From positions 1 to 64,000 of the forward strand of contig NZ_JNKR01000004.1 of the NCBI RefSeq assembly GCF_000702905.1: a stretch of DNA of 64,000 bases. Reading direction: 5' to 3'. Shown here piece by piece: positions 1-64,000 of this stretch. The notes under the pieces were generated by a model. The model saw only the letters and a program-made list of their open reading frames with translations. It was not told the DNA's origin and did no database searches. The stretch is from Mitsuokella jalaludinii DSM 13811. GTDB lineage: Bacteria > Bacillota > Negativicutes > Selenomonadales > Selenomonadaceae. Numbering within the stretch: position 1 is the first letter of the stretch; every line of letters starts with the position of its first letter. The position numbers were made by a program, and so were the translations under genes.

Positions 1-203
1 CGCTGCTTGTAGAGCGCTTGCGCGGTCAACGGGCAGTACGACATAGGCTGGTCCGCAGGGGCCGCATTGCGGAGAAGCTCACGCGAGATGGTCGACTTGC
101 TCCGGTTCAGCAGATGGGCAATCTCCGTGATGGATTTGCCCTCAGCAAGAAAAAAGAGTATCTTTTCTCGCTCAAATGGTGTAAGATGTGTGTAGTGGCA
201 CAT
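1..203 (-). CDS. IS30-family transposase, N-terminal fragment (cut by window edge)
   Basis: Read on the minus strand from an ATG at 203, an open frame runs off the window start for 67 codons without a stop. It begins MCHYTHLTPFERE and continues with KSITEIAHLLNRSKSTISREL, the helix-turn-helix typical of IS30-family transposases, which bind the inverted repeats before a DDE catalytic domain cuts them. The catalytic part lies outside the window, so activity cannot be judged. An AAAGGAG ribosome site sits just upstream of the ATG. The fragment is oriented away from ugd. The family call is firm; whether the element is intact is unknown. Confidence 0.88.
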   Translation of the reverse strand, partial: MCHYTHLTPFEREKILFFLAEGKSITEIAHLLNRSKSTISRELLRNAAPADQPMSYCPLTAQALYKQ

Positions 204-318
204 AGGCTCTCCTTTTGTTATAGGTAGTTCTCTTCAAACACCATTATAGCAAAGAAGTCTATGTGTCATTTTAATTTGGTTGTCTAGGAGCTGTTGCACT
301 TAGATTGTAAATCCATCC
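1..318 (-). mobile_element. IS30-family insertion sequence, partial, with probable terminal repeat near 288-318
   Basis: The transposase start at 203 is followed outward by about 85 bases without a gene and then by a segment around 288-318 (GGAGCTGTTGCACTTAGATT and a few more bases) that resembles IS30-family inverted repeat ends. I place the outer end there by resemblance only; the other end and any target duplication are outside the window. The element sits about 25 bp from the -10 of the ugd promoter, so insertion could have changed expression of the sugar-nucleotide genes. Confidence 0.6.
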
Positions 319-321
319 ATA

Positions 322-348
322 AAAATGTTAACCATTTTATGGTATACT
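322..348 (+). promoter_or_regulatory. Extended -10 promoter for ugd, with small dyad upstream
   Basis: TGGTATACT at 340-348 is an extended -10 element about 35 bases before the ugd start. No good -35 is seen at 16-18 bp. Directly upstream, AAAATG-TTAAC-CATTTT (322-338) forms a 6-bp-arm dyad that could be an operator. The promoter call rests on the -10 match; the dyad is speculative. Confidence 0.5.
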
Positions 349-383
349 AAAACAGATATTTGAAGTTGGAGGGGAATATTAAT

Positions 384-1550
384 ATGAATATCGCAGTTGC
401 GGGTACAGGATATGTGGGCTTGTCAAATGGCATGCTCCTGGCACAGCATAATCAAGTTATAGCTTTGGATATTGTTCCGGAGAAGGTGGAGATGCTCAAT
501 AAGGGGGTATCTCCTATTGTTGATGCGGATATCTCTTCTTTCCTGCAGCGTGATGACATCCACTTCAAGGCGACGCTGGATGCCAAGGAAGCCTTCTCGG
601 ATGCTGATTTTGTCATCATCTCGACGCCGACGAACTATGATCCGAAGAAGAATTTCTTTGATACTTCGTCGGTGGAGACGGTCATTGAGGAGGTGCTGGC
701 CATCAATCCGCAGGCGGTGATGGTCATCAAGTCGACGGTGCCGGTCGGGTATACGGAGCATGTGAAGGAGAAGTACCATACGGAGCAGATCATGTTCTCA
801 CCGGAATTTCTGCGTGAGGGCAAGGCTCTCTACGACAACCTGCATCCGTCGCGCATCGTGGTCGGCGAGAAGTCGGAGCGGGCACATGTCTTTGCCAATC
901 TGTTGGCAGAGGGCGCGGTCAAGAAGGATATCCCGATGATTTTCACGGGCTCGACGGAAGCGGAGGCCATCAAGCTCTTTGCGAATACGTATCTGGCGCT
1001 GCGCGTGGCGTACTTCAATGAGCTCGACTCGTATGCTGAGATTCGCGGGCTCAATACAGGCGACATCATCAAGGGTGTCTGCCTTGACCCGCGTATCGGC
1101 GATTTCTACAACAATCCTTCCTTTGGCTATGGTGGCTATTGCCTGCCGAAGGATACGAAGCAGCTGCTGGCGAACTACCATGATGTGCCGCAGAATCTGA
1201 TTTCGGCGATTGTTGAGGCGAACCGCACGCGCAAGGACCACATCTCGGACATGATCATTGAGAAGAACCCGAAGGTCGTCGGTGTCTACCGCCTGACGAT
1301 GAAGAGCAACTCGGATAACTTCCGCGCCTCTGCCATCCAGGGCATCATGAAGCGCATCAAGGCGAAGGGCATACCCGTTGTGGTCTATGAGCCGACGCTG
1401 GATCAGCCGGACTTCTATCGTTCGCGCGTCATCCGCGATTTGGCTGAGTTCAAGCGTGTCAGCGATGTCATCATCACGAATCGTTGGGATGACGTTTTGG
1501 CGGATGTCAAGGAAAAGGTCTACACACGCGATCTCTTTGACCGCGACTGA
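384..1550 (+). CDS. ugd: UDP-glucose 6-dehydrogenase
   Basis: Oxidises UDP-glucose to UDP-glucuronate with two NAD+, feeding capsule or exopolysaccharide synthesis in the cytoplasm. The 388-residue protein has the N-terminal Rossmann motif GTGYVGL (7-13) and the catalytic cysteine C253 in [11 protein letters not shown], the size of the short bacterial Ugd type. I choose the ATG at 384 rather than an ATG eight codons earlier because GGAGGGG lies at a normal distance from it and the protein then begins with the nucleotide-binding strand. The next gene, 28 bp downstream, uses the product, so the two probably form an operon. Confidence 0.95.
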
Positions 1551-1578
1551 ATCTGAAATGCAGAAAGGATGGACGGAT

Positions 1579-2580
1579 ATGTCTTATTTACCATTTGATG
1601 CGACGAAAAAGGTCTTAATCACCGGTGCTGCGGGATTTATCGGCTTTCATTTGTCGAAGCGGCTGCTGGGGCTTGGGGCGACGGTGATCGGCTTTGATAA
1701 TGTCAATGACTACTACGATGTCCGCTTGAAGGAGAGCCGGTTGGAGATCCTGCGTCAGTATCCGGCATTCACGTTTATCAAGGGTGACTTGGCGGATGAG
1801 GCGGCGGTCACGGCGCTGTTCGAGAAGTATCAGCCGGACATTGTCGTCAATCTCGCGGCGCAGGCTGGCGTGCGGTACAGCATCGACCATCCGCGCTCGT
1901 ATATCGACTCGAACATCATCGGCTTCTTCAACATTCTCGAGGCGTGCCGCCATCATGAGGTGGAGCATCTGCTCTTTGCTTCGAGCTCGTCGGTCTACGG
2001 CAACCAGCAGAAGACGCCGTTCTCGACGACGGACAATGTCGACCATCCGATCAGCCTCTATGCGGCGACGAAGAAGTCGGATGAGCTCATGGCGTACACC
2101 TACAGCCATCTCTACGGGATTCCGGCGACGGGATTGCGCTTCTTCACGGTTTACGGGCCCTTCGGCCGCCCGGATATGGCGTATTTCAAGTTCACCAACA
2201 AGATCCGCAGGGGCGAGGCCATCCAGATCTACAATAACGGCGATATGTACCGCGACTTCACCTATGTCGACGACATCGTCACGGGCATCGAGCACATGCT
2301 CTGCAATCCGCCGAAGGCGAATGAGTTCGGCGACCGCTACAAGGTCTACAACATCGGCAACAACAAGCCGGAGAAGCTCATGCACTTCATTGAGGTGCTG
2401 GAACAGGCCATCGGTAAGACGGCGAAGAAGGAGTTCCTGCCCATGCAGCCGGGCGATGTCTACCAGACGTATGCCGATGTGAGCGAATTGGAGCGCGACT
2501 TTGACTTCAAGCCGGCGACGACGATTGAAGAGGGGTTGGGCAAGTTCGCGGCATGGTATAAGGACTACTATAAGGACTGA
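1579..2580 (+). CDS. UDP-glucuronate 4-epimerase (NAD-dependent epimerase family)
   Basis: Predicted to convert UDP-glucuronate to UDP-galacturonate. The 333-residue protein shows the NAD-binding motif GAAGFIG (16-22), a serine-rich catalytic strand FASSSSVYG and the Y161-x3-K165 pair in YAATKK. NDYYDVRLKESRL and the PFGRPDMAYF segment are typical of the UDP-glucuronate epimerase subfamily (LspL/Cap1J-like) rather than GalE. It directly follows ugd, whose product is its substrate, which supports the assignment. An AGAAAGGA-type ribosome site precedes the ATG at 1579. A longer upstream reading frame overlapping ugd is not needed. Confidence 0.9.
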   Translation: MSYLPFDATKKVLITGAAGFIGFHLSKRLLGLGATVIGFDNVNDYYDVRLKESRLEILRQYPAFTFIKGDLADEAAVTALFEKYQPDIVVNLAAQAGVRYSIDHPRSYIDSNIIGFFNILEACRHHEVEHLLFASSSSVYGNQQKTPFSTTDNVDHPISLYAATKKSDELMAYTYSHLYGIPATGLRFFTVYGPFGRPDMAYFKFTNKIRRGEAIQIYNNGDMYRDFTYVDDIVTGIEHMLCNPPKANEFGDRYKVYNIGNNKPEKLMHFIEVLEQAIGKTAKKEFLPMQPGDVYQTYADVSELERDFDFKPATTIEEGLGKFAAWYKDYYKD

Positions 2581-2658
2581 GATGCATGACTTGCGCCAAT
2601 ACGGTCTGTCACAGCCATGGATGAAGCTGTTCTCGCGGTAAGAAGAGAGGTGATAGGG

Positions 2659-3444
2659 ATGCCGGATAAAAAGCGCATAGCACTCGTCACGGGTGCTTCG
2701 AGCGGGTTGGGACGGGAGTTTGCACGGCTCCTGGCGCATGAGGCGGTCGATGAGCTCTGGCTCGTGGCGCGGCGTGAGGAGCGGCTGCAGGAGCTGGCGG
2801 CGGAGGTGGTTTTGCCGTGCCGCGTCTTTGCGCTGGACTTGACGCAGGAATCGTCGCTGGAGGCGCTCTCGGCGGCGCTTTCGGCGGAGCCGCCTGTCGT
2901 GCGGTATCTCGTCAATGCGGCTGGCTTTGGCCGCATCGGGATGGCGGCGGACATCGGGGCGGCGACGACGGGGCGCATGATTGCGCTGAACTGCCGCGCG
3001 GCGGCGGAGCTCACGGAGCGGGTGCTGCCGTACATGGAGCGGGGCAGCCAGGTGCTCGAGATCGCCTCGTGCGCGGCATTCCAGCCCATCCCGTATCTCG
3101 CGGCGTATGCGGCGACGAAAGCCTTCCTCTTGCGCTACAGCCGCGCTCTGGCGGCGGAGGTCGCAGCGCGCGGCATCACGGTCACGGCCATCTGCCCGTA
3201 CTGGATCCGCGACACGGAGTTCATCCACGAGGCCAAGAAGACGGACCGGCGCGGTCTCTTCCGGGGCTTCCCGCTCGCGACGGATCAGAAGACCGTCGCC
3301 CGCCGCTCTCTCTGGGCCGCGGCGCATGGCTTCACCGTCTTTACGTCGGACCTCGTCTCGACCCTGCACCGCATCGTCACGTCCATCCTGCCGCACCGCC
3401 TGATGATCGCCCTGAGCAACCTCTGGCGCCATCTGGCGGGCTGA
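2659..3444 (+). CDS. SDR-family NAD(P)-dependent oxidoreductase
   Basis: A 261-residue short-chain dehydrogenase with the cofactor motif TGASSGLG (11-18), a NAAG strand and the catalytic Y150-x3-K154 in YAATK. Substrate cannot be told. The ATG at 2659 is preceded by GAGAGGTGA; an ATG 14 codons earlier has no ribosome site. It lies 78 bp after the epimerase on the same strand and may be cotranscribed, but SDR proteins of this type (similar to uncharacterised DltE-like reductases) need not act on sugar nucleotides. The C-terminus carries a basic/hydrophobic stretch (about 225-255) that might associate with membrane. Confidence 0.85.
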   Translation: MPDKKRIALVTGASSGLGREFARLLAHEAVDELWLVARREERLQELAAEVVLPCRVFALDLTQESSLEALSAALSAEPPVVRYLVNAAGFGRIGMAADIGAATTGRMIALNCRAAAELTERVLPYMERGSQVLEIASCAAFQPIPYLAAYAATKAFLLRYSRALAAEVAARGITVTAICPYWIRDTEFIHEAKKTDRRGLFRGFPLATDQKTVARRSLWAAAHGFTVFTSDLVSTLHRIVTSILPHRLMIALSNLWRHLAG

Positions 3445-3452
3445 GAAACATG

Positions 3453-3497
3453 CAAAATAAAAAACGGCTGCCGGAATCTGGGATTCTGGCAGCCGTT
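3453..3497 (-). terminator. Intrinsic terminator for tRNA-Gly, possibly bidirectional
   Basis: AACGGCTGCCGGAATC pairs with GATTCTGGCAGCCGTT (16-bp arms, one wobble or mismatch) around a short loop. On the minus strand the stem is followed by a long T-rich tract (complement of 3453-3464), so it best terminates the tRNA transcript; it may also stop the SDR transcript. Confidence 0.8.
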
Positions 3498-3507
3498 GTG
3501 TTTCTTA

Positions 3508-3581
3508 TGGAGCGGGCAAGCGGAATCGAACCGCCCTCTAAAGCTTGGGAAGCTTCCATTCTACCGATGAACTATGCCCGC
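3508..3581 (-). tRNA. tRNA-Gly (anticodon CCC)
   Basis: The minus strand folds into a cloverleaf: acceptor stem GCGGGCA/TGCCCGC, a GTTCGATTC T-loop, and an anticodon arm GAAGC-TTCCCAA-GCTTT whose loop presents CCC (plus-strand ggg at 3547-3549). The 3' CCA is encoded (3508-3510). It reads the GGG glycine codon. A good sigma-70 promoter lies just upstream and a hairpin with a T-run just downstream, so it is a single-gene transcription unit. No other tRNA gene is visible in the window. Confidence 0.95.
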
Positions 3582-3599
3582 GTCACCGCTGACTCAATT

Positions 3600-3628
3600 A
3601 TTTTACCATTATTCGCGGTTTTTTGCAA
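3600..3628 (-). promoter_or_regulatory. Promoter of tRNA-Gly
   Basis: On the minus strand TTGCAA (3628-3623), 17 bp, TAAAAT (3605-3600), about 18 bases before the tRNA 5' end. It overlaps the last codons of the HAD gene. Confidence 0.75.
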
Positions 3629-4268
3629 GTTCGTCTTTGAGCGCGGCGATGGCGGGCAGGATGGCGATGTGGGGATAGCGGGCGAAGGTCTCGGCGCTGG
3701 TGGTGCCGGTGGTGATGGCGAGGAAGTCGACTCCGGCATTGCGGGCGGTCTCGGCGTCGATGTAGCTGTCGCCGGTGTAGAGGACGTCGTCTTTGGCCAT
3801 GTGGAAGTGGTCGATGGCGCGCAGCAGGCCTGTGGGCTCTGGCTTGTGGCTCTTGACGTCGTTGCTGCCGATGATGAGGTCGATGAGCTCGGGCACGTGG
3901 TCGACGTCGAATTTCTCCTGGATGCGGCGGTGCGTCTTGTTGGAGATGATGCCGACTTTGGCGCCTGTGGCCTTGATGGCGCGCAGGGTCTCGACGGCAC
4001 CGGGGAAGAAGGTCGTGCCGGGCGTCATGTAGCGGTCGGCCTCGGGGCGGTAGGCGTCGACGAAGCGCTCGGCCTCGGCGTCGTCCGCGGTGCCGACGAT
4101 GCGCTTGACGGCCTCGACCATGGGCAGGCCGATGGTCTTCTTGATGCGCTCGTCGGGCACATCGGGATAGCCGAGCTTCTGCAAGGTGATGTGGAAGCAC
4201 TTGACGATGGCGGGCTCGGAATTGACGAGCGTGTAGTCGAAATCGAAGAGGTAGAGGCGGTAATCCAA
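3609..4268 (-). CDS. HAD-family hydrolase, phosphoglycolate phosphatase-like
   Basis: A 219-residue haloacid-dehalogenase phosphatase. Motif I is DFDYT with the nucleophile/acid pair D9 and D11; a later ISNKTH matches motif II and a lysine region, and GDSYIDAETA carries the motif III/IV acidic residues. A helical cap follows motif I, as in Gph/PpaX-type enzymes (typical size about 215). I choose the TTG at 4268 because GGAG stands eight bases upstream; in-frame ATGs at 4286 and 4319 have no ribosome site. Substrate is unknown; phosphoglycolate or pyrophosphate are family possibilities. Confidence 0.82.
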   Translation of the reverse strand: MDYRLYLFDFDYTLVNSEPAIVKCFHITLQKLGYPDVPDERIKKTIGLPMVEAVKRIVGTADDAEAERFVDAYRPEADRYMTPGTTFFPGAVETLRAIKATGAKVGIISNKTHRRIQEKFDVDHVPELIDLIIGSNDVKSHKPEPTGLLRAIDHFHMAKDDVLYTGDSYIDAETARNAGVDFLAITTGTTSAETFARYPHIAILPAIAALKDELAKNRE

Positions 4269-4382
4269 GGGTGGCGCTCCTTTCATGAATGGCTTGTAAC
4301 GGCTTGTGCGGATGCGCATGATGCCCGGATGGACATTTGGCGCGAATCTGCAGTACTATGTTTATGATAGCATATATTTTTG

Positions 4383-4411
4383 TTGAAGAAAATGTGCAGA
4401 TACCGTAGAAT
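4383..4411 (+). promoter_or_regulatory. Promoter of the DEDDh exonuclease gene
   Basis: TTGAAG (4383-4388), 17-bp spacer, TAGAAT (4406-4411), 43 bases before the start codon. The gap between the HAD gene and this gene is otherwise featureless. Confidence 0.6.
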
Positions 4412-4454
4412 AGAAAGGTAAGGCTATCTTCGAATGAAGGGAAGTTGAAAATAG

Positions 4455-5114
4455 ATGAAACATGTCGTCGTAGACCTGGAGATGAATCCGGTCAGCCGGG
4501 AGTTCCGCGAGGTGCGCCGCAAGCTCAATGAGGAAGTCATCGAGATCGGTGCCGTGCGCCTCGACGAGAATTTCCAGCAGGAAGCGGAGTTTCAGTGTTA
4601 CGTGAAGCCGGAGTACGGCCCCATCAAGAAGCACATCACGAGTCTGACGGGCATCACGCAGGCGATGGTCGCCGACAAGAAGACGTATGCCGCGTGCTTC
4701 CAGGATTTTGTGGACTGGGTTGGCGAGGAAGAGACGAAGATTTACTCGTGGAGCATGTCGGACATCAAGCAGCTGCGCAGCGAGTGCCGCTACAAGCTGC
4801 CGGATTTTGACATCGAATGGCTCAACGCGCGCTGGGTCGACCTGCAGCAGGAATTCGATGATCGCCTGGGCCTGCACAACAGCCTCGCGCTCAAGCATGC
4901 GCTCGGGGCGATGGACCACAAGTTTGAGGGCACGCAGCACACGGCGCTGGCGGATGCGATCAACACGAGCGCCATCCTGACGCTCATGCAGGACGATGCA
5001 AAGTTCAAGGAGACGATGAAGCCGGTGCTCGAGATCCTGCAGCCGAAGGACGATCTCGCAAGCTCTATCGGGGATCTCTGCCCGGAGCTCGCGAAACTCC
5101 AGAAGGACCTCTGA
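4455..5114 (+). CDS. 3'-5' exonuclease, DEDDh family
   Basis: A 219-residue exonuclease-fold protein. The metal-binding DxE motif is D7-L-E9 at the very N-terminus and the catalytic histidine/aspartate pair is H162 and D167 in HTALADA, the spacing of the DEDDh subgroup (DnaQ, KapD, ERI-1-like). No additional domain is present, so it is a stand-alone nuclease that could act on DNA or RNA ends. Its stop lies eight bases before pheA and the two are probably cotranscribed, although no functional link is obvious. Confidence 0.85.
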   Translation: MKHVVVDLEMNPVSREFREVRRKLNEEVIEIGAVRLDENFQQEAEFQCYVKPEYGPIKKHITSLTGITQAMVADKKTYAACFQDFVDWVGEEETKIYSWSMSDIKQLRSECRYKLPDFDIEWLNARWVDLQQEFDDRLGLHNSLALKHALGAMDHKFEGTQHTALADAINTSAILTLMQDDAKFKETMKPVLEILQPKDDLASSIGDLCPELAKLQKDL

Positions 5115-5122
5115 GGGAAAGG

Positions 5123-5986
5123 ATGTCGAATATGAAGAAAATGGGCGTTCTTGGCCCTTTGGGAACACACAGCGAAGCTGCCGCACAGTATCTTTCGAGG
5201 CTCCTGCCGGAAAGGCCGGAGCTTCTCGTTTATCCGGATATCTTTGCGGTGATCCAGGCCGTGGAGGACGGTGAGGTGGACAGCTGCCTCGTGCCGGTGG
5301 AGAACTCGCTCGAGGGCGCGATCAACATCACGCTCGACACGCTCGCGCGCAGCGATGACCTCTTCGTCGCGAGCGAGCTGATCTGGCCGGTACACAACCA
5401 GCTCATGGCAAGGCCGGGCACGCAGAAGATCTGCCGCATCTACTCGCACCCGCAGCCGATCTCGCAGTGCCGCGGCTATCTGCAGCAGCACTATCCGGAG
5501 GCGGAGCTCATCAAGGTGGCGAGCACGGCGCGGGCAGCAGAGATTGTCGCCAAGGAGCCGCGCGGTATGGGCGCGGCAGCCATCTGCACGGAGCGCGGTG
5601 GCGAGCTCAACGGCCTCGTCACGGTTGCGAAGGAGATCCAGGACAACATGGCGAATGCGACGCGCTTCTTCGAGCTCTGCCGTGTGACGGCGGCGCCGCA
5701 CAAGCCCGTCGGCCCTGCTGAGAAGATGCTCGTCATCTGCGAGATCGACGGCCAGAAGGCCGGCGCGCTCTACGATGTGCTCAAGGAGTTCGCAGACCGC
5801 GGCGTCAACATGACGCGCATCGAGTCGCGCCCCGCGCGCACGGAGCTCGGCGCCTACATCTTCTTCTTCGACCTCGAGGTCGCGGACAATGAAGCGGCCC
5901 TGCGTGAGGCGGTGGCGGCGGTCGCGAGGAAGAGCAAGTGGCTCAAGGACCTCGGCAGCTTCCCTGTCGTGCGGGCCAACCCCTGA
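5123..5986 (+). CDS. pheA: Prephenate dehydratase
   Basis: Converts prephenate to phenylpyruvate in phenylalanine synthesis. The 287-residue protein is a monofunctional PDT: GPLGTHSEAA near the N-terminus, NSLEGAINITLD, the ATRF motif of the active site, and a C-terminal ACT domain (from about 200) with ESRP, which binds phenylalanine for feedback control. No chorismate mutase domain is attached. Two in-frame ATGs (5123 and 5132) are possible; GAGGGAAAGG serves either. A bidirectional terminator follows. Confidence 0.93.
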   Translation: MSNMKKMGVLGPLGTHSEAAAQYLSRLLPERPELLVYPDIFAVIQAVEDGEVDSCLVPVENSLEGAINITLDTLARSDDLFVASELIWPVHNQLMARPGTQKICRIYSHPQPISQCRGYLQQHYPEAELIKVASTARAAEIVAKEPRGMGAAAICTERGGELNGLVTVAKEIQDNMANATRFFELCRVTAAPHKPVGPAEKMLVICEIDGQKAGALYDVLKEFADRGVNMTRIESRPARTELGAYIFFFDLEVADNEAALREAVAAVARKSKWLKDLGSFPVVRANP

Positions 5987-6005
5987 ATAGGCTTCACAAG
6001 CATGC

Positions 6006-6040
6006 AAAAAAGGCATCTGTCGATGACAGATGCCTTTTTT
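6006..6040. terminator. Bidirectional terminator between pheA and the clpX-like gene
   Basis: AAAAAAGGCATCTGTC and GACAGATGCCTTTTTT form a perfect 16-bp-arm hairpin with a three-base loop; A-run and T-run flanks let it work in both directions between two converging genes. Confidence 0.92.
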
Positions 6041-6046
6041 ATGGTC

Positions 6047-7348
6047 TTACTTGTCGAGTGCGATGACTTCTGGCTTCTTGCCTTCGTCGATGCAGGCCTT
6101 CGTGATGATGACCTTGCGTGGCTCGTCTGACTTCGGGATGTCGTACATGACGTCGAGCATGACGTCCTCGATGATGCCCTTGAGGGAACGGGCGCCGGTC
6201 TTGCGCTCGATGGCCTTCTTGGCGACGGCGCGCAGCGCGTCCTCAGCGAACTCGAGCTTGACGTTGTCCATGGCGAGCAGCTTCTCGTACTGCTTGACCG
6301 GGGCGTTCTTCGGCTCGGTCAGGATGCGTAGCAGGGCGTCCTCGTCGAGCGTCTCGAGCGTGCAGATGATGGGCAGGCGGCCGATGATCTCGGGGATGAT
6401 GCCGTACTGCATGAGGTCTTCCGGGCGGACCTGGTGGATGAGCTCGTCGAAAGTCGGCTTCTCGCTTTTGCTCGTGACCTCGGCGCCGAAGCCGATCGAC
6501 GAGTCGGCTTTCTGGAGGCGCTTGGCGATGACATCGTCGATGCCGACGAAGGCGCCGCCGACGATGAAGAGGATGTTCTTCGTGTCGACCTTGATGGTCG
6601 GGGCCTCCGGGTGCTTGCGCTGGCCGCGCGCCGTGAACTCGACGACGTTGCCCTCGAGCATCTTGAGGAGAGCCTGCTGGACGCCCTCGTGGCCCGGGTC
6701 GGCCGTGATGGAGTTGTTGGCACCGGACTTGCGGGCGATTTTGTCGAACTCATCGAGGTAGATGATGCCGTGCTCGGCCTTCTGGATGTCCTTGTCGGCC
6801 GCGTAGTAGAGGTTGCGGACGGCGACTTCGACATCGGCGCCGACGAAGCCGGCCTCCGTGAGGCTCGAGGCATCCGTGACGGCGAATGGCACGTCGAGGA
6901 GCTTCGAGAGGTGGGAGAGCAGCGCCGTCTTGCCGCAGCCGGACGGGCCGAGCATGATGACGTTCGACTTCTCGATTTCCGTGCCGTCGTCGTTCGTGTA
7001 GCCGTACTTCATGCGCTTGTAGTGGTTGTAGACGGCGACGGAGAGGATCTTCTTCGCGCGGTCCTGGTTGATGATGTACTCATCGAGGTACTGCTTGATG
7101 ATGTGCGGCTTGTTTTTCTTGAGGATCTCGTCGAGCTGGGCGGCGAAGTCCGGCGCCTGCTGTTTAGCCGTGTCCTCTTCGTGGAGCTCGATGTAGTGGG
7201 CGAGCTCCTTGATGCAGTTCTTGCAGATGCCGAAGCCCGTGGCCGGGTCGTAGATCGGCATGTCAAGTGAGTCGTGAATCTCGACTTCGCGCTTGCAGAA
7301 GCTGCAGCGCTGTTTTATGACGTGTTCGTCTTTTTTATCGTTTGCCAT
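6047..7348 (-). CDS. clpX: ClpX-type AAA+ ATPase, divergent
   Basis: 433 residues with the ClpX layout: N-terminal zinc-binding cysteines C15, C18, C42, C45; Walker A GPSGCGKT (134-141); Walker B IIYLDEFD; pore-1 loop GFVG; RKH pore-2 motif; an IGFGAEV segment matching the IGF loop that docks ClpP; and sensor-2 GAR. It should unfold substrates for ClpP or act as a chaperone. It departs from typical ClpX (GPTGSGKT, GYVG, ITRDVSGEGVQ) with GPSGCGKT, GFVG and ITADPGHEGVQ. No clpP, tig or lon lies beside it. It may be a second ClpX paralogue. Start at 7348 follows AGAAAGGA; a longer frame to 7459 lacks a site. Confidence 0.82.
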   Translation of the reverse strand: MANDKKDEHVIKQRCSFCKREVEIHDSLDMPIYDPATGFGICKNCIKELAHYIELHEEDTAKQQAPDFAAQLDEILKKNKPHIIKQYLDEYIINQDRAKKILSVAVYNHYKRMKYGYTNDDGTEIEKSNVIMLGPSGCGKTALLSHLSKLLDVPFAVTDASSLTEAGFVGADVEVAVRNLYYAADKDIQKAEHGIIYLDEFDKIARKSGANNSITADPGHEGVQQALLKMLEGNVVEFTARGQRKHPEAPTIKVDTKNILFIVGGAFVGIDDVIAKRLQKADSSIGFGAEVTSKSEKPTFDELIHQVRPEDLMQYGIIPEIIGRLPIICTLETLDEDALLRILTEPKNAPVKQYEKLLAMDNVKLEFAEDALRAVAKKAIERKTGARSLKGIIEDVMLDVMYDIPKSDEPRKVIITKACIDEGKKPEVIALDK

Positions 7349-7417
7349 GTAGAAACATCCTTTCTGTGTGATGTATGTGCGGCAGATGATTCGTTCTGGA
7401 TTATCCCTGTAAACAAC

Positions 7418-7446
7418 ATTATCCTCTATCGTGCCGTTTTTTTCAA
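7418..7446 (-). promoter_or_regulatory. Promoter of the clpX-like gene
   Basis: Minus strand TTGAAA (7446-7441), 17 bp, GATAAT (7423-7418), about 70 bases before the start codon. It fires away from the rpmE promoter. No CIRCE or CtsR-type site is evident. Confidence 0.65.
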
Positions 7447-7466
7447 GCAGATTTTGCATAGCTTCC

Positions 7467-7495
7467 TTGCAAGCGCGGGGGCTCTGTGCTATAAT
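7467..7495 (+). promoter_or_regulatory. Promoter of rpmE
   Basis: TTGCAA (7467-7472), 17 bp, TATAAT (7490-7495) with an extended TGC directly before it. This near-consensus promoter suits a ribosomal protein gene and gives a leader of about 145 bases. Confidence 0.85.
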
Positions 7496-7501
7496 AGACC
7501 G

Positions 7502-7645
7502 GTAATGGACGTATTGACGTCTGTTTCCAAGCCAAAAATTGACTGGCTTTCCCCCGAAGAAGGGGAGCTAGGTCTAAACCAAGTTCGCGCATAGTGAGCT
7601 TGTATCCATTCCCAGTTCCTGGGGGGAAAGTGAGGTGTATCGATA
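7502..7645 (+). promoter_or_regulatory. Structured leader of rpmE (possible autoregulatory L31 leader)
   Basis: The leader can form three small hairpins: AAGCCA/TGGCTT, CCCC-cgaaga-AGGGG, and TCCCAG/CTGGGGGGA, the last close to the GAGGTG ribosome site. L31 mRNAs of several bacteria carry leaders bound by L31, so autoregulation is a fair inference, but I cannot match this to a particular leader family by eye. Confidence 0.4.
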
Positions 7646-7846
7646 ATGAAGCAGGGTATTCATCCGAAGTACTACGAAGCTACGGTAACTTGCGGCTGCG
7701 GCAACACGTTCAAGACGGGTTCCACGAAGCCGGAACTCCGCGTCGATGTCTGCTCCAAGTGCCATCCGTTCTTCACGGGTCGTCAGCGTGACGTACAGGC
7801 AGGCGGCCGCATCGAGAAGTTCAACAAGCGCTACGGCAAGAAATAA
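7646..7846 (+). CDS. rpmE: 50S ribosomal protein L31, zinc-binding type
   Basis: 66-residue L31 beginning [12 protein letters not shown], with TCGCGNTF and DVCSKCHPF supplying the cysteines (CxC and CxxC) that bind zinc in the C+ form, and the FTG-x-Q motif that contacts ribosomal RNA. It sits at the large-subunit central protuberance and bridges to the small subunit. The zinc-type paralogue is the one usually made when zinc is plentiful. GAGGTG lies at a normal distance from the ATG. The gene is a single transcription unit between a strong promoter and a hairpin terminator. Confidence 0.96.
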
Positions 7847-7866
7847 GATGCAGCATGATGAAGCAG

Positions 7867-7895
7867 AGCAGAGCAATCTCGCTCTGCTTTATTTT
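7867..7895 (+). terminator. Terminator of rpmE
   Basis: AGCAGAGC-aatctc-GCTCTGCT, an 8-bp perfect stem followed by TTATTTTG. Confidence 0.8.
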
Positions 7896-7988
7896 GTATA
7901 GGAAAGGTTCCAGACAAAATACAGCAGACTGCCGTAGGCTATAGTTGCAGAAGGAAATTTTGTCTTACATATAATAGGAGGTCCCATT

Positions 7989-8927
7989 ATGGGCAATCAT
8001 TTACATTTGATGGTGGGCGGCCAGGCCGTCATCGAGGGTGTCATGATGCGCGGGCCGAAACTCACGGCGACGGCGGTGCGCGATCCGAACGGCCAGATCC
8101 AGGTCGAGACGAAGGACGTGCATTCCATCTCAGACCGCTATCCCATCCTCAAGAAGCCGCTGCTGCGCGGCTCGGTATCGCTCGTGGAGTCACTCGTCAT
8201 CGGCATCCGCTCGCTCTCGTATTCGGCCAAGATGGCCGGTGAAGAAGACGAGCAGCTCACCGACAGGGAGATGGCCGGCACGATTGTCTTCGCGCTCGTA
8301 CTCGCGAGCATCCTCTTCATCGCCATCCCGACGGGCGCGGCACGTCTCTTCCACTTCATCACGGAAGACCCGTTCTTCCTCAATCTCATGGAAGGCTTCC
8401 TGCGCCTCGCGATCTTCCTCGGCTACATCTGGGGCATTTCGCGCATGAAGGATATCCGCCGCGTCTTCCAGTACCACGGGGCGGAGCACAAGACGATCCA
8501 CTGCTATGAGGCGGGGCTGCCGCTGACGGTCGAGAACGTGCAGAAATTCTCGCGCCTTCACCCGCGCTGCGGCACGAATTTCCTCTTGATCGTCATGCTC
8601 GTCTCGATCTTCGTCTTTGCCTTCCTCGGTTGGCCGAGCCTCGGCGAGCGCATCGCCTCGCGCATCGTGCTGCTGCCGGTCGTCGCCGGCATCTCGTATG
8701 AGATCATCCGCCTCGCGGGCCGCAGCGAGAACAAGATCATCCAGACGGCCATCAAGCCGGGCCTCTGGCTGCAGTACCTGACGACGCGCCCGCCGGAGGA
8801 CGATATGGTGGCCGTGGCCATCGAGTCGCTCAAGGCTGTGCTGCCGGAGGAGGAGATTGCCCCGGGGACAGCGGACTACCGCCATGCGGCAGCGCCGCAG
8901 CCAAAGCCTGTCGAACTCGTCCCCTGA
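7989..8927 (+). CDS. DUF1385 membrane protein (YqhQ-like)
   Basis: A 312-residue protein of the DUF1385 family. It opens with GGQAVIEGVMMRGP and contains YHGAEHKTIHCYE and LHPRCGTNF, the conserved blocks of the family; histidines and cysteines there suggest a metal site. Hydrophobic segments at roughly 95-118, 130-150, 200-220 and 225-245 indicate an integral membrane protein. The biochemical role is not established. In many clostridia and Negativicutes it stands directly before prfA and prmC, as here, so a link to translation termination or its modification is often guessed. AGGAGG precedes the ATG. Confidence 0.88.
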   Translation: MGNHLHLMVGGQAVIEGVMMRGPKLTATAVRDPNGQIQVETKDVHSISDRYPILKKPLLRGSVSLVESLVIGIRSLSYSAKMAGEEDEQLTDREMAGTIVFALVLASILFIAIPTGAARLFHFITEDPFFLNLMEGFLRLAIFLGYIWGISRMKDIRRVFQYHGAEHKTIHCYEAGLPLTVENVQKFSRLHPRCGTNFLLIVMLVSIFVFAFLGWPSLGERIASRIVLLPVVAGISYEIIRLAGRSENKIIQTAIKPGLWLQYLTTRPPEDDMVAVAIESLKAVLPEEEIAPGTADYRHAAAPQPKPVELVP

Positions 8928-8973
8928 CGCATGCCGCAGGCATGGGATACATTACTGTTGAGAGGTGAAATCT

Positions 8974-10047
8974 GTGCTGGAGAAGCTCCAAGCCGTCGAA
9001 GATAAATACCGGGAGCTCGAGTCGCTGATCAGCGACCCCGAGACCATGGCGGACATGGCGAAGTGGCAGGCGTACACGAAGGAACACGCCGCGCTGACGC
9101 CGATCGTCACGAAATTCCGGCGCTATAAAGAGGTCGTCAAGGGCATCGAGGAGGCCAAGTCGATGCTCGGCGAATCGCTTGACCATGAGATGCATGCCTT
9201 TGTCGAAGGAGAGCTCGCGGACCTCATGGAGAAGAAGGGGCAGCTCGACAAGGAGCTGCCGATCCTCCTCCTGCCGAAGGACCCGAATGACGAGAAGAAT
9301 GTCATCGTCGAGATTCGCGGCGGTGTCGGCGGCGAAGAGGCGGCGCTCTTTGCGGGCGATCTCTTCCGCATGTACTCGCGCTATGCGGAGAAGAAGGGCT
9401 GGAAGGTCGAGCTCATGGACGCAAATCCGACGGAGATCGGCGGCTTCAAGGAAGTCACCTTCATGGTCACGGGCTCTGGCGCGTATTCGTATCTCAAGTA
9501 CGAGAGCGGCACGCACCGCGTCCAGCGCGTGCCGGTGACGGAGTCGGGCGGCCGCATCCACACGTCGGCGGCGACTGTCGCCGTGCTGCCGGAGGCTGAG
9601 GACGTCGATGTCGCCATCAATCCTGCGGACCTGCGCATCGACACGTACTGCGCGTCTGGTGCGGGCGGCCAGTACGTCAACCGCACGGAGACGGCCATCC
9701 GCATCACGCACCTGCCGACGGGCATTGTCGTGCAGTGCCAGGACGAGAAGTCGCAGCTCAAGAACAAGGAAAAGGCCATGAAGGTCCTGCGCGCGCGCAT
9801 TCTCGACAAGGCTCGCCAGGAGCAGGAGGCGGCTGTCGCAGCCGACCGCCGGAGCCAGGTCGGCTCGGGCGACCGCAGCGAGCGCATCCGCACCTACAAT
9901 TTCCCACAGGGCCGTGTGACGGACCACCGCATCGGCCTGACGCTGCACAAGATCGACGCCATCCTCGACGGCGATCTCGATGAACTGCTCGCCGCGCTCA
10001 TAACGGCGGACCAGGCAGAACGACTGAAGAAGGTGGACGCGAAATGA
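8974..10047 (+). CDS. prfA: Peptide chain release factor 1
   Basis: Reads UAA and UAG stop codons and triggers peptide release. The 357-residue protein has the PVT stop-codon recognition tripeptide (187-189, in [14 protein letters not shown]) typical of RF1 rather than the SPF of RF2, and the catalytic GGQ at 231-233 ([12 protein letters not shown]). The usual GGQ neighbour is H-V-N; here it is Y-V-N. The GTG at 8974 is chosen because AGAGGTG is six bases upstream; a GTG three codons earlier falls inside that site. Its end overlaps prmC by four bases, coupling the enzyme to its substrate. Confidence 0.95.
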
Positions 10048-11018
10048 ACGACAAGATCTGGACTATCGGCCGCATCCTGAAGTGGACGGAGCAGTACTTC
10101 AAGGACAAGGGCATCGAATCGCCGCGCCTCGACGCGGAAGTGCTGCTCGCGCACGTGCTCGAGAAGCAGCGCATCTACCTCTACGTGCACTTTGACGAGC
10201 CGCTGCAGCCTGCTGAGCTCGCCGCTTACCGCGAGATGATCAAGCAGCGCGTCCTGCGCGTGCCTGTCGCGCAGATTCTCGGCGAGAAGGAGTTCATGGG
10301 GCTGACCTTCAAGGTCACGGCCGACACGCTCGTGCCGCGCCCCGACACCGAGATCCTCGTGCAGGCCGCTGTCGAGCGGCTGAAGGCGATGAAGGGCGAG
10401 GCAAAGGCGCCTGAGGATGAAGCTCTTGCAGATGGAGAAGAAGCTTCATCGGCTGCCAATCGAGATGAGGCGGCGGTCGATGTGAGTCAGGAGCCGCTGC
10501 GCATTGCCGATATCGGCACGGGCTCGGGCGCCATCTGCCTTTCGGTGCTGCACTATCTGGCGGACACCGTGGCCGACACGGTCGACATCTCGCCTGAGGC
10601 GCGCGCCGTCGCAGAGGAGAATGCCGCAAGCCTCGGCCTCGCGGACCGCGTCACATTCCACACGGGGGACCTTTTACAGCCGCTGCGCGGCATGACGTTT
10701 GCCGCTATCTTGTCGAATCCGCCCTACATCCCGGAGGCCGACATCGCAGGGCTCGCGCCGGAAGTGCGCCTCAAGGAGCCGCACACAGCACTCTCCGGCG
10801 GCAGAGACGGGCTCGACTTCTACCGCCGCTTGGCGAAAGAAGCCCCTGCCATGCTCGTACCCGGCGGCTTCATGGCTTTTGAAGTCGGCATCCATCAGGC
10901 CGAGCCCGTCGCCGCGCTCGCCAAAGCCAATCCCCTGATTGCCCGCACCGAGATCCTGCCCGACTACGTCGGCATCGACCGCGTCGTCGTGGCATGGAGA
11001 ACAAAGGAGTGTCAATGA
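10044..11018 (+). CDS. prmC: Release factor glutamine methyltransferase
   Basis: Methylates the GGQ glutamine of release factors using S-adenosylmethionine. An N-terminal helical domain (1-85) is followed by a Rossmann methyltransferase domain with DIGTGSGAI and the substrate-binding NPPY (225-228). At 324 residues it is longer than the usual 275-290: residues about 113-150, between VPRPDTE and the SAM motif, form an acidic low-complexity insert rich in A, E and D. The ATGA overlap with prfA upstream and with tsaC downstream shows a tightly coupled operon. Confidence 0.93.
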
Positions 11019-12076
11019 TGCAGACAGAGATTATCACGATAACCGATGTGAAGGCGCAACAGGCAGATCTCGCGCGCGCGGGGAAGGTGCTGCGCAGCGG
11101 GGGGCTGGTGGCTTTTCCGACGGAGACGGTCTACGGGCTCGGGGCAAACGGGCTCGATGCGGATGCCTGTGCGCGCATCTACGAGGCGAAGGGGCGTCCG
11201 TCGGACAATCCACTGATCCTGCATGTCTCGGACCGCGCGATGGTCGAGATGATTGCGGCGGAGGTCACGCCGATGGCGGAAAAGCTGCTCGCGGCCTTTA
11301 TGCCGGGGCCCATCACGCTGATCTTGCGCCGCAAGGCCATCGTGCCGGACCGCATCACGGGCGGCCTCGATACCGTCGGCATCCGCATGCCGGAGCACCC
11401 CGTGGCCCGCGCGATGATCCGCGCGGCCGGCGTGCCGGTCGCGGCGCCGTCTGCCAACATCTCGGGCCGTCCGAGCCCGACGACGGCGGCCTCTGTCCTG
11501 CGCGACATGAAAGGGCGCATCCCCTTGATCCTCGACGGCGGCCCCTGCCGCTTCGGCGTCGAGTCGACCATCGTCGACTGCACGGGCCCTGTGGCCGTCA
11601 TCCTGCGCCCGGGGGCCATCACGCGCGAGATGCTCACCGAAGTGCTCGGCGGCTGCAAGCTCGACCCCGCGCTCGTCGGCGCGGACACTGTGCCGCGCGC
11701 GCCGGGCATGAAATACAAGCACTACGCGCCGAAGGCCCCCTTGACACTGCTCGAGGGCGAGCCTTCGAAGATGGCCGCTGCCTTCCACCGCCAGGTCCGC
11801 CGCCTGCAGGGCGAGGGCCGTACGGTCGGCGTGCTCGCCAGCCATGAGGTCTGCGAGGCCCTGCAGGGCCTCGTGCCTGCAGAGCTCCTGAAGGACTACG
11901 GCCCGCAGGGCGACCTCTTGGCAATCGCCGCCCATATCTACGAGGAACTCATCGCCTTCAACGACACAGAGGCCGACGCGCTGCTCGGCGAAGGAACGAC
12001 GGAGAAGGGGCTTGGCCTCGCCATTATGAACCGCCTGCACAAAGCCAGCGCCTTCCACAGCCTCAGGATTTCCTGA
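11015..12076 (+). CDS. L-threonylcarbamoyladenylate synthase, Sua5 type
   Basis: Makes threonylcarbamoyl-AMP from threonine, bicarbonate and ATP for the t6A37 modification of ANN-decoding tRNAs. The 353-residue protein contains the YrdC/TsaC domain (about 10-200) with PTETVYGLG, KGRPSDNPLILHV and SANISGRPSPT, then a C-terminal Sua5 domain (about 230-350). The ATG at 11015 follows AAAGGAG by five bases and overlaps the prmC stop; a second ATG directly follows. The DUF1385-prfA-prmC-tsaC run is all translation-related. Confidence 0.93.
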   Translation: MMQTEIITITDVKAQQADLARAGKVLRSGGLVAFPTETVYGLGANGLDADACARIYEAKGRPSDNPLILHVSDRAMVEMIAAEVTPMAEKLLAAFMPGPITLILRRKAIVPDRITGGLDTVGIRMPEHPVARAMIRAAGVPVAAPSANISGRPSPTTAASVLRDMKGRIPLILDGGPCRFGVESTIVDCTGPVAVILRPGAITREMLTEVLGGCKLDPALVGADTVPRAPGMKYKHYAPKAPLTLLEGEPSKMAAAFHRQVRRLQGEGRTVGVLASHEVCEALQGLVPAELLKDYGPQGDLLAIAAHIYEELIAFNDTEADALLGEGTTEKGLGLAIMNRLHKASAFHSLRIS

Positions 12077-12103
12077 GCGGCTGAGCGATGCGGGATTGAC
12101 CGT

Positions 12104-12144
12104 AAAAAAATCCCTGTCCGAAACAGATGTTTCAGACAGGGATT
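12104..12144 (-). terminator. Terminator of the 6S RNA transcript (also usable by tsaC)
   Basis: Stem AATCCCTGTC/GACAGGGATT, extended by GAAAC/GTTTC, with seven Ts on the minus strand (complement of 12104-12110). It ends the minus-strand non-coding RNA; on the plus strand the flank is weaker (TTCTTCATTTTG). Confidence 0.85.
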
Positions 12145-12199
12145 CTTCATTTTGTATACGCGAAGAGGGACTGCAGACCTAACGCAGCAATCCCTCTTC

Positions 12200-12384
12200 A
12201 AAGCAGGGGTCCAGGGTGCCGTTCGCTTTAAATGCCTAAAACCTGCGGCTAGCAGGTGGGTGCCTTAAGTCCGGTTTCTGCAGTCGCCGAGGCGGGCATC
12301 TGCCGGAATCAAATCAAGCTCCCTAGGAAAAATGTAGGTTAGACACTTCTAAAGCTCACGTACATCCCAGGCTTGTCCTTCTTT
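12200..12384 (-). ncRNA. ssrS: 6S RNA (SsrS), minus strand
   Basis: No open frame covers this gap. The minus strand has a strong promoter, about 185 bases of structured sequence and a terminator. Near the 5' end CTGGGATGTACGTGAGC resembles CUGAGAUGUUCGCAAGC of E. coli 6S RNA, and near the 3' end GGCACCCACCTGC-TAGCC-GCAGGT followed by ACGGCACCC matches the layout of the 6S 3' arm, so the ends can form the closing stem. 6S RNA binds the housekeeping RNA polymerase in stationary phase. The exact ends are estimated from the promoter and size. A 9-bp hairpin (GAAGAGGGA/TCCCTCTTC, 12162-12199) lies between the RNA and the terminator and may be trimmed. A different structured RNA is possible. Confidence 0.68.
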
Positions 12385-12390
12385 ACGTGT

Positions 12391-12419
12391 ATCATAGCAT
12401 AAAAAAAACACGCGTGCAA
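12391..12419 (-). promoter_or_regulatory. Promoter of the 6S RNA gene
   Basis: Minus strand TTGCAC (12419-12414), 17 bp, TATGAT (12396-12391) with TGC before it. Transcription would begin near 12384. Confidence 0.82.
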
Positions 12420-12447
12420 GTCTTGACAAATCAATAAAGAAGGCAGG

Positions 12448-12476
12448 TTGTGGAAAAGATAGAAATCCCTTATAAT
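12448..12476 (+). promoter_or_regulatory. Promoter of the 104-residue orphan gene
   Basis: TTGTGG (12448-12453), 17 bp, TATAAT (12471-12476). It points away from the 6S promoter and leaves a leader of about 95 bases containing a GC-rich palindromic stretch (12523-12552). A TTGACA at 12423 is too far upstream to pair with this -10. Confidence 0.65.
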
Positions 12477-12577
12477 GAAAAGATAGGGGGTACCCTGTAA
12501 GTTGAGGAAAAACGATAGATGACCCGCACCGCGCGGGCGCGCAGATTGCGCCGATATCATTCAAAGGGGATAAAAGA

Positions 12578-12892
12578 ATGGCAATTACCTACAGCGTAGC
12601 AATCAGTTACAAGAACGACCTCGGCTGGATTGATTATGACGAAGCGGCCAAGACGGCTGTCGTCAACCTGGCCAACGAAGAGGGCAAGAAGAAAGTCGAG
12701 GATTACCTCAATACGACGCACGAGATCAACATCCCGCACGAGACGCTCATGGACTTCACGCATGAGACGATCGACCCGCTGGCCGACCTCAAGAGCCTGC
12801 AGACTGCTCTGACCCGCCTCTGGGGCGCGACGAACGTCAGCGTTGACTGGAGCCGCCCGGTCGAGTATGTTCGCTTACATCCACACTATTGA
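12578..12892 (+). CDS. Hypothetical protein, 104 residues
   Basis: I do not recognise this family. The protein starts MAITYSVAISYKNDLGWIDYDE, is acidic, has no signal peptide, membrane segment or cysteine, and alternates short beta-like strands with helices, so it should be a small soluble cytoplasmic protein. Codon bias matches the neighbouring genes, AAAGGGG stands upstream of the ATG, and it has its own good promoter and terminator, so it is a real and probably well-expressed gene. A DUF-type conserved protein limited to Negativicutes is my best guess. Confidence 0.75.
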   Translation: MAITYSVAISYKNDLGWIDYDEAAKTAVVNLANEEGKKKVEDYLNTTHEINIPHETLMDFTHETIDPLADLKSLQTALTRLWGATNVSVDWSRPVEYVRLHPHY

Positions 12893-12907
12893 GCCGAGCC
12901 GTATGGC

Positions 12908-12940
12908 AAAAGCCGCCAGCTCTGAGCTGGCGGCTTTCTT
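12908..12940 (+). terminator. Terminator of the 104-residue orphan gene
   Basis: AAAGCCGCCAGCTC and GAGCTGGCGGCTTT form a 14-bp stem with a 3-base loop followed by CTTGT. Confidence 0.85.
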
Positions 12941-13063
12941 GTACTGTTTTTTAGGCGCTGTTTACCGCGTGTTTATCTTTGGTGCGTACACTCAGAGGAA
13001 GATGCGGACTGCTGTTTCCGTCGGAATGGCGTGGACATTACATAGAGAAAGAGGATTTTTGCA

Positions 13064-14011
13064 TTGAATATCTTAGTGACTGGGGGAGCCGGTTTCATCG
13101 GCTCCCACCTTGTGAGGAAACTGCTGGCCGAGGGTGAGCAGGTGACGGTGCTTGACAACTTCAGCACGGGCAGCCGTGAGAACCTGCCGCAGGATGCGGC
13201 GGTCAAGTGCGTCGAGATGGATGTCAATGATGCATCGCTCGCAGAGGTCTTTGCTGAAGGCCGTTTCGATGCGGTCGTGCATCTCGCGGGCCAGACGACG
13301 GTGCACATCTCGATGGAGTCGCCGGCGCTTGATGGCCGCGAGAACATCATCGGCTCCATCCACGTGCTCGAGCAGGCGCGGCGCACGGGCGTGCAGCGCG
13401 TCGTCTTCGCTTCGACGGCGGCGAGCTACGGCGACGTCGCGGAGGAGAGCCTGCCGATCGTCGAGTCGGAGCCTCTCCACCCGATGTCGTTCTACGGCCT
13501 GTCAAAGGTCACGGTCGAGCACTACCTGCGCCTCTACCAGCAGTCGTTCGGGCTCGACTTCGTCATCCTGCGCTTCGCCAATGTCTACGGTGAGCGCCAG
13601 GGCAATGGCGGTGAGGGCGGCGTCATCAGCATCTTCGCCAAGCGCCTGGCAGAGGGCCGGGCGCTCACGATATACGGCGACGGCGAGCAGACTCGCGACT
13701 TCATCTACGCGGGCGACATCGCGGCAGGCATCTGCGCGGCGCTCCACACGGAGCATGTCAATCACGCCTACAACCTCTCGACGCAGACGGAGACGAGCCT
13801 CAGGGAACTCGTCGCCATTCTCGCCGATGTCTCCGGCAGGGATATCGAGCCGCGCTGCCTCGAGGCGCGCCCCGGCGATATCTACAAATCCATGCTCGCC
13901 AACGGCCGCGCGCGCCGCGCGCTCGGCTGGGCACCTGTCGTCTCCCTGCGCGAGGGCCTCAGGCGCACTTACGCGTACTTCTGCGCGTCAAGCGAGACAA
14001 GTGCGAAATGA
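13064..14011 (+). CDS. NAD-dependent sugar epimerase, UDP-glucose 4-epimerase-like
   Basis: A 315-residue extended SDR with NILVTGGAGFIGSH at the N-terminus, a FASTAASYG strand and the YGLSK Tyr-Lys catalytic pair, followed by FANVYGERQ and GDGEQTRDFIY, the UDP-sugar binding blocks of GalE-type enzymes. It probably interconverts UDP-glucose and UDP-galactose or the N-acetyl forms; specificity cannot be read. The start is a TTG at 13064 that puts the nucleotide-binding motif at the N-terminus, with AAGAGG upstream; no ATG fits. It stands alone between terminators. Confidence 0.87.
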   Translation: MNILVTGGAGFIGSHLVRKLLAEGEQVTVLDNFSTGSRENLPQDAAVKCVEMDVNDASLAEVFAEGRFDAVVHLAGQTTVHISMESPALDGRENIIGSIHVLEQARRTGVQRVVFASTAASYGDVAEESLPIVESEPLHPMSFYGLSKVTVEHYLRLYQQSFGLDFVILRFANVYGERQGNGGEGGVISIFAKRLAEGRALTIYGDGEQTRDFIYAGDIAAGICAALHTEHVNHAYNLSTQTETSLRELVAILADVSGRDIEPRCLEARPGDIYKSMLANGRARRALGWAPVVSLREGLRRTYAYFCASSETSAK

Positions 14012-14020
14012 ATACGACAA

Positions 14021-14049
14021 AAGGGCCCCGGCAGATGCCGGGGCCTTTA
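14021..14049. terminator. Bidirectional terminator between epimerase and UPF0291 gene
   Basis: GGCCCCGGCA and TGCCGGGGCC form a 10-bp GC stem with AAAAG and CTTTAT flanks, placed between two converging genes. Confidence 0.85.
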
Positions 14050-14097
14050 TGATGGCGTGATTCTCGTGCGGTGATGATTGCGGATGATAGGGATCGA

Positions 14098-14343
14098 TCA
14101 ATGGAGCTTGTGGCTCGGACGCAGCGAAAAAGCAACTTCTTTGACATGCATGGTGCTCTCTTGCTCGAGCGGTGTGTCGATGATCTCGACTTGTTCCAGC
14201 ATGTTGCGGACCTGCTCGCGGATGCCGGCGAGGTATTCACGGCGCAGTGCCTGCTGCTCGATGCGCTCATCTTCACTGAGGCCGCTGCTGCGTTTCTTGC
14301 GGGAAAGCTCATTGATGCGGGCGATGAGTTCTTTCGTGATCAT
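14098..14343 (-). CDS. UPF0291/DUF896 protein, YnzC-like
   Basis: 81 residues: MITKELIARINELSRKKRSS then GLSEDERIEQQALRREYLAG and IREQVRNMLEQVEIID, the helical hairpin of the DUF896 family (B. subtilis YnzC, encoded with SOS cell-division inhibitor YneA). The function is unsettled. The C-terminal 20 residues after the family domain are extra. The ATG at 14343 follows AAGGAAGGA. The gene is on its own on the minus strand, not in a yneA operon, and no LexA-like box is apparent near its promoter. Confidence 0.88.
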   Translation of the reverse strand: MITKELIARINELSRKKRSSGLSEDERIEQQALRREYLAGIREQVRNMLEQVEIIDTPLEQESTMHVKEVAFSLRPSHKLH

Positions 14344-14387
14344 ATCGTGTTGTCCTTCCTTTTCGATATATGAATCCTCTTATCTTT

Positions 14388-14415
14388 ATTATAGTGGAAA
14401 GTAATGGAAAAGCAA
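14388..14415 (-). promoter_or_regulatory. Promoter of the UPF0291 gene
   Basis: Minus strand TTGCTT (14415-14410), 16 bp, TATAAT (14393-14388), about 45 bases before the start codon. Confidence 0.65.
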
Positions 14416-14440
14416 GTTTTTTTGAATGGGACGTGATTCG

Positions 14441-14470
14441 TTGACAGCCCTTCTTTCCATTTGCTATACT
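14441..14470 (+). promoter_or_regulatory. Promoter of nrdA-nrdB
   Basis: Consensus TTGACA (14441-14446), 18 bp, TGC-TATACT (14462-14470). About 73 bases of leader follow. No clear pair of NrdR boxes is seen around it. Confidence 0.8.
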
Positions 14471-14543
14471 GGTTCAGTAATCAATATGTAGTGGTTAGAG
14501 ATAACTTTTCTTGAAATAATCTACTGTATCTAGGAGTAAAAAG

Positions 14544-16811
14544 ATGGATCGTACTGTCAAATCGCCGGTCCTGCAGCATTTGCTGCGGGCTTGTCCTGTG
14601 CCGGGCCTCGCTGCCTGCCTGGCCGGTGTGGAACGTGACTTTGGCGAGCATGTGGGGGACTTCCCAGCGCTTGCCGAGAAATATGAGGTGTTCGGCAAGC
14701 CCTCGCTTGACCTGGATGAGAAGTTGCAGGCGCTCATCCGCGCGGCGGTGGAACTCGCCTCGGCGGAGGCACCGCACTGGGACAAGATCGCGGCGCGCCT
14801 GCGCTATCTTGACTTTGCGCGCCATCTGGCGGAGTCGGAGGCGAAGCGCGGCATCACGAACTTCGTGGCCAAGCTGCGCTACCTGACGGCCAAGGAGCTC
14901 TACGGCAGTTACATCCTCGAGAACTACACGGAGCAGGAGCTCCGCACGGCTTCACGCTTCATCGTGGCGGAGCGCAATCACCTCTACTCGTACGCGGGCC
15001 TCGACCTCCTGCTCTCGCGCTACGTCATCCACACGCATCACGGCGTGGCGCTCGAGTCCCCGCAGGAGATGTATCTCGGCATCGCACTGCACCTCGCGAT
15101 GCTCGAGGAGCCTTCGGTGCGCATGGACTGGGTGCGCCGCTTCTACGACATGCTGAGCCTGCAGCAGGTCACGATGGCGACGCCGACACTCGCCAACGCG
15201 AGAAAGCCGTATCACCAGCTCTCGAGCTGCTTCATCGACACGGTGCCGGACTCTCTCGACGGCATCTACCGCAGCCTCGACTCGTTTGCCAAGGTCAGCA
15301 AGTGGGGCGGTGGCATGGGCCTCTACTTCGGCAAGGTGCGCGCGACAGGCGCGGCCATCCGCGGCTTCGAGGGCGCGGCGGGCGGTGTCATCCGCTGGAT
15401 CCGCCTCGTCAATGACACGGCTGTGGCCGTCGACCAGCTCGGCGTGCGCCAGGGGGCTTGCGCCGTCTACCTCGACGCCTGGCACAAGGACCTGCCGGAG
15501 TTCCTGCAGCTGCGCACCAACAACGGCGACGACCGCATGAAGGCGCACGACATCTTCCCGGCCGTCTGCTACCCGGACCTGTTCTGGAAGCTCGCGAAGG
15601 AGGACCTCGACGCGCCGTGGTTCCTCATGGACCCGCACGAGATCGAGATGGTCATGGGCTACGCGCTCGAGGACTTCTGGGGTGAGGAGTGGGAGAAGCG
15701 CTACCGCGCCTGTGTCGCCGATCCGCGCATCGACAAGCGTGTGATCTCGGTCAAGGAGATCGTCCGCCTGATCCTGAAGTCCGTCGTCGAGACGGGCACG
15801 CCGTTTGCCTTCTACCGCGACACGGTCAACCGCCTCAACCCCAATCCGCAGGCCGGCATGATCTACTGCTCGAACCTCTGCACGGAGATTGCGCAGAACA
15901 TGTCGGCTGTCGAGTCGGTCCGCACGGAGATCAAGACGGAGGCGGGCGACACGGTCGTGCAGGTCACGACGCGGCCGGGCGACTTTGTCGTCTGCAATCT
16001 CGCGAGCCTCAACCTCGGCCGCATCGACGTGACGTCGCAGGAGGAGCTGCGCTCTGTCGTGCGCACGGCGGTGCGCGCGCTCGACAATGTCATCGATCTC
16101 AATGAGGCGCCGCTCGCCTACGCGCGCCTGACGAACGGGAAGTACAGGAGCATCGGCCTCGGCGTCTCGGGCTACCACCACATGCTCGCCAAGAACGCCG
16201 TCCGCTGGGAGAGCGAGGAACACCTCGCCTTCGTCGATGACGTATTCTCCCGCATCAACTACGCGGCCATCGAGGCGAGCAGCGACCTTGCGGCGGAGAA
16301 GGGCTCGTACGGCTGCTTTGCGGGCAGCGACTGGCAGACGGGTGACTACTTCAGGAAGCGCGGCTACGGGTCGGAAGCGTGGCAGGAACTCGCCGCGAAG
16401 GTCCGCGCGCAGGGCATGCGCAATGCGTATCTCCTCGCCGTGGCGCCGACGAGTTCGACGTCCATCCTCGTCGGCACGACGGCCGGCGTTGACCCCATCA
16501 TGAAGCGCTTCTTCCTCGAGGAGAAGAAGGGCGCCATCCTGCCGCGCATCGCGCCGGACCTTTCCATGAAGACGTTCTGGTACTACAAGAGCGCGCATAC
16601 GGTCGACCAGAACTGGTCGGTGCGCGCGGCCGGCGTGCGCCAGCGCCATATCGACCAGGCGCAGAGCGTCAACCTCTACATCACGAACGACTTCACCTTC
16701 CGCCAGGTGCTGGCCCTCTACATCAAGGCCTACGAGGAGGGCGTCAAGACCATCTACTACGTGCGCAGCAAGTCGCTCGAGGTCGAGGAGTGCGAGAGCT
16801 GCTCCTCGTGA
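14544..16811 (+). CDS. nrdA: Ribonucleoside-diphosphate reductase, class I, alpha subunit
   Basis: Reduces ribonucleotides to deoxyribonucleotides with NrdB. In 755 residues the redox pair is C229 (QLSSCF) and C484 (VVCNLASLN), and the active-site loop is N444-C446-E448 (SNLCTEI). YY before the C-terminal tail (TIYYVRSK) is the radical-transfer tyrosine pair and the tail ends ECESCSS, the shuttle cysteines. The N-terminal 60 residues lack the KRDG-type ATP-cone motif although the following helices align, so the activity-control site looks degenerate. TAGGAG precedes the ATG. nrdB follows 54 bp later in one operon. Confidence 0.95.
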   Translation: MDRTVKSPVLQHLLRACPVPGLAACLAGVERDFGEHVGDFPALAEKYEVFGKPSLDLDEKLQALIRAAVELASAEAPHWDKIAARLRYLDFARHLAESEAKRGITNFVAKLRYLTAKELYGSYILENYTEQELRTASRFIVAERNHLYSYAGLDLLLSRYVIHTHHGVALESPQEMYLGIALHLAMLEEPSVRMDWVRRFYDMLSLQQVTMATPTLANARKPYHQLSSCFIDTVPDSLDGIYRSLDSFAKVSKWGGGMGLYFGKVRATGAAIRGFEGAAGGVIRWIRLVNDTAVAVDQLGVRQGACAVYLDAWHKDLPEFLQLRTNNGDDRMKAHDIFPAVCYPDLFWKLAKEDLDAPWFLMDPHEIEMVMGYALEDFWGEEWEKRYRACVADPRIDKRVISVKEIVRLILKSVVETGTPFAFYRDTVNRLNPNPQAGMIYCSNLCTEIAQNMSAVESVRTEIKTEAGDTVVQVTTRPGDFVVCNLASLNLGRIDVTSQEELRSVVRTAVRALDNVIDLNEAPLAYARLTNGKYRSIGLGVSGYHHMLAKNAVRWESEEHLAFVDDVFSRINYAAIEASSDLAAEKGSYGCFAGSDWQTGDYFRKRGYGSEAWQELAAKVRAQGMRNAYLLAVAPTSSTSILVGTTAGVDPIMKRFFLEEKKGAILPRIAPDLSMKTFWYYKSAHTVDQNWSVRAAGVRQRHIDQAQSVNLYITNDFTFRQVLALYIKAYEEGVKTIYYVRSKSLEVEECESCSS

Positions 16812-16865
16812 TGGCAACTGCCACAGACTTCTGTCAGACCGCTAGAGCTAGAAAGGATATGCAAT

Positions 16866-17909
16866 ATGGCATCACTCAGAAAGCGCCCTCTCTTCAACCC
16901 CGAGGGCGACATCGACGTCACGCAGCGCCGCCTCATCGGCGGCAACACGACGAACATGAATGACTTCAACAACCTCAAGTACACGTGGACTTCGGACTGG
17001 TACCGCCAGGCGATGAACAACTTCTGGATCCCTGAGGAGATCAACCTCGGCCAGGACGTCAAGGACTACCGGCAGCTGCCGGAGGCGGAGCGCCGCGCCT
17101 ACGACAAGATCCTCTCGTTCCTCGTCTTCCTCGACTCGGTGCAGAGCGCGAACCTGCCGAACGTCTCGGCCTACATCACGGCCAACGAGGTCGACCTCTG
17201 CCTGACGATCCAGTCGTTCCAGGAGTGCGTGCACTCGCAGAGCTACAGCTACATGCTCGACACGATCGCGAGCCCCGACGAGCGCCAGGAGATCATCTTC
17301 CAGTGGAAGGATGACGAGCACCTGCTCGCGCGCAACACCTTCATCGGCGACCTCTACAACGAATTCCAGCAGGAGCAGTCGCGCGAGAACTTCCTGCGCG
17401 TTCTCGTCGCCAACTACATCCTCGAGGGCATCTACTTCTACTCGGGATTCATGTTCTTCTACAACCTCGGCCGCATCGGCCGCATGCCGGGCTCCGTGCA
17501 GGAGATCCGCTACATCAACCGCGACGAGAACACGCACCTCTGGCTGTTCCGCAACATCCTGCGCGACCTGCGCGAGGAGGAGCCCGACCTCTTCACGGCG
17601 GAGAGCGAGGAGATGATGCGCGAGATGATCCGCGAGGGCGTGCGCCAGGAGATCGCCTGGGGCAAGTACGCCATCGGCAACGAGGTCGAGGGCCTCAACG
17701 AGAAGATGATCGAGGACTACGTGCGCTACCTCGGCAATGCGCGCGCGGAGAGCATCGGCCTCGGCGCGCTCTACGAGGGCTATGAGGAAGAGCCGTCCTC
17801 GATGCGCTGGGTCAGTCAGTACGCCAACCCGAACTTCATCAAGACGGACTTCATCGAGGGCCGCAGCACGGCGTACGCCAAGAGTACGGCACTTGTCGAC
17901 GACCTCTGA
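16866..17909 (+). CDS. nrdB: Ribonucleoside-diphosphate reductase, class I, beta subunit
   Basis: 347-residue di-metal radical subunit. Ligands visible are D90 (LDSVQ), E120 and H123 (QECVHSQSY), a helix glutamate in ILEGIYFYSGF, and the RDENTHLWLF glutamate/histidine. Y127, seven residues after E120, matches E. coli Tyr122, so this is a tyrosyl-radical (Ia/Ib-like) protein, not the tyrosine-less chlamydial type. Pairing with NrdA and the absence of nrdI/nrdH beside it favours class Ia. Oxygen-dependent radical generation in a presumed anaerobe implies use under microaerobic exposure, with another reductase elsewhere. Confidence 0.95.
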   Translation: MASLRKRPLFNPEGDIDVTQRRLIGGNTTNMNDFNNLKYTWTSDWYRQAMNNFWIPEEINLGQDVKDYRQLPEAERRAYDKILSFLVFLDSVQSANLPNVSAYITANEVDLCLTIQSFQECVHSQSYSYMLDTIASPDERQEIIFQWKDDEHLLARNTFIGDLYNEFQQEQSRENFLRVLVANYILEGIYFYSGFMFFYNLGRIGRMPGSVQEIRYINRDENTHLWLFRNILRDLREEEPDLFTAESEEMMREMIREGVRQEIAWGKYAIGNEVEGLNEKMIEDYVRYLGNARAESIGLGALYEGYEEEPSSMRWVSQYANPNFIKTDFIEGRSTAYAKSTALVDDL

Positions 17910-17946
17910 GCCCTGTTGGCGAATCCGTTGTCGGACTCTGTTCTGT

Positions 17947-17975
17947 TTGCGGCGCGATTGCTCGCGTAGTATACT
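17947..17975 (+). promoter_or_regulatory. Promoter of ddh
   Basis: TTGCGG (17947-17952), 17 bp, TATACT (17970-17975), 53 bases before the ddh start. Confidence 0.65.
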
Positions 17976-18028
17976 AGGATGTGGAAGGTTTTAAGGATTT
18001 CATCTAGTTTGAACAGGAAGGTGTTTCT

Positions 18029-19015
18029 ATGAGCATTCGCATTGGTATCCTTGGTTACGGCAATCTGGGCCGCGGCGTTGAGTGTGCAGTCGAAGAGAAT
18101 CCGGATATGGAGCTCGTCGCAGTCTTCACGCGCCGCGATCCCTCTTCCGTCAAGATCTGGTCGCAGGGCGTGCCGGTCGTCAATGTCAAGGATGTGGCAG
18201 CGTGGCAGGATAAGATCGATGTCATGATCCTCTGCGGCGGCAGCGCGACGGACCTGCCGAAGCAGACGCCGGAGTACGCGAAGTACTTCAACGTCATCGA
18301 CAGCTTTGACACGCATGCGCGCATCCCGGAGCACTTCGCCGACGTCGACAAGGCGGCGAAGGAGAGCGGCCACCTCGGCATCATCTCGGTCGGCTGGGAC
18401 CCGGGCCTGTTCTCGCTCGCGCGCGTCTACAGCAATGCGATCCTGCCGGACGGTAAGGACTACACGTTCTGGGGCAAGGGCGTCAGCCAGGGCCACAGCG
18501 ACGCCATCCGCCGCATCAAGGGCGTCAAGGACGCAAAGCAGTACACTGTGCCGGTTGAGAGTGCTCTCGAGGCCGTCCGTTCGGGCGCAAACCCAGAGCT
18601 CACGACGCGGGAGAAGCACACGCGTGAGTGCTTCGTCGTGCTCGAGGACGGCGCTGATGCCGCCTATGTCGAGAACGCCATCAAGACGATGCCGAACTAC
18701 TTCGATGAGTACGACACGACGGTACACTTCATCAGCGAAGAGGAGCTCCAGCGCAATCACAGCGGCCTCGCACACGGCGGCTTCGTCATCCGCTCGGGCG
18801 CTACGGGCCACGAGAAGGAGCATAACCATATCATTGAGTTCTCGCTGAAGCTCGATTCCAATCCGGAATTCACGACGAGTGTCCTCGTTGCTTACGCACG
18901 GGCTGCCTATCGTCTGGCAAAGGAAGGCCAGACGGGCTGCCGTACGGTTCTTGATATCGCTCCGGCTTATCTTTGTGAGCAGAGTGGAGAAGAGCTGCGC
19001 GCTCATCTGCTCTGA
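18029..19015 (+). CDS. ddh: meso-Diaminopimelate D-dehydrogenase
   Basis: NADPH-dependent one-step conversion of tetrahydrodipicolinate and ammonia to meso-diaminopimelate, bypassing the acylated lysine pathway and feeding peptidoglycan and lysine. The 328-residue protein starts with the nucleotide-binding ILGYGNLGRGVE, and contains CGGSATD, the DSFDTHARIP loop, SVGWDPGLFSL and GKGVSQGHSDAIR, all hallmarks of Ddh, including the substrate-binding aspartate and tryptophan in that region. Length is normal. It has its own promoter and a terminator shared with the converging LysR gene. Confidence 0.95.
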   Translation: MSIRIGILGYGNLGRGVECAVEENPDMELVAVFTRRDPSSVKIWSQGVPVVNVKDVAAWQDKIDVMILCGGSATDLPKQTPEYAKYFNVIDSFDTHARIPEHFADVDKAAKESGHLGIISVGWDPGLFSLARVYSNAILPDGKDYTFWGKGVSQGHSDAIRRIKGVKDAKQYTVPVESALEAVRSGANPELTTREKHTRECFVVLEDGADAAYVENAIKTMPNYFDEYDTTVHFISEEELQRNHSGLAHGGFVIRSGATGHEKEHNHIIEFSLKLDSNPEFTTSVLVAYARAAYRLAKEGQTGCRTVLDIAPAYLCEQSGEELRAHLL

Positions 19016-19042
19016 GCCCGATTCACATCGCATCCATCATAT

Positions 19043-19097
19043 AGCAAGAACGCTGCTGCGCCAGATTTTTGTCTGGTACGGCAGCGTTCTTGCTTTG
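19043..19097. terminator. Bidirectional terminator between ddh and the LysR gene
   Basis: AGCAAGAACGCTGC (19043-19056) pairs with GCAGCGTTCTTGCT (19081-19094), a perfect 14-bp outer stem enclosing a smaller CCAGA/TCTGG hairpin; TTT follows. Confidence 0.85.
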
Positions 19098-19113
19098 AGC
19101 TGGCGGCAGCTTG

Positions 19114-20067
19114 TCAGGCGGGTGCATCCTGGTAGAGATTGAGGCTGCTCTTGATGAAGCCCTGCATGGCATTGGTGCGGTAGCCCCTGCGCTGCAGGGC
19201 GAGAAAGATCTGGCGCTGGGCGTTCGGGTCGTCGAGCTTGTAGTAGACGAGCGCCTCGTTGGGCGCAGACAGGCGCACGAGCGTATCCGTCAGGAAGGTC
19301 GCGCCGAGGCCCTGGCGTGCCATGTGGTAGGCTGTCATGAGCTGATTGAGGTAGAGGCGGACGTGCGGCGTCATGCCGTTGTTCTGGAAGAGCTTGCGCG
19401 AGCGCCGGAACATGTCGTTCCCCTTGCCGAGGATCAGGAAGTCCGTGTCCTGGAAGGCTGAGAGGGGTACGGTCGGCACGTCGGGGCGCAGGTGGCGGCC
19501 GAGCATGATGTCCTGCTGCGTCAGCAGATACGAGGCGAATTCCCTGTTGATGGGCAGGAAGGCCGGCACGGACAGCAGCAGGTGATCCTGGTAGAAAGGG
19601 ATGGCCTCGTAGAGCGCCGCGTCGTAGATGCCGCTGTCGACGATGATGTCGAGTTCTTCGGTTGCGAGCTTGTTGAAGAGGTCGGCGGAATCGGATTCGG
19701 TGACGGAGAGCGCGATGTGCGGATGGCGGCTGCTGAAGGCCTCGATCATCGGCGGCAGGAAGCAGGACGCGAAGAAGTTCGTCCCGCCGAGCCGCAGGGT
19801 GCCGCTCTCGAGTCCGGCGAGGTCATCGCAGTAGCTCTTGAGGTCCCGTTTGATGCGGAAGATGCGCTCGGCCGCGTCGATGTAGGCGCGGCCGGCATCT
19901 GTCAGCTGCAGCGGCGTGGTGCTGCGGTTGAAGATCGGCAGGCCGAGCTCGCGCTCGACCTTGCGCACGGAGGCCGAGAGGGCGGGCTGCGACACGAAGA
20001 GCTTGCGGGCGGCTGCGGAGAAGCTCTTTTCCTGCCAGACTGCGTAGACGTAATCCATTCCTTGCAT
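19114..20067 (-). CDS. LysR-family transcriptional regulator
   Basis: 317 residues. The N-terminal winged helix-turn-helix (FSAAARKLFVSQPALSASVR) is followed by a linker helix and a two-lobed substrate-binding domain from about 90 (LRLGGTNFFASCFLPPMI). The start at 20067 is supported by GGGAG upstream; a longer frame to 20118 lacks a site. It is divergent from an amino-acid racemase gene across a 156-bp gap, the classic LysR arrangement, so it probably controls that gene and itself, responding to an amino acid or related small acid. Confidence 0.9.
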   Translation of the reverse strand: MQGMDYVYAVWQEKSFSAAARKLFVSQPALSASVRKVERELGLPIFNRSTTPLQLTDAGRAYIDAAERIFRIKRDLKSYCDDLAGLESGTLRLGGTNFFASCFLPPMIEAFSSRHPHIALSVTESDSADLFNKLATEELDIIVDSGIYDAALYEAIPFYQDHLLLSVPAFLPINREFASYLLTQQDIMLGRHLRPDVPTVPLSAFQDTDFLILGKGNDMFRRSRKLFQNNGMTPHVRLYLNQLMTAYHMARQGLGATFLTDTLVRLSAPNEALVYYKLDDPNAQRQIFLALQRRGYRTNAMQGFIKSSLNLYQDAPA

Positions 20068-20112
20068 GTGAATCAAACTCCCTATATACCATAAAATATT
20101 TGGATAGATAAT

Positions 20113-20128
20113 ATACACTTATATGTAT
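20113..20128. promoter_or_regulatory. Candidate LysR-box between the regulator and racemase genes
   Basis: ATACA-N6-TGTAT is a perfect 5-bp dyad with the T-N11-A spacing of LysR sites, lying directly before the racemase -35. It is in an AT-rich stretch, so chance is possible. Confidence 0.4.
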
Positions 20129-20157
20129 TTGTTTATAGGCTATCACAATGCTATGCT
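20129..20157 (+). promoter_or_regulatory. Probable promoter of the racemase gene
   Basis: TTGTTT (20129-20134), 17 bp, TATGCT (20152-20157). The candidate LysR site abuts the -35, a position typical for activation. Confidence 0.45.
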
Positions 20158-20223
20158 ATTCACAAGAAGAAACGTTTAAGACGAGCGGGCGCGAGGGCGC
20201 TGCAGCATAGAGGAGTGGTCACG

Positions 20224-20940
20224 ATGAAGAAGACAATCGGTATTATCGGCGGCATGGGCCCGATGGCGACGGTGGATCTCATGAAGAAGGTCATCCTGGC
20301 GACGGATGCGCGCGAGGACCAGGAGCACATCCCCATCCTTGTCGACAACAATACGAATATCCCCGATCGCACGGCGGCCATCCTCGGCGAGGGAGAAGAT
20401 CCTCTGCCGGAGCTTTTGAAGTCGGCAGACCGCCTGACGGCGGGCGGCGCGGACTTCCTGATCATGGGCTGCAATACGGCGCATTACTTCCTGCCGCGCA
20501 TGATGCCGCACCTCAAGGTTCCGTTCGTCAACATGATCGAGGAGACGGCGGCCTTCTGTGCGCGCGAGGGCTTCAAGAAGGTCGGCCTGCTCGCATCGGC
20601 CGGCACCTGCAAGTCGGGCATCTACCAGCGTGCGCTCGCCGAGGCCGGCGTCGAGGCGGTACAGCCCCAGGGCGCGGCCGAAGAGGCCGTCCATGCGATG
20701 ATCTACGACGGCGTCAAGGCGAGCAATACGGACTTCGACACGACGGCGGTGCGTGAGGCGCTCGCCCAGATGGCGAAGGATGGCTGCGAGGCCTTCGTGC
20801 TCGGCTGCACGGAAGTGCCGGTGGCCGTGGAGATGTATCACCTTGAGGGCAATTTCATCGATGCGACGGAAGTGCTCGCCGAGGCTGCTGTGCAGAAGGC
20901 CGGCGCCAAGGTCATCTCGCATCTGCCGCACAAGGCGTGA
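20224..20940 (+). CDS. Aspartate/glutamate racemase-family protein
   Basis: 238 residues of the cofactor-independent racemase family. It starts KKTIGIIGGMGPMAT and carries the two catalytic cysteines C83 (MGCNTAHY) and C195 (LGCTEVPV), so two-base racemisation is expected. The layout resembles aspartate racemase / YgeA broad-spectrum racemase rather than MurI. It may supply D-aspartate or other D-amino acids for peptidoglycan or allow use of D-amino acids. The ATG at 20224 follows GAGGAG by eight bases; the GTG at 20215 is too close to it. A divergent LysR gene likely regulates it. Confidence 0.88.
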   Translation: MKKTIGIIGGMGPMATVDLMKKVILATDAREDQEHIPILVDNNTNIPDRTAAILGEGEDPLPELLKSADRLTAGGADFLIMGCNTAHYFLPRMMPHLKVPFVNMIEETAAFCAREGFKKVGLLASAGTCKSGIYQRALAEAGVEAVQPQGAAEEAVHAMIYDGVKASNTDFDTTAVREALAQMAKDGCEAFVLGCTEVPVAVEMYHLEGNFIDATEVLAEAAVQKAGAKVISHLPHKA

Positions 20941-20964
20941 CATGAGGGCATGACAAACGGAAAG

Positions 20965-20988
20965 AGGTTCCTTCGGGAACCTTTTTTT
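20965..20988 (+). terminator. Terminator of the racemase gene
   Basis: AGGTTCC-TTCG-GGAACCT with a UUCG tetraloop and seven Ts. Confidence 0.9.
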
Positions 20989-21000
20989 GGTGGCGGAGAT

Positions 21001-21029
21001 TTGTCACGCTTTCCGAAAGCTGATATAAT
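21001..21029 (+). promoter_or_regulatory. Promoter of serS
   Basis: TTGTCA (21001-21006), 17 bp, TATAAT (21024-21029). The leader is only about 80 bases and has no T-box conserved sequence. Confidence 0.8.
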
Positions 21030-21115
21030 GATACTTTAGAAGAAATCATGAATCACGAAAACCTGCGCCGGGCCGGTCGGTGCCGTCGTTGGAATCATAA
21101 TGGAGTGTGAGAACA

Positions 21116-22396
21116 TTGTTGGATATCAAATTTGTGCGCGAACATCTCGACGAAGTCCGTCAGATGCTCAAGAACCGCTGCAACCCGCTGAACCTCGATG
21201 ATTTTGAAGGCCTCGACAAGAAGCGCCGCGATCTCCTGCAGGAGTCTGAGGCGCTCAAGAGCCAGCGCAACACGGTCTCGAAGGAGATCAGTGTCATGAA
21301 GAAGAACAAGGAAGATGCCGAGGCGAAGATCCTCGAGATGCGCGCCGTCGGCGCCAAGATCTCGGAGCTCGACAAGGAGCTCAAGGACGTCGAGGCCCAG
21401 CTCCGCGACATCATGCTCCACATCCCGAACATGCCGCGCGAAGACGTGCCAATCGGCAAGGACGACACGGAGAACCCGGAGGTCCGCAAGTGGGGGGAGC
21501 CGACGAAGTTCGACTTCGAGCCGAAGGCGCACTGGGACCTCGGCACGGAGCTCGACATCCTCGATGCCGACCGCGCTGCCAAGGTCACGGGCGCGCGCTT
21601 CACGTTCTACAAGGGACTCGGCGCCCGCCTCGAGCGCGCCTGCATCAACTTCATGATGGACCTGCACGCCAACAAGCACGGCTACACGGAGATGCTCGCA
21701 CCGTACATCGCCAACAAGGCGAGCATGACGGGTACGGGCCAGCTGCCGAAGTTTGCCGATGACATGTTCAAGCTCGAGGGCCTCGACTACTACCTCGTGC
21801 CGACGGCTGAGGTGCCGACGACGAACTACCACCGCGATGAGATCCTCGACGGCAGCAAGCTGCCGGAGTACTACAGCTGCTACACGGCGTGCTTCCGCGC
21901 CGAGGCTGGCAGCGCCGGCCGCGACACGCGCGGCCTGATCCGCCAGCACCAGTTCAACAAGGTCGAGCTCATCAAGTTCGTCAAGCCGGAGACGAGCTGG
22001 CATGAACTCGACACGATGGTCGACGCTGCTGAGGACGTCCTGCGCCTCCTGGAGCTGCCGTACCACGTCGTCAAGCTCTGCACGGGCGACATGAGCTTCA
22101 CGTCGGCGACGACGTACGACCTTGAAGTCTGGTTCCCGGCGCAGAACAAGTACCGCGAGATTTCCTCGTGCTCGAACTGCACGGACTACCAGGCGCGCCG
22201 CGCGAACATCAAGTTCCGCCGCGATGCCAAGAGCAAGCCGGAATTCGTCCACACGCTCAACGGCTCGGGTCTCGCTGTCGGCCGCACGGTCGCCGCGATC
22301 CTCGAGAACTACCAGCAGGAAGACGGCTCCGTCCGCATCCCGAAGGTCCTCGTACCGTACATGGGCGGCGTCGAAGTCATCAAGAAGCCGGAATGA
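21116..22396 (+). CDS. serS: Seryl-tRNA synthetase
   Basis: Charges tRNA-Ser with serine. The 426-residue class II synthetase has an N-terminal coiled-coil arm (about 30-105), motif 2 in [22 protein letters not shown]-type sequence (around residues 265-285), and motif 3 [16 protein letters not shown] near the C-terminus. The start is taken as the first TTG of TTG-TTG-GAT at 21116, giving MLDIKFVRE as in other SerRS; GGAG lies ten bases upstream, whereas the GTG at 21107 almost touches that site. Single gene between promoter and terminator. Confidence 0.95.
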
Positions 22397-22402
22397 GATA
22401 GC

Positions 22403-22435
22403 AAAATGCTGCACGCGATGCGTGCAGCATTTTTT
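22403..22435. terminator. Bidirectional terminator between serS and rnhA
   Basis: AAAATGCTGCACGC and GCGTGCAGCATTTT form a 14-bp stem around GAT, with T- and A-rich flanks. Confidence 0.9.
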
Positions 22436-22438
22436 GGT

Positions 22439-23134
22439 TCAGCGGTAATGCATGGCCTCGCGCTTGGCGAGCCGGTCGCAGCGCTCGTTGAGCTCGACGC
22501 CGACGTGGCCCTTGACCCAGTGGAAGGTCACGTCGTGGCGGCTGTAGAGCGCGTCGAGCTCCTGCCAGAGGTCCTGGTTGAGCACGGGCTGGCCGTCGGC
22601 CTTCTTCCAGCCGCGGCGCTTCCAGCCCGCCATCCACTTCGTGATGCCGTTCTTTAGGTACTGGCTGTCGGTGTAGAGCGCGACCTTCGCGGGGGTCTTG
22701 GGGAAGGCAAGAGCCGCAATGGCAGCTGAGAGCTCCATGCGGTTGTTCGTCGTCGCGGGGCTGCCCTCGTGGAGCTCCGTGACCTTGCCGGTCGCGACCT
22801 CGCGGATGACGGCGGCCCAGCCGCCGGGGCCGTCGGGGTTGCGCAGGCAGGAGCCGTCGGTGTAGATGACGAAGTCCTGTTCGCTGTCGGGGCGGAGCGG
22901 CATCTGGACGGCCGCAGGGCGCGGGCAGGTCGGCTTGACGAGAGGCCGTGCCGGATGCGCCGGCTCTTTATGCGGGACATCGCTGCCTGCAAGCCAGGCG
23001 AGCGCTTCCTGTGCACTCGTGAAGCTCTTGTAGCGGGCCCCGGGGAATCCTGCCACCTGTTTCTGACATTCCGGCCAGTTCGTGAAGAGCCCGCAGGTGC
23101 GGCCGACACGTACGGCATATACTTTTTTCTGCAT
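22439..23134 (-). CDS. rnhA: Ribonuclease HI with N-terminal hybrid-binding domain
   Basis: Cuts RNA in RNA-DNA hybrids. The 231-residue protein has an N-terminal domain (1-50, KKVYAVRVGRTCGLFTNW) of the viroplasmin/hybrid-binding type found in eukaryotic RNase H1 and some Firmicutes, a proline-rich linker (about 54-82), and a catalytic RNase H domain with D93 (YTDGS), E134 (NRMELSA), D156 (YTDSQ) and D220 (ERCDRLA). The basic KRRGWKK loop helps grip substrate. Start at 23134 follows GGGAGGA; an extended frame to 23182 is unlikely. Confidence 0.93.
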   Translation of the reverse strand: MQKKVYAVRVGRTCGLFTNWPECQKQVAGFPGARYKSFTSAQEALAWLAGSDVPHKEPAHPARPLVKPTCPRPAAVQMPLRPDSEQDFVIYTDGSCLRNPDGPGGWAAVIREVATGKVTELHEGSPATTNNRMELSAAIAALAFPKTPAKVALYTDSQYLKNGITKWMAGWKRRGWKKADGQPVLNQDLWQELDALYSRHDVTFHWVKGHVGVELNERCDRLAKREAMHYR

Positions 23135-23208
23135 GATGTCCTCCCAATCGGTGATTTCTTTTATTATAAGAGATTTTTGCATAGAAAAGAATCAAAATTT
23201 TGCCGTTC

Positions 23209-23234
23209 AAATAGTAAACTTTTCTTTACTATTT
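23209..23234. promoter_or_regulatory. Perfect palindrome over the mla promoter (candidate operator)
   Basis: AAATAGTAAA-CTTTTC-TTTACTATTT has two perfect 10-bp arms. The right arm covers the -35 of the mla promoter, so a bound protein would block it; it also lies 40 bp upstream of a TATAAT for rnhA on the other strand. The regulator is unknown. Confidence 0.6.
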
Positions 23235-23253
23235 CTGGATTGCTTGCTACAAT
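23225..23253 (+). promoter_or_regulatory. Promoter of the mla-tolC-tamB operon
   Basis: TTTACT (23225-23230), 17 bp, TGC-TACAAT (23245-23253). About 65 bases of leader precede mlaE. Confidence 0.65.
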
Positions 23254-23323
23254 CGTAATTATGGAGCTTTATGCACAAGTACTCCACAGGGAAAGAAGAA
23301 ATGAGAAAGGAAGGGGGAGCTTC

Positions 23324-24094
23324 ATGCTGCTTCGCATACTCAGCGCCATCGGCGCTTTTGTGCTGCGGCGCTTTGAGGAGCTCGGCACGATCATCATGCT
23401 CTACGGCGAGACGATCCGCGCGCTGCGCCACAAGCCGCGCCTGCGCCACATCCTCGCACAGATGTCGCATCTCGGCGTCGATTCGCTGATGATCGTCAGC
23501 CTGACACTGCTCTTCACGGGCGTCGTCATCTCACTGCAGACGGCCGACGTCCTCATACGCTTCGGCGCGCAGGGCACGCTCGGCGGCATCGTCACGATCG
23601 CGATTGGCCGCGAGCTCGGCCCGGTGCTCGTCGCCGTCGTCTGCGCCGGCCGCGTCGGCTCTGCCATCACGGCGGAGATCGCGACGATGAAGGTCACGGA
23701 ACAGATCGACGCGCTGCGCGTCATGGCCGTGAGCCCTGTCGACTACCTCTTGGTGCCGCGCATGCTCGCCTGCATGATCGTCGTGCCGATCCTCACGGTC
23801 TTCGGCGACGTCATCGGCGTCTTCGGCGGCTGGCTCATCGCCGTGTTCTACAAGGGGCTGACGACGTACAGTTACATGAATTCCATCCACATCTTTGCGG
23901 AACTCTTTGACATGACGGGCGGCGTCATCAAGGCCATCTTCTTCGGCAATGTCATCGCGGTGCTCGGCTGCTACTACGGCCTGCACTGCCCCGACGGCGC
24001 GGAGGGTGTCGGCCGGGCGACGACGAAGACGGTCGTCGCCTCGATCATCGTCATCTTCCTCTTGAACGCCGTGCTGACGTTCCTGCTGTACTGA
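23324..24094 (+). CDS. mlaE: MlaE-family ABC transporter permease
   Basis: Inner-membrane permease of the Mla phospholipid transport system. The 256-residue protein has the MlaE fold: an N-terminal amphipathic/elbow helix (1-35) and about five membrane segments, with TIAIGRELGPVLVAVVCAGR, SAITAEIATMKVTEQIDALRV and SPVDYLLVPR as the conserved family core (quoted in parts). The ATG at 23324 follows AGGGGGAG. A much longer frame beginning far upstream overlaps rnhA and is an artefact. mlaF follows after 15 bp. Confidence 0.92.
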   Translation: MLLRILSAIGAFVLRRFEELGTIIMLYGETIRALRHKPRLRHILAQMSHLGVDSLMIVSLTLLFTGVVISLQTADVLIRFGAQGTLGGIVTIAIGRELGPVLVAVVCAGRVGSAITAEIATMKVTEQIDALRVMAVSPVDYLLVPRMLACMIVVPILTVFGDVIGVFGGWLIAVFYKGLTTYSYMNSIHIFAELFDMTGGVIKAIFFGNVIAVLGCYYGLHCPDGAEGVGRATTKTVVASIIVIFLLNAVLTFLLY

Positions 24095-24109
24095 TGGGGA
24101 GGATGGAGT

Positions 24110-24865
24110 ATGATTGAATTCAAAGACGTGTGCATGCGCTTCGACGATAAGGAAGCGCTCAAGCACATCAGCCTGACGATACAGGACGGCGAGACGCTCG
24201 CCGTCATCGGCGGCTCCGGCTCTGGCAAGAGCACATTCCTGCGCCTGCTCATCGGCCTCATCAAGCCGACAAGTGGCCAGATCCTCATCGACGGGCAGAA
24301 CATCGTGCCGATGAGCGAGGCGGAACTCAACAAGGTACGTCTCAAGATGGGCATGGTCTTCCAGTATTCGGCGCTCTTCGACTCGATGACCGTCGGTGAG
24401 AACGTCGCCTTCGGCCTGCGCGAGCACACGAAGCTCAGCGACGCGGACATCAAAGAGATCGTCCGCGAGAAGCTGCACCTCGTCGGGCTCGACGGCGTCG
24501 AGAACATGATGCCGAACGAACTCTCGGGCGGCATGAAGAAGCGCGTGAGCCTCGCGCGGGCCATCGCGGTCGAGCCCTCGATCATCTGCTACGATGAGCC
24601 GAGCTCAGGCCTCGACCCGCTGATGACCGAGAAGATCGACGAGCTCATCATCAACACACAGAAGGCTCTTTCGGTGACGAGCATTGTCGTCACGCACGAC
24701 ATGGCCAGCGCCTGCCGCATCTCGGACCGCATTGCGATGATCTACGAGGGCGAGCTCATCGCCATCGACACAGTCGAGCGTTTCAAGAAGATACAGGATG
24801 CGCGCGTGCAGGCATTCTTCCGCACGCTGCGCACCGTCAAGACCGAAAAGGAGGATAAAATATGA
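24110..24865 (+). CDS. mlaF: MlaF-family ABC transporter ATPase
   Basis: Cytoplasmic ATPase driving lipid transfer through MlaE. In 251 residues the Walker A is GGSGSGKS (34-41), the signature LSGGMKKRV, Walker B IICYDEPSSGLDP and a switch histidine in VVTHDM; LSGGM and the DEPSSGLDP form are typical of MlaF/Ttg2A. It overlaps mlaD by four bases, so ATPase and lipid-binding subunit are translationally coupled. Order E-F-D, without mlaB or mlaC, is as expected for diderm Firmicutes. Confidence 0.93.
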   Translation: MIEFKDVCMRFDDKEALKHISLTIQDGETLAVIGGSGSGKSTFLRLLIGLIKPTSGQILIDGQNIVPMSEAELNKVRLKMGMVFQYSALFDSMTVGENVAFGLREHTKLSDADIKEIVREKLHLVGLDGVENMMPNELSGGMKKRVSLARAIAVEPSIICYDEPSSGLDPLMTEKIDELIINTQKALSVTSIVVTHDMASACRISDRIAMIYEGELIAIDTVERFKKIQDARVQAFFRTLRTVKTEKEDKI

Positions 24866-26148
24866 CGACAGAGGCAAAAGTAGGCGCGTTCACCGTTGTG
24901 GGTGTCGTGCTCTTCGTGGCGGTGGCCATGCTGCTCTCCGGCGTTTCCCTGTCGGGACATAAGGGCTATACGCTCTACGCGGGCTTCAAGCAGGTCATCG
25001 GCGTCGAGCCGCAGTCGGTCGTGCGCCTCTCTGGCGTGCCGGTCGGCAAGGTCAAGAGCATCCGCAACGACGGCGGCGGCGTGACTGTCTCCCTCGACAT
25101 CGACGGGAATGCCAAGATTCCGAAGGGCTCTGCCGTCACAGTCGCCTCGGCGGGTGTCATGGGTGAGAAGTTCATCAACATCCTGCCGAGCAAGGACCAG
25201 GGCATCTACCTCGGCGACGGCGACTACCTGATTGGCCAGGAGGAAGAGGGGCTCGATTCCCTGATGGATAAGGCGGGCGGCGTGCTGGACCAGGTCCAAG
25301 CACTGCTCGACTCGATGAACCAGGTCATGGGCAATCCGGACTTCCAGAAGAACTTCCTGCAGATGGCCGTCAACATACGCGACATGACGGCGCACATGGA
25401 CGGCCTCGTCGCGGCGATGGAGCAGACGATGCGCGAGAATCAGGGCAACATCACGGGCATGCTCTCGAATCTCAATGCGGCATCTGCCGGCCTCAACCGC
25501 ACGATGAACCAGGTCGAGGCGATGATGACGAATCTCGCCACGGTCGGCGCTGACCCGCAGACGGCGGAGAATTTGCGCCTGACGCTCGCGAACATCAAGG
25601 ACACGAGCGACCGCATCGCGCACATCGCCGAGAATATGGACGGCGCCGTCGGCGACCCGCAGACGGCTGAGGACATCAAGACGACGATCCGCAATGCGCG
25701 GCAGATGTCCGAGAAAGCAGGAAATATGATGGGCAAGCTCGAAGATATCAAAGTCAAGCCATCGGCCGACCTGCTCTACAGCGGGGCGAAGGATGACTGG
25801 CAGGCGAACTTCAACGTGGATCTGGGGCCAGAGACGGGAAATTTTCTGCGGGCCGGACTCGATGACATCGGGGACGGCAACCGCGGGAACTTCGAAGTAG
25901 GCCGCCGCTCGGAGCGCTATGCCGTGCGCGGCGGCGTCATCAACGGCGATGTCGGAGTCGGCCTCGACGCCTATGCCGGCAAGCGCTTCGTCTTCTCGGT
26001 CGACGCCATGGACCCGAATGACCCGTCGCTGCGCCTCGGTGCGCAGTACGAGCTCAATGACGCCGGCACCTGGCTCATGGGCCAGTGGAATGATGTCAAC
26101 GACAGCGACAAGCGCGCCGCCTACGTCGGCCTGCGCCAGTCGTTCTGA
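24862..26148 (+). CDS. mlaD: MlaD-family MCE protein with C-terminal beta-rich domain
   Basis: 428 residues: one membrane helix (about 8-28), an MCE domain (about 34-115) that forms a hexameric lipid ring, a long helical/coiled-coil segment (about 125-300) with a repeated TVGADPQTAEN / AVGDPQTAED motif, then about 120 residues of alternating beta strands ending in phenylalanine (YVGLRQSF). The last part looks like an outer-membrane strand set, so the protein could span the periplasm. MlaD-barrel fusions of this kind have been described in Veillonella as a transenvelope bridge; I recognise the same plan here from architecture, not from a database search. Confidence 0.88.
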   Translation: MTTEAKVGAFTVVGVVLFVAVAMLLSGVSLSGHKGYTLYAGFKQVIGVEPQSVVRLSGVPVGKVKSIRNDGGGVTVSLDIDGNAKIPKGSAVTVASAGVMGEKFINILPSKDQGIYLGDGDYLIGQEEEGLDSLMDKAGGVLDQVQALLDSMNQVMGNPDFQKNFLQMAVNIRDMTAHMDGLVAAMEQTMRENQGNITGMLSNLNAASAGLNRTMNQVEAMMTNLATVGADPQTAENLRLTLANIKDTSDRIAHIAENMDGAVGDPQTAEDIKTTIRNARQMSEKAGNMMGKLEDIKVKPSADLLYSGAKDDWQANFNVDLGPETGNFLRAGLDDIGDGNRGNFEVGRRSERYAVRGGVINGDVGVGLDAYAGKRFVFSVDAMDPNDPSLRLGAQYELNDAGTWLMGQWNDVNDSDKRAAYVGLRQSF

Positions 26149-26232
26149 CATACGGGTACACATTCTTTGTAATGATGCTCGAATGAAGATTTAAGAAAGA
26201 CATGCTACATTTTCTCTGAGGAGGAACTGACT

Positions 26233-27828
26233 GTGAATAAGAAAAACCGCTTCTACAAGAAACTGACTGCCCTCATCGCCACGGGGCTGATGACGGCCGC
26301 TGTCTCAGGCACGGCTCTCGCCGCTGACACCGTTCAGCTCGACCTGCACGACAGCGTGCAGATGGCGCTCGAGAACAACCGCACGATCCGCCAGGTCCTG
26401 ACGGACGTCGACACGGCCAAGTGGACGCTTTCGAAAGCGCGCCGCACGATGGGTCCGACCGTGACCTGGACTTCTGGTGCAAACCGCATCGGCGGTGATT
26501 CGCTGGATACGGCTCATACTGCACATGCGCTTGGCAAGGGGTCGGCCTATGATTATTCTTGGACGAATACGGCACAGGGCGTGATGCCGCTCTACAATGG
26601 CTCGGTCAAGGGCCAGATCAAGCAGGCGCGCTATGGCCTCAATGCGCAGGACCTCGCGCTCGAGGAGACGAAGCAGGCCATCCGCCTGCAGGCGACGTCG
26701 GACTACTACAACATCCTGCAGTGCCGCAACCTCATCGATGTCGAGCAGGAGTCGGTCAACACGCTGCAGGAGCACCTCGACAACGTCAATGCGCAGTACC
26801 GCGTCGGCACGGTCGCCAAGTCGGACGTGCTCGCCTCGCAGGTCCAGCTCGCCAATGCGCAGCAGGCCCTCGTGACGGCACAGAACAACTACGACATCGC
26901 CGTCTCGACGCTCAACAACGTCATCGGCCTGCCGACGGACACGGTGCTCGACATCCGCGACCAGCTCAAGTACACGAAGTACGACTTGACGCAGGATGAC
27001 TGCACGAATTACGCGCTCGACAACCGCGCGGACGGCGCAGCGGCGCGCTATGCCGTCAAGGCCGCAGAAGCCAGCGTCGAGACGGCCAAGGCCGGCTATC
27101 AGCCGACAGTCAATGCTGTCGTCAACAAGTCCATCGGCGGCGAGAAACCGTTCCGTCATGACCATACGAGTAGTGACAGCTGGTCGGCTGGCGTCAATGC
27201 CTCCTGGAATGTCTTTGACAACGGCCTGACGCAGGCTTCCGTCAAGTCGGCCAACATGGCGCTCGCCAAGGCACAGGAAGAGGCGGCTCAGACGGATGAC
27301 CAGATCCGCCTCGACGTGCGCAAGGCCTATCTCGGCCTGCAGGCAGCCGAGAAGAACATCCAGACGACGTCCGTCGCCGTGACGCGCGCCGAGGAAGACT
27401 ACAAGATCGCCCAGGTCCGCTACAGCGCCGGTGTCGGCACGAACCTCGACGTCATGGACGCCAACGAGAAGCTGACGACGGCCCGCACGAACTACTACAC
27501 GGCCCTCTACAACTACAATACGAGCAAGGCATCGCTCGACAAGGCGATGGGCATCCCTGTTGACCTCGATGTCGTCAAGTACACGGAAGCAGAGCAGGCG
27601 GGCGCGACGGCTCCGAAGGCCCGCGAGGCGGCCAAGCTCAAGGATGATGCCATCTTTGAGATGGAGCAGCTGCAGAAGCTCGAGCAGGCCAACGCAGCCG
27701 CTGAGGCCGCTACGGTGCAGGATACGGATCAGGCGGCTCAGACCGTTCAGAAGTCGGCCGATGCGGCAGAGCATCCTTCGGCCGCGACGGTCACGAGTGA
27801 GGCCGTCGCCTCGGATATGGCGCACTGA
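26233..27828 (+). CDS. TolC-family outer-membrane protein
   Basis: 531-residue outer-membrane channel protein. A signal peptide (cleavage after A30, GTALA-AD) precedes two tandem outer-membrane-efflux repeats, each with long helices and QVRYSAGVGTNLDVMDANEKL or QYRVGTVAKSDVLASQVQL type segments that build the alpha-helical periplasmic tunnel. From about 465 on, an A/Q/E/T-rich tail looks disordered and exceeds the normal TolC length. The start is a GTG at 26233 after GAGGAGGAAC. Placed between mlaD and tamB, it may serve an export pump or, less likely, lipid traffic; no pump genes are adjacent. Confidence 0.9.
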   Translation: MNKKNRFYKKLTALIATGLMTAAVSGTALAADTVQLDLHDSVQMALENNRTIRQVLTDVDTAKWTLSKARRTMGPTVTWTSGANRIGGDSLDTAHTAHALGKGSAYDYSWTNTAQGVMPLYNGSVKGQIKQARYGLNAQDLALEETKQAIRLQATSDYYNILQCRNLIDVEQESVNTLQEHLDNVNAQYRVGTVAKSDVLASQVQLANAQQALVTAQNNYDIAVSTLNNVIGLPTDTVLDIRDQLKYTKYDLTQDDCTNYALDNRADGAAARYAVKAAEASVETAKAGYQPTVNAVVNKSIGGEKPFRHDHTSSDSWSAGVNASWNVFDNGLTQASVKSANMALAKAQEEAAQTDDQIRLDVRKAYLGLQAAEKNIQTTSVAVTRAEEDYKIAQVRYSAGVGTNLDVMDANEKLTTARTNYYTALYNYNTSKASLDKAMGIPVDLDVVKYTEAEQAGATAPKAREAAKLKDDAIFEMEQLQKLEQANAAAEAATVQDTDQAAQTVQKSADAAEHPSAATVTSEAVASDMAH

Positions 27829-27907
27829 GCCTCGGACCAAAGTCCATACATCAATTCCATAGCAAGAAGTCGCAAGAGTTTCGGAAGTGAATTTTGGGGA
27901 GATTGTC

Positions 27908-30900
27908 ATGAAACGGAAAACCATCGGGATAGGTGTCGGCGTGCTCATGGGCGTGCTGATGCTGGTACTGGGCGGCATCTGGTATTACATACAGACCAGT
28001 GCGTTCATGGACAAGGTAGAGAGCACGGCTGCCACTGCTGCCAGTGAGGCGCTCGGCGTGCCCGTCTCCGTCGGCTCCATCAAGGTGAATTCGCTTCATG
28101 ATCTCGAGATCCATGACCTTGCCATCTATGATAAGCAGGCGGAATGCATCGCCCAGGCCGACACGGCCCGGGTGGAGCTGCGCCTGCTTTCTGCATATCG
28201 CGACCCCGCGCACGCCGTCCAGTCGGTCACGCTCTCACATGTCAAGGCCAGCCTCGTCCAGCGTGAGGACGGCACTTGGAATGTCGAGGACATCGAGACG
28301 AAGAGTTCGGGCGAGGGCTCGTTCTTCGGCACGGTCAAGGTGGAGGACGGCGAGGCAACGGTCACAGCGCAGGGCCGCGAGGTCACAGCCAGCGCCATCG
28401 AGGGCTCGCTTGACTTCTCGGATTACCCCGTGCTGAAGCTCTCAGCCAAGGCGAACTGCCTCGGTTCTTCTGTAGAAGTCTCGGGCACCTACCGCAAGGA
28501 GCGCCAGATCTTCAACGCGGAGCTCTCGGGGCTCGACGTCATGAACGTCCTGCCGCTGCTGCCGGACGGCACGCTGCCGGACGGCATCGAGGTCCTCGGC
28601 GGCACGGTGACGAAGGCCAAGGTCGCGGGCCAGTACATGGGCAGCCAGCTCTCCTTCTCGGGGCAGGCTGAGTACGAGGGCGGCTCCGTCAAGGTCAAGG
28701 AGACGCAGGTCGACGACATCCACGGCTTTATTTCCTTCACGGATGCGGAGGCGCTGTTCTCTGCCGATGCAGAGGCGGCCGGCCAGCAGGCCCATGTCAA
28801 CGGCAAGGTCCGCTACGACACGGGGGCGCCGTATCTCGACCTTCACGTCGCTTCGGATTCCTTTGATCCTTCAAAGGTCCTCAAGGACATCCCCTACGAG
28901 GGCGCGGCAGCGGTCAAGGCGCATGTCACGGGCACGGCGGCTGACCCTGTCGTCGACGGCACGGTCCGTGTCGCTTCCGGCACGGCGGCGGGCATCCCGT
29001 TCGCGAATGCGCGCGCGCACGTCCGCTACGAGGACGACCGCGTCTCGCTTCAGGATGTTGCGCTCAATGCCTTTGGCGGCACGGCGCGCGGCGAGGGCGT
29101 CTTCTCGCCGGCAGACCTCACGTACACGGCACACCTCGCGGCCAGTGACATCGATGTGCAGCAGGCAGCTGCCTACGTCCCGGAGCTCGCGGACCTCACG
29201 GGCCGCATCTCCTGCAACATGGGCATCTCCGGCAAGGGCTCGGACACGAGCGATTTGCAGGCGTACGGCAGTGCGGAGCTGAAGAATGGCTCCTACAAGG
29301 ACCTGCCCATTGAGAGCCTCGCGGCCTCGTTCTTCGCGCAGGGCAAGGACATCACGATAGACTACGCGAGCCTCAATCTGCCGCACCGCTCGACTCTCGG
29401 CATCGAGGGCAAGGTGAAGGATGGCAGCAGTCTCGACCTCGCGTTCTACGGCGGCCATGTCGACCTCTCGCTCGTGCGGACATTGATCCCTGAGGCCGAT
29501 GTCACGGGCTTCGGCGATTTCGAGGGCACGGTACAGGGCGACATCACAGATCCGGCCGTGAACTTCAAGTTCACGGCGATGAACGGCAGCCTCTTCAAGC
29601 AGCCGTACGACAGCCTGAAGTTCAACGCCGGCGGCAGCCTCGACGGCGTGACGATTGAGGAGTTCTCGCTCGTCAAGGATGGCAAGCAGACCTGGTACGT
29701 CGACGGCTCCGTCGGCCTGACGGGCGAGCGGCGCATCGACATGCGCATCGACACGGTCGGCGCGCGCATGGAGGACATCGCGGCCTTTGCTTTCCCCGAC
29801 CAGCCGATCACAGGCAACGTCGACAATACGATCAAGATCACGGGCACGCTCGACCACCCGAATGCCGTCGGCTACATCCACTTCTACCGCGGCAGCTACA
29901 ACGGTATCCTGCTCTCGGGCATGGACGGCGACTACTTCATGGAGGACGGCTTCACGCGCCTGCAGGACTTCCACGTCTTCTCACCGATGGTCGACATGGA
30001 CCTCAACGGCACGGTCGACCGCAACTGGAACCTCGACATGGTCGCGAGCGTCCACGAGATCAACATGGAGCGCTTTGCAAACAAGTTCCCGTACCCGGTC
30101 AGCGGCAAGGGCACCTTCGCCGGCGAGATCGGCGGCACACTGATGGCCCCGACGTTCCACGGCATCCTGACGTCTCCCTCCATCACGCTCAACGACCAGA
30201 CGATCACGGACATCCGCGGCATGGTCGATTACGAAGACAGCGTCGTCAGCGTCAGTCAGTTCGGCTTCCGCCAGGGCGGCGGCAGCTATCAGGCGGCGCT
30301 CTCCATCAACGTCGACACGCACGACGCGGATGGCACCATCAAGGTCCAGGACGGCGACATCAATGCCATCACGGCAATCGGCAACTTCAAGAACGACATC
30401 GTCACCGGCAAGCTCAGCAGCGACATCCAGGTCGGCGGCACATACGACAACCCGGAGCTCACCGTCATCGGCCGGCTGGACGCCGGCAAGATCTCTGGCT
30501 ATGATGTCCACGATGTCGATATCAACCTCCACCTCCTGGACCACGTCATCTACATCGACAAGCTCATGGGCCAGCAGGGCACGGACGGCAGCTTCGAAGC
30601 GGGCGGCACGGTGACGATCGGCGGCCCGATTGCCGCACACTTCTCGGCGCAGAAACTCGCGCTCGGCATGTTCACGAAGTCGGCCGGCCTCGAGCGCAAG
30701 GTGCACGGCACGGCCAACATCGAGGCCGCGTTTGGCGGCACGACGGGCAATCCGTCTGCCGATGTCACGATCGCGGCCAACAACGGCGGCTTCCAGGGCT
30801 CGACCTTTGATGCGCTGGATGGTGAGTTCCACCTCAAGAATGGCCTCGTCGATGTCAAGGACTTTTCGGTGGAAAAGTCCATCAACGGCAAGGATTACAT

Positions 30901-32239
30901 GGCTTCGGCCAAGGGCATCGTGCCTTTAAAGGCGCTTTTTGCCAATCGGGAAGAAGAGCTCAATGACTACGAGCGCATCAAGCTCACAGTCAGCCTCGAC
31001 CAGGCCGACCTCTCCATCCTGCCGTTTGTCTCCGACCAGATTGACTGGGCGCTCGGCCCGACGAAGGGCAAGCTCGAGATCACGGGTACGCCGGCGCACC
31101 CGCTCGTCAAGGGCAGCGTCTCGCTGTCGGATGGTGCGGTCAAGTTCAAGCCGCTCACTGTGCCCGTCACGGCCATGGCGGCCCAGGTCGATTTTAATGG
31201 CGACACCATGACAGTCCGCGATTTTTCTGGTAAAATGGGCGAAGGTACGTATGCGGGGCAGGGCACGCTCAAGATGAACGGACTGACACCTGCTTCGTAC
31301 GATTTCTCGCTGACGGCGGACAAGCTCGACATCGAGAGTGACTTCTTCAAGGGGCCTCTGAGCGGTCAGCTGCGCGTCAACAACGACAAGTTCTTTGGCT
31401 TGGAACTGCCGAAGATCTCGGGTCAGATCGACCTTGCGGACTGCACAATCTCTGTGCCGGCCATCCCCGACAGCGATGGCGAGCTGCCGGACATCATCCT
31501 CGACGCTGACGTCAATGTCGGCGACAGGGTCCATGCCTACAGCTCGTACCTCTACGACATGTACCTGACAGGGAATGTCCACTTCGGCGGCACGACGCGC
31601 CATCCGAAGACGTCGGGCTCGGTGTCGGTCAAGCGCGGCGGCACGATCAACTACCTCAAGACGGAGTTCAATGTCCGTGAGGGCACGGCCTACTTCAACC
31701 AGGTCGATTCGTTCCTGCCGAGCATCACGTTCCTGGCGGACACGCGCCTGACGCAGGCCAAGGTATTCCTCTCCATCACGGGCCCGCTCGACAACATGAC
31801 GTTTACGCTGAAGTCGACGCCGGAGATGAGCCAGTCGGAGATCATCCGACTGCTGACACTGCGCGACGCCTACAAGGCCGGACAGGCCAACCTCGATGCC
31901 GGCGACCTCCTGATTGTCGGCCTGCAGATGAGCTTCCTGTCGGAGGTCGAGGACGTCATGCGCAACATGCTCTGGCTTGACCGCTTCACGATTGCGCGCG
32001 GCAGCGGCTCTGCCTTTGACACGCACGACGAGGAGTCGAACAAGGCCATCGATGTCTATCACGTCGAGATGGGCAAGTACATCTCAGACAAGGTCATGTT
32101 CAAGTACACGCAGCAGATCGGCGGCGACGACACGCACCGCTTCGGCCTGCAGTACGACATGAACGACCGCTTCGGACTGTCGCTGGAGAAGGAAGCTCAG
32201 AGGTTCATTGTGGGCCTCGAAGCCCGCATCCATTTCTGA
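27908..32239 (+). CDS. tamB: TamB-family translocation and assembly protein (AsmA-like, DUF490)
   Basis: 1443 residues: an N-terminal membrane anchor (about 5-28), a very long run of repeated beta-strand motifs that form the hydrophobic groove of bridge-like lipid transfer proteins, and a C-terminal DUF490 region with the family signature near VKRGGTINYLKTEFNVREG and a final strand ending in F (VGLEARIHF). It should span from inner to outer membrane and carry phospholipid, or help insert outer-membrane proteins. No TamA is next to it; BamA follows two genes later and may be its partner. ATG at 27908 follows TTTTGGGGAG. Confidence 0.93.
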   Translation: MKRKTIGIGVGVLMGVLMLVLGGIWYYIQTSAFMDKVESTAATAASEALGVPVSVGSIKVNSLHDLEIHDLAIYDKQAECIAQADTARVELRLLSAYRDPAHAVQSVTLSHVKASLVQREDGTWNVEDIETKSSGEGSFFGTVKVEDGEATVTAQGREVTASAIEGSLDFSDYPVLKLSAKANCLGSSVEVSGTYRKERQIFNAELSGLDVMNVLPLLPDGTLPDGIEVLGGTVTKAKVAGQYMGSQLSFSGQAEYEGGSVKVKETQVDDIHGFISFTDAEALFSADAEAAGQQAHVNGKVRYDTGAPYLDLHVASDSFDPSKVLKDIPYEGAAAVKAHVTGTAADPVVDGTVRVASGTAAGIPFANARAHVRYEDDRVSLQDVALNAFGGTARGEGVFSPADLTYTAHLAASDIDVQQAAAYVPELADLTGRISCNMGISGKGSDTSDLQAYGSAELKNGSYKDLPIESLAASFFAQGKDITIDYASLNLPHRSTLGIEGKVKDGSSLDLAFYGGHVDLSLVRTLIPEADVTGFGDFEGTVQGDITDPAVNFKFTAMNGSLFKQPYDSLKFNAGGSLDGVTIEEFSLVKDGKQTWYVDGSVGLTGERRIDMRIDTVGARMEDIAAFAFPDQPITGNVDNTIKITGTLDHPNAVGYIHFYRGSYNGILLSGMDGDYFMEDGFTRLQDFHVFSPMVDMDLNGTVDRNWNLDMVASVHEINMERFANKFPYPVSGKGTFAGEIGGTLMAPTFHGILTSPSITLNDQTITDIRGMVDYEDSVVSVSQFGFRQGGGSYQAALSINVDTHDADGTIKVQDGDINAITAIGNFKNDIVTGKLSSDIQVGGTYDNPELTVIGRLDAGKISGYDVHDVDINLHLLDHVIYIDKLMGQQGTDGSFEAGGTVTIGGPIAAHFSAQKLALGMFTKSAGLERKVHGTANIEAAFGGTTGNPSADVTIAANNGGFQGSTFDALDGEFHLKNGLVDVKDFSVEKSINGKDYMASAKGIVPLKALFANREEELNDYERIKLTVSLDQADLSILPFVSDQIDWALGPTKGKLEITGTPAHPLVKGSVSLSDGAVKFKPLTVPVTAMAAQVDFNGDTMTVRDFSGKMGEGTYAGQGTLKMNGLTPASYDFSLTADKLDIESDFFKGPLSGQLRVNNDKFFGLELPKISGQIDLADCTISVPAIPDSDGELPDIILDADVNVGDRVHAYSSYLYDMYLTGNVHFGGTTRHPKTSGSVSVKRGGTINYLKTEFNVREGTAYFNQVDSFLPSITFLADTRLTQAKVFLSITGPLDNMTFTLKSTPEMSQSEIIRLLTLRDAYKAGQANLDAGDLLIVGLQMSFLSEVEDVMRNMLWLDRFTIARGSGSAFDTHDEESNKAIDVYHVEMGKYISDKVMFKYTQQIGGDDTHRFGLQYDMNDRFGLSLEKEAQRFIVGLEARIHF

Positions 32240-32287
32240 TAGCAGTCCTCTGAGCAATGATCGCAGCAATGAGAGGAGGTGAGCCGC

Positions 32288-32914
32288 ATGCAGCTCAGTG
32301 AGTACATGAAGGAACTGCGCAAGGTCAAGACACTCGATCGCGCGCAGGAAGCAAAGCTCTGGGCCGCGTTCAAGGAACGCGGCGACGAAGAGGCGCGCCA
32401 GCGGCTCATCGAATCGTATCAGCCGCTCGTCTTCAAGCAGGCGGCGCCATTTGCGCAGCTCGACTGCGTGCTCGACCTCATCCAGGAGGGCACGGTTGGC
32501 CTCATCGAGGCCGCAGAACGCTACGACCACACGCGCGGAGTAGCCTTCAGCCTGTTTGCCGTGCACCGCATCCGCGGCCGCATGATGGATTTCCTGCGGC
32601 GCGAGGGACAGGTCGACGTCGCCTGCCTAGAGGAGAATCTCGAGGGCGGCAGCCTCAAGGAGAACCTCGTCGACACGGCGGCGTCGGTGCCGGAGCAGGC
32701 GGAGAGCCACGAGCTCGCGCGCCATCTCCACCAGGCGATGGCGCGGCTGCCGGACAAGGAGCGGGCTGTGCTCGAGGGCATGTACCTCTGCCGCGAGGAC
32801 GCAGCGGGCATGGCCGATGCCCTGCACGTCAGCTCCTCGCACATCTACCGCCTGCAGAAGACGGGCATCCGCCGCATCCGCGGCATGCTCTCGCGTTTCA
32901 TGCATTACTGGTGA
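32288..32914 (+). CDS. Sigma-70 family RNA polymerase sigma factor (group 3-like)
   Basis: 208 residues. Region 2 is clear: ESYQPLVFKQAAPF, LDLIQEGTVGLIEAAERYD and FSLFAVHRIRGRMMDFLRRE, which contact core polymerase and the -10. Region 4 is LPDKERAVLEGMYL followed by a helix-turn-helix (DALHVSSSHIYRLQKTG) for the -35. A short region 3 separates them, so it resembles FliA/SigF-type group 3 factors more than ECF factors. Start at 32288 follows GAGAGGAGG. Its place between tamB and bamA suggests control of envelope genes. No other sigma or anti-sigma family domain is evident nearby. Confidence 0.9.
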   Translation: MQLSEYMKELRKVKTLDRAQEAKLWAAFKERGDEEARQRLIESYQPLVFKQAAPFAQLDCVLDLIQEGTVGLIEAAERYDHTRGVAFSLFAVHRIRGRMMDFLRREGQVDVACLEENLEGGSLKENLVDTAASVPEQAESHELARHLHQAMARLPDKERAVLEGMYLCREDAAGMADALHVSSSHIYRLQKTGIRRIRGMLSRFMHYW

Positions 32915-33068
32915 AAGGCGAGCAATTGAGTGAAAATGGCCAGAAAACACTGGAAAACAGCAGATGGTCGCATGGCATCTGCGCATATCGCGCGATACGG
33001 CATGCCGATACGGAGTGACCGCCTCGGATTATAGGAATAAGTCTTTGAAATCGGGCAGGGGGTGTGTC

Positions 33069-33623
33069 ATGAAGGAACGGAATCAGAAACAGCGCCGTCA
33101 CATCCGGGCGGCAAGGCAGTGGCTCGGGGAGGCGGAGCACTCACTCGCGGAGAACCACAGAGTCCGCGGTGAGCTCAAGGTCATGTTGGCCAAGGCAGAA
33201 CTGGCCCGGGTGGAAGGCACGCCGGGCCATCGCTTTGTCAAGAAGTGGTCCATGCGCATCCTGCCGGCACTTGCGGCGATCTTCCTCGCGGGCGGCGGCT
33301 ATGCGCTCTGGCAGGCGCAGCTGCCGCACAATGCAGCGGTGCCTGCCCCGGTGGAGACGGAGGCGCCTGAGCCTTCGCCCGCCCTGCCCGCAGAGACTGC
33401 CGACGAGCCGCCGCTGGCCCCAATCGAGATCCCCGAGCAGGCACAGCCGGCGGCAGCGCCCGCTCAGGCTGCTCCGGCGCCTTCGCCTGAGCCGGTACCT
33501 GCGCAGGCGGCAGCGCCCTCGGAGGCGCAGCCGGCTGCGCCTCCGCGAGAGTCCGCACCGCGCGTCCCCGATGACGGGATGCAGAAATTGATGCAGACCG
33601 CAGGCAAGGCGCTGCGGAAATGA
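33069..33623 (+). CDS. Single-pass membrane protein with proline/alanine-rich periplasmic region
   Basis: I do not recognise a family. The 184-residue protein has a strongly basic, helical cytoplasmic N-terminus (1-60), one membrane helix (about 62-80, ILPALAAIFLAGGGYALW), about 90 residues rich in P, A and E that would be extended in the periplasm, and a short C-terminal helix (GMQKLMQTAGKALRK). Proline-rich stalks recall TonB, but no TonB C-terminal domain is present. It directly follows the sigma factor, so a role as a membrane-bound sigma partner is conceivable; anchoring of periplasmic machinery is another option. ATG at 33069 follows AGGGGGTG. Confidence 0.75.
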   Translation: MKERNQKQRRHIRAARQWLGEAEHSLAENHRVRGELKVMLAKAELARVEGTPGHRFVKKWSMRILPALAAIFLAGGGYALWQAQLPHNAAVPAPVETEAPEPSPALPAETADEPPLAPIEIPEQAQPAAAPAQAAPAPSPEPVPAQAAAPSEAQPAAPPRESAPRVPDDGMQKLMQTAGKALRK

Positions 33624-33671
33624 TAGATATCCCCTCCGCATCAGGAAGGTATTGCATAGGAGGTTTGACCT

Positions 33672-35645
33672 TTGAAGAAACAGAACTACAGATCCCTCGC
33701 TTACGCTGTGGCAATTGCCGTCAGCTGTGCGGCTGTGCCGGGCACGTCCTGGGCAGCTGAGGCGCCTGCTGCAAGTGCGCAGCCCACGTCTTCTTCCGCG
33801 GCTCCGGCAGTTCCGGAAGCTGCCAATGTCAAGGCGGATGCCGCAGCTGCTCCGGCAGAGGAAAAGGCCGCTGAGACGAAAGATACTGCCGCTGACCATT
33901 CGGCTGCCGCACAGGCGGATGCCGTTGCGACGAGCACGGTGGACGAGCGCACGCAGAACTGGGCCAAGGTGCGCCCGCAGGAGACGGCCATCGCGGACAG
34001 CATGAAGAAGTACGAGGGGCAGACTGTCGTCGAGACGGTGTTTGACGGCACTTCTTCCCTGACGGAGGGCACGGCGAAGGCCGCCATCTCGATGAAGGCC
34101 GGTGACATGTTCACCGTCAAGGGCCTCGATGCCGACCGCGACAAGATCTACAACACGGGCTACTTCTACGACATCTACCCGAGCTTCGAGAAGGTGCCGG
34201 AGGGCGTCGTCGTCACGTACCACGTGCTGGAGAACCCGATCTTGAAAGGCGTCAACCTCAGCGGCAACACGGTCGAGAGCACAGAGACGCTCCAGGGGCT
34301 CATCACCATGAAGACGGGCGAGATCCTCAACAGCCGCGAGCTCAACAAGGATGTCATGGCCATCCAGGAGCAGTACCGCCGCGACGGCTACATCCTCGCG
34401 AAGATCACGGACATGAACATCGACAAGAACGGCATCTTGAACCTCAAGGTCAACGAGGGCATCCTCGAGGGCTACAAGGTCAAGGGCAACACGAAGACGA
34501 AGGAGCGCGTCATCCTGCGCGAGATGCGCCAGAAGCCGGGCGAGCCGTTCAACTCGAAGCTCGCGCGCCGCAGCATGCAGCGCGTCTACAACCTCGGCTT
34601 CTTCGAGGATGTCAACATCAAGATGAATCCGGGCGTCGACCCGAATGCTGTCGTCATGGAGCTCGATGTCACGGAGAAGCGCACGGGCTCGTTCGGCATC
34701 GGTGCCGGCTACTCGAGCGAGGACGGCGTCCTCGGCATGGTCTCGATCGGCGACACGAACTTCCGCGGCACGGGCGATGCGATCAGCCTGACGTATGAGA
34801 AGAGCGGCGACGACACGGATGCGCACGGCTACACCTTCTCCTACCGCCGCCCGTGGCTCGACAGCAAGGAGACGGTCGGCACGTTCCGCATCTACAACCG
34901 CACGTACGAGTACGACGATTACGACACGGACGGCGACCTCAAGGAGACGTACATGCGCAAGTATACCGGCGGAGAGCTGACGTTTGGCCGCCCTGTCACG
35001 GAGTACACGACGAACTACGTGACGCTGCGCAACCGCAAGGACTCGTATGTGCGCCATGTCGATGACGGCAATATGGGCGACCGCAGCCATGATACGAAGT
35101 GGCTCGACGACAACTTCGGCACGACGCGCAGCATCACGCTCGAGCACGTCACGGATACGCGCGACAATGTCTACAACCCGATGAGCGGCAGCCGCGTGAG
35201 CTTCTCGAGCGAGTTCGCCGGCTTTGGCGGCGACTTCGACTTCCAGAAGTACACGTTCGACGGCCAGCACTACATCCGCGCCGGCCGCTCGCAGGTCTTC
35301 GCGCTGCGCGGCCGCTACGGCGTTGGCACGGGCGACATCTCGGAGTTCAACCAGTACCGTATCGGCGGCCAGGGCTCGCTGCGCGGCTACCGTGAGGACC
35401 AGTTCCGCGGCGACCGCGAGTTCCTCGGCACGATCGAGTACCGCTTCCCCGTCGTGAAGAAGGTGCAGGGCGCCATCTTCACGGATTGGGGCGGTGCCTG
35501 GGACAGCGGCCTGACGCCCGATGACCTGCACGGCAGCATCGGTGTCGGCATCTCGCTGACGACGCCGATCGGTCCGCTGCGCTTCGACTACGGCTGGGGC
35601 GATGACGGCGGCCGCGTCCACTTCAGCGTCGGCAGCTCGTTCTGA
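33672..35645 (+). CDS. bamA: Outer-membrane protein assembly factor BamA
   Basis: Inserts beta-barrel proteins into the outer membrane. In 657 residues: a signal peptide (cleavage near A28), an Ala/Pro/Glu-rich linker (about 29-95), three POTRA domains (about 115-190, 191-265, 266-342; proteobacterial BamA has five), and a 16-strand barrel domain with IGGQGSLRGYREDQF, the conserved RGF/Y loop, ending GSSF with the C-terminal phenylalanine. The TTG at 33672 is the start, after AGGAGG. It is flanked by genes for the unassigned outer-membrane protein and Skp-like chaperones. Confidence 0.95.
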   Translation: MKKQNYRSLAYAVAIAVSCAAVPGTSWAAEAPAASAQPTSSSAAPAVPEAANVKADAAAAPAEEKAAETKDTAADHSAAAQADAVATSTVDERTQNWAKVRPQETAIADSMKKYEGQTVVETVFDGTSSLTEGTAKAAISMKAGDMFTVKGLDADRDKIYNTGYFYDIYPSFEKVPEGVVVTYHVLENPILKGVNLSGNTVESTETLQGLITMKTGEILNSRELNKDVMAIQEQYRRDGYILAKITDMNIDKNGILNLKVNEGILEGYKVKGNTKTKERVILREMRQKPGEPFNSKLARRSMQRVYNLGFFEDVNIKMNPGVDPNAVVMELDVTEKRTGSFGIGAGYSSEDGVLGMVSIGDTNFRGTGDAISLTYEKSGDDTDAHGYTFSYRRPWLDSKETVGTFRIYNRTYEYDDYDTDGDLKETYMRKYTGGELTFGRPVTEYTTNYVTLRNRKDSYVRHVDDGNMGDRSHDTKWLDDNFGTTRSITLEHVTDTRDNVYNPMSGSRVSFSSEFAGFGGDFDFQKYTFDGQHYIRAGRSQVFALRGRYGVGTGDISEFNQYRIGGQGSLRGYREDQFRGDREFLGTIEYRFPVVKKVQGAIFTDWGGAWDSGLTPDDLHGSIGVGISLTTPIGPLRFDYGWGDDGGRVHFSVGSSF

Positions 35646-35691
35646 TGGGCGCGTGGCGAGAAGAGTTGCCTGAGAAAAGAAGGGATGCTTA

Positions 35692-37014
35692 TTGACGATA
35701 CAGCTTGGGCGGGGAGCCGTCGGGCAGGTATTCCTGGCCTGCCTCCTATCACTCGCCGCTATCGGCGTCTTTGCCTGCTCTGCGGCGCAGGCCGCCGGGC
35801 GGGTCGAGGCAGTGACGGCTCATGTCACTGCACCTGACGGCCTGCCGCCGCTCGTGCAGCAGCGCATGGAGACGAGCGTGCAGGTCATCTCTGAGCAGCT
35901 GTTGCTCGGCGATGACCTGCACGCCGCAGATGCTGCAGCGAAGAGCGAGATTATCCGCCAGGTCTTCGACAAGGTCCTTGTCGGCTATACTGTGCGCGAT
36001 GTCAGTCTCCAGCTCGGCGATACGGCCGAGGTCACGGTCGAGCTCTCGCCGTGGGCCGACCAGATCCGCACGATCTCGGTCGAGACGCATGTCGAGGGCA
36101 TGCCGCCTGAGGTGGAGCGCCTCGTGCGCGAGGACCTCGCGGATGTCAGCGCCGTCTTCTCGGATGCGCTCTACGGCCTGCCGGTCGCGGCGACCGACTG
36201 GACGAACGGCGTCCTCAAGCACCATCTCGAAGCTTATCTCGCGGAGCACCTGCCGGAGTTCCGCGGCGACTTCGAGGTCGAGACGGATGGCAGCGCGGCG
36301 GAAGTCAGCCTGACGGTCTACCCGCGCCTGCCCGTCGTCCGCACGGCGGACCTCTCGATGCGCTCGAGCACCATTCCGAACCTCACGCTGCTCAACCACC
36401 GCGAGCTCATGCAGGAGCAGGCCGATATGCTCGTCGGGGTTCCCGTCGCCTTTGTCGCGCGCCATCAGCACGACTTCGAGCACCTCTTCTCGGAGCGCCT
36501 CGACGCGCAGCGCGACTTCCGGGCGCTTCGCATGAAGACGACCGTGACGATCGCGCCGCAAGAGCGCATGACGGTCATGAGCCGCTCGGACTCCTCGCGC
36601 TACCGCGCGCGGCTGACGGGCTGGGTCGACATGGGGCGCAAGGAGCGCAAGTATGAGCGCGAGGTGGACAGCCTGCGCATGAGGCTCCACACCGGGTGCA
36701 TGATGACGGCGCGCGACGAGCTCTTCGCGCAGGTCGACTTCATGCCGCAGAAGGTCGACTGGGGCTGGGCGATGGGCTATAACCACCGCATCGGCATGGG
36801 CACGCGGCCAGAGATCCGCTACGACATGCGCGAGAAGCGCTTCGTGTTCGGCGCCAGGCAGGCGCTCGCGCCGCGCTGGCAGCTCCGCTACGAATACCGC
36901 TTCACCGACCATCTCGGCGAGGCAGGGCTCCTCTATCAGGTCCACGATTTCCTCGGGGTCGAGTACGTCCTCGACAAGACGCAGGGCTGGCTCCGCCTCA
37001 TCGGGAATTTCTGA
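35692..37014 (+). CDS. Predicted outer-membrane protein of unknown function, 440 residues
   Basis: I do not recognise a named family. A signal peptide (cleavage near A34, AAQA-AG) precedes two alpha/beta units (about 40-150 and 150-235) whose pattern resembles POTRA-like folds, then from about 275 a run of alternating amphipathic strands ending LRLIGNF with a terminal phenylalanine, as in outer-membrane barrels of some 8-12 strands. It sits between bamA and three skp-like genes, so a part in barrel assembly or lipid handling is likely. Start is TTG at 35692 after AGAAGGG. Its own transcription ends near the hairpin at 37021-37049. Confidence 0.8.
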   Translation: MTIQLGRGAVGQVFLACLLSLAAIGVFACSAAQAAGRVEAVTAHVTAPDGLPPLVQQRMETSVQVISEQLLLGDDLHAADAAAKSEIIRQVFDKVLVGYTVRDVSLQLGDTAEVTVELSPWADQIRTISVETHVEGMPPEVERLVREDLADVSAVFSDALYGLPVAATDWTNGVLKHHLEAYLAEHLPEFRGDFEVETDGSAAEVSLTVYPRLPVVRTADLSMRSSTIPNLTLLNHRELMQEQADMLVGVPVAFVARHQHDFEHLFSERLDAQRDFRALRMKTTVTIAPQERMTVMSRSDSSRYRARLTGWVDMGRKERKYEREVDSLRMRLHTGCMMTARDELFAQVDFMPQKVDWGWAMGYNHRIGMGTRPEIRYDMREKRFVFGARQALAPRWQLRYEYRFTDHLGEAGLLYQVHDFLGVEYVLDKTQGWLRLIGNF

Positions 37015-37020
37015 ATGCTC

Positions 37021-37063
37021 CGCAGGGGAAATCCTTGTAGACCCCTGCGAAGTCTGCTATAAT
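37021..37063 (+). promoter_or_regulatory. Internal promoter for the skp-lpxD genes overlapped by a hairpin
   Basis: TTGTAG (37035-37040), 17 bp, TGC-TATAAT (37055-37063) is a good promoter. CGCAGGGG (37021-37028) and CCCCTGCG (37042-37049) form a perfect 8-bp dyad that encloses the -35, so the element could end read-through, act as an operator, or both. Confidence 0.7.
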
Positions 37064-37101
37064 AAACGTGTTTCTTTGGAATCCAAGAAGGAGAAGATAA
37101 A

Positions 37102-37566
37102 ATGGTTACATTACAGAAAAAACAGGTCAAGATCATCAGTGTCCTCATCGCACTCGTCTTTGTCGGTTCTGTTGTCGCCCTCGCCTTGACGCAGTCTGGC
37201 TCGGGTATCGCAAGCGCAGCAAGCTCGAATGTCGGCGTCGTCGACTACCGCCAGATCGCACAGCAGAGCTCGCAGCTCCAGGATATCCAGTCCCAGATGC
37301 AGAAAGAAGTCCAGGACGCCCAGAAGGAGTTTGAGGAGAAGTCCGCAAACATGAGCGACCAGGAGAAGAACGACTACTATCAGCAGACGCAGCAGCGCCT
37401 TGCCCAGAAGAATCAGGAACTCATGGAGCCGTTCCAGAAGAGCATCGAGGATTCCGTCAAGAGCGTAGCAGAGGCTAAGGGCCTGTCTGTCGTCCTCGAG
37501 AAGAGCTCGGTTGTCTACGGCGGCCAGGATATCACGCAGGATGTCATCAAAAAGCTCAGCAAGTAA
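37102..37566 (+). CDS. Skp/OmpH-family periplasmic chaperone, paralogue 1
   Basis: 154 residues. An N-terminal hydrophobic segment (about 10-32) is either an uncleaved anchor or a signal peptide ending near SAAS. The mature part starts NVGVVDYRQIAQQS, the OmpH first strand and helix, then a charged coiled coil (about 60-125) and a closing strand with DITQDVIKKL, the OmpH end. Such proteins form trimeric jellyfish-shaped chaperones that carry unfolded barrel proteins to BamA. It is the normal Skp size. A strong promoter directly precedes it. Confidence 0.88.
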   Translation: MVTLQKKQVKIISVLIALVFVGSVVALALTQSGSGIASAASSNVGVVDYRQIAQQSSQLQDIQSQMQKEVQDAQKEFEEKSANMSDQEKNDYYQQTQQRLAQKNQELMEPFQKSIEDSVKSVAEAKGLSVVLEKSSVVYGGQDITQDVIKKLSK

Positions 37567-37592
37567 TCCTCTGAGGGTCATATGGAGCGTCG

Positions 37593-37621
37593 AGTACCGA
37601 GCGGATTTTACGCTCGGTACT
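37593..37621 (+). terminator. Intergenic hairpin between skp paralogues 1 and 2
   Basis: AGTACCGAGCG-gatttta-CGCTCGGTACT is a perfect 11-bp stem. It is not followed by a T-run, so it is more likely an mRNA-stability or attenuation element that lets paralogue 1 be made in excess over paralogue 2. Confidence 0.5.
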
Positions 37622-37643
37622 ACTTGTAAGGAGGGCAGGGCCG

Positions 37644-38807
37644 TTGGACAATCCCGATAGAACGCCAGAGAAGCCGGGCGCTGCTCCTGGAGGGAAGAGC
37701 CTCTGGCAGAAGAAGCGCAAGGAGATACTCATGGGCAGCGCCATCGCGCTCGGCCTCGTCTTCCTCGGGGCCTGGGGCATCCGCGCGCTGATGCCGGGGC
37801 ATGAACCCGTCAAACAGACGGCGGCCGCGAGCATCGGCCTCGTCGACATGCAGAAGGTCATGGAGGCACACCCCGACTACGAGAAGCTTGAGACGCTCCA
37901 GAAGGAGTACAAGAGCCTGGAGCTCTCGCTCAAGGACACAGAGAAGTTGCCCGAGATGAAGGTGGAGCCGCCGACTGTCGATGCAAAGCCGTTCGACGAT
38001 TCCGTCTGGCAGAAGAATGCCCAGACCGTCATCGGCGGCCGCTCGGAACTCGAGCGCGAGGCCAAGAAGGTCGAGAAGGCGTACCGCGAGGCCCACGAGG
38101 CCGAGTATGAGAGCCGCCGCAAGGCTGTCGACGAGGATTACCAGAACGCGATCCTCAACCTCAACATCAAGATCGACAACCAGAAGGCCATGCATCACCC
38201 TTGGACGAAGCAGCAGGAGCTCGATGAGGAGAAGGCGGGCTGGGAGAACCAGCGCGAGCTTCTCAAGGAAGAGCGCGGCATGCGCCAGCAGGAGCTCGCC
38301 AAGGCCTGGGAGCGCGAGGTGAACGCATACGTGCAGTCCGTCATGGGGCCGAAGCTCGCCAAGTGGCACGAGCAGGCCAAGACGGCGCTCGACCAGCAGA
38401 AGTCGGAATCTGTGCGCAAGCAGTCGGAAGTGCAGCAGCGCGACACCGCGGCGATGCAGCAGGAGATGCAGATGACGGCGGCCGAGCGGCTCCAGCAGCG
38501 CGCTCAGATCAAGGAGATGATGGCGCAGAAGGCCGAGGAGATCCAGGCACTCGACACGCACATCCGCAACGACATTGCGGGCAAGGCGGCCAAGATTGCC
38601 ATCCTGCATCACTTCACGATGGTCCTCGCGAATCCCGCCGAGGACCTCGCGTTCAAGCTGCCCATGGACCTGCCCGCGAGTATGAAGCCGGAGCGCTTCA
38701 TGCCTGTTGTCGGCAGTGACACCGAGGATGTCACGGACGAGCTCGTCAGCGAAGTCAGCACGTTAGAGAGCAAAGACGATGCGGACGGTTCGTCTGAGGA
38801 TTCATAG
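37644..38807 (+). CDS. Large Skp/OmpH-like coiled-coil protein, membrane-anchored, paralogue 2
   Basis: 387 residues, more than twice the usual Skp. A basic N-terminus and a membrane helix (about 29-50, no clear cleavage site) precede the OmpH-like opening IGLVDMQKVMEAHPDYEKL; a very long charged coiled coil (about 80-310) follows; the end shows FTMVLANPAEDLAF and SDTEDVTDELV, matching the closing beta strand and helix of OmpH. It probably forms a long periplasmic coiled-coil chaperone or spacer fixed to the inner membrane. The start is a TTG at 37644 with AAGGAGG upstream. The acidic tail (DDADGSSEDS) is unusual. Confidence 0.82.
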   Translation: MDNPDRTPEKPGAAPGGKSLWQKKRKEILMGSAIALGLVFLGAWGIRALMPGHEPVKQTAAASIGLVDMQKVMEAHPDYEKLETLQKEYKSLELSLKDTEKLPEMKVEPPTVDAKPFDDSVWQKNAQTVIGGRSELEREAKKVEKAYREAHEAEYESRRKAVDEDYQNAILNLNIKIDNQKAMHHPWTKQQELDEEKAGWENQRELLKEERGMRQQELAKAWEREVNAYVQSVMGPKLAKWHEQAKTALDQQKSESVRKQSEVQQRDTAAMQQEMQMTAAERLQQRAQIKEMMAQKAEEIQALDTHIRNDIAGKAAKIAILHHFTMVLANPAEDLAFKLPMDLPASMKPERFMPVVGSDTEDVTDELVSEVSTLESKDDADGSSEDS

Positions 38808-38858
38808 ATATCATCTTATCCATCACCCAACCAATCACAGAAAGAAGCGAATCACGAT

Positions 38859-39296
38859 ATGAAATTACGTAAGAAAACCGTAGGTCTTCTGGCAGCCGCC
38901 TTTGCTGCGACGATGCTCATGAGTGGCTGCGGCCAGGTCAAGATCGGCTACATCGAAGGTTCCCGCGTCATGCAGGAAGCGCCGCAGGTCAAGTCTCTCG
39001 TCGAAGAAGGCAACCAGAAGATCAACGAGGCCCGCGAGGAAGCACAGAAGTCGCTGCAGGACAACCCGGACATGAGCCAGGAGGACGCGCAGAAGGCACA
39101 GGCCGATGCACAGCGCAAGATGGCCAGCCTGAACCAGTCGTACCAGATGCAGCTGCAGCAGAAGGTCAGCGCGGCCCTGCAGGACATCGCGAAGGAGAAA
39201 AAGCTCGATGTCGTCGTGGACAGCGAGAAGGAGCAGCCGACGGCTCTGATGGGCTGTGTCGATGTGACGGATGACGTCATTGCCAAGCTGCAGTAA
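38859..39296 (+). CDS. Skp/OmpH-family lipoprotein, paralogue 3
   Basis: 145 residues. The signal peptide ends in a lipobox (LMSGC, C24 by count) so the protein is lipid-anchored. KIGYIEGSRVMQEAPQVKSL is the OmpH opening, a charged helical hairpin (about 45-110) follows, and DVTDDVIAKLQ closes the fold as in paralogue 1. A lipidated Skp is unusual; sorting to inner or outer membrane cannot be read in this lineage. It lies 14 bp before lpxD, the gene order skp-lpxD-fabZ-lpxA being common in proteobacteria too. Confidence 0.87.
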   Translation: MKLRKKTVGLLAAAFAATMLMSGCGQVKIGYIEGSRVMQEAPQVKSLVEEGNQKINEAREEAQKSLQDNPDMSQEDAQKAQADAQRKMASLNQSYQMQLQQKVSAALQDIAKEKKLDVVVDSEKEQPTALMGCVDVTDDVIAKLQ

Positions 39297-39310
39297 GGAT
39301 GTGATTTGAC

Positions 39311-40330
39311 ATGAAAAAGACCTTGCAGGAAATTGCAGAATACGTGGGCGGCCGCATCGTTGGCGATGCATCGATCGTCATCAGCGGCCTCGACAACATC
39401 GAGGGTGCCGGTGAGCACGATTTGACGTTTGCCGTCGATCCGCATATCGAGGAGGCCAAGACGTGCCGTGCGGCAGCCGTCATGCTGCCGGAGGGCGTCG
39501 CGGACTTCCCGAAGACGGCACTCTACGTCGAGGAGCCGCGCGCAGCCTTTGCGCGCCTCCTCGAGCTCTTCACGCCGAAGCTCCAGTTCCCCGCGGGCGT
39601 CAGCGAGCAGGCGCACATCGGCAAGGATGTCAAGCTCGGCAAGGATGTCGTCATCATGCCGTTCGCCGTCGTCGATGACCACGCTGTCATCGGGGACCGC
39701 GTGACGCTCTACCCGCACACCTACATCGGCCAGTACGCGGAGATCGAGGAGAACACGGTCATCTACTCGAGCGCGACGGTCCGCGAGCACTGCCACGTCG
39801 GCAAGCGCTGCGTCATCCACTGCTCCGCTGTCATCGGCTCGGACGGCTTCGGCTTCACGACGCACGAGGGCGTGCACACGAAGGTGCCGCAGGTCGGCAA
39901 CGTCGTCCTCGAGGATGATGTCGAGATCGGCGCACACGACGGAATCGACCGCGCGGCCATGGGCTCGACGGTCATCGGCCACGGCACGAAGATCGATAAC
40001 CTCGTGCACATCGGCCACAACTGCAAGATCGGGCCGAACTGCCTGATTGTCGCGCAGACGGGCATCTCGGGCTCGACGACGGTCGGCCACAACGTCACGT
40101 TCGGCGGCCAGGTCGGCACGGTCGGCCACATCAATATCGGGGCCAACTCGATCTACGCCGCGCGCTCGGGCATCATCGGCGATATGCCGGAGGGTGTCTT
40201 CTGCGCCGGCTTCCCGGTCCAGAGCCATGCGGAGTGGCTGCGCATGCAGGCTTCGATGAAGCACCTGCCGGAGATGTACAAGAAGTTCCGCCAGCTCGAG
40301 AAGAAGCTGGCCAAGTATGAGTCGAAATAA
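39311..40330 (+). CDS. lpxD: UDP-3-O-(3-hydroxyacyl)glucosamine N-acyltransferase
   Basis: Third step of lipid A synthesis: adds the N-linked hydroxyacyl chain from acyl-carrier protein. The 339-residue protein has the N-terminal uridine-binding domain (1-100, GLDNIEGAGEHDLTF), the left-handed beta-helix of hexapeptide repeats, the catalytic histidine block SDGFGFTTHEG and VHIGHNCKIGPN, and a C-terminal helix (from about 310) that binds acyl carrier. The IGAHDGIDRA segment departs slightly from the usual IGANTTIDRA. A terminator follows, splitting it from the next acyltransferase gene. Confidence 0.95.
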   Translation: MKKTLQEIAEYVGGRIVGDASIVISGLDNIEGAGEHDLTFAVDPHIEEAKTCRAAAVMLPEGVADFPKTALYVEEPRAAFARLLELFTPKLQFPAGVSEQAHIGKDVKLGKDVVIMPFAVVDDHAVIGDRVTLYPHTYIGQYAEIEENTVIYSSATVREHCHVGKRCVIHCSAVIGSDGFGFTTHEGVHTKVPQVGNVVLEDDVEIGAHDGIDRAAMGSTVIGHGTKIDNLVHIGHNCKIGPNCLIVAQTGISGSTTVGHNVTFGGQVGTVGHINIGANSIYAARSGIIGDMPEGVFCAGFPVQSHAEWLRMQASMKHLPEMYKKFRQLEKKLAKYESK

Positions 40331-40343
40331 CGCATCGTGCGCG

Positions 40344-40377
40344 AAGAAAGCCTTTCCGGGACAGGGAAGGCTTTCTT
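40344..40377 (+). terminator. Terminator after lpxD
   Basis: AAGAAAGCCTTTCC and GGGAAGGCTTTCTT form a 14-bp stem with one wobble and a GGACA-type loop; TTGCTG follows. It separates the skp-lpxD unit from the next genes, perhaps incompletely. Confidence 0.65.
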
Positions 40378-40396
40378 GCTGAAAGAGGGGAAAAGG

Positions 40397-41266
40397 ATGT
40401 TGTCATATTATCTGTTGAAGGCGGCGAGCAAGATCTGCTGCCTGCTGCCGCGCGGAGCCTGTGAGACCATCGGCCGGGCCCTGGGCGCCTTTGCCTGGAT
40501 TTTCGTGCCGAAGCGTCGCAAGAAGCTCGCGAAGGACCAGATCATGATGTGCCTCGGCGTCGGCGAGCAGGAGGCGGAGCGCCTCGCAAAGGCGAGCAGC
40601 GTCCGCTTCGGCCCGATGCTCATGGAGGTCCTGCGCTTCCCTGTCATCCGCAAGCACATCGCGGACTACGTGCGCATCGAGGGCCTCGACAAGCTCGAGC
40701 GCGGCCTCGCTCTCGGCAAGGGCTGCATTATCGCAGCGGCGCACAGCGGCAACTGGGAACTCATGGGCGGCGCCTTCGCGCAGGCCGGCATCCCGCTCGT
40801 CGGCGTCGCGATGAAACAGAAGTCGACGGGTGCCGACCGCTTCATCAACGAGTATCGCACGCTCATCGGCATGCACATCACCTACAAGACGGGCGTGCGC
40901 GAGATGTTCGCGATGCTGCAGAAGGGCTGGGCCATCGGCCTCATCATGGACCAGGACACGAACCGCCGCAGCGGCATCGTGCTTGACTTCTTCGGCAAGC
41001 CGACGAACTGTGTGCCGGGGGCTGCCTCGATGGCGCGCTTCCAGGGCGTGCCAATCTTCCCGGCCTTCATGCACCGCGACGAGCACGGCTTCCACACACT
41101 GATCGTGCAGGACCCCGTCTTTGTCGAGAAGACGAAGGACAAGCGCGAGGACATCCGCAGGACGACGCAGGTCCTGACGAAGTGCATCGAGGACCATGTG
41201 CGCCGCTACCCGGAGGAATGGTTCTGGCTGCACGACCGCTGGAAGTCCATGCGGGAAGAATACTGA
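40397..41266 (+). CDS. Lipid A secondary acyltransferase, LpxL/HtrB family (copy 1)
   Basis: 289 residues of the lysophospholipid acyltransferase superfamily. The catalytic H-x4-E is in AAHSGNWEL, followed by MKQKSTGADRFINEYR and MDQDTNRRSGIVLDFFG, the usual LpxL blocks, and WFWLHDRWK near the end. An N-terminal hydrophobic segment holds it at the inner membrane. It would add a secondary acyl chain to Kdo2-lipid IVA. The ATG at 40397 follows AGAGGGGAAAAGG; an upstream in-frame ATG falls in the terminator. A second family member is at 53237. Confidence 0.9.
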   Translation: MLSYYLLKAASKICCLLPRGACETIGRALGAFAWIFVPKRRKKLAKDQIMMCLGVGEQEAERLAKASSVRFGPMLMEVLRFPVIRKHIADYVRIEGLDKLERGLALGKGCIIAAAHSGNWELMGGAFAQAGIPLVGVAMKQKSTGADRFINEYRTLIGMHITYKTGVREMFAMLQKGWAIGLIMDQDTNRRSGIVLDFFGKPTNCVPGAASMARFQGVPIFPAFMHRDEHGFHTLIVQDPVFVEKTKDKREDIRRTTQVLTKCIEDHVRRYPEEWFWLHDRWKSMREEY

Positions 41267-41279
41267 CCTGCATCGTGAC

Positions 41280-41308
41280 TTGCATCGCAGACAATTGTTT
41301 TGTACAAT
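41280..41308 (+). promoter_or_regulatory. Promoter of the lpxC-to-lpt operon
   Basis: TTGCAT (41280-41285), 17 bp, TACAAT (41303-41308), 33 bases before lpxC. This is the only strong promoter seen between here and 58650, so it may drive most of the lipid A, Kdo and Lpt genes. Confidence 0.7.
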
Positions 41309-41341
41309 ATAAAGAGGCACATTACGGCAGGAGGTATGATT

Positions 41342-42178
41342 TTGCAGAAACAGAGAACATTGAAGACGGAAATCTCTTATACGGGCATCGGGCTGCATTC
41401 CGGCCGTGAGGTCCATGCGACGCTGAAGCCGGCACCGGAGGACACGGGCATTGTCTTCGTGCGCACGGACCTTCCGGGGGCACCGCAGATCCACGCGAAG
41501 GCGGAGAATGTCACGTCGACGCTGCGCGCGACGACGGTGGAGGAGGACGGCCACAAGGTATTCACGATCGAGCACCTCATGAGCGCCTTCCACGCGCACC
41601 GCATCGACAATGCCTATGTCGAGCTCGACTCGGAAGAGCCCCCGGTGGCTGACGGTGCCTCGCTTGTCTTCTTCGAGCTCATGGCAAAGGCCGGCATCGC
41701 AGAGCAGGCGAAGGACCGCAAGGAGATCGTCATCGACAAGGTCTACCGCATCGACGACGAGAAGACGGGCCGCTTCGTCATGGTCCTGCCGTACGACGGC
41801 TTCCGTGTGAGCTTCACATCCCTGAACCCGCACAAGCTGATCGGTGTCCAGTACGAGGATTTCCACATCGATGAGGCGGTCTACCACAAGGAGATCGCCC
41901 CGGCCCGCACGATCGCCTACGAGAAGGAGATCCAGGCGCTGCGCGAGATGGGCCTCGGCCTCGGCGGCTCGCTCGAGAACGTCATCGTCTACAACGATGA
42001 GGGCTGGCTCAATCCGCTCCACTTCGAGGATGAGCTCGTGCGCCACAAGATCCTCGACGTCATCGGTGATCTGCGCCTCGCCGGCATCATCCGCGGCCAT
42101 GTGATCGCCGCGGCATCGGGCCACGCGCTCAACACACAGCTGGCGAAGAAGATCGCTGCTGCTTATGCAAATCGGTAA
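41342..42178 (+). CDS. lpxC: UDP-3-O-acyl-N-acetylglucosamine deacetylase
   Basis: Zinc-dependent committed step of lipid A synthesis. The 278-residue protein has SYTGIGLHSGR at the N-terminus, the zinc histidine in IEHLMSAF, the catalytic HKILDVIGDL block, and SGHALNTQLAKK with the last active-site histidine. AGGAGG lies seven bases before the TTG at 41342, which I take as the start; the in-frame ATG two codons upstream is only one base from that site. fabZ follows, in the same order as in cyanobacteria and other Negativicutes. Confidence 0.95.
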   Translation: MQKQRTLKTEISYTGIGLHSGREVHATLKPAPEDTGIVFVRTDLPGAPQIHAKAENVTSTLRATTVEEDGHKVFTIEHLMSAFHAHRIDNAYVELDSEEPPVADGASLVFFELMAKAGIAEQAKDRKEIVIDKVYRIDDEKTGRFVMVLPYDGFRVSFTSLNPHKLIGVQYEDFHIDEAVYHKEIAPARTIAYEKEIQALREMGLGLGGSLENVIVYNDEGWLNPLHFEDELVRHKILDVIGDLRLAGIIRGHVIAAASGHALNTQLAKKIAAAYANR

Positions 42179-42220
42179 GAAACACATCCTGACAACGTTT
42201 TAAAGGAAGAGGGAGAAATC

Positions 42221-42661
42221 ATGGAATTAGATATCAACGAGATCCAGAAGATCCTGCCGCATCGCCCGCCGATGCTGCTCGTCGACCGCATCATCGAGCT
42301 CGAGCCGTTCAAGTCGGCGACGGGCATCAAGAATGTCACGATGAATGAGCCGCACTTCCTGGGCCACTTCCCGGGCCACCCGATCATGCCGGGCGTCCTG
42401 ATCCTCGAGGCGATGGCACAGGTCGGCGGCGTCGCCATGCTCTATCCAGAAGAGCACCGCGGTAAGATCGCACTGTTCGGCGGTATGGAGCACGTCAAGT
42501 TCAAGCGCCAGGTCGTGCCGGGCGACCAGCTCGTCACGAAGGCACAGCTCGTGCGCACGCGCGGTGACTTCGGCCTGCTCCACTGCGATGGCTATGTCGA
42601 CGGCGAACTCGCTGCTTCGGCAGATTTCAAGTTTGCATTGAAAAAGGGCGAAGATCTTTGA
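42221..42661 (+). CDS. fabZ: 3-Hydroxyacyl-ACP dehydratase
   Basis: Dehydrates 3-hydroxyacyl-ACP in fatty acid elongation, competing with LpxA/LpxD for the same hydroxyacyl donor. The 146-residue hot-dog protein has IQKILPHRPPMLLVD, the catalytic histidine in GHFPGHPIMPGVL and the acidic residue in LEAMAQ. Its place between lpxC and lpxA lets lipid A and phospholipid synthesis be balanced together. The following 177 bp to lpxA hold no gene and no convincing promoter. Confidence 0.95.
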   Translation: MELDINEIQKILPHRPPMLLVDRIIELEPFKSATGIKNVTMNEPHFLGHFPGHPIMPGVLILEAMAQVGGVAMLYPEEHRGKIALFGGMEHVKFKRQVVPGDQLVTKAQLVRTRGDFGLLHCDGYVDGELAASADFKFALKKGEDL

Positions 42662-42838
42662 TTTCTGCCTCTATCAATTGCCTAAACGCATGTAGTCTTT
42701 GTTCAACTCGAAAAACGCCCAGATTTGCAGTCAAATGAGATACAGGAATGATGAGGGTATTCAGGAGTATATAGAAAAGGACAGAGCAAACTGGCCGGCC
42801 AGGACCGGCATTGGAGGAAGGTTAAGGAGTTGGAGCAG

Positions 42839-43651
42839 ATGAATACGGACAACAAGGTCACTGCAAATATACATGAAACAGCTGTGGTCGCGCCAGGTGC
42901 AAAGATCGCAGAGAATGTCGAGATCGGGCCTTACTCGGTCATCGGCGAGAATGTCGAGATTGGCGAAGGCACGAAGATCGGCCCGCACGTCGTCATCCAC
43001 GGCTGGACCCAGATCGGCAGGGACTGCCGCATCTTCCAGGGAGCGTCCATCGGCGAGGAGCCGCAGGACCTCAAGTTCCGCGGAGAGAAGAGCTACACGG
43101 TCATCGGTGACCGCACGACGATCCGCGAGGGTGCGACAATCCACCGTGCGACAGGTGAGGGTGAGGAGACGCGCGTCGGCAACGACTGCCTGCTCATGGC
43201 GCTCACGCATGTCGCGCACAACTGCGTCGTCGGCAACCACGTCATCATGTCGAACCTCGCGAGCCTCGCGGGCCACGCTGTCGTCGAGGACCGCGCTGTC
43301 ATCGGCGGCATGGCTGGTGTCCACCAGTTCGTCAAGATCGGCCGCAATGCGATGGTCGGCGGCATGTCGAAGCTCACGCAGGATGTCGTGCCGTACACGA
43401 TCGTCGATGGCCAGCCGGCCAAGGTCGTCGGCCTCAACGCCGTCGGCATCTCGCGCGCCGGCATCCAGTTAGAGGCGCGCCGCAACATCAAGAAGGCATA
43501 CAAGCTGCTCTATCGCTCGGGCCTGAGCTTGCAGCAGGCAATCGCCGTCATCGAGCAGGAAGTCGATTCCTGCGAAGAGGTCGAGCATTTCCTGCGCTTC
43601 CTGCGCAATGCAGAGCGCGGCATCTGCCGCGAGCGCAGAGAGCGCGACTGA
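42839..43651 (+). CDS. lpxA: UDP-N-acetylglucosamine O-acyltransferase
   Basis: First step of lipid A synthesis. The 270-residue protein is a left-handed beta-helix of hexapeptide repeats (about 12-190) with the catalytic histidine in THVAHNCVVGN, GEEPQDLKFRGEKS, and a C-terminal helical bundle (about 200-270) with NAVGISRAGI. The ATG at 42839 lies nine bases after AAGGAG; the TTG at 42830 touches the site. The chain-length ruler residue cannot be judged by eye. lpxI follows after 48 bp. Confidence 0.95.
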   Translation: MNTDNKVTANIHETAVVAPGAKIAENVEIGPYSVIGENVEIGEGTKIGPHVVIHGWTQIGRDCRIFQGASIGEEPQDLKFRGEKSYTVIGDRTTIREGATIHRATGEGEETRVGNDCLLMALTHVAHNCVVGNHVIMSNLASLAGHAVVEDRAVIGGMAGVHQFVKIGRNAMVGGMSKLTQDVVPYTIVDGQPAKVVGLNAVGISRAGIQLEARRNIKKAYKLLYRSGLSLQQAIAVIEQEVDSCEEVEHFLRFLRNAERGICRERRERD

Positions 43652-43699
43652 AAGCGCTCAGGACTGAGATGAGGGAGTAGGAATTTCGGGGGAATCGTT

Positions 43700-44503
43700 A
43701 TGGAAAGAATCGGATTGCTGGCCGGCGCCGGCAAACTGCCAGTTGAGTGTGCGAAGGCGGCAAAGCTCCTCGGTTATGAGGTCTATGCCGTCGCTCTGCT
43801 GCCGGAGACGGACGCAGAGCTCAAGGAATGCACGGCGGACTGCCAGTCCATCAGCATCGCGCATCTCGATGCCGTGCTGAACTATCTCAAGGAACACCAG
43901 GTCAGCAAGGTCACGATGATCGGCAAGGTCACGAAGGAGCTGCTGTTCTCGGGCAAGGTGCAGCCGGACGCTCGCATGCTGAAGCTCATCATGGAGCTGC
44001 CGGACCGCAAGGACGACACGATCATGATGATGTTCGTGCGGGAACTCGCCAAGGCTGGCATCCAGGCCTTTGACCAGACGGCGCTCATACGCCGCCTGAT
44101 GCCGCACCGCGGCGTCATCACGAAGCGCGAGCCGACGGCTGAGGAACGCAAGGACATGGAGTTCGGCTTCCGCATGGCCAAGGAGATCGGCCGCCTCGAT
44201 GTCGGCCAGACAGCCGTCGTCAAGAACATGGCCGTCATGGCGCTCGAGGCCATCGAGGGCACGGATGCCTGCATCCACCGCGGCGGTCAGCTCGCGCGCG
44301 GCGGCGCAGTCGTTGCCAAGGTCGCCAAGCCGCAGCAGGATGACCGCTTCGATGTGCCGACTGTCGGACTCGCGACCATCCAGAGCATGGTGGATGTCGG
44401 GGCGACGGCTCTGGCAATCGAGGCCGACAAGACGCTCCTCGTCGAGCGTGAGGAGATGCTCGCACTGGCAGAGGCCAATAACATAACGATTGCAGCCATC
44501 TAA
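43700..44503 (+). CDS. lpxI: UDP-2,3-diacylglucosamine diphosphatase, LpxI type
   Basis: Splits UDP-2,3-diacylglucosamine to lipid X and UMP. The 267-residue protein belongs to the DUF1009/LpxI family (found in alphaproteobacteria and others), not the LpxH metallophosphoesterase family: it opens GLLAGAGKLPVECAKAA, holds IGKVTKELLFSG, and has a C-terminal domain with GTDACIHRGGQLARGGAVVAK-type sequence including the catalytic acidic residue, and FDVPTVGL. No lpxH is seen here, so LpxI fills this step. It sits between lpxA and lpxB as the pathway order suggests. Confidence 0.93.
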   Translation: MERIGLLAGAGKLPVECAKAAKLLGYEVYAVALLPETDAELKECTADCQSISIAHLDAVLNYLKEHQVSKVTMIGKVTKELLFSGKVQPDARMLKLIMELPDRKDDTIMMMFVRELAKAGIQAFDQTALIRRLMPHRGVITKREPTAEERKDMEFGFRMAKEIGRLDVGQTAVVKNMAVMALEAIEGTDACIHRGGQLARGGAVVAKVAKPQQDDRFDVPTVGLATIQSMVDVGATALAIEADKTLLVEREEMLALAEANNITIAAI

Positions 44504-44516
44504 GTGTGTGATTGTG

Positions 44517-44560
44517 AGACGCGGCGGAACCAGGAATGCTGGTATCCTCGCGTCTTTTCG
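44517..44560 (+). terminator. Weak hairpin between lpxI and lpxB
   Basis: AGACGCG (44517-44523) pairs with CGCGTCT (44549-44555) followed by TTTTC, with an inner AACCAGGA/TGGTATCCT pairing. It may attenuate rather than end transcription. Confidence 0.4.
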
Positions 44561-44597
44561 GCTTTTCTTATGGGTGTGGGACTGAGGAGGTTTGTGG

Positions 44598-45746
44598 ATG
44601 AAGATCATGATGTCAGCCGGCGAGGTGTCGGGCGACCTGCACGGGGAGCGCCTCGCGCGCGCCGTGCTCGAGCAGGCACCCGATACCGAGCTCATCGGCT
44701 TTGGCGGAGCGCGCATGGAGCGCGCGGGTGTGAAGCTCTTCCGCAATTTCGCGGACTACAATGTCATGGGCGTCTGGGAGGTCATCAAGAACCTCAGGCG
44801 CATCCTCAGGCTCCTCGACGACCTGACGGCGTACATGGAGGAGGAGCGCCCGGACCTCCTCGTCCTCATCGATTACCCGGACTTCAACTGGCGCCTCGCG
44901 AAGCGCGCCAAGAAGCTCGGCATCCCCGTCTTCTCGTACATCCCGCCGTCGGCCTGGGCCTGGCGCAAGGGCCGCGCGAAGAAGTGCGCGGCGCTCGCCG
45001 ACACCTTCGTCGCGATCTTCCCGCACGAGCTGCCCGTCTACGAGGTAGCCGGCGCCAACATCTCGTTCCTCGGGAACCCGCTCGTCGATACGGTCAAGGC
45101 AGAGATCCCCGAGGCGGAGGCGCGCGCATTCTTTGGCATCGCGCCGGGTGACCACGCCGTGCTCCTGATGCCGGGCAGCCGCCGCCAGGAGATTACGATG
45201 CTGCTGCCCGCCATGCTCGAGGCGGCGAAACTGCTCGCGGCCAAGCGCCCCGGGACGAAATTCTTCCTGCCTGTCGCGGCCGCCTCGTATGAGCCGCTCA
45301 TCGAGCAGCTCGTGGCAGAGCACGGCGCAGAAGTCCAGCTCACGCACGAGAACCGCTATGCGCTCATGGGGCTTGCGGATGTGGCGGCAGCGGCCTCGGG
45401 CACGGTCGTCATGGAGGCAGCCCTCATGGGCCTGCCGTGCGTCTCGCTCTACCGGCTCGCGCCGCTCAACTACATGATCGGGCGCGCTCTCGTACACGTC
45501 GAGCACTTCACGCTGCCGAACATCCTGCTCGGCGAGACCATCCAGCCGGAGCTCCTGCAGGACGAGGTGGAGCCGCACCGCATCGCCCGCGAGCTCTCGC
45601 GCCTCTACCGCGGCGAGAGCGCCAGGGAGAAGACATGCGCAAAGCTGATCGAGGCCTGCAAGCGTCTCGGCCCTCCGGGCGCTGCGGGCCGCGTGGCGGC
45701 GAAGATACTCGAGGCGGCACACGACAAACGACATTCAGGAGAATAA
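44598..45746 (+). CDS. lpxB: Lipid A disaccharide synthase
   Basis: Joins lipid X and UDP-diacylglucosamine into the beta-1,6 disaccharide. The 382-residue GT19 enzyme starts MKIMMSAGEVSGDLHG, contains LIDYPDFNWRLAK, YIPPSAWAWRKGRA, FLGNPLVDTV, LLMPGSRRQE and the AASGTVVMEAALMGLP donor-binding block, all standard. The ATG at 44598 follows GAGGAGG; a TTG two codons earlier is inside the optimal spacing zone but less likely. It ends one base before msbA, implying coupled translation. Confidence 0.95.
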   Translation: MKIMMSAGEVSGDLHGERLARAVLEQAPDTELIGFGGARMERAGVKLFRNFADYNVMGVWEVIKNLRRILRLLDDLTAYMEEERPDLLVLIDYPDFNWRLAKRAKKLGIPVFSYIPPSAWAWRKGRAKKCAALADTFVAIFPHELPVYEVAGANISFLGNPLVDTVKAEIPEAEARAFFGIAPGDHAVLLMPGSRRQEITMLLPAMLEAAKLLAAKRPGTKFFLPVAAASYEPLIEQLVAEHGAEVQLTHENRYALMGLADVAAAASGTVVMEAALMGLPCVSLYRLAPLNYMIGRALVHVEHFTLPNILLGETIQPELLQDEVEPHRIARELSRLYRGESAREKTCAKLIEACKRLGPPGAAGRVAAKILEAAHDKRHSGE

Positions 45747-45747
45747 C

Positions 45748-47478
45748 ATGAAGAATTACAAGCGGCTGCTCCAATACATGCGGCCATATGTCAAGCAGCT
45801 CATACTGGCCATCTTCTGCATCATCATGGCGGCGGCGGCCAACCTCTACCTGCCCTGGATCATCAAGGACATGATCGATAAGGTGCTGGCCGAGAAGGAC
45901 ATGGTGATGCTCAACCTCATCTGCGTCGGCATCATCGTCGTCTTCCTCCTGCGCGGCATCTTCTTCTACGGGCAGTCGTACCTCGTCTCGTTCATCGGCC
46001 AGAAGGTCATCATCGATGTGCGCGAGGTCATGTTCCGCAAGTTCCAGCGCATGCCGATGGCCTACTTCGACCGCCATCAGACGGGCGAGGTCATGAGCTA
46101 CATCACGAACGATGTAGCGGCCATCCAGTCGGCACTCGTCGACCAGCTCATCGAGATGGTCACGGAGGGATCCATCCTCATCGGCTCGCTCGTCATGATG
46201 ATCGTGCTCGACTGGAAGCTCTCCATCCTGACGCTCGTCATCATCCCGCTCGTCGGCCAGGCCATGAAGATCTTCGGGCGCAAGATCAAGCGCAACGGCA
46301 CGGTCATCCAGGAGCGCATGGCCGACATCACCTCGCTCCTGCAGGAGAGCGTCTCGTCTATCCGCGTCGTCAAGTCGTTCGTGCGCGAGAACTACGAGAT
46401 CAAGCGCTTCTGCCGCCAGAATGAGCTCAACTTCCAGGCGGCGATGAAGAACGTCCAGCTCACGAGCCTCTTGACGCCGTCCGTTGAGTTCCTCGCGGCC
46501 ATCTCGGTCACGGTCATCATCTGGTTCGGCGGCTACGAGGTCGTCAACGGCGAGATGACGGCCGGTGCACTCGTCGCCTTCCTGACGTACGCTGTCAACC
46601 TCGCAAACCCGGTCAAGCGCCTCTCGCGCGTCTACGGCAACCTGCAGCGCGCGATGGCCGCCGTCGACCGCGTCTTCGCCGTCATCGACCTCAAGGAGAC
46701 GATCACGGACAAGCCGGACGCCAAGGAACTGCCGAAGGTCAAGGGGCACGTCGTCTTCGACCACGTCTCTTTCGAGTACAAGAAGGGCGTGCCGGCACTC
46801 TCCGACGTCAGCCTCGAAGTGAAGCCCGGCCAGATGATCGCCTTTGTCGGCCCGAGCGGCGCCGGCAAGTCGACAATCGCCAACCTGATCCCGCGCTTCT
46901 ACGAAGTGACGTCAGGCAGTATCTCCATCGACGGCTTTGACATCCGCGATGTCACCGTCTCGTCGCTGCGCGAGCAGATCGGCATCGTGCCGCAGGAGAC
47001 AATGCTCTTCTCGACGACGGTGCGCGAGAACATCCGCTACGGCCGCCTCGATGCGACGGACGAGGAAGTCGAGCAAGCGGCGAAGGCCGCCAATGCCGAC
47101 GGCTTCATCCGCGAACTGCCGAACGGCTACGACACGAAGATCGGCGAGCGCGGGCTCAACCTCTCGGGCGGCCAGCGCCAGCGCATGGCCATCGCGCGCG
47201 CCATCCTCAAGAACCCGCAGATCCTGATCCTCGACGAGGCGACGTCGGCGCTCGACACGGAGAGCGAGAAGATCGTGCAGGCGGCCCTCGACAAGCTCAT
47301 GGTCGGCCGCACTTCCTTCGTCATCGCACACCGCCTCTCGACGATCTTCAACGCCGACCAGATTTACGTCATCGACAACGGTCACATCAAGGAGCACGGC
47401 ACTCACGAGGAACTGCTCAAGATGGGTGGCCTCTACAGTTATCTCTACAATATCCAGTTCAACAAGAAAAACGCGTAA
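45748..47478 (+). CDS. msbA: Lipid A export ABC transporter, MsbA type
   Basis: Flips the lipid A core across the inner membrane. The 576-residue half-transporter has six membrane helices (about 15-310), then an ATPase domain with Walker A GPSGAGKST, Q-loop GIVPQETM, signature LSGGQRQRM, Walker B ILILDEATSALD and the switch histidine in AHRLST. It functions as a homodimer. Position directly between lpxB and waaA makes lipid A the natural substrate, although multidrug exporters share the architecture. Confidence 0.93.
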   Translation: MKNYKRLLQYMRPYVKQLILAIFCIIMAAAANLYLPWIIKDMIDKVLAEKDMVMLNLICVGIIVVFLLRGIFFYGQSYLVSFIGQKVIIDVREVMFRKFQRMPMAYFDRHQTGEVMSYITNDVAAIQSALVDQLIEMVTEGSILIGSLVMMIVLDWKLSILTLVIIPLVGQAMKIFGRKIKRNGTVIQERMADITSLLQESVSSIRVVKSFVRENYEIKRFCRQNELNFQAAMKNVQLTSLLTPSVEFLAAISVTVIIWFGGYEVVNGEMTAGALVAFLTYAVNLANPVKRLSRVYGNLQRAMAAVDRVFAVIDLKETITDKPDAKELPKVKGHVVFDHVSFEYKKGVPALSDVSLEVKPGQMIAFVGPSGAGKSTIANLIPRFYEVTSGSISIDGFDIRDVTVSSLREQIGIVPQETMLFSTTVRENIRYGRLDATDEEVEQAAKAANADGFIRELPNGYDTKIGERGLNLSGGQRQRMAIARAILKNPQILILDEATSALDTESEKIVQAALDKLMVGRTSFVIAHRLSTIFNADQIYVIDNGHIKEHGTHEELLKMGGLYSYLYNIQFNKKNA

Positions 47479-47493
47479 GAAGGGGAAGAGGAT

Positions 47494-49980
47494 ATGCAAC
47501 TACTCTATAATATAGCGGCCATCATCATCGTGATCCTGATCATCCCGATGTTCATGGTCCGCTCGGTGCGTGAGAAAGGCTTTGTCGAACGCATCCGGCA
47601 GAGCCTGGGCTTCTTCCCCGAACACGCTCTCGACAAGGTGGAGAAGAAGGACTGCATCTGGGTTCATGCGGCCTCTGTCGGCGAGATCGTCGCGACGAGT
47701 CCGCTCATCAAGGAGTTCCGCAAGGAGTTCCCGAAGAGCCCCATCCTCGTCTCTGTCGTCACGACGAGCGGTTACGAGATGGCCAACCGCATCATCAAGG
47801 ATGCTGATGCGATCATCTACTTCCCGCTCGACCTGCCGTGGCTGGCCGGCCACGTGCTGCGGCGCATCCGCCCGCGCGTCTTCCTGCCGGTCGAGACGGA
47901 GCTCTGGCCGAACTTCCTGCGCACGGCGCGCAAGATCCACGTGCCGGTCATGATGGTCAACGGCCGCATCAGTGACAAGAGCGTCAAGCAGTACAAGCAC
48001 CTGCACAGCCTGCTGCGCAACATGATCGGGACGGTCAAGCTCTTCGCGATGCAGTCGCCTATCGATGCGGAGTACATCATGCGCCTCGGCGCACCGCAGG
48101 AGCTCGTGACTGTCACGGGCAACACGAAGTTCGACCAGACGTACACCGATGTCAGTCCCGAGGAGAAGCAGAAGATCATCGAGGAAATGGGCCTTTCCAA
48201 GAACGATGGCATCTTCCTCGCCGGCTCGACGCACCGCGGCGAGGAGGAGGCCGTGCTGCAGGCATTCAAGGCCGTGCGCGAGACGCATCCGCACGCACGC
48301 CTCGTCATCGCGCCGCGCGAGCTCCTGCGCACGATGGAGGTCGTCCACCTCTGCCGCAAGGCAGGCTTTTCGGTCACGACGCGCACGAAGCTCCAGAACG
48401 AAGCGCCGCAGGATGAGGACATCGTCATCCTCGACACGATCGGTGAGCTCGGCAAGGTCTACAGCATCGGCGATGTCGTCTTCGTCGGCGGCAGCCTCGT
48501 GCCGCACGGCGGCCACAACATCCTCGAGCCGGCCGCGCACGGCAAAGCCATCATCGTCGGCTCGCACATGTTCAACTTCAAGGACACCTACGCGCTCTTC
48601 AAGAACCGCGACGCCTGCCTGACCGTGAAGAACGGCGAGGAACTCGCGAAGCAGGTCACGCGCCTCTTCGACGAGCCGGAGCACCGCCACCGCATGGAGG
48701 AAGAGACGCGCGCCATCGTGCGCGAGAACAAGGGCGCTTCGCGCAAGTCGGCCATCCTGCTCCACCAGATGCTCGAGAGCTATGAGAGCAGTCCCGAGAA
48801 CCGCCATCACGTGCGCTCTACCCAGAAGATCACGAACTTCCAGACCTATTTCATCGACCTTGTCCATAGTAAAGAGGTGGACGGGCTCTTCCCGCACCTC
48901 ATCATGGGCATCCTCTACATCTTCTCGCTGATCTACGGCCTGCTCGTCAACATCAAGCTGGCCGGCTACAAGTACGGCATCTTCCAGAAACAGAAGCTCG
49001 ACTGCTTCGTCATCAGCCTCGGCAACGTGACGGTCGGCGGCACGGGCAAGACGCCAACGGCGCAGCGCCTCGCGCGTGACATCCGCGACATGGGCTACCG
49101 CGTCGTCATCCTCAACCGCGGCTACCGCGCCAAATGGCACGGGGAGGTCGGCATCGTCTCCGACGGCAAGCGCCTGCACATGGATGCGGCGGAGGCCGGC
49201 GATGAGGCGTACATGCTCGCCAAGCACCTGCCGGAGGTCCCCGTGCTCATCGGCGCGGAGCGCGCCAAGACGGGCCGCTACGCGATGGAGCACTTCGGGG
49301 CGGAGGTAGCCATCCTCGACGACGGCTACCAGCATTGGCAACTCGAGCGCGATCTCGACATCCTGCTCGTCGATGCCGTCAACGTCTTCGGCAACGGCTA
49401 CATCCTGCCGCGCGGCACCCTGCGCGAGCCGATCTCGCACATCAGCCGTGCCGACATCTGCCTGATGACGAAGGTCGACCAGGCGGCGGCCGGCTCCTGC
49501 GACTACATCCGCGAGACGGTGCACCGCTACAATCCGGAGGCGCGCATCGTCGAGAGCATCCATCAGCCGCGCTGCTTCATCCCGCTGACGGAGTGGTACG
49601 TCAACATCGCGAGCCAAGGCATCGACATCGCGCAGATGCGCGGCAAGCGCATCATGGCCGTCTCGGCCATCGGCAACCCCGCCTCCTTCGAGCAGACGCT
49701 TTCCGACCTCGGTGCGGTGATCATCGAGAGCCTGCGCTATCCGGACCATCACGACTACGCGATGTCCGAGATGACGGACATCTTCCAGCAGGCCGAAAAT
49801 GCCGGCGCGGAGGCCATCGTCATCACGGAGAAGGATGCCGTCAAGATCCCGGCGGATGTGGCCCGCGAGAAGTGGTCCATCCCGATCTACGTCATCTGCG
49901 TGGAAGTCAACTTCCAGAAGGGCAGCGAAGGCCTCGCGGATCTCTTGAAGAAGCGCCTGGCCGAGCGCCTTGGCCACTGA
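47494..49980 (+). CDS. Bifunctional Kdo transferase (WaaA) / tetraacyldisaccharide 4'-kinase (LpxK) fusion
   Basis: An 828-residue single frame with two lipid A enzymes. Residues 1 to about 425 are WaaA/KdtA: membrane anchor (2-22), WVHAASVGEI, PVETELWPNFL, GNTKFDQ, VFVGGSLVPHGGHN. From about 450 a second membrane segment (VDGLFPHLIMGILYIF) begins LpxK, with its P-loop GNVTVGGTGKT (510-520), LNRGYRAK, GDEAYMLAKHLP and ILDDGYQHW. LpxK phosphorylates lipid A disaccharide before WaaA adds Kdo, so the enzyme order in the chain is opposite to the reaction order. No stop or frameshift lies between them. Confidence 0.93.
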   Translation: MQLLYNIAAIIIVILIIPMFMVRSVREKGFVERIRQSLGFFPEHALDKVEKKDCIWVHAASVGEIVATSPLIKEFRKEFPKSPILVSVVTTSGYEMANRIIKDADAIIYFPLDLPWLAGHVLRRIRPRVFLPVETELWPNFLRTARKIHVPVMMVNGRISDKSVKQYKHLHSLLRNMIGTVKLFAMQSPIDAEYIMRLGAPQELVTVTGNTKFDQTYTDVSPEEKQKIIEEMGLSKNDGIFLAGSTHRGEEEAVLQAFKAVRETHPHARLVIAPRELLRTMEVVHLCRKAGFSVTTRTKLQNEAPQDEDIVILDTIGELGKVYSIGDVVFVGGSLVPHGGHNILEPAAHGKAIIVGSHMFNFKDTYALFKNRDACLTVKNGEELAKQVTRLFDEPEHRHRMEEETRAIVRENKGASRKSAILLHQMLESYESSPENRHHVRSTQKITNFQTYFIDLVHSKEVDGLFPHLIMGILYIFSLIYGLLVNIKLAGYKYGIFQKQKLDCFVISLGNVTVGGTGKTPTAQRLARDIRDMGYRVVILNRGYRAKWHGEVGIVSDGKRLHMDAAEAGDEAYMLAKHLPEVPVLIGAERAKTGRYAMEHFGAEVAILDDGYQHWQLERDLDILLVDAVNVFGNGYILPRGTLREPISHISRADICLMTKVDQAAAGSCDYIRETVHRYNPEARIVESIHQPRCFIPLTEWYVNIASQGIDIAQMRGKRIMAVSAIGNPASFEQTLSDLGAVIIESLRYPDHHDYAMSEMTDIFQQAENAGAEAIVITEKDAVKIPADVAREKWSIPIYVICVEVNFQKGSEGLADLLKKRLAERLGH

Positions 49981-50017
49981 TCTCTGCTTGTGCACTAGAA
50001 GAAAGGACAGGAAACCC

Positions 50018-50752
50018 ATGAATGTTCTCTGTGTCATCCCGGCGCGCTACGCATCGACGCGCCTGCCCGGCAAGCCGCTCAAGGACATTGCCGGCAAACC
50101 CATGATCTGCCGCGTCTATGAGCGCGCCGCCAAGGCTTCGCGCGTCGCGGCAGCTATCGTCGCTACGGACGACAGCCGTATCTACGACGCTGTCCTGCAG
50201 CATGGCGGCAAGGCCGTCATGACGCGCAAGGATCATCCGACGGGCACGGACCGCCTCGCCGAAGTCGCCGAGAAGTACCAGGACGTCGACCTCATCATCA
50301 ACGTTCAGGGCGACGAGCCGCTCATCGAGCCTAAGCTCATTGACGAGCTGGCCGCTGCCTTTGACGGGGACGCGGACCTGCAGATGGCGACGGTCTGCAC
50401 CGAGATCACGGATGAGTCCGAGCAGCAGAATCCCAACAACGTCAAGGTCGTCATGGACAAGCAGGGCTATGCGCTCTACTTCTCGCGCTCGCTGCTGCCG
50501 TACCCGCGTCACGAGGGCACGCCCGTCTACAAGCACATCGGCATCTACGCTTACAAGCGTGACTTCTTGCTCGCGTATGCCAAGATGGCGGAGACGCCCT
50601 TGGAGCACGCGGAGAGCCTCGAGCAGCTGCGCGCCCTCGAGAACGGCTATCGCATCAAGGTCATCAAGACGCCGTACCGCTTTGTCGGCGTGGACACGGC
50701 GGAGGACCTCGAGAAGGTCAATGCAATCTATCGCCAGATGATGCAGGGATAA
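50018..50752 (+). CDS. kdsB: 3-Deoxy-manno-octulosonate cytidylyltransferase
   Basis: Activates Kdo as CMP-Kdo for WaaA. The 244-residue enzyme has the N-terminal nucleotide-binding [32 protein letters not shown], the [11 protein letters not shown] and [12 protein letters not shown] segments, and [10 protein letters not shown] near the end. Start at 50018 ([11 protein letters not shown]) is chosen with AGGACAGGA upstream; a frame beginning earlier overlaps waaA-lpxK. kdsA follows after 61 bp. Confidence 0.95.
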
Positions 50753-50813
50753 TGCCTGCCGGTATGGAACTTTTACACATGGCAATCAGAACAGAAAGTG
50801 GAAGGTGAAACGC

Positions 50814-51638
50814 ATGAATAAGGTCAAGGTTGGAAATTTCATGATCGGCGAGGGAGAGCCCCTCGCACTGCTCGCAGGTCCCTGTGTCCTTGAGGGCATG
50901 GACCGCTGCCTGCTGATCGGGCGCACGATCAAGGAAATCTGCGGCCGTCTCGGCATCAACTACGTGTTCAAGGCTTCGTTCGATAAGGCAAACCGCTCCT
51001 CGTACCACAGCTTCCGCGGCCCCGGACTCAAGAAGGGACTCGAGATGCTGCAGGAGATCAAGGAGACGCTCGATGTGCCCATCGTGACGGACATCCACGA
51101 GACGACGCAGGCAGAGCCTGTCTCTAAGGTGGCCGACATCCTGCAGATCCCGGCCTTCCTCTGCCGCCAGACGGACCTCCTGCACGCCGCTGCCCAGACG
51201 GGCCGCGTCGTCAACGTCAAGAAGGGCCAGTTCCTCGCGCCGGAGGACATGCGCAATGTCGTCGACAAGCTGCACGAGTGCGGCTGTGAGCAGATGCTCT
51301 TGACGGAGCGCGGCGCTTCGTTTGGCTACCACAACCTCGTCGTCGACATGCGCAGCCTGCCGATCATGCGCAGCCTCGGCTACCCTGTCGTCTTTGACGG
51401 CACGCACAGTGTCCAGCTGCCGGGCGGCAATGGCACGACGTCCTCTGGCAACCGCGAGTACGTCGAGTACCTCGTGCGCGCGGCCGCAGGTGCCGGCATC
51501 GACGCACTCTTCCTCGAGGTCCACGACAACCCGGAGGAAGCGCTGTCGGACGGCGCCAACATGGTCTACCTCGACAAGCTTGAGGGCCTGCTGACGGATG
51601 CCCTGGCCATCCACAAGATTGTCCATCGCCAGGCATGA
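50814..51638 (+). CDS. kdsA: 3-Deoxy-8-phosphooctulonate synthase
   Basis: Condenses phosphoenolpyruvate with arabinose 5-phosphate to Kdo 8-phosphate. The 274-residue TIM-barrel protein has [73 protein letters not shown] and [11 protein letters not shown]. In the [13 protein letters not shown] stretch an N is seen where metal-dependent enzymes keep a cysteine several residues on; the class was not resolved. The ATG at 50814 follows GGAAGGTG. kdsD follows. Confidence 0.95.
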
Positions 51639-51650
51639 GGAGGAAATAGC

Positions 51651-52625
51651 GTGAGCAAGATCAAAGAGACAGCAATCGAGACATTGGATATCGAGGGCAA
51701 GGCGGTCCTCGCACTCAAGGACCGTATCGGCGATGAGTTCGTCGCCGTTGTTAACTGCATCCTCAACTGCCCGGCGCGCGTCGTCGTCACGGGCATGGGC
51801 AAATCGGGCCATGTCGGCCGCAAGATCGCGGCGACGCTCGCGAGCACCGGCACGCCCGCCTTCTTCCTGCACCCGGCCGAGGCGTTCCACGGTGATCTCG
51901 GCATGGTGACGGAGAACGACGTCGTCATCGCCATCTCCAACAGCGGCGAGTCGACGGAGATCGTCAACATCCTGCCGATCATCCGCCGCATCGGCGCGAC
52001 GATCGTCGCGATGTGCGGCCGCCGCGAGTCGCAGCTCGGTAAGTTCAGCGACCACTTCATCGACATCAGTGTCGAGCGCGAGGCGTGCCCTCTGGGGCTC
52101 GCGCCGACGGCCAGCACGACGGCGACGCTCGCCATGGGCGATGCCATCGCCATGGCCCTGATGGCGGAGCGCAACTTCACGAGCCAGGATTTTGCGATGT
52201 TCCATCCGGGCGGAGCGCTCGGACGCCGCCTGCTGCTGAAGGTCGAGAACGTCATGCACACAGGCAAGGACAACCCGCTGATCCACTGCGGCAAGACGGT
52301 CAAGGACGCGCTGTTCGTCATGACGGACAAGGGACTCGGCGCCGTCTCGGTTGTCGACGATTCGGGCAAATTCGTCGGGCTCATCACCGACGGCATCATC
52401 CGCCGCGCCCTCGCGAAGGACTACAAGTTCCTCGATGAGGCTGTGGAGAAGATCATGTTCACGGAGCCGCTGACGATCGCACCGCAGCAGATGGCGGCCG
52501 CCGCGCTCTCTGTCATGGAGAAGCACAAGCCACGCCCTGTCACGGTCCTGCCGGTCATCGACGAGAAGGGCGCACCAGTCGGCATCGTCCACCTGACCGA
52601 CCTCCTGCGCCAGGGAGTAGTCTGA
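51651..52625 (+). CDS. kdsD: Arabinose-5-phosphate isomerase, KdsD/KpsF
   Basis: Interconverts ribulose 5-phosphate and arabinose 5-phosphate, the first Kdo step. The 324-residue protein has an SIS domain (about 40-180) with VTGMGKSGHVGRKIA, HPAEAFHGDLGM, ISNSGESTEI, and two CBS domains (about 210-324) with GLGAVSVVDDSGKFVGLITDG and GAPVGIVHLTDLLR-type sequence. The start is a GTG at 51651 after GAGGAGGAAA. It sits between kdsA and kdsC, so the Kdo supply pathway is complete in order kdsB-A-D-C. Confidence 0.94.
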   Translation: MSKIKETAIETLDIEGKAVLALKDRIGDEFVAVVNCILNCPARVVVTGMGKSGHVGRKIAATLASTGTPAFFLHPAEAFHGDLGMVTENDVVIAISNSGESTEIVNILPIIRRIGATIVAMCGRRESQLGKFSDHFIDISVEREACPLGLAPTASTTATLAMGDAIAMALMAERNFTSQDFAMFHPGGALGRRLLLKVENVMHTGKDNPLIHCGKTVKDALFVMTDKGLGAVSVVDDSGKFVGLITDGIIRRALAKDYKFLDEAVEKIMFTEPLTIAPQQMAAAALSVMEKHKPRPVTVLPVIDEKGAPVGIVHLTDLLRQGVV

Positions 52626-52626
52626 T

Positions 52627-53187
52627 ATGGAATTTCAAGAAGATGCGCTGGAGCGCGCAAAACGAGTCAAGCTCATCATCTTCGATGTCGACGGTGTCCT
52701 GACGGACGGCGGCATCTACATCGGAGCTGATGGCGAGCTCTTCAAGCCCTTCTTCTGCCGCGATGGCCTGGGCATCACGCTCGCGCACCGCGCGGCCCTG
52801 AAGACGGCCATCATCACGGGGCGCCAGTCGGAGCACCTCCGCTACCGCGCCAAGGAGCTGCACATCACCGAGGTCTACCAGGGCAATCTCGACAAGCGCG
52901 AGGCCTACAGAGACCTCAAGGCGAAGCTGGGTCTCGCGGACGAGGAGATCGCGTATTTCGGCGACGACCTCGTCGACCTGCCCATCATGGGGCAGGTCGG
53001 TTTCCCCGCAGCTGTCGGCGACGCCGTGCAGGAAGTGCGCGAGGCCGCCGTCCTGCAGTCGGACTATCCGGGTGGGCACGGTGCCGTGCGCCAGCTCATC
53101 GAGTTCATCCTCAAGGCGCAGGGCAAGTGGCAGGGCCTAGTTGCAGGCTTCCAGGCGAAGACGAGCATGGACGGCCTTGCCCAGTGA
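52627..53187 (+). CDS. kdsC: 3-Deoxy-manno-octulosonate-8-phosphatase
   Basis: Removes the phosphate of Kdo 8-phosphate. The 186-residue capless HAD protein has IFDVDGVLTDGG (nucleophile DxD), CRDGLGI, TGRQSEHLRYRAKEL, QGNLDKREAY and FGDDLVDLPIM with the motif IV acidic residues. It forms tetramers in other bacteria. One base separates it from kdsD. Length is normal. Confidence 0.94.
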   Translation: MEFQEDALERAKRVKLIIFDVDGVLTDGGIYIGADGELFKPFFCRDGLGITLAHRAALKTAIITGRQSEHLRYRAKELHITEVYQGNLDKREAYRDLKAKLGLADEEIAYFGDDLVDLPIMGQVGFPAAVGDAVQEVREAAVLQSDYPGGHGAVRQLIEFILKAQGKWQGLVAGFQAKTSMDGLAQ

Positions 53188-53236
53188 GTATGCGAAGACG
53201 AAGACATAAGACAGAAGGCATTGGAGGCATTTTTTC

Positions 53237-54151
53237 ATGCAGTATAAACTCGTGATGTTCTTGAGCAAAGTGGCCTGCCACACGCCATACCGGCTGCTGA
53301 TGGCCGTCGGCTGGGTGCTCGGCAATCTCTACTATCTCCTGATCAAGAAGGAGCGCGAACGCGCCGTATCGCAGATGATGCCGGCGCTCGGCATCGAGGA
53401 GCCGGAAGCCCGCCATCTCGTGCGGCTGTCCTTCATCAACCTTGCCCGCAATGTCTTGGAAATCCTCTACATGCCGCATCTGAGCGAGAAGAATTTCGGC
53501 GAGTACATCGAGATCGACCATCTTGAGCGGCTGACGGACGCGCTGGCAGAGGGGCACGGCGTTGCCATCGTCACGGGCCACATCGGCACGTGGGAGTGGC
53601 TGTCGGCCGCCTTCACATTGAACGGCCTGCCGGTCACGGCCATCGCCAAGCCGCAGCCGAACATGCAGTACACGTACGCGCTCAACGACCTGCGCAAGAC
53701 AATCCACGTCGAGATTTTCTCGCGCGGCACGAGCGAGCTCATCGCGGCGGCACGCGCTTTGAAGAGCGGCAAGATCCTCGGCTTCCTCGTCGACCAGGAT
53801 GCCGGCCCGGGCGGCGCATTCCTGCCGTTCCTCGGCCGCATCGCGGCGACGCCGATGGGCCCGGCTGTATTCGCGCGCAAGTTCAATTCCCCCGTCGTGC
53901 CGGCCTTCATCCTGCGCCAGCCGAACGGCAAGCATAAGGTCGTCGTCGGCGAGGTCATGCGCTATGAGGACACGGGCGACACGGACAAGGATCTCTTCGA
54001 CTTCACCGCCCGCATGACGAAGGTCGTCGAGCAGATCATCCGCGACAATCCGACACAGTGGCTCTGGTTCCAGAAGCGCTGGAACACGAAGCCTGAGCAG
54101 CAGAAGACGGGCAAGCATCACACGGTAAGGGGGCAGGACGAGCAGAAATGA
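53237..54151 (+). CDS. Lipid A secondary acyltransferase, LpxL/HtrB family (copy 2)
   Basis: 304 residues with the catalytic H-x4-E in TGHIGTWEW, followed by AKPQPNMQYTYALN and LVDQDAGPGGAFLPFLGR, and WLWFQKRWN near the C-terminus. An N-terminal hydrophobic segment (about 14-35) anchors it. Along with the copy at 40397 it can supply the two secondary acyl chains of hexa-acyl lipid A (LpxL- and LpxM-like roles), but which adds which chain cannot be told. It overlaps lptC by four bases, linking acylation to export. Confidence 0.9.
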   Translation: MQYKLVMFLSKVACHTPYRLLMAVGWVLGNLYYLLIKKERERAVSQMMPALGIEEPEARHLVRLSFINLARNVLEILYMPHLSEKNFGEYIEIDHLERLTDALAEGHGVAIVTGHIGTWEWLSAAFTLNGLPVTAIAKPQPNMQYTYALNDLRKTIHVEIFSRGTSELIAAARALKSGKILGFLVDQDAGPGGAFLPFLGRIAATPMGPAVFARKFNSPVVPAFILRQPNGKHKVVVGEVMRYEDTGDTDKDLFDFTARMTKVVEQIIRDNPTQWLWFQKRWNTKPEQQKTGKHHTVRGQDEQK

Positions 54152-54711
54152 ATGGCAAGCAGAAGACATTGGTCGCACTCGGCATCCTGTTCTTTGCCTG
54201 CGTGGTCATCTGGGCCGTGCGGACGGTGCCGGAGACGCCGAAGATCGACCATTCCGATGACGATCAGCCGCGCATCATGTCGTACGACAACAATACGATC
54301 AGCGAAGAGAAGGACGGCGTCAAGATCTGGGATCTCACGGCGGACCACATCGATGTCGACATTGACTCGCGCAATGCAGAGCTGACAGGCCTGACGGGCC
54401 ACTTCTACCAGAAAGATGGCCGCTCGGCTGAGGTCAAGGCTGACCACGGCTCGTACGACAATGAGACGAAGGACATCAAGATCGACGGCAACGTCCAGAT
54501 CACGACGAGCGACGGCGCGGAGCTGACGAGCGATGAGCTCTTATGGACAGCAGAGCAGGGCATGCTCTCGGCCATCGGCAAGGCGAAGGTGTCGAATGAC
54601 ACGATCCGTGCCTGGGGCGAGCGCATCGACAGCACGGACGGCTTCAACAAGATCAAGATCTCCGGCAAGGCACACATCGAGAAACTCATGGAGGGGGCAG
54701 AACAGAAATGA
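54148..54711 (+). CDS. lptC: LPS export protein LptC
   Basis: Bitopic inner-membrane protein that passes lipopolysaccharide from LptB-permease to LptA. The 187-residue protein has one membrane helix (about 8-25) and a periplasmic beta-jellyroll (about 40-180) with KIWDLTADHIDVDI, DGNVQITTSDGAELTSDEL and WGERIDSTDGF patterns shared by LptC/LptA. It overlaps the preceding acyltransferase and the following lptA by four bases each. Confidence 0.9.
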   Translation: MNGKQKTLVALGILFFACVVIWAVRTVPETPKIDHSDDDQPRIMSYDNNTISEEKDGVKIWDLTADHIDVDIDSRNAELTGLTGHFYQKDGRSAEVKADHGSYDNETKDIKIDGNVQITTSDGAELTSDELLWTAEQGMLSAIGKAKVSNDTIRAWGERIDSTDGFNKIKISGKAHIEKLMEGAEQK

Positions 54712-55397
54712 AGAACAAGAAAATGAAGGGCATGCTCGCAGCAGTTGCAGCCATCCTGTCCCTGCACATGGGCACGCTCTACGCAGCAGAGGGAGTGCCT
54801 GCATCGCTCGATGCCGACACGCTCGAATACGACATGCGCACGGGCGAGGCCACGGCGACGGGCTACGTGCTCCTGACGCGCGGCGACTCGCACGTCACGG
54901 GCAATCGCGCGACCTACAACTCGAAGACGCAGGCCGCGACGGTCGAGGGTAATGTCATCGCCGTCTATCAGGGCACGCGTCTGACCTGCGACTATTTGAT
55001 GACGGACGGCCAGGAGCACATGATGGCCCAGGGCAATGTCCGCGGCTCGCGCGACGACAAGACGTTCTCAGGTGAGCAGGTCGACTATTTCCCGCAGCAG
55101 AATGACTACATCGTCATCGACCGCGGCGGCCAGCTCACGAGCGGTGACGACACGTTCACGGCGGACCGCATCTACGGCTGGCTCAAGGACGAGCACTACA
55201 TCGGCGAGGGCAATGCGCATGTCGTGAGCCCGTCGCGCGCGATGGAGGCCGGCGGCGACCAGATGGACTACTACGGCAAGGAGCAGGGCAAGGCCGTCAT
55301 CACGGGCAATGCCTGGGCCGTACAGGAAAATAACACGATGCGCAGCAACCGCATGACGATTTATCTTGCCGACGACGGGTCAGCTAAGGTAAAATAA
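54708..55397 (+). CDS. lptA: LPS periplasmic bridge protein LptA
   Basis: 229 residues. A signal peptide (cleavage near A26, TLYA-AE) is followed by repeated OstA-type beta strands ([72 protein letters not shown]). Units of this type stack to form the groove for lipopolysaccharide between membranes. It is somewhat longer than E. coli LptA (185) and may hold an extra repeat pair. lptB follows after about 90 bp. Confidence 0.92.
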
Positions 55398-55488
55398 GGC
55401 AATAAAGGTAAATAAAGGTACAAGAGAAGATAGAGCGATGAGCGAGGATGCTGCGGCGCCTGGCTGCAGTATGTTGGAGGGCACGATT

Positions 55489-56208
55489 TTGCATATCGAG
55501 GCAAGGAATCTGGTAAAGACATTCAAGAAGCGCACGGTCGTCGACCGCGTTTCCCTGCGCGTGGACAAGGGGGAGATCGTCGGCCTGCTCGGGCCGAACG
55601 GCGCGGGCAAGACGACGACGTTCTACATGATCGTCGGACTCGAGCGCCCGACGTCCGGCGAGGTGTTCCTCTCGGACATCAACATCACGGATGAGCCGAT
55701 GTACCACCGGGCCGCGCTCGGCATCAGCTACCTCACGCAGGAGGCCTCGATCTTCCGCAAGCTCACGGTCGAGGAGAACATCATGGCCATCCTCGAGACG
55801 ACGAAGCTCTCGAAGGCCGAGCAGAAGGACAAGTTCGAGGAACTGCTCGAGGAGTTCCACATCGGCCACGTGCGCGAGCGCAAGGGCACGGAGCTTTCAG
55901 GCGGCGAGCGCCGCCGCGTGGAGATTGCGCGCTGCCTGGCGCTCGAGCCGCAGTTCATCCTGCTCGACGAGCCGTTCGCCGGCGTCGACCCGCTGGCCGT
56001 CGCCGACATCCAGGAGATCGTCCAGTACCTCAAGGAACGCGGCATGGGCATCCTGATCACCGACCACAACGTCCGCGAGACGCTGCAGATCGTCGACCGT
56101 GCCTACATCCTCAATAGCGGCAAGATCCTCTTGGAGGGCGACAGCCAGACGATCGCGAACAGCCCGGTTGCCAAGAAGTTCTACCTCGGCGATAATTTCA
56201 CACTGTAA
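55489..56208 (+). CDS. lptB: LPS export ABC transporter ATPase LptB
   Basis: 239-residue ATPase with Walker [10 protein letters not shown] (35-43), Q-loop YLTQEASIF, signature [13 protein letters not shown], Walker [14 protein letters not shown] and the switch histidine in ITDHNVRET, all LptB-specific in form. An ATG at 55438 opens the frame, but TTG at 55489 has GGAGGG seven bases upstream and gives [12 protein letters not shown] with the family length; I take that as the start. The permease gene follows 14 bp later. Confidence 0.9.
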
Positions 56209-56222
56209 CGGGGAGTCAGCAA

Positions 56223-57317
56223 ATGCACATCAGAATCTTAGACAAATACATATTCCGGGAGGTCTTCAAGGCCTTCATCTTCGGCATCTGCGCATTCTCT
56301 GCTGTCTTCATCGGTTCGGGTACGCTCTTCAAGATCGCCAAGTACATCACAGACTACGGCGCATCTCTTTCGGCCGTCATCAAGATTTTCATCTTCGGCC
56401 TGCCGTCGGTCATCATGTGGACCTTCCCAATGTCCATGCTGCTAGCGACGCTCTTGACGTTCGGGCGCCTCTCGAGCTCGAGCGAGATCACGGCGATGAA
56501 GTCGTGCGGCATCGGCTTTTACCGCATCGCGGCACCGGCCGTGCTCATGGGCCTCATCGTCAGCATCTGCGCGATCGCCTTCAACGAGTACGTCGTGCCG
56601 TGGGCCAACACGGCCTACCGCAACGTGCTCTACTACGAGATCCAGGGCAACAACGGCATGAAGTCGCAGGAGCACATCATCCTCAAGGATATCCAGGACG
56701 GCAAGATCCAGCGCCTCGTCTACGCGCGCCGCTATGACGGCGACACGCAGACCTTGCAGGGCGTGACCATGCAGGACTTCAATGAAGATGGCAAGGTCAG
56801 CCACGTCGAGAACGCGGAGTACGCTGAGTACAGCATGAACAAGTGGATCATGCACAACGGCATGCTCTACGACATCTCGGAGGGCCAGAGCGAGCACAGC
56901 ATGCGCTTTGACACGCAGGTCCTGCCCATCAAGGCCAACCCAAAGCAGATCGTGCGCGAGCAGAAGGATCCAGAGGAGCTCACGATGAAGGAGCTGCGCG
57001 CGCAGATCAACATCATGAAGACGCAGTACGTCGACACCAACAAGCTCGAGGCTGAGCTCTACCAGCGCATCACCGTGCCGATGGCCAGCCTGATCTTCGC
57101 CCTCATCGGCGTGCCGCTCGGGCTGCAGCCGACGCGCAACAGCTCGTCGGCGGGCTTCGCGATGAGCGTCATCATCATCTTCTTCTACTACGCGCTGATG
57201 ACGATGGGCAATGCCCTCGCGCGCAGCGGCGCCGTCGCGCCGATGCTCGCCGTCTGGATCCCGAACATCGTCGGGCTCATCGCGGGCTTCATCCTCATAC
57301 GCAGGGCTTCGCGCTGA
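56223..57317 (+). CDS. LptF/LptG-family LPS export permease
   Basis: 364-residue YjgP/YjgQ-family protein with three membrane helices at the N-terminus (about 15-125), a periplasmic beta-jellyroll (about 130-260) and three at the C-terminus (about 275-360). MPMSMLLATLLTFGRLSSSSEITAMKSCG-type sequence forms the coupling region, and VPLGLQPTRNSS the second one. It works with LptB and LptC. Only one such gene is present here, where proteobacteria have two (lptF and lptG); a homodimer or a second copy elsewhere is needed. Confidence 0.9.
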   Translation: MHIRILDKYIFREVFKAFIFGICAFSAVFIGSGTLFKIAKYITDYGASLSAVIKIFIFGLPSVIMWTFPMSMLLATLLTFGRLSSSSEITAMKSCGIGFYRIAAPAVLMGLIVSICAIAFNEYVVPWANTAYRNVLYYEIQGNNGMKSQEHIILKDIQDGKIQRLVYARRYDGDTQTLQGVTMQDFNEDGKVSHVENAEYAEYSMNKWIMHNGMLYDISEGQSEHSMRFDTQVLPIKANPKQIVREQKDPEELTMKELRAQINIMKTQYVDTNKLEAELYQRITVPMASLIFALIGVPLGLQPTRNSSSAGFAMSVIIIFFYYALMTMGNALARSGAVAPMLAVWIPNIVGLIAGFILIRRASR

Positions 57318-57368
57318 CCCAAAGCGCATCATCAAGCTCCAAGATCAAGGAAAGGTGGTAAATACAGG

Positions 57369-58649
57369 ATGTATGGTGTCCTACTCATCGTCGTACTCAT
57401 CATCACGGGCGGAGCCATCGCCTTCATCGGCGACCGCCTGGGCTCGAAGGTTGGCAAGAAGAAGCTGTCGATCTTTGGCCTGCGCCCGCGGCATACATCC
57501 ATCATCGTGACAATCTTCACGGGGGTATGCATCACGACCCTGACCTTCGGCGTCATGGCGGCTGCTTCGCAGAATGTGCGCACGGCGCTCTTCGGCATGG
57601 AGAAGCTCAACCAGAAGATGAAGACGACGCAGGCAAGCCTCAACCAGGCTACAGAGGACCTGCAGGCGGCACAGCAGCAGCAGCAGGAAGCGAACGACGC
57701 GCTCGACCAGTCGCGCAAGGATGTCGAGACGCTCAAGGCACAGCAGCAGGAGCTCGAGGCAGAGTCGCAGCGCCTGCAGGAGGGCAACCGCCTCCTGGAG
57801 CTCGCAAAGGCTGAACTCATGCAGCGCAACGACGCGCTCGTCGCGCAGAACGACCAGCTCGGGCAGCAGAACAGCTCACTTTCTTCTGCCAACACCGCAC
57901 TGCAGGGCCAGAATTCGCTGCTGACCGGCAAGAATGAGGAGCTCACGGGCAAGAACGCGAGCCTGACGGCCGATAACAAGGACCTCGAGACGCGCAACCA
58001 GGATCTGCGCAACGGACTCTTGACGATCCGCGAGGGCGACATCGTCTTCCGCGCCGGCGAGGTCATCGCGAGCGGCGTCATCCGCGGCAACCGCCCGGCA
58101 GCCGAGGTCGACAAGGACCTCCAGTCACTGGCGCAGCTTGCGAGCCGCAATGTCTCGTCGCGCCTTGGCCGCAATGTCTCCGACAAGGACGTCTGGATCT
58201 ACAAGCCGGAGTACAATTCGGCCGTACAGGCCATCGCGAGCAGTCCGCAGGACATGGTCGTGCGCATCGTGGCGGCCGGCAACCTCGTGCGCGGCGAGGA
58301 AGTGCGCGCCTCGCTCGAGCTCTACAAGAACAGCATCATCTACAAGGACCGCGAGTTCATCCTCGCGCGTCCAATCGCGCTCAAGGGCGCCGGCAGCGGT
58401 GGCGCTGAGCAGGCTGTCATGAGCTTCCTCAAGGAGGTCAATGCGGCGGCATCGGCCAAGGGCATCCTGCCCGATCCGATCCGCGGCTCCATCGGCGTCA
58501 TGGACGGCGCGCAGTTCTACGAGGTCGTCAACGCCATCAACGGCATGCACGGCACGGTCGTGCTCTCTGCCTACGCCAAGGGCGATACGGACGCGCTCGG
58601 ACCGCTGCGCCTGATCATCAAGGAAGAACAGATGCCAGATCAGCCGTGA
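57369..58649 (+). CDS. DUF3084 membrane coiled-coil protein
   Basis: 426 residues. Two membrane helices (about 2-22 and 45-67) flank a basic loop with RLGSKVGKKKLSIFGLRPRHTS, followed by a long Q/E/N-rich coiled coil (about 75-215) and a C-terminal globular part (about 220-420) with FRAGEVIASGVIRGN, matching DUF3084, a family known from cyanobacteria and Negativicutes. Its function is not established. It directly follows the Lpt permease, so an envelope role such as Lpt support is an inference. A strong terminator follows. Confidence 0.85.
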   Translation: MYGVLLIVVLIITGGAIAFIGDRLGSKVGKKKLSIFGLRPRHTSIIVTIFTGVCITTLTFGVMAAASQNVRTALFGMEKLNQKMKTTQASLNQATEDLQAAQQQQQEANDALDQSRKDVETLKAQQQELEAESQRLQEGNRLLELAKAELMQRNDALVAQNDQLGQQNSSLSSANTALQGQNSLLTGKNEELTGKNASLTADNKDLETRNQDLRNGLLTIREGDIVFRAGEVIASGVIRGNRPAAEVDKDLQSLAQLASRNVSSRLGRNVSDKDVWIYKPEYNSAVQAIASSPQDMVVRIVAAGNLVRGEEVRASLELYKNSIIYKDREFILARPIALKGAGSGGAEQAVMSFLKEVNAAASAKGILPDPIRGSIGVMDGAQFYEVVNAINGMHGTVVLSAYAKGDTDALGPLRLIIKEEQMPDQP

Positions 58650-58658
58650 AGATAAGCA

Positions 58659-58697
58659 GGGCTCTGCAAGGCCGACAGCCTGTGCAGGGCCCCTTTT
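58659..58697 (+). terminator. Terminator at the end of the envelope supercluster
   Basis: GGGCTCTGCA (58659-58668) pairs with TGCAGGGCCC (58683-58692, one wobble), enclosing AGGC-CGACA-GCCT; CTTTTG follows. Confidence 0.85.
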
Positions 58698-58756
58698 GCT
58701 GTCCGGCGCACAGTCGAGGCAGCAAGAGCAGAGAGAATCAAGAAAGGAAATGCACC

Positions 58757-59215
58757 GTGGATATTGTAGATACGATGGACACCATGGAACGGGAACGGAT
58801 CGCGGCACTCGATCCCGGACGCGAGAAGTGCGGCTTTGCTGTGCTCGCGCTGGACGGCAGCGTCCTCCTGCAGCGCGTCATCGAGACGGCGAAGCTCGAG
58901 CAGGAAGTCAGGGCGGCGCAGCAGTCGTACGGCTTCTCTGTGCTTGTCGAGGGCAATGGCACGACGAGCCTTGAGGCGCGCGCGCGCCTCAAGGAGGCCC
59001 TGCCAGACCTTCGCATCGAGGTTATCGACGAGTACCGGACGACGGACCTCGCCAAGAAGGCGTACTGGAAGGCCAAGCCGCCGCGCGGTTGGAGGCGGCT
59101 GCTGCCGGTGACCATGCAGGTACCGCCAGAGCCTGTCGACGACTTCGTCGCCGTCATCCTCGCATCACGCTATATAGAAAGCATCGAACAAAAAGGAGAC
59201 TACCATCATGAATGA
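58757..59215 (+). CDS. RuvX/YqgF-like RNase H-fold protein
   Basis: 152 residues with an N-terminal RERIAALDPGREKCGFAVL, the acidic first strand (ALDPGRxKCG) of the YqgF/RuvC-like nuclease fold, SVLVEGNGTTS for strand 4 with its acidic residue, and VIDEYRTT and PVDDFVAVILA near the end supplying further acids. It differs from canonical RuvX, which processes 16S rRNA ends, and a true RuvX may be encoded elsewhere. The GTG at 58757 with AAAGGA upstream is the start. A similar gene next to DUF3084 is a known pattern in cyanobacteria. Confidence 0.7.
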   Translation: MDIVDTMDTMERERIAALDPGREKCGFAVLALDGSVLLQRVIETAKLEQEVRAAQQSYGFSVLVEGNGTTSLEARARLKEALPDLRIEVIDEYRTTDLAKKAYWKAKPPRGWRRLLPVTMQVPPEPVDDFVAVILASRYIESIEQKGDYHHE

Positions 59216-59669
59216 GAAACAGCAGCGTCCCGACTGGACGGAATACTTCCTCGACATCGCCAAGGCCGTCGGCCGCCGCGCGACCTGCCTGCGACGCCGT
59301 TACGGCGCAATCATCGTCAAGGACAAGATCATCATCAGCACGGGCTACAATGGCGCGCCGCGCGGTGAGGCCAACTGCATCGATACGGGCAACTGCGAGC
59401 GCGAGCGCCTCCACGTGCCGAAGGGGCAGAACTACGAGCTCTGCGTCGCTGTCCATGCCGAGCAGAATGCCATCATCAACGCCGATTCCGCCGCGATGGA
59501 GGGCGCGACGATCTACATCGTCGGCGTCAACGCCGACGGCAGCCTCGCGTCGGGCAAGCCGTGCCTGCTCTGCCGCCGCATGCTGCGCAATGCGAAGCTT
59601 GCCAGGGTTGTCTACTACGAGACGGATGGCAGCATCGTGAGCTGCCGCCCCGACGAGATCCACGACTGA
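59208..59669 (+). CDS. Deoxycytidylate deaminase-type zinc enzyme (dCMP deaminase / ComEB family)
   Basis: 153 residues with the zinc site H83-A-E85 (VHAEQNAI) and C119-x2-C122 (PCLLCRRML), the deaminase pattern. GYNGAPRGEANC and the spacing agree with dCMP deaminase/ComEB, which turns dCMP into dUMP for thymidylate synthesis. RBS AAAAGGAG precedes the ATG at 59208, inside the end of the RuvX-like gene, so the two overlap by eight bases and are coupled. Confidence 0.9.
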   Translation: MNEKQQRPDWTEYFLDIAKAVGRRATCLRRRYGAIIVKDKIIISTGYNGAPRGEANCIDTGNCERERLHVPKGQNYELCVAVHAEQNAIINADSAAMEGATIYIVGVNADGSLASGKPCLLCRRMLRNAKLARVVYYETDGSIVSCRPDEIHD

Positions 59670-59710
59670 CAAATGATTGACAGTGTCATGGCCTTGCGTT
59701 AAAATAGGTT

Positions 59711-59719
59711 TGTTATAAT
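59711..59719 (+). promoter_or_regulatory. Extended -10 promoter of wecA-wecB
   Basis: TGT-TATAAT at 59711-59719; the best upstream hexamer TTGCGT is only 14 bp away, so the extended -10 probably carries it. About 65 bases of leader with a small CTGC/GCAG hairpin precede wecA. Confidence 0.6.
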
Positions 59720-59791
59720 GGATGGCACCCTGGATGCCCTGCGGCATCGCAGGAGTGCAGCTGTGTATTCGAGAAAAAGGAGTGCGCTTGT

Positions 59792-60844
59792 ATGCCAGTC
59801 TATATGTTGGCGTTCATCATCGCTGCCGGTGTGGCACTGCTGGTGACGCCTGGTGTCATCTGCCTTGCGGGGAAGACGGGAGCCATGGATGCCCCGGATG
59901 CGAGAAAGGTCCACAAGAAGCCAATCCCGCGCATCGGCGGTATCGGCATCTACGTCGCCTTCATGGTGGCAATCCTCAGCGTCCTGGCGTTCACCGAGGT
60001 TTCGCCGGAGGTGCTCTATGAGATCATTGGCCTCCTGGTCGGCGGCTCGATCATCTTCATCGTCGGCCTCATCGACGACTACGTCAACCTGCCGGCCAAG
60101 GTGAAGCTCCTGGGCCAGATCATCGCGGCCTGCGTGCTCGTCTTTGCCTTTGATGTCCGCATCGATTTCATCACGGATCCGTTCGGCGACTACATCTACC
60201 TCGAGTTCCTCGCCATCCCGGCGACGATCTTCTGGCTCGTCGGCCTGACGAATACGGTCAACCTCATCGACGGCCTCGACGGCCTCGCCGCAGGCGTCTC
60301 GACGATCGCGTCCATCACGATCTTCCTCGTGGCACTGCAGCAGGGCATCATCCTCGTCGCCGTGCTGACGGCCGCGCTTGCCGGCGCAGCGTTCGGCTTT
60401 CTGTACTACAACTTCAATCCGGCTAAGATCTTCATGGGCGATTCGGGCAGCCAGTTCCTCGGCTTCATGCTCGCGGGCATCTCGGTCATCGGCGCCGTCA
60501 AGAGCGCCGCGACGATCGCGCTGATCGTGCCAATCCTGGCGCTCGGCCTGCCGATCCTCGACACGACGTTCGCCATCGTGCGCCGCTACCGCGGCGGCGT
60601 GCCGATCTTCAAGCCGGATAAGGGACATCTCCATCACCGTCTGCTCGATCTCGGTTTCTCGCAGCGCCAGGCCGTCCTGCTGATGTACGTCATCAGCGCG
60701 CTCTTGGGTCTCAGCGCTGTGGCCCTGACGGAAGTCAGCAGCCAGATCGCCATCGCGATTGTCTGCGTCGTTGTGGCCGTCGTGCTCATCGGCGCCAAGA
60801 AACTCGGGATCTTCCATATGAAGGATTCTGCACACCAGCACTGA
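59792..60844 (+). CDS. wecA: Undecaprenyl-phosphate N-acetylglucosamine-1-phosphate transferase, WecA/TagO family
   Basis: Puts GlcNAc-1-phosphate on undecaprenyl phosphate, starting O-antigen, enterobacterial common antigen-like or wall polymer chains. The 350-residue protein has about 11 membrane helices, a KVHKKPIPRIGG loop, the LIDDYVNL aspartate pair for metal, NLIDGLDGLA, FMGDSGSQFLGF and HLHHRLLDLG (the HxHH-type motif of WecA). wecB follows 17 bp downstream, tying it to amino-sugar polymer synthesis. Confidence 0.92.
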   Translation: MPVYMLAFIIAAGVALLVTPGVICLAGKTGAMDAPDARKVHKKPIPRIGGIGIYVAFMVAILSVLAFTEVSPEVLYEIIGLLVGGSIIFIVGLIDDYVNLPAKVKLLGQIIAACVLVFAFDVRIDFITDPFGDYIYLEFLAIPATIFWLVGLTNTVNLIDGLDGLAAGVSTIASITIFLVALQQGIILVAVLTAALAGAAFGFLYYNFNPAKIFMGDSGSQFLGFMLAGISVIGAVKSAATIALIVPILALGLPILDTTFAIVRRYRGGVPIFKPDKGHLHHRLLDLGFSQRQAVLLMYVISALLGLSAVALTEVSSQIAIAIVCVVVAVVLIGAKKLGIFHMKDSAHQH

Positions 60845-60861
60845 AAAGAGGAGGTCTTGCA

Positions 60862-62022
60862 GTGGAAAAGAAGAAGATCAAGGTCATGACGGTCTTCGGC
60901 ACGCGCCCGGAGGCAATCAAGATGGCACCAATCGTGCTCGAGCTCCAGAAGCATCCGGACACCATCCTGCCGGTCGTGGCCGTCACGGCACAGCATCGCG
61001 AGATGCTCGATCAGGTACTCAATCTCTTCCAGATCAAACCGGACCATGATCTCAACATCATGGCGGCCGGCCAGACACTTTTTGACATCACGACGCGAGC
61101 CATGATGGGCCTCGACAAGGTCCTGACGGAGGAGAAGCCGGACATCGTGCTCGTCCACGGCGACACGACGACGACATTCGCCGGCGCACTCGCTGCCTAT
61201 TACCATCAGACGGCCGTCGGCCACGTCGAGGCGGGCTTGCGCACCCACAACAAGTACTCGCCGTTCCCCGAGGAGATGAACCGCCGACTGACAGGCTGCA
61301 TCGCCGACCTCAACTTCGCGCCGACGAGCACGTCGGAGGCTAATCTGCTCGCAGAGAATGTGCCGCCCGAGTCCATCTTCGTCACGGGCAACACAGTCAT
61401 CGATGCGTTGCACCACACGGTGCGCGATGACTTTGACTTCCAGGAGGAAGCCCTCAAGGACGTCGACTTCCAAAACAAGCGCATCATCCTCGTCACGACG
61501 CACCGCCGCGAGAACCTCGGCGAGCCGATGCGCCATGTCTACAAGGCGCTCAAGCAGCTGACGGAGGAGTTCGACGACGTCGAGGTCGTCTTCCCCGTCC
61601 ACAAGAACCCGAAGGTCCGCGAAGTCGTCAACGAAGAACTCGGCGGGCTCGCGAAGGTCCACCTCATCGATCCGCTCGACTACGAGCCGTTTGCCAACCT
61701 CATGCACAAGGCGCACCTGATCCTCACGGATTCGGGCGGCGTCCAGGAGGAGGCGCCGGCGCTCGGTAAGCCGGTCCTCGTGCTGCGTGATACGACGGAG
61801 CGCCCGGAGGCAGTCGATGCCGGTACGGTCAAGCTCATCGGCACGGACCGCGAGCGCGTCTACGAAGAGGCGAAGAAGCTCTTGACGGACGAGGCGGAGT
61901 ACAGCCGCATGGCTGAATCGGTCAATCCGTACGGCGACGGCAAGGCAGCCGCGCGCATCATCCAGGCCATCCTCTACCACTACGGACTGGCAGACGGCCG
62001 ACCGGATGTCTTTGAAGGCTAA
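60862..62022 (+). CDS. wecB: UDP-N-acetylglucosamine 2-epimerase (non-hydrolysing)
   Basis: Forms UDP-N-acetylmannosamine. The 386-residue GT-B-fold protein has FGTRPEAIKMAP, TAQHREMLDQVL, VHGDTTTTFAGALAAYY, HVEAGLRTHNKYSPFPEEMNR-type sequence (shown in part), TTHRRENLG and TDSGGVQEEAPALGKPVLVLR, all diagnostic. The start is a GTG at 60862 after GAGGTC. No glycosyltransferase follows; a terminator stands 8 bases after the stop, so the rest of the polymer pathway is elsewhere. Confidence 0.95.
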   Translation: MEKKKIKVMTVFGTRPEAIKMAPIVLELQKHPDTILPVVAVTAQHREMLDQVLNLFQIKPDHDLNIMAAGQTLFDITTRAMMGLDKVLTEEKPDIVLVHGDTTTTFAGALAAYYHQTAVGHVEAGLRTHNKYSPFPEEMNRRLTGCIADLNFAPTSTSEANLLAENVPPESIFVTGNTVIDALHHTVRDDFDFQEEALKDVDFQNKRIILVTTHRRENLGEPMRHVYKALKQLTEEFDDVEVVFPVHKNPKVREVVNEELGGLAKVHLIDPLDYEPFANLMHKAHLILTDSGGVQEEAPALGKPVLVLRDTTERPEAVDAGTVKLIGTDRERVYEEAKKLLTDEAEYSRMAESVNPYGDGKAAARIIQAILYHYGLADGRPDVFEG

Positions 62023-62029
62023 GCGATAT

Positions 62030-62056
62030 AAGCCCTCCCTATGGGAGGGCTTTTTT
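62030..62056 (+). terminator. Terminator of wecA-wecB
   Basis: AAGCCCTCCC and GGGAGGGCTT form a 10-bp stem with a TAT-type loop and six Ts. Confidence 0.92.
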
Positions 62057-62167
62057 GGTACAAGCGCACCATAAATCCGATTTTGCAGTACGATGAAATT
62101 CTTTTATGTGCCTGTCGGTTTTTATCGAATCTGCAAGGTGCATGGTAGAATGAAAAGAGGGGTTCAA

Positions 62168-62425
62168 ATGGACGAGAAAAACAAGGACACGACGCATGAG
62201 ATGCTGCGCACGGGCCTGCGCCAGGCCATCAAGGCTTTCGCTGTCTTGAGTGGCGTCGGCATCTACCTCGCCGTCTTCGTCGGCATCTGTCTGTTCCTCG
62301 GGAATCTGGCGGACACGTATCTCTTGGGCGGCGGCTATGCAGGCAAGCTCACGGGCATCCTCGTCGGCTTCCCCGGCGCCTTCTACACCCTGTTCCGTCA
62401 GCTCAAGCAGAACGGGATTGTCTGA
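62168..62425 (+). CDS. AtpZ/AtpI-family small membrane protein
   Basis: 85 residues with two membrane helices (about 25-47 and 55-78) separated by a short GGGYAGKL loop, and a charged N-terminus. This is the AtpZ layout (magnesium/calcium-type two-helix protein encoded at ATP synthase operons). The ATG at 62168 follows AGAGGGG; upstream in-frame ATGs at 62093 and 62150 lack sites. It lies before the promoter of the main atp operon and may be separately transcribed. Confidence 0.82.
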   Translation: MDEKNKDTTHEMLRTGLRQAIKAFAVLSGVGIYLAVFVGICLFLGNLADTYLLGGGYAGKLTGILVGFPGAFYTLFRQLKQNGIV

Positions 62426-62484
62426 GGGAAGTCAGGCATCTTACTGTCGCAATCGCAAGACTTTTTTGTTTGGTGAAAAAAAGC

Positions 62485-62513
62485 TTGCCATCTGGGTGCC
62501 TATCGCATATAAT
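62485..62513 (+). promoter_or_regulatory. Promoter of the ATP synthase operon
   Basis: TTGCCA (62485-62490), 17 bp, TATAAT (62508-62513). It is followed by an unusually long untranslated leader. Confidence 0.82.
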
Positions 62514-62519
62514 AGTCAT

Positions 62520-62739
62520 TGCGATAAATCAATAGTAAACAATACCGATGATTTATCCTACTATAAATACTTCTTATCGATATTGTCCGTGATAATAGAA
62601 AACATCGATGCTTTCTTTTTGCAGATGGCAGGATTCTTGTCACGCATGTCGAATTGGAAGAAGAAAGAGGAGACCTTGGCTTCCTCGCATCCACATGATA
62701 TTCATCAAAGACGGCGCCTGCCGTCGTCAGAGGAGGAAT
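62520..62739 (+). promoter_or_regulatory. Long 5' leader of the atp operon
   Basis: About 220 bases between the promoter and atpI, AT-rich at first, then GC-rich. It contains ATAGTAAAC (also present in the mla palindrome) and small dyads such as ACATCGATGC. No known riboswitch core is recognised; a short frame starting at 62626 continues into the atpI region out of frame and shows no convincing start site. Confidence 0.4.
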
Positions 62740-63111
62740 ATGAAACAGATTTTATCGGTCTTCATGAAGCGCCTCGCGATTGCCCTTGGGCTTGCGGCGC
62801 TGATGATCGGCAGCCTTCTGCTCGCGAGAGGAGAAGGGCAGCTCATCGGCGCACTCTTCCTCGGCTATTTCGCGGCGCTGGTATTTGTCTGGAACATGGC
62901 CTGGCGCCTCTGGCGCCTGACGTACATGCAGAGTGGCGGCAAGAGGCAGATGCTCTGGGGCATGGTGCTCCGGATGCTCGTGCTCTTCCTCGTCCTGCTC
63001 GTCGCGGTGACGATCTCCGTACCGGTATTCCTCGTCACGGCGCTCGGTTTTCTCGTCTGCTATGGACTCGCCCTGTTCCTGCTGATCCACATGAACCTCG
63101 GTAAAAAATAA
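62740..63111 (+). CDS. atpI: ATP synthase subunit I (AtpI-like)
   Basis: 123 residues with four membrane helices (about 8-28, 35-52, 75-95, 98-118), the AtpI layout. AtpI proteins aid c-ring assembly or metal supply and are not part of the mature enzyme. The ATG at 62740 follows GAGGAGGAAT; a longer upstream frame has no ribosome site. Sequence conservation in this family is low, so the call rests mainly on topology and on atpB following. Confidence 0.8.
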   Translation: MKQILSVFMKRLAIALGLAALMIGSLLLARGEGQLIGALFLGYFAALVFVWNMAWRLWRLTYMQSGGKRQMLWGMVLRMLVLFLVLLVAVTISVPVFLVTALGFLVCYGLALFLLIHMNLGKK

Positions 63112-63143
63112 TTTGGGTTTTACCTAGGAGGGAGGTATAGGTT

Positions 63144-63821
63144 ATGCATGAAATTGGTGTTCGCGAAGTAGTGCATTTCGCCGGGTTGACATTCAACTGG
63201 GAGACCCTTTGCATGACTTGGCTCACGATGGCGATCGTCATCCTGATCTCATGGCTGGCAACGCGGAACCTCAAGATGATTCCGACGGGCTGGCAGAATG
63301 TGGTGGAGATCCTCGTCTCGTGGCTCGACACGCAGGTGAGCTCCATGATGGGCAAGCGGGGACTGTTCCTGGCGCCGTTCATCATGTCGCTGTTCATGTT
63401 CCTGCTGACGTCAAACTGGCTGGGACTCATCCCGACGTTGTCTTCGCCGACGAATGACTTGAACACCACCTTGGGGCTGGCGCTGCTCGTCGTCGTACTG
63501 GTACACGTACTGGGTGTCCACATGAAGGGCGGTCATTATATCGCGCATTTCTTCAAGCCGACGCCGGTATTTGTCATCATCAACGCGATCGAAGAGATTG
63601 CCAAGCCAATCACGCTGTCGTTCCGTCTATTCGGCAACATCCTGGCAGGTGAGATCTTGATCATCATCCTGCTCAAGCTGATGCCGATCTGGATGCCGAT
63701 CCCGTCAGTCATCTGGCTGGCATTCAGTATCTTTGTCGGCGGAGTCCAGGCGTTCATCTTCACGATGCTGTCGATGGCTTACCTTGCGAATGCAGTCAAG
63801 GAAGATGAAGAAGAGTCGTGA
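63144..63821 (+). CDS. atpB: ATP synthase Fo subunit a
   Basis: The 225-residue stator channel protein. Its essential arginine is R161 in SFRLFGNILAGE, and the IPTLSSPTNDLNTTLGLA and GGVQAFIFTMLSMAYL segments are family-typical. About five membrane helices. It faces the c-ring and conducts H+ or Na+. AGGAGGGAGG lies upstream of the ATG. atpE follows 77 bp later. Confidence 0.95.
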   Translation: MHEIGVREVVHFAGLTFNWETLCMTWLTMAIVILISWLATRNLKMIPTGWQNVVEILVSWLDTQVSSMMGKRGLFLAPFIMSLFMFLLTSNWLGLIPTLSSPTNDLNTTLGLALLVVVLVHVLGVHMKGGHYIAHFFKPTPVFVIINAIEEIAKPITLSFRLFGNILAGEILIIILLKLMPIWMPIPSVIWLAFSIFVGGVQAFIFTMLSMAYLANAVKEDEEES

Positions 63822-63898
63822 TGTCTGTCGCATGGTGTAAAAAAGCATTGTTCATTCCGTATTCTGTTTTTAATTGTTGAATCAAGGAGGATCTTTTC

Positions 63899-64000
63899 AT
63901 GGAAAACGCAATCATGGTCGCAGCAGCTCTCGTAGGTGCAGGTCTTTGCATGGGTTTGGCTGCAGTCGGCGCTGGCCTCGGTGATGGTCTTGTCACGAGC
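63899..64000 (+). CDS. atpE: ATP synthase Fo subunit c (cut by window end)
   Basis: The first 34 codons of the c subunit: MENAIMVAAALVGAGL and the glycine-rich helix 1 GAGLGDGLVTS. AAGGAGG precedes the ATG at 63899. The ion-carrying carboxylate of helix 2 lies outside the window. Residue D29 in GLGDG aligns with Q32 of the Na+-type Propionigenium protein, so an extra acidic ligand may be present on helix 1. Confidence 0.93.
   Translation, partial: MENAIMVAAALVGAGLCMGLAAVGAGLGDGLVTS

Follow-up and report, generated by a model that had tools for sequence, protein, structure and literature searches.

Next to bamA in the window, a 64,000-nucleotide stretch of the Mitsuokella jalaludinii DSM 13811 genome, lies a gene encoding a secreted protein (hereafter X) that is gained and lost in step with two genes on the far side of bamA, encoding a sigma factor (hereafter sigma) and a single-pass membrane protein (hereafter small). 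This module of sigma factor, membrane protein and putative outer-membrane POTRA-like protein, whose members are lost together, is the best-supported novelty of the locus. The chances appear evenly balanced that, in a signalling module linked to BamA and composed of sigma, small and X, the last serves as the outer-membrane arm.

The coordinates of the genes and domains considered are collected in Table 1. Translation of X starts at a TTG codon preceded by the ribosome-binding site aagggatg, 46 bp 3′ of bamA, and the gene lies 87 bp 5′ of the first ompH/skp gene. It is conserved as a protein in 36 of 41 genomes of relatives, with identities of ca. 30–83%, and hence is not a chance reading frame. 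Residues R58, G98, W170, P211, P229 and P251 are invariant in 50 aligned relatives reaching down to 18% identity, and the final residue is Phe or Leu in all 31 members of a second alignment. Judged from its sequence, X is a secreted non-lipoprotein, given that the family carries one N-terminal signal sequence with no hydrophobic segment beyond residue 60, and that no conserved Cys, at a lipobox or elsewhere, is found in the 31 aligned members. Searches with X alone and with the X family against Pfam, NCBIfam and PDB sequences returned only noise; a ubiquitin match (E 0.077) was judged to be due to chance, and viral contigs contained no relatives. The preliminary description of this DNA, a secreted 440-residue protein encoded between bamA and skp that is neither TamA, LptD nor a Bam lipoprotein, was thus borne out by the 440 codons with their signal sequence, by a placement that is kept across classes and by the lack of any Pfam or NCBIfam assignment or conserved lipobox Cys.

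Table 1. Features of the tamB–bamA–ompH region, in window coordinates
Feature	Position	Strand	Basis or remark
mlaD, with C-terminal barrel region	24862..26148	+	
tamB	27887..32239	+	
sigma-70-type factor, regions 2 and 4 (sigma)	32279..32914	+	PF04542, PF04545; co-occurs with X
single-pass membrane protein, putative anti-sigma/transmitter (small)	32964..33623	+	
bamA	33672..35645	+	
X, secreted protein, predicted POTRA-like / minibarrel	35692..37014	+	440 aa; sequence, homologues, predicted fold
X signal peptide, residues ca. 1–35	35692..35796	+	cleavage site judged from sequence
X POTRA-like unit 1, residues 37–121	35800..36054	+	AlphaFold2 model, Foldseek, structure alignment
X POTRA-like unit 2, residues 124–213	36061..36330	+	model; best single-domain POTRA match
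X POTRA-like unit 3, residues 216–300	36337..36591	+	model; contains conserved G-[LVI]-P-V motif 249–252
X predicted ten-strand minibarrel domain, residues 302–440	36595..37011	+	model of domain folded alone, fold search, alignment
X segment similar to final 60 TamB residues, residues 380–439	36829..37008	+	profile comparison
three ompH/skp-type genes	37102–37566, 37644–38807, 38859–39296	+	

Wherever X was present and the stretch complete, the gene order was tamB–sigma–small–bamA–X–ompH genes–lpxD, also outside Negativicutes, and the order from tamB to ompH was retained down to X identities of 18–32%. In some genomes X partly overlaps bamA, and in some small begins immediately 3′ of sigma. 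Unnamed ‘hypothetical proteins’ have been marked in the tamB-bamA-ompH locus (PMC5007114). The middle ompH gene of the window is a long variant (387 aa) that only marginally matches the OmpH profile (E 0.037), and a long variant occupies the same position in many genomes. Further along the window, positions 47494–49980 hold a single 828-aa ORF that reads as an apparent fusion of WaaA (Kdo transferase) and LpxK (lipid A kinase).

Orthologues of X were found in 277 of 380 Negativicutes genomes. In a phylum-wide sample of 398 genomes, bamA was present in 101 and X in 24, of which 13 belonged to classes other than Negativicutes. Several Negativicutes, including a Veillonella-like genome, and most bamA-bearing sampled genomes of other classes keep bamA while X is absent. 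The published V. parvula locus tags (TamB 0526, BamA 0527, Skp 0528–0530; PMC5491611) agree with the X-less arrangement. The genome of the window also has, outside the window, a second and distant Omp85-type match (G000:C7:46733-48001, 25% identity, E 1e-11), and at L091 (G019) and L096-L097 (G282) bamA, or a gene distantly similar to it, was seen in a different genomic context, the two G282 genes being neighbours of large secreted proteins of the haemagglutinin type, an arrangement like that of two-partner secretion.

The joint occurrence of X and sigma was assessed in the same 380 Negativicutes genomes, scoring sigma as present at E ≤ 1e-35. X was found in 277 genomes and sigma in 272: 270 had both, 7 only X, 2 only sigma and 101 neither (Fisher p 8e-81, a value that ignores kinship). 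When the count was restricted to the 234 best genomes, these figures became 188, 1, 0 and 45, respectively, and the contig of the sole discordant genome (G489) extends only about 2.3 kb upstream of X and stops before the place of sigma. The contig of another ‘X only’ genome, G508, also ends too soon for the sigma gene, and the remaining discordant genomes are all incomplete or contaminated assemblies. In five X-less genomes (G009, G282, G032, G038 and G412), tamB, bamA and ompH abut and both sigma and small are missing too. Sigma and small were absent from the locus in 19 of 20 bamA-bearing, X-less genomes of other classes. Where X-less genomes gave matches to small, with E values near 1e-4, these were presumed to be false positives caused by Pro-rich sequence. 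In genome G052 (L139) sigma and small are located at bamA, an OmpH-like gene lies directly behind bamA and X is missing, indicating that X is not strictly needed for the sigma-small pair.

A bamA tree with 42 rows, on which sigma status was defined at the locus, requires at least 8 changes of X, and X and sigma are concordant in 7 of 7 independent pairs (sign test p 0.016). Since bamA is kept between sigma and small on one side and X on the other, a joint loss needs two separate deletions rather than one. A single deletion can therefore not explain the joint losses around a retained bamA, and a functional link between X and sigma is the simpler reading. The loss of X together with sigma and small points to a role in regulation or sensing.

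The product of small has a conserved N-terminal part predicted to be cytoplasmic, one transmembrane segment oriented by the positive-inside rule, a linker rich in Pro and, at the C-terminus, the conserved motif MQKLxxxAGKxLR. Its topology fits that of a single-pass anti-sigma factor, and profiles recognised in it no anti-sigma, FecR or other known domain. Weak matches to GltJ, GspB, VirB10 and TrwE fell mostly over the transmembrane segment and the Pro-rich linker and were treated as compositional. Inspection by eye revealed no promoter common to sigma and small, and no target promoter of sigma was seen.

The fold of X was predicted with AlphaFold2 from a four-sequence alignment. The mean pLDDT of the models was 66 and 64, a moderate confidence to be read together with the four-sequence alignments, and in the model of X most values were 80–90 for residues 81 to 210. 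The model shows three beta-alpha-alpha-beta-beta units at residues 40–120, 127–211 and 218–about 300, followed by about ten C-terminal strands. Nearly all of the 50 Foldseek matches listed for this model were BamA, TamA, FhaC, Toc75 or other Omp85/POTRA entries; the best E value among the matches listed was 2.7e-5, and whole-chain TM scores were low. When aligned by VIA-align, residues 37–212 matched tandem BamA POTRAs with a Z of about 6 and an rmsd of 9–10 over 140–150 residues, and unit 2 alone matched single POTRAs at 3.0–3.7 Å over 75–83 residues; chance arrangements can also reach a Z of 6, and the POTRA assignment therefore draws on the consistency of the matches and on no single score. 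At the sequence level, hhalign gave no signal between X and the BamA POTRAs (0.2%). The repeats of X are described as POTRA-like by predicted fold only. Two such units had been proposed from the sequence; the model agrees with the type of fold and raises the count to three.

The strand-rich C-terminus of X comprises ca. 145 residues and ten predicted strands, far below the length of an Omp85 barrel. When the C-terminal 151 residues were folded alone, ten strands were again predicted, with pLDDT values mostly of 77–84 in the central part, and hydrophobic and polar residues alternate along the strands throughout the alignment. Fold matches of this domain included designed transmembrane barrels, OmpA, NspA, OprF and OmpW, along with small soluble barrels, nitrophorins among them; PRELID/START-type matches to the barrel region in the first X model were not among the matches listed for the domain folded alone. 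By hhalign, residues 296–440 matched the C-terminus of TamB with 76.5% probability (E 2e-5) and the C-terminal barrel of MlaD with 46.8% (E 2e-4); the BamA barrel gave 0.9% and the other gene families of the cluster no more than 1.8%. Null controls against TamB using reversed, shuffled and parity-preserving shuffled profiles reached a maximum of 2.9%. The C-termini of MlaD and TamB, each similar to X, show a weak profile similarity to one another (15%). These comparisons hint at a small outer-membrane strand module shared within the MlaD/TamB/X gene cluster. The MlaD barrel of V. parvula has been modelled with ten strands and fractionates with the outer membrane (PMC10665443), and in Borrelia the C-terminal strands of TamB have been modelled as completing the BamA barrel (PMC13382580). 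For X, the modelled count of ten strands favours a barrel on its own over one that completes the BamA barrel. The preliminary description had noted a strand-rich C-terminus ending in Phe, which holds as a predicted barrel-type region ending in Phe or Leu but shorter than that of Omp85 proteins; its suggestion of a reduced Omp85-like factor was not sustained, the domain being more similar to the C-termini of TamB and MlaD.

Gene order, co-occurrence, joint gain and loss and predicted architecture are the observations from which we infer the outer-membrane location of X, its physical contacts and the direction and content of a signal. In such a scheme, the ten-strand minibarrel of X, presumably inserted by BamA, would hold the three POTRA-like domains. 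These domains would face the periplasm beside BamA and TamB and could read the state of outer-membrane protein assembly, X itself being a BamA client. A change in the assembly or occupancy of X might then alter its contact with the Pro-rich tail of small, by which sigma would be freed or held. Small would serve as inner-membrane transmitter or anti-sigma factor, and sigma as the cytoplasmic output. A more specific version, in which X, sigma and small form a dedicated, lipoprotein-free surveillance system for outer-membrane assembly in diderm Bacillota, with X as a BamA client that acts as a sentinel and signals BAM/TAM status to the cytoplasm through its POTRA-like domains, is put forward tentatively, the odds being rather against it.

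X might instead be a structural or catalytic Bam accessory replacing the BamB-E that are missing in diderm Bacillota, with its POTRA-like domains extending the periplasmic ring of BamA and its barrel anchored beside it. The adjacency of X to bamA, with partial overlap in some genomes, and its predicted fold would suit such a role, as does the account given in recent reviews that BamA of Terrabacteria, which lack the Bam lipoproteins, works without known lipoprotein partners and that further factors may exist (PMC13067283, PMC11784454). However, X is absent from many bamA-bearing lineages, Veillonella among them, which makes a core Bam role unlikely, and its losses track sigma, which a pure assembly factor does not predict; this reading is considered unlikely overall. 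The earlier proposal of a new Bam accessory specific to Negativicutes accordingly keeps its strict linkage to bamA and a possible accessory role, but neither its restriction to Negativicutes, given the occurrences in other classes, nor, probably, a core function.

The alignment of the X C-terminus with the end of TamB raises the option of a TamB-like partner, whose C-terminal strands would complete or gate the BamA barrel and which would compete with TamB or substitute for it. The Borrelia model, and the observation that TamB DUF490 co-purifies with and binds BamA POTRAs (PMC11361582), are in agreement with this, but the domain of X is modelled as a separate barrel of ten strands and also resembles the barrel of MlaD, which is thought to stand alone, rendering this option improbable. 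We give equally little credit to the module serving an unrelated trait, such as motility, sporulation or a surface structure, and being merely located in the outer-membrane cluster. Retention is indeed patchy and sigma is distantly related to the FliA/WhiG/SigF group; by contrast, the place among tamB, bamA and skp does not change between classes, and Mitsuokella is a non-motile, non-sporing genus. For X itself, structure prediction and fold search yielded POTRA-like units and barrel strands, the Pfam, NCBIfam and PDB sequence searches returned no unrelated known family, and the neighbourhood survey, besides the kept bamA-X linkage, brought out sigma and small as co-occurring partners.

The function and regulation of BamA in Terrabacteria are raised as a question in recent reviews (PMC13067283, PMC11784454). 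In the passages of open-licence papers considered, neither X nor the sigma pair linked to it is described, and an earlier mention may exist elsewhere. X, sigma and small beside bamA constitute a candidate, testable by knock-out, for the missing accessory or stress-sensing layer of Terrabacteria. If confirmed, the module would use a new kind of receptor to signal from the outer membrane to the cytoplasm.

Compared with known systems, X shares with the BamA/Omp85 superfamily an N-terminal array of POTRA-like units, a C-terminal predicted outer-membrane barrel and the gene neighbourhood, but its barrel is ten-stranded and short, and no sequence similarity to the barrel or POTRAs of BamA is found. 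The Omp85 barrel profile PF01103 (about 16 strands) was unmatched in 31 of 31 members, the RG dipeptide of the RGF/RGD-type loop-6 motif is absent from residues 296–440 of the X in the window, and no POTRA profile matched X, whose predicted fold and Foldseek matches agree with POTRA; strictly defined, the Omp85 proteins do not include X. Like Bam lipoproteins BamB-E, X is a possible periplasmic partner of BamA, but it differs from them in lacking a lipid anchor and a profile match, and in its absence from many bamA-bearing genomes. The MlaD of diderm Bacillota carries a small C-terminal outer-membrane barrel of similar length and strand number and belongs to the same gene cluster; instead of an inner-membrane anchor and an MCE domain (PF02470, unmatched in X), X carries POTRA-like domains behind a signal peptide. 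With TamB, of the same cluster, the resemblance is limited to its final 60 residues (76% probability): the TamB profile PF04357 was unmatched and X lacks the inner-membrane anchor. In the FecA-FecR-FecI system, as in the module described here with X as the putative outer-membrane member, an outer-membrane protein, a single-pass membrane protein and a sigma factor with regions 2 and 4 are encoded together. Unlike that system, the X module lacks a FecR domain and a TonB-dependent receptor (the receptor profile with signalling domain was unmatched in X, whose predicted barrel has ten strands) and flanks bamA, and its signalling role is a proposed one. By its composition, the X module would thus be analogous to FecA-FecR-FecI signalling in its inferred function, rather than a member of that family.
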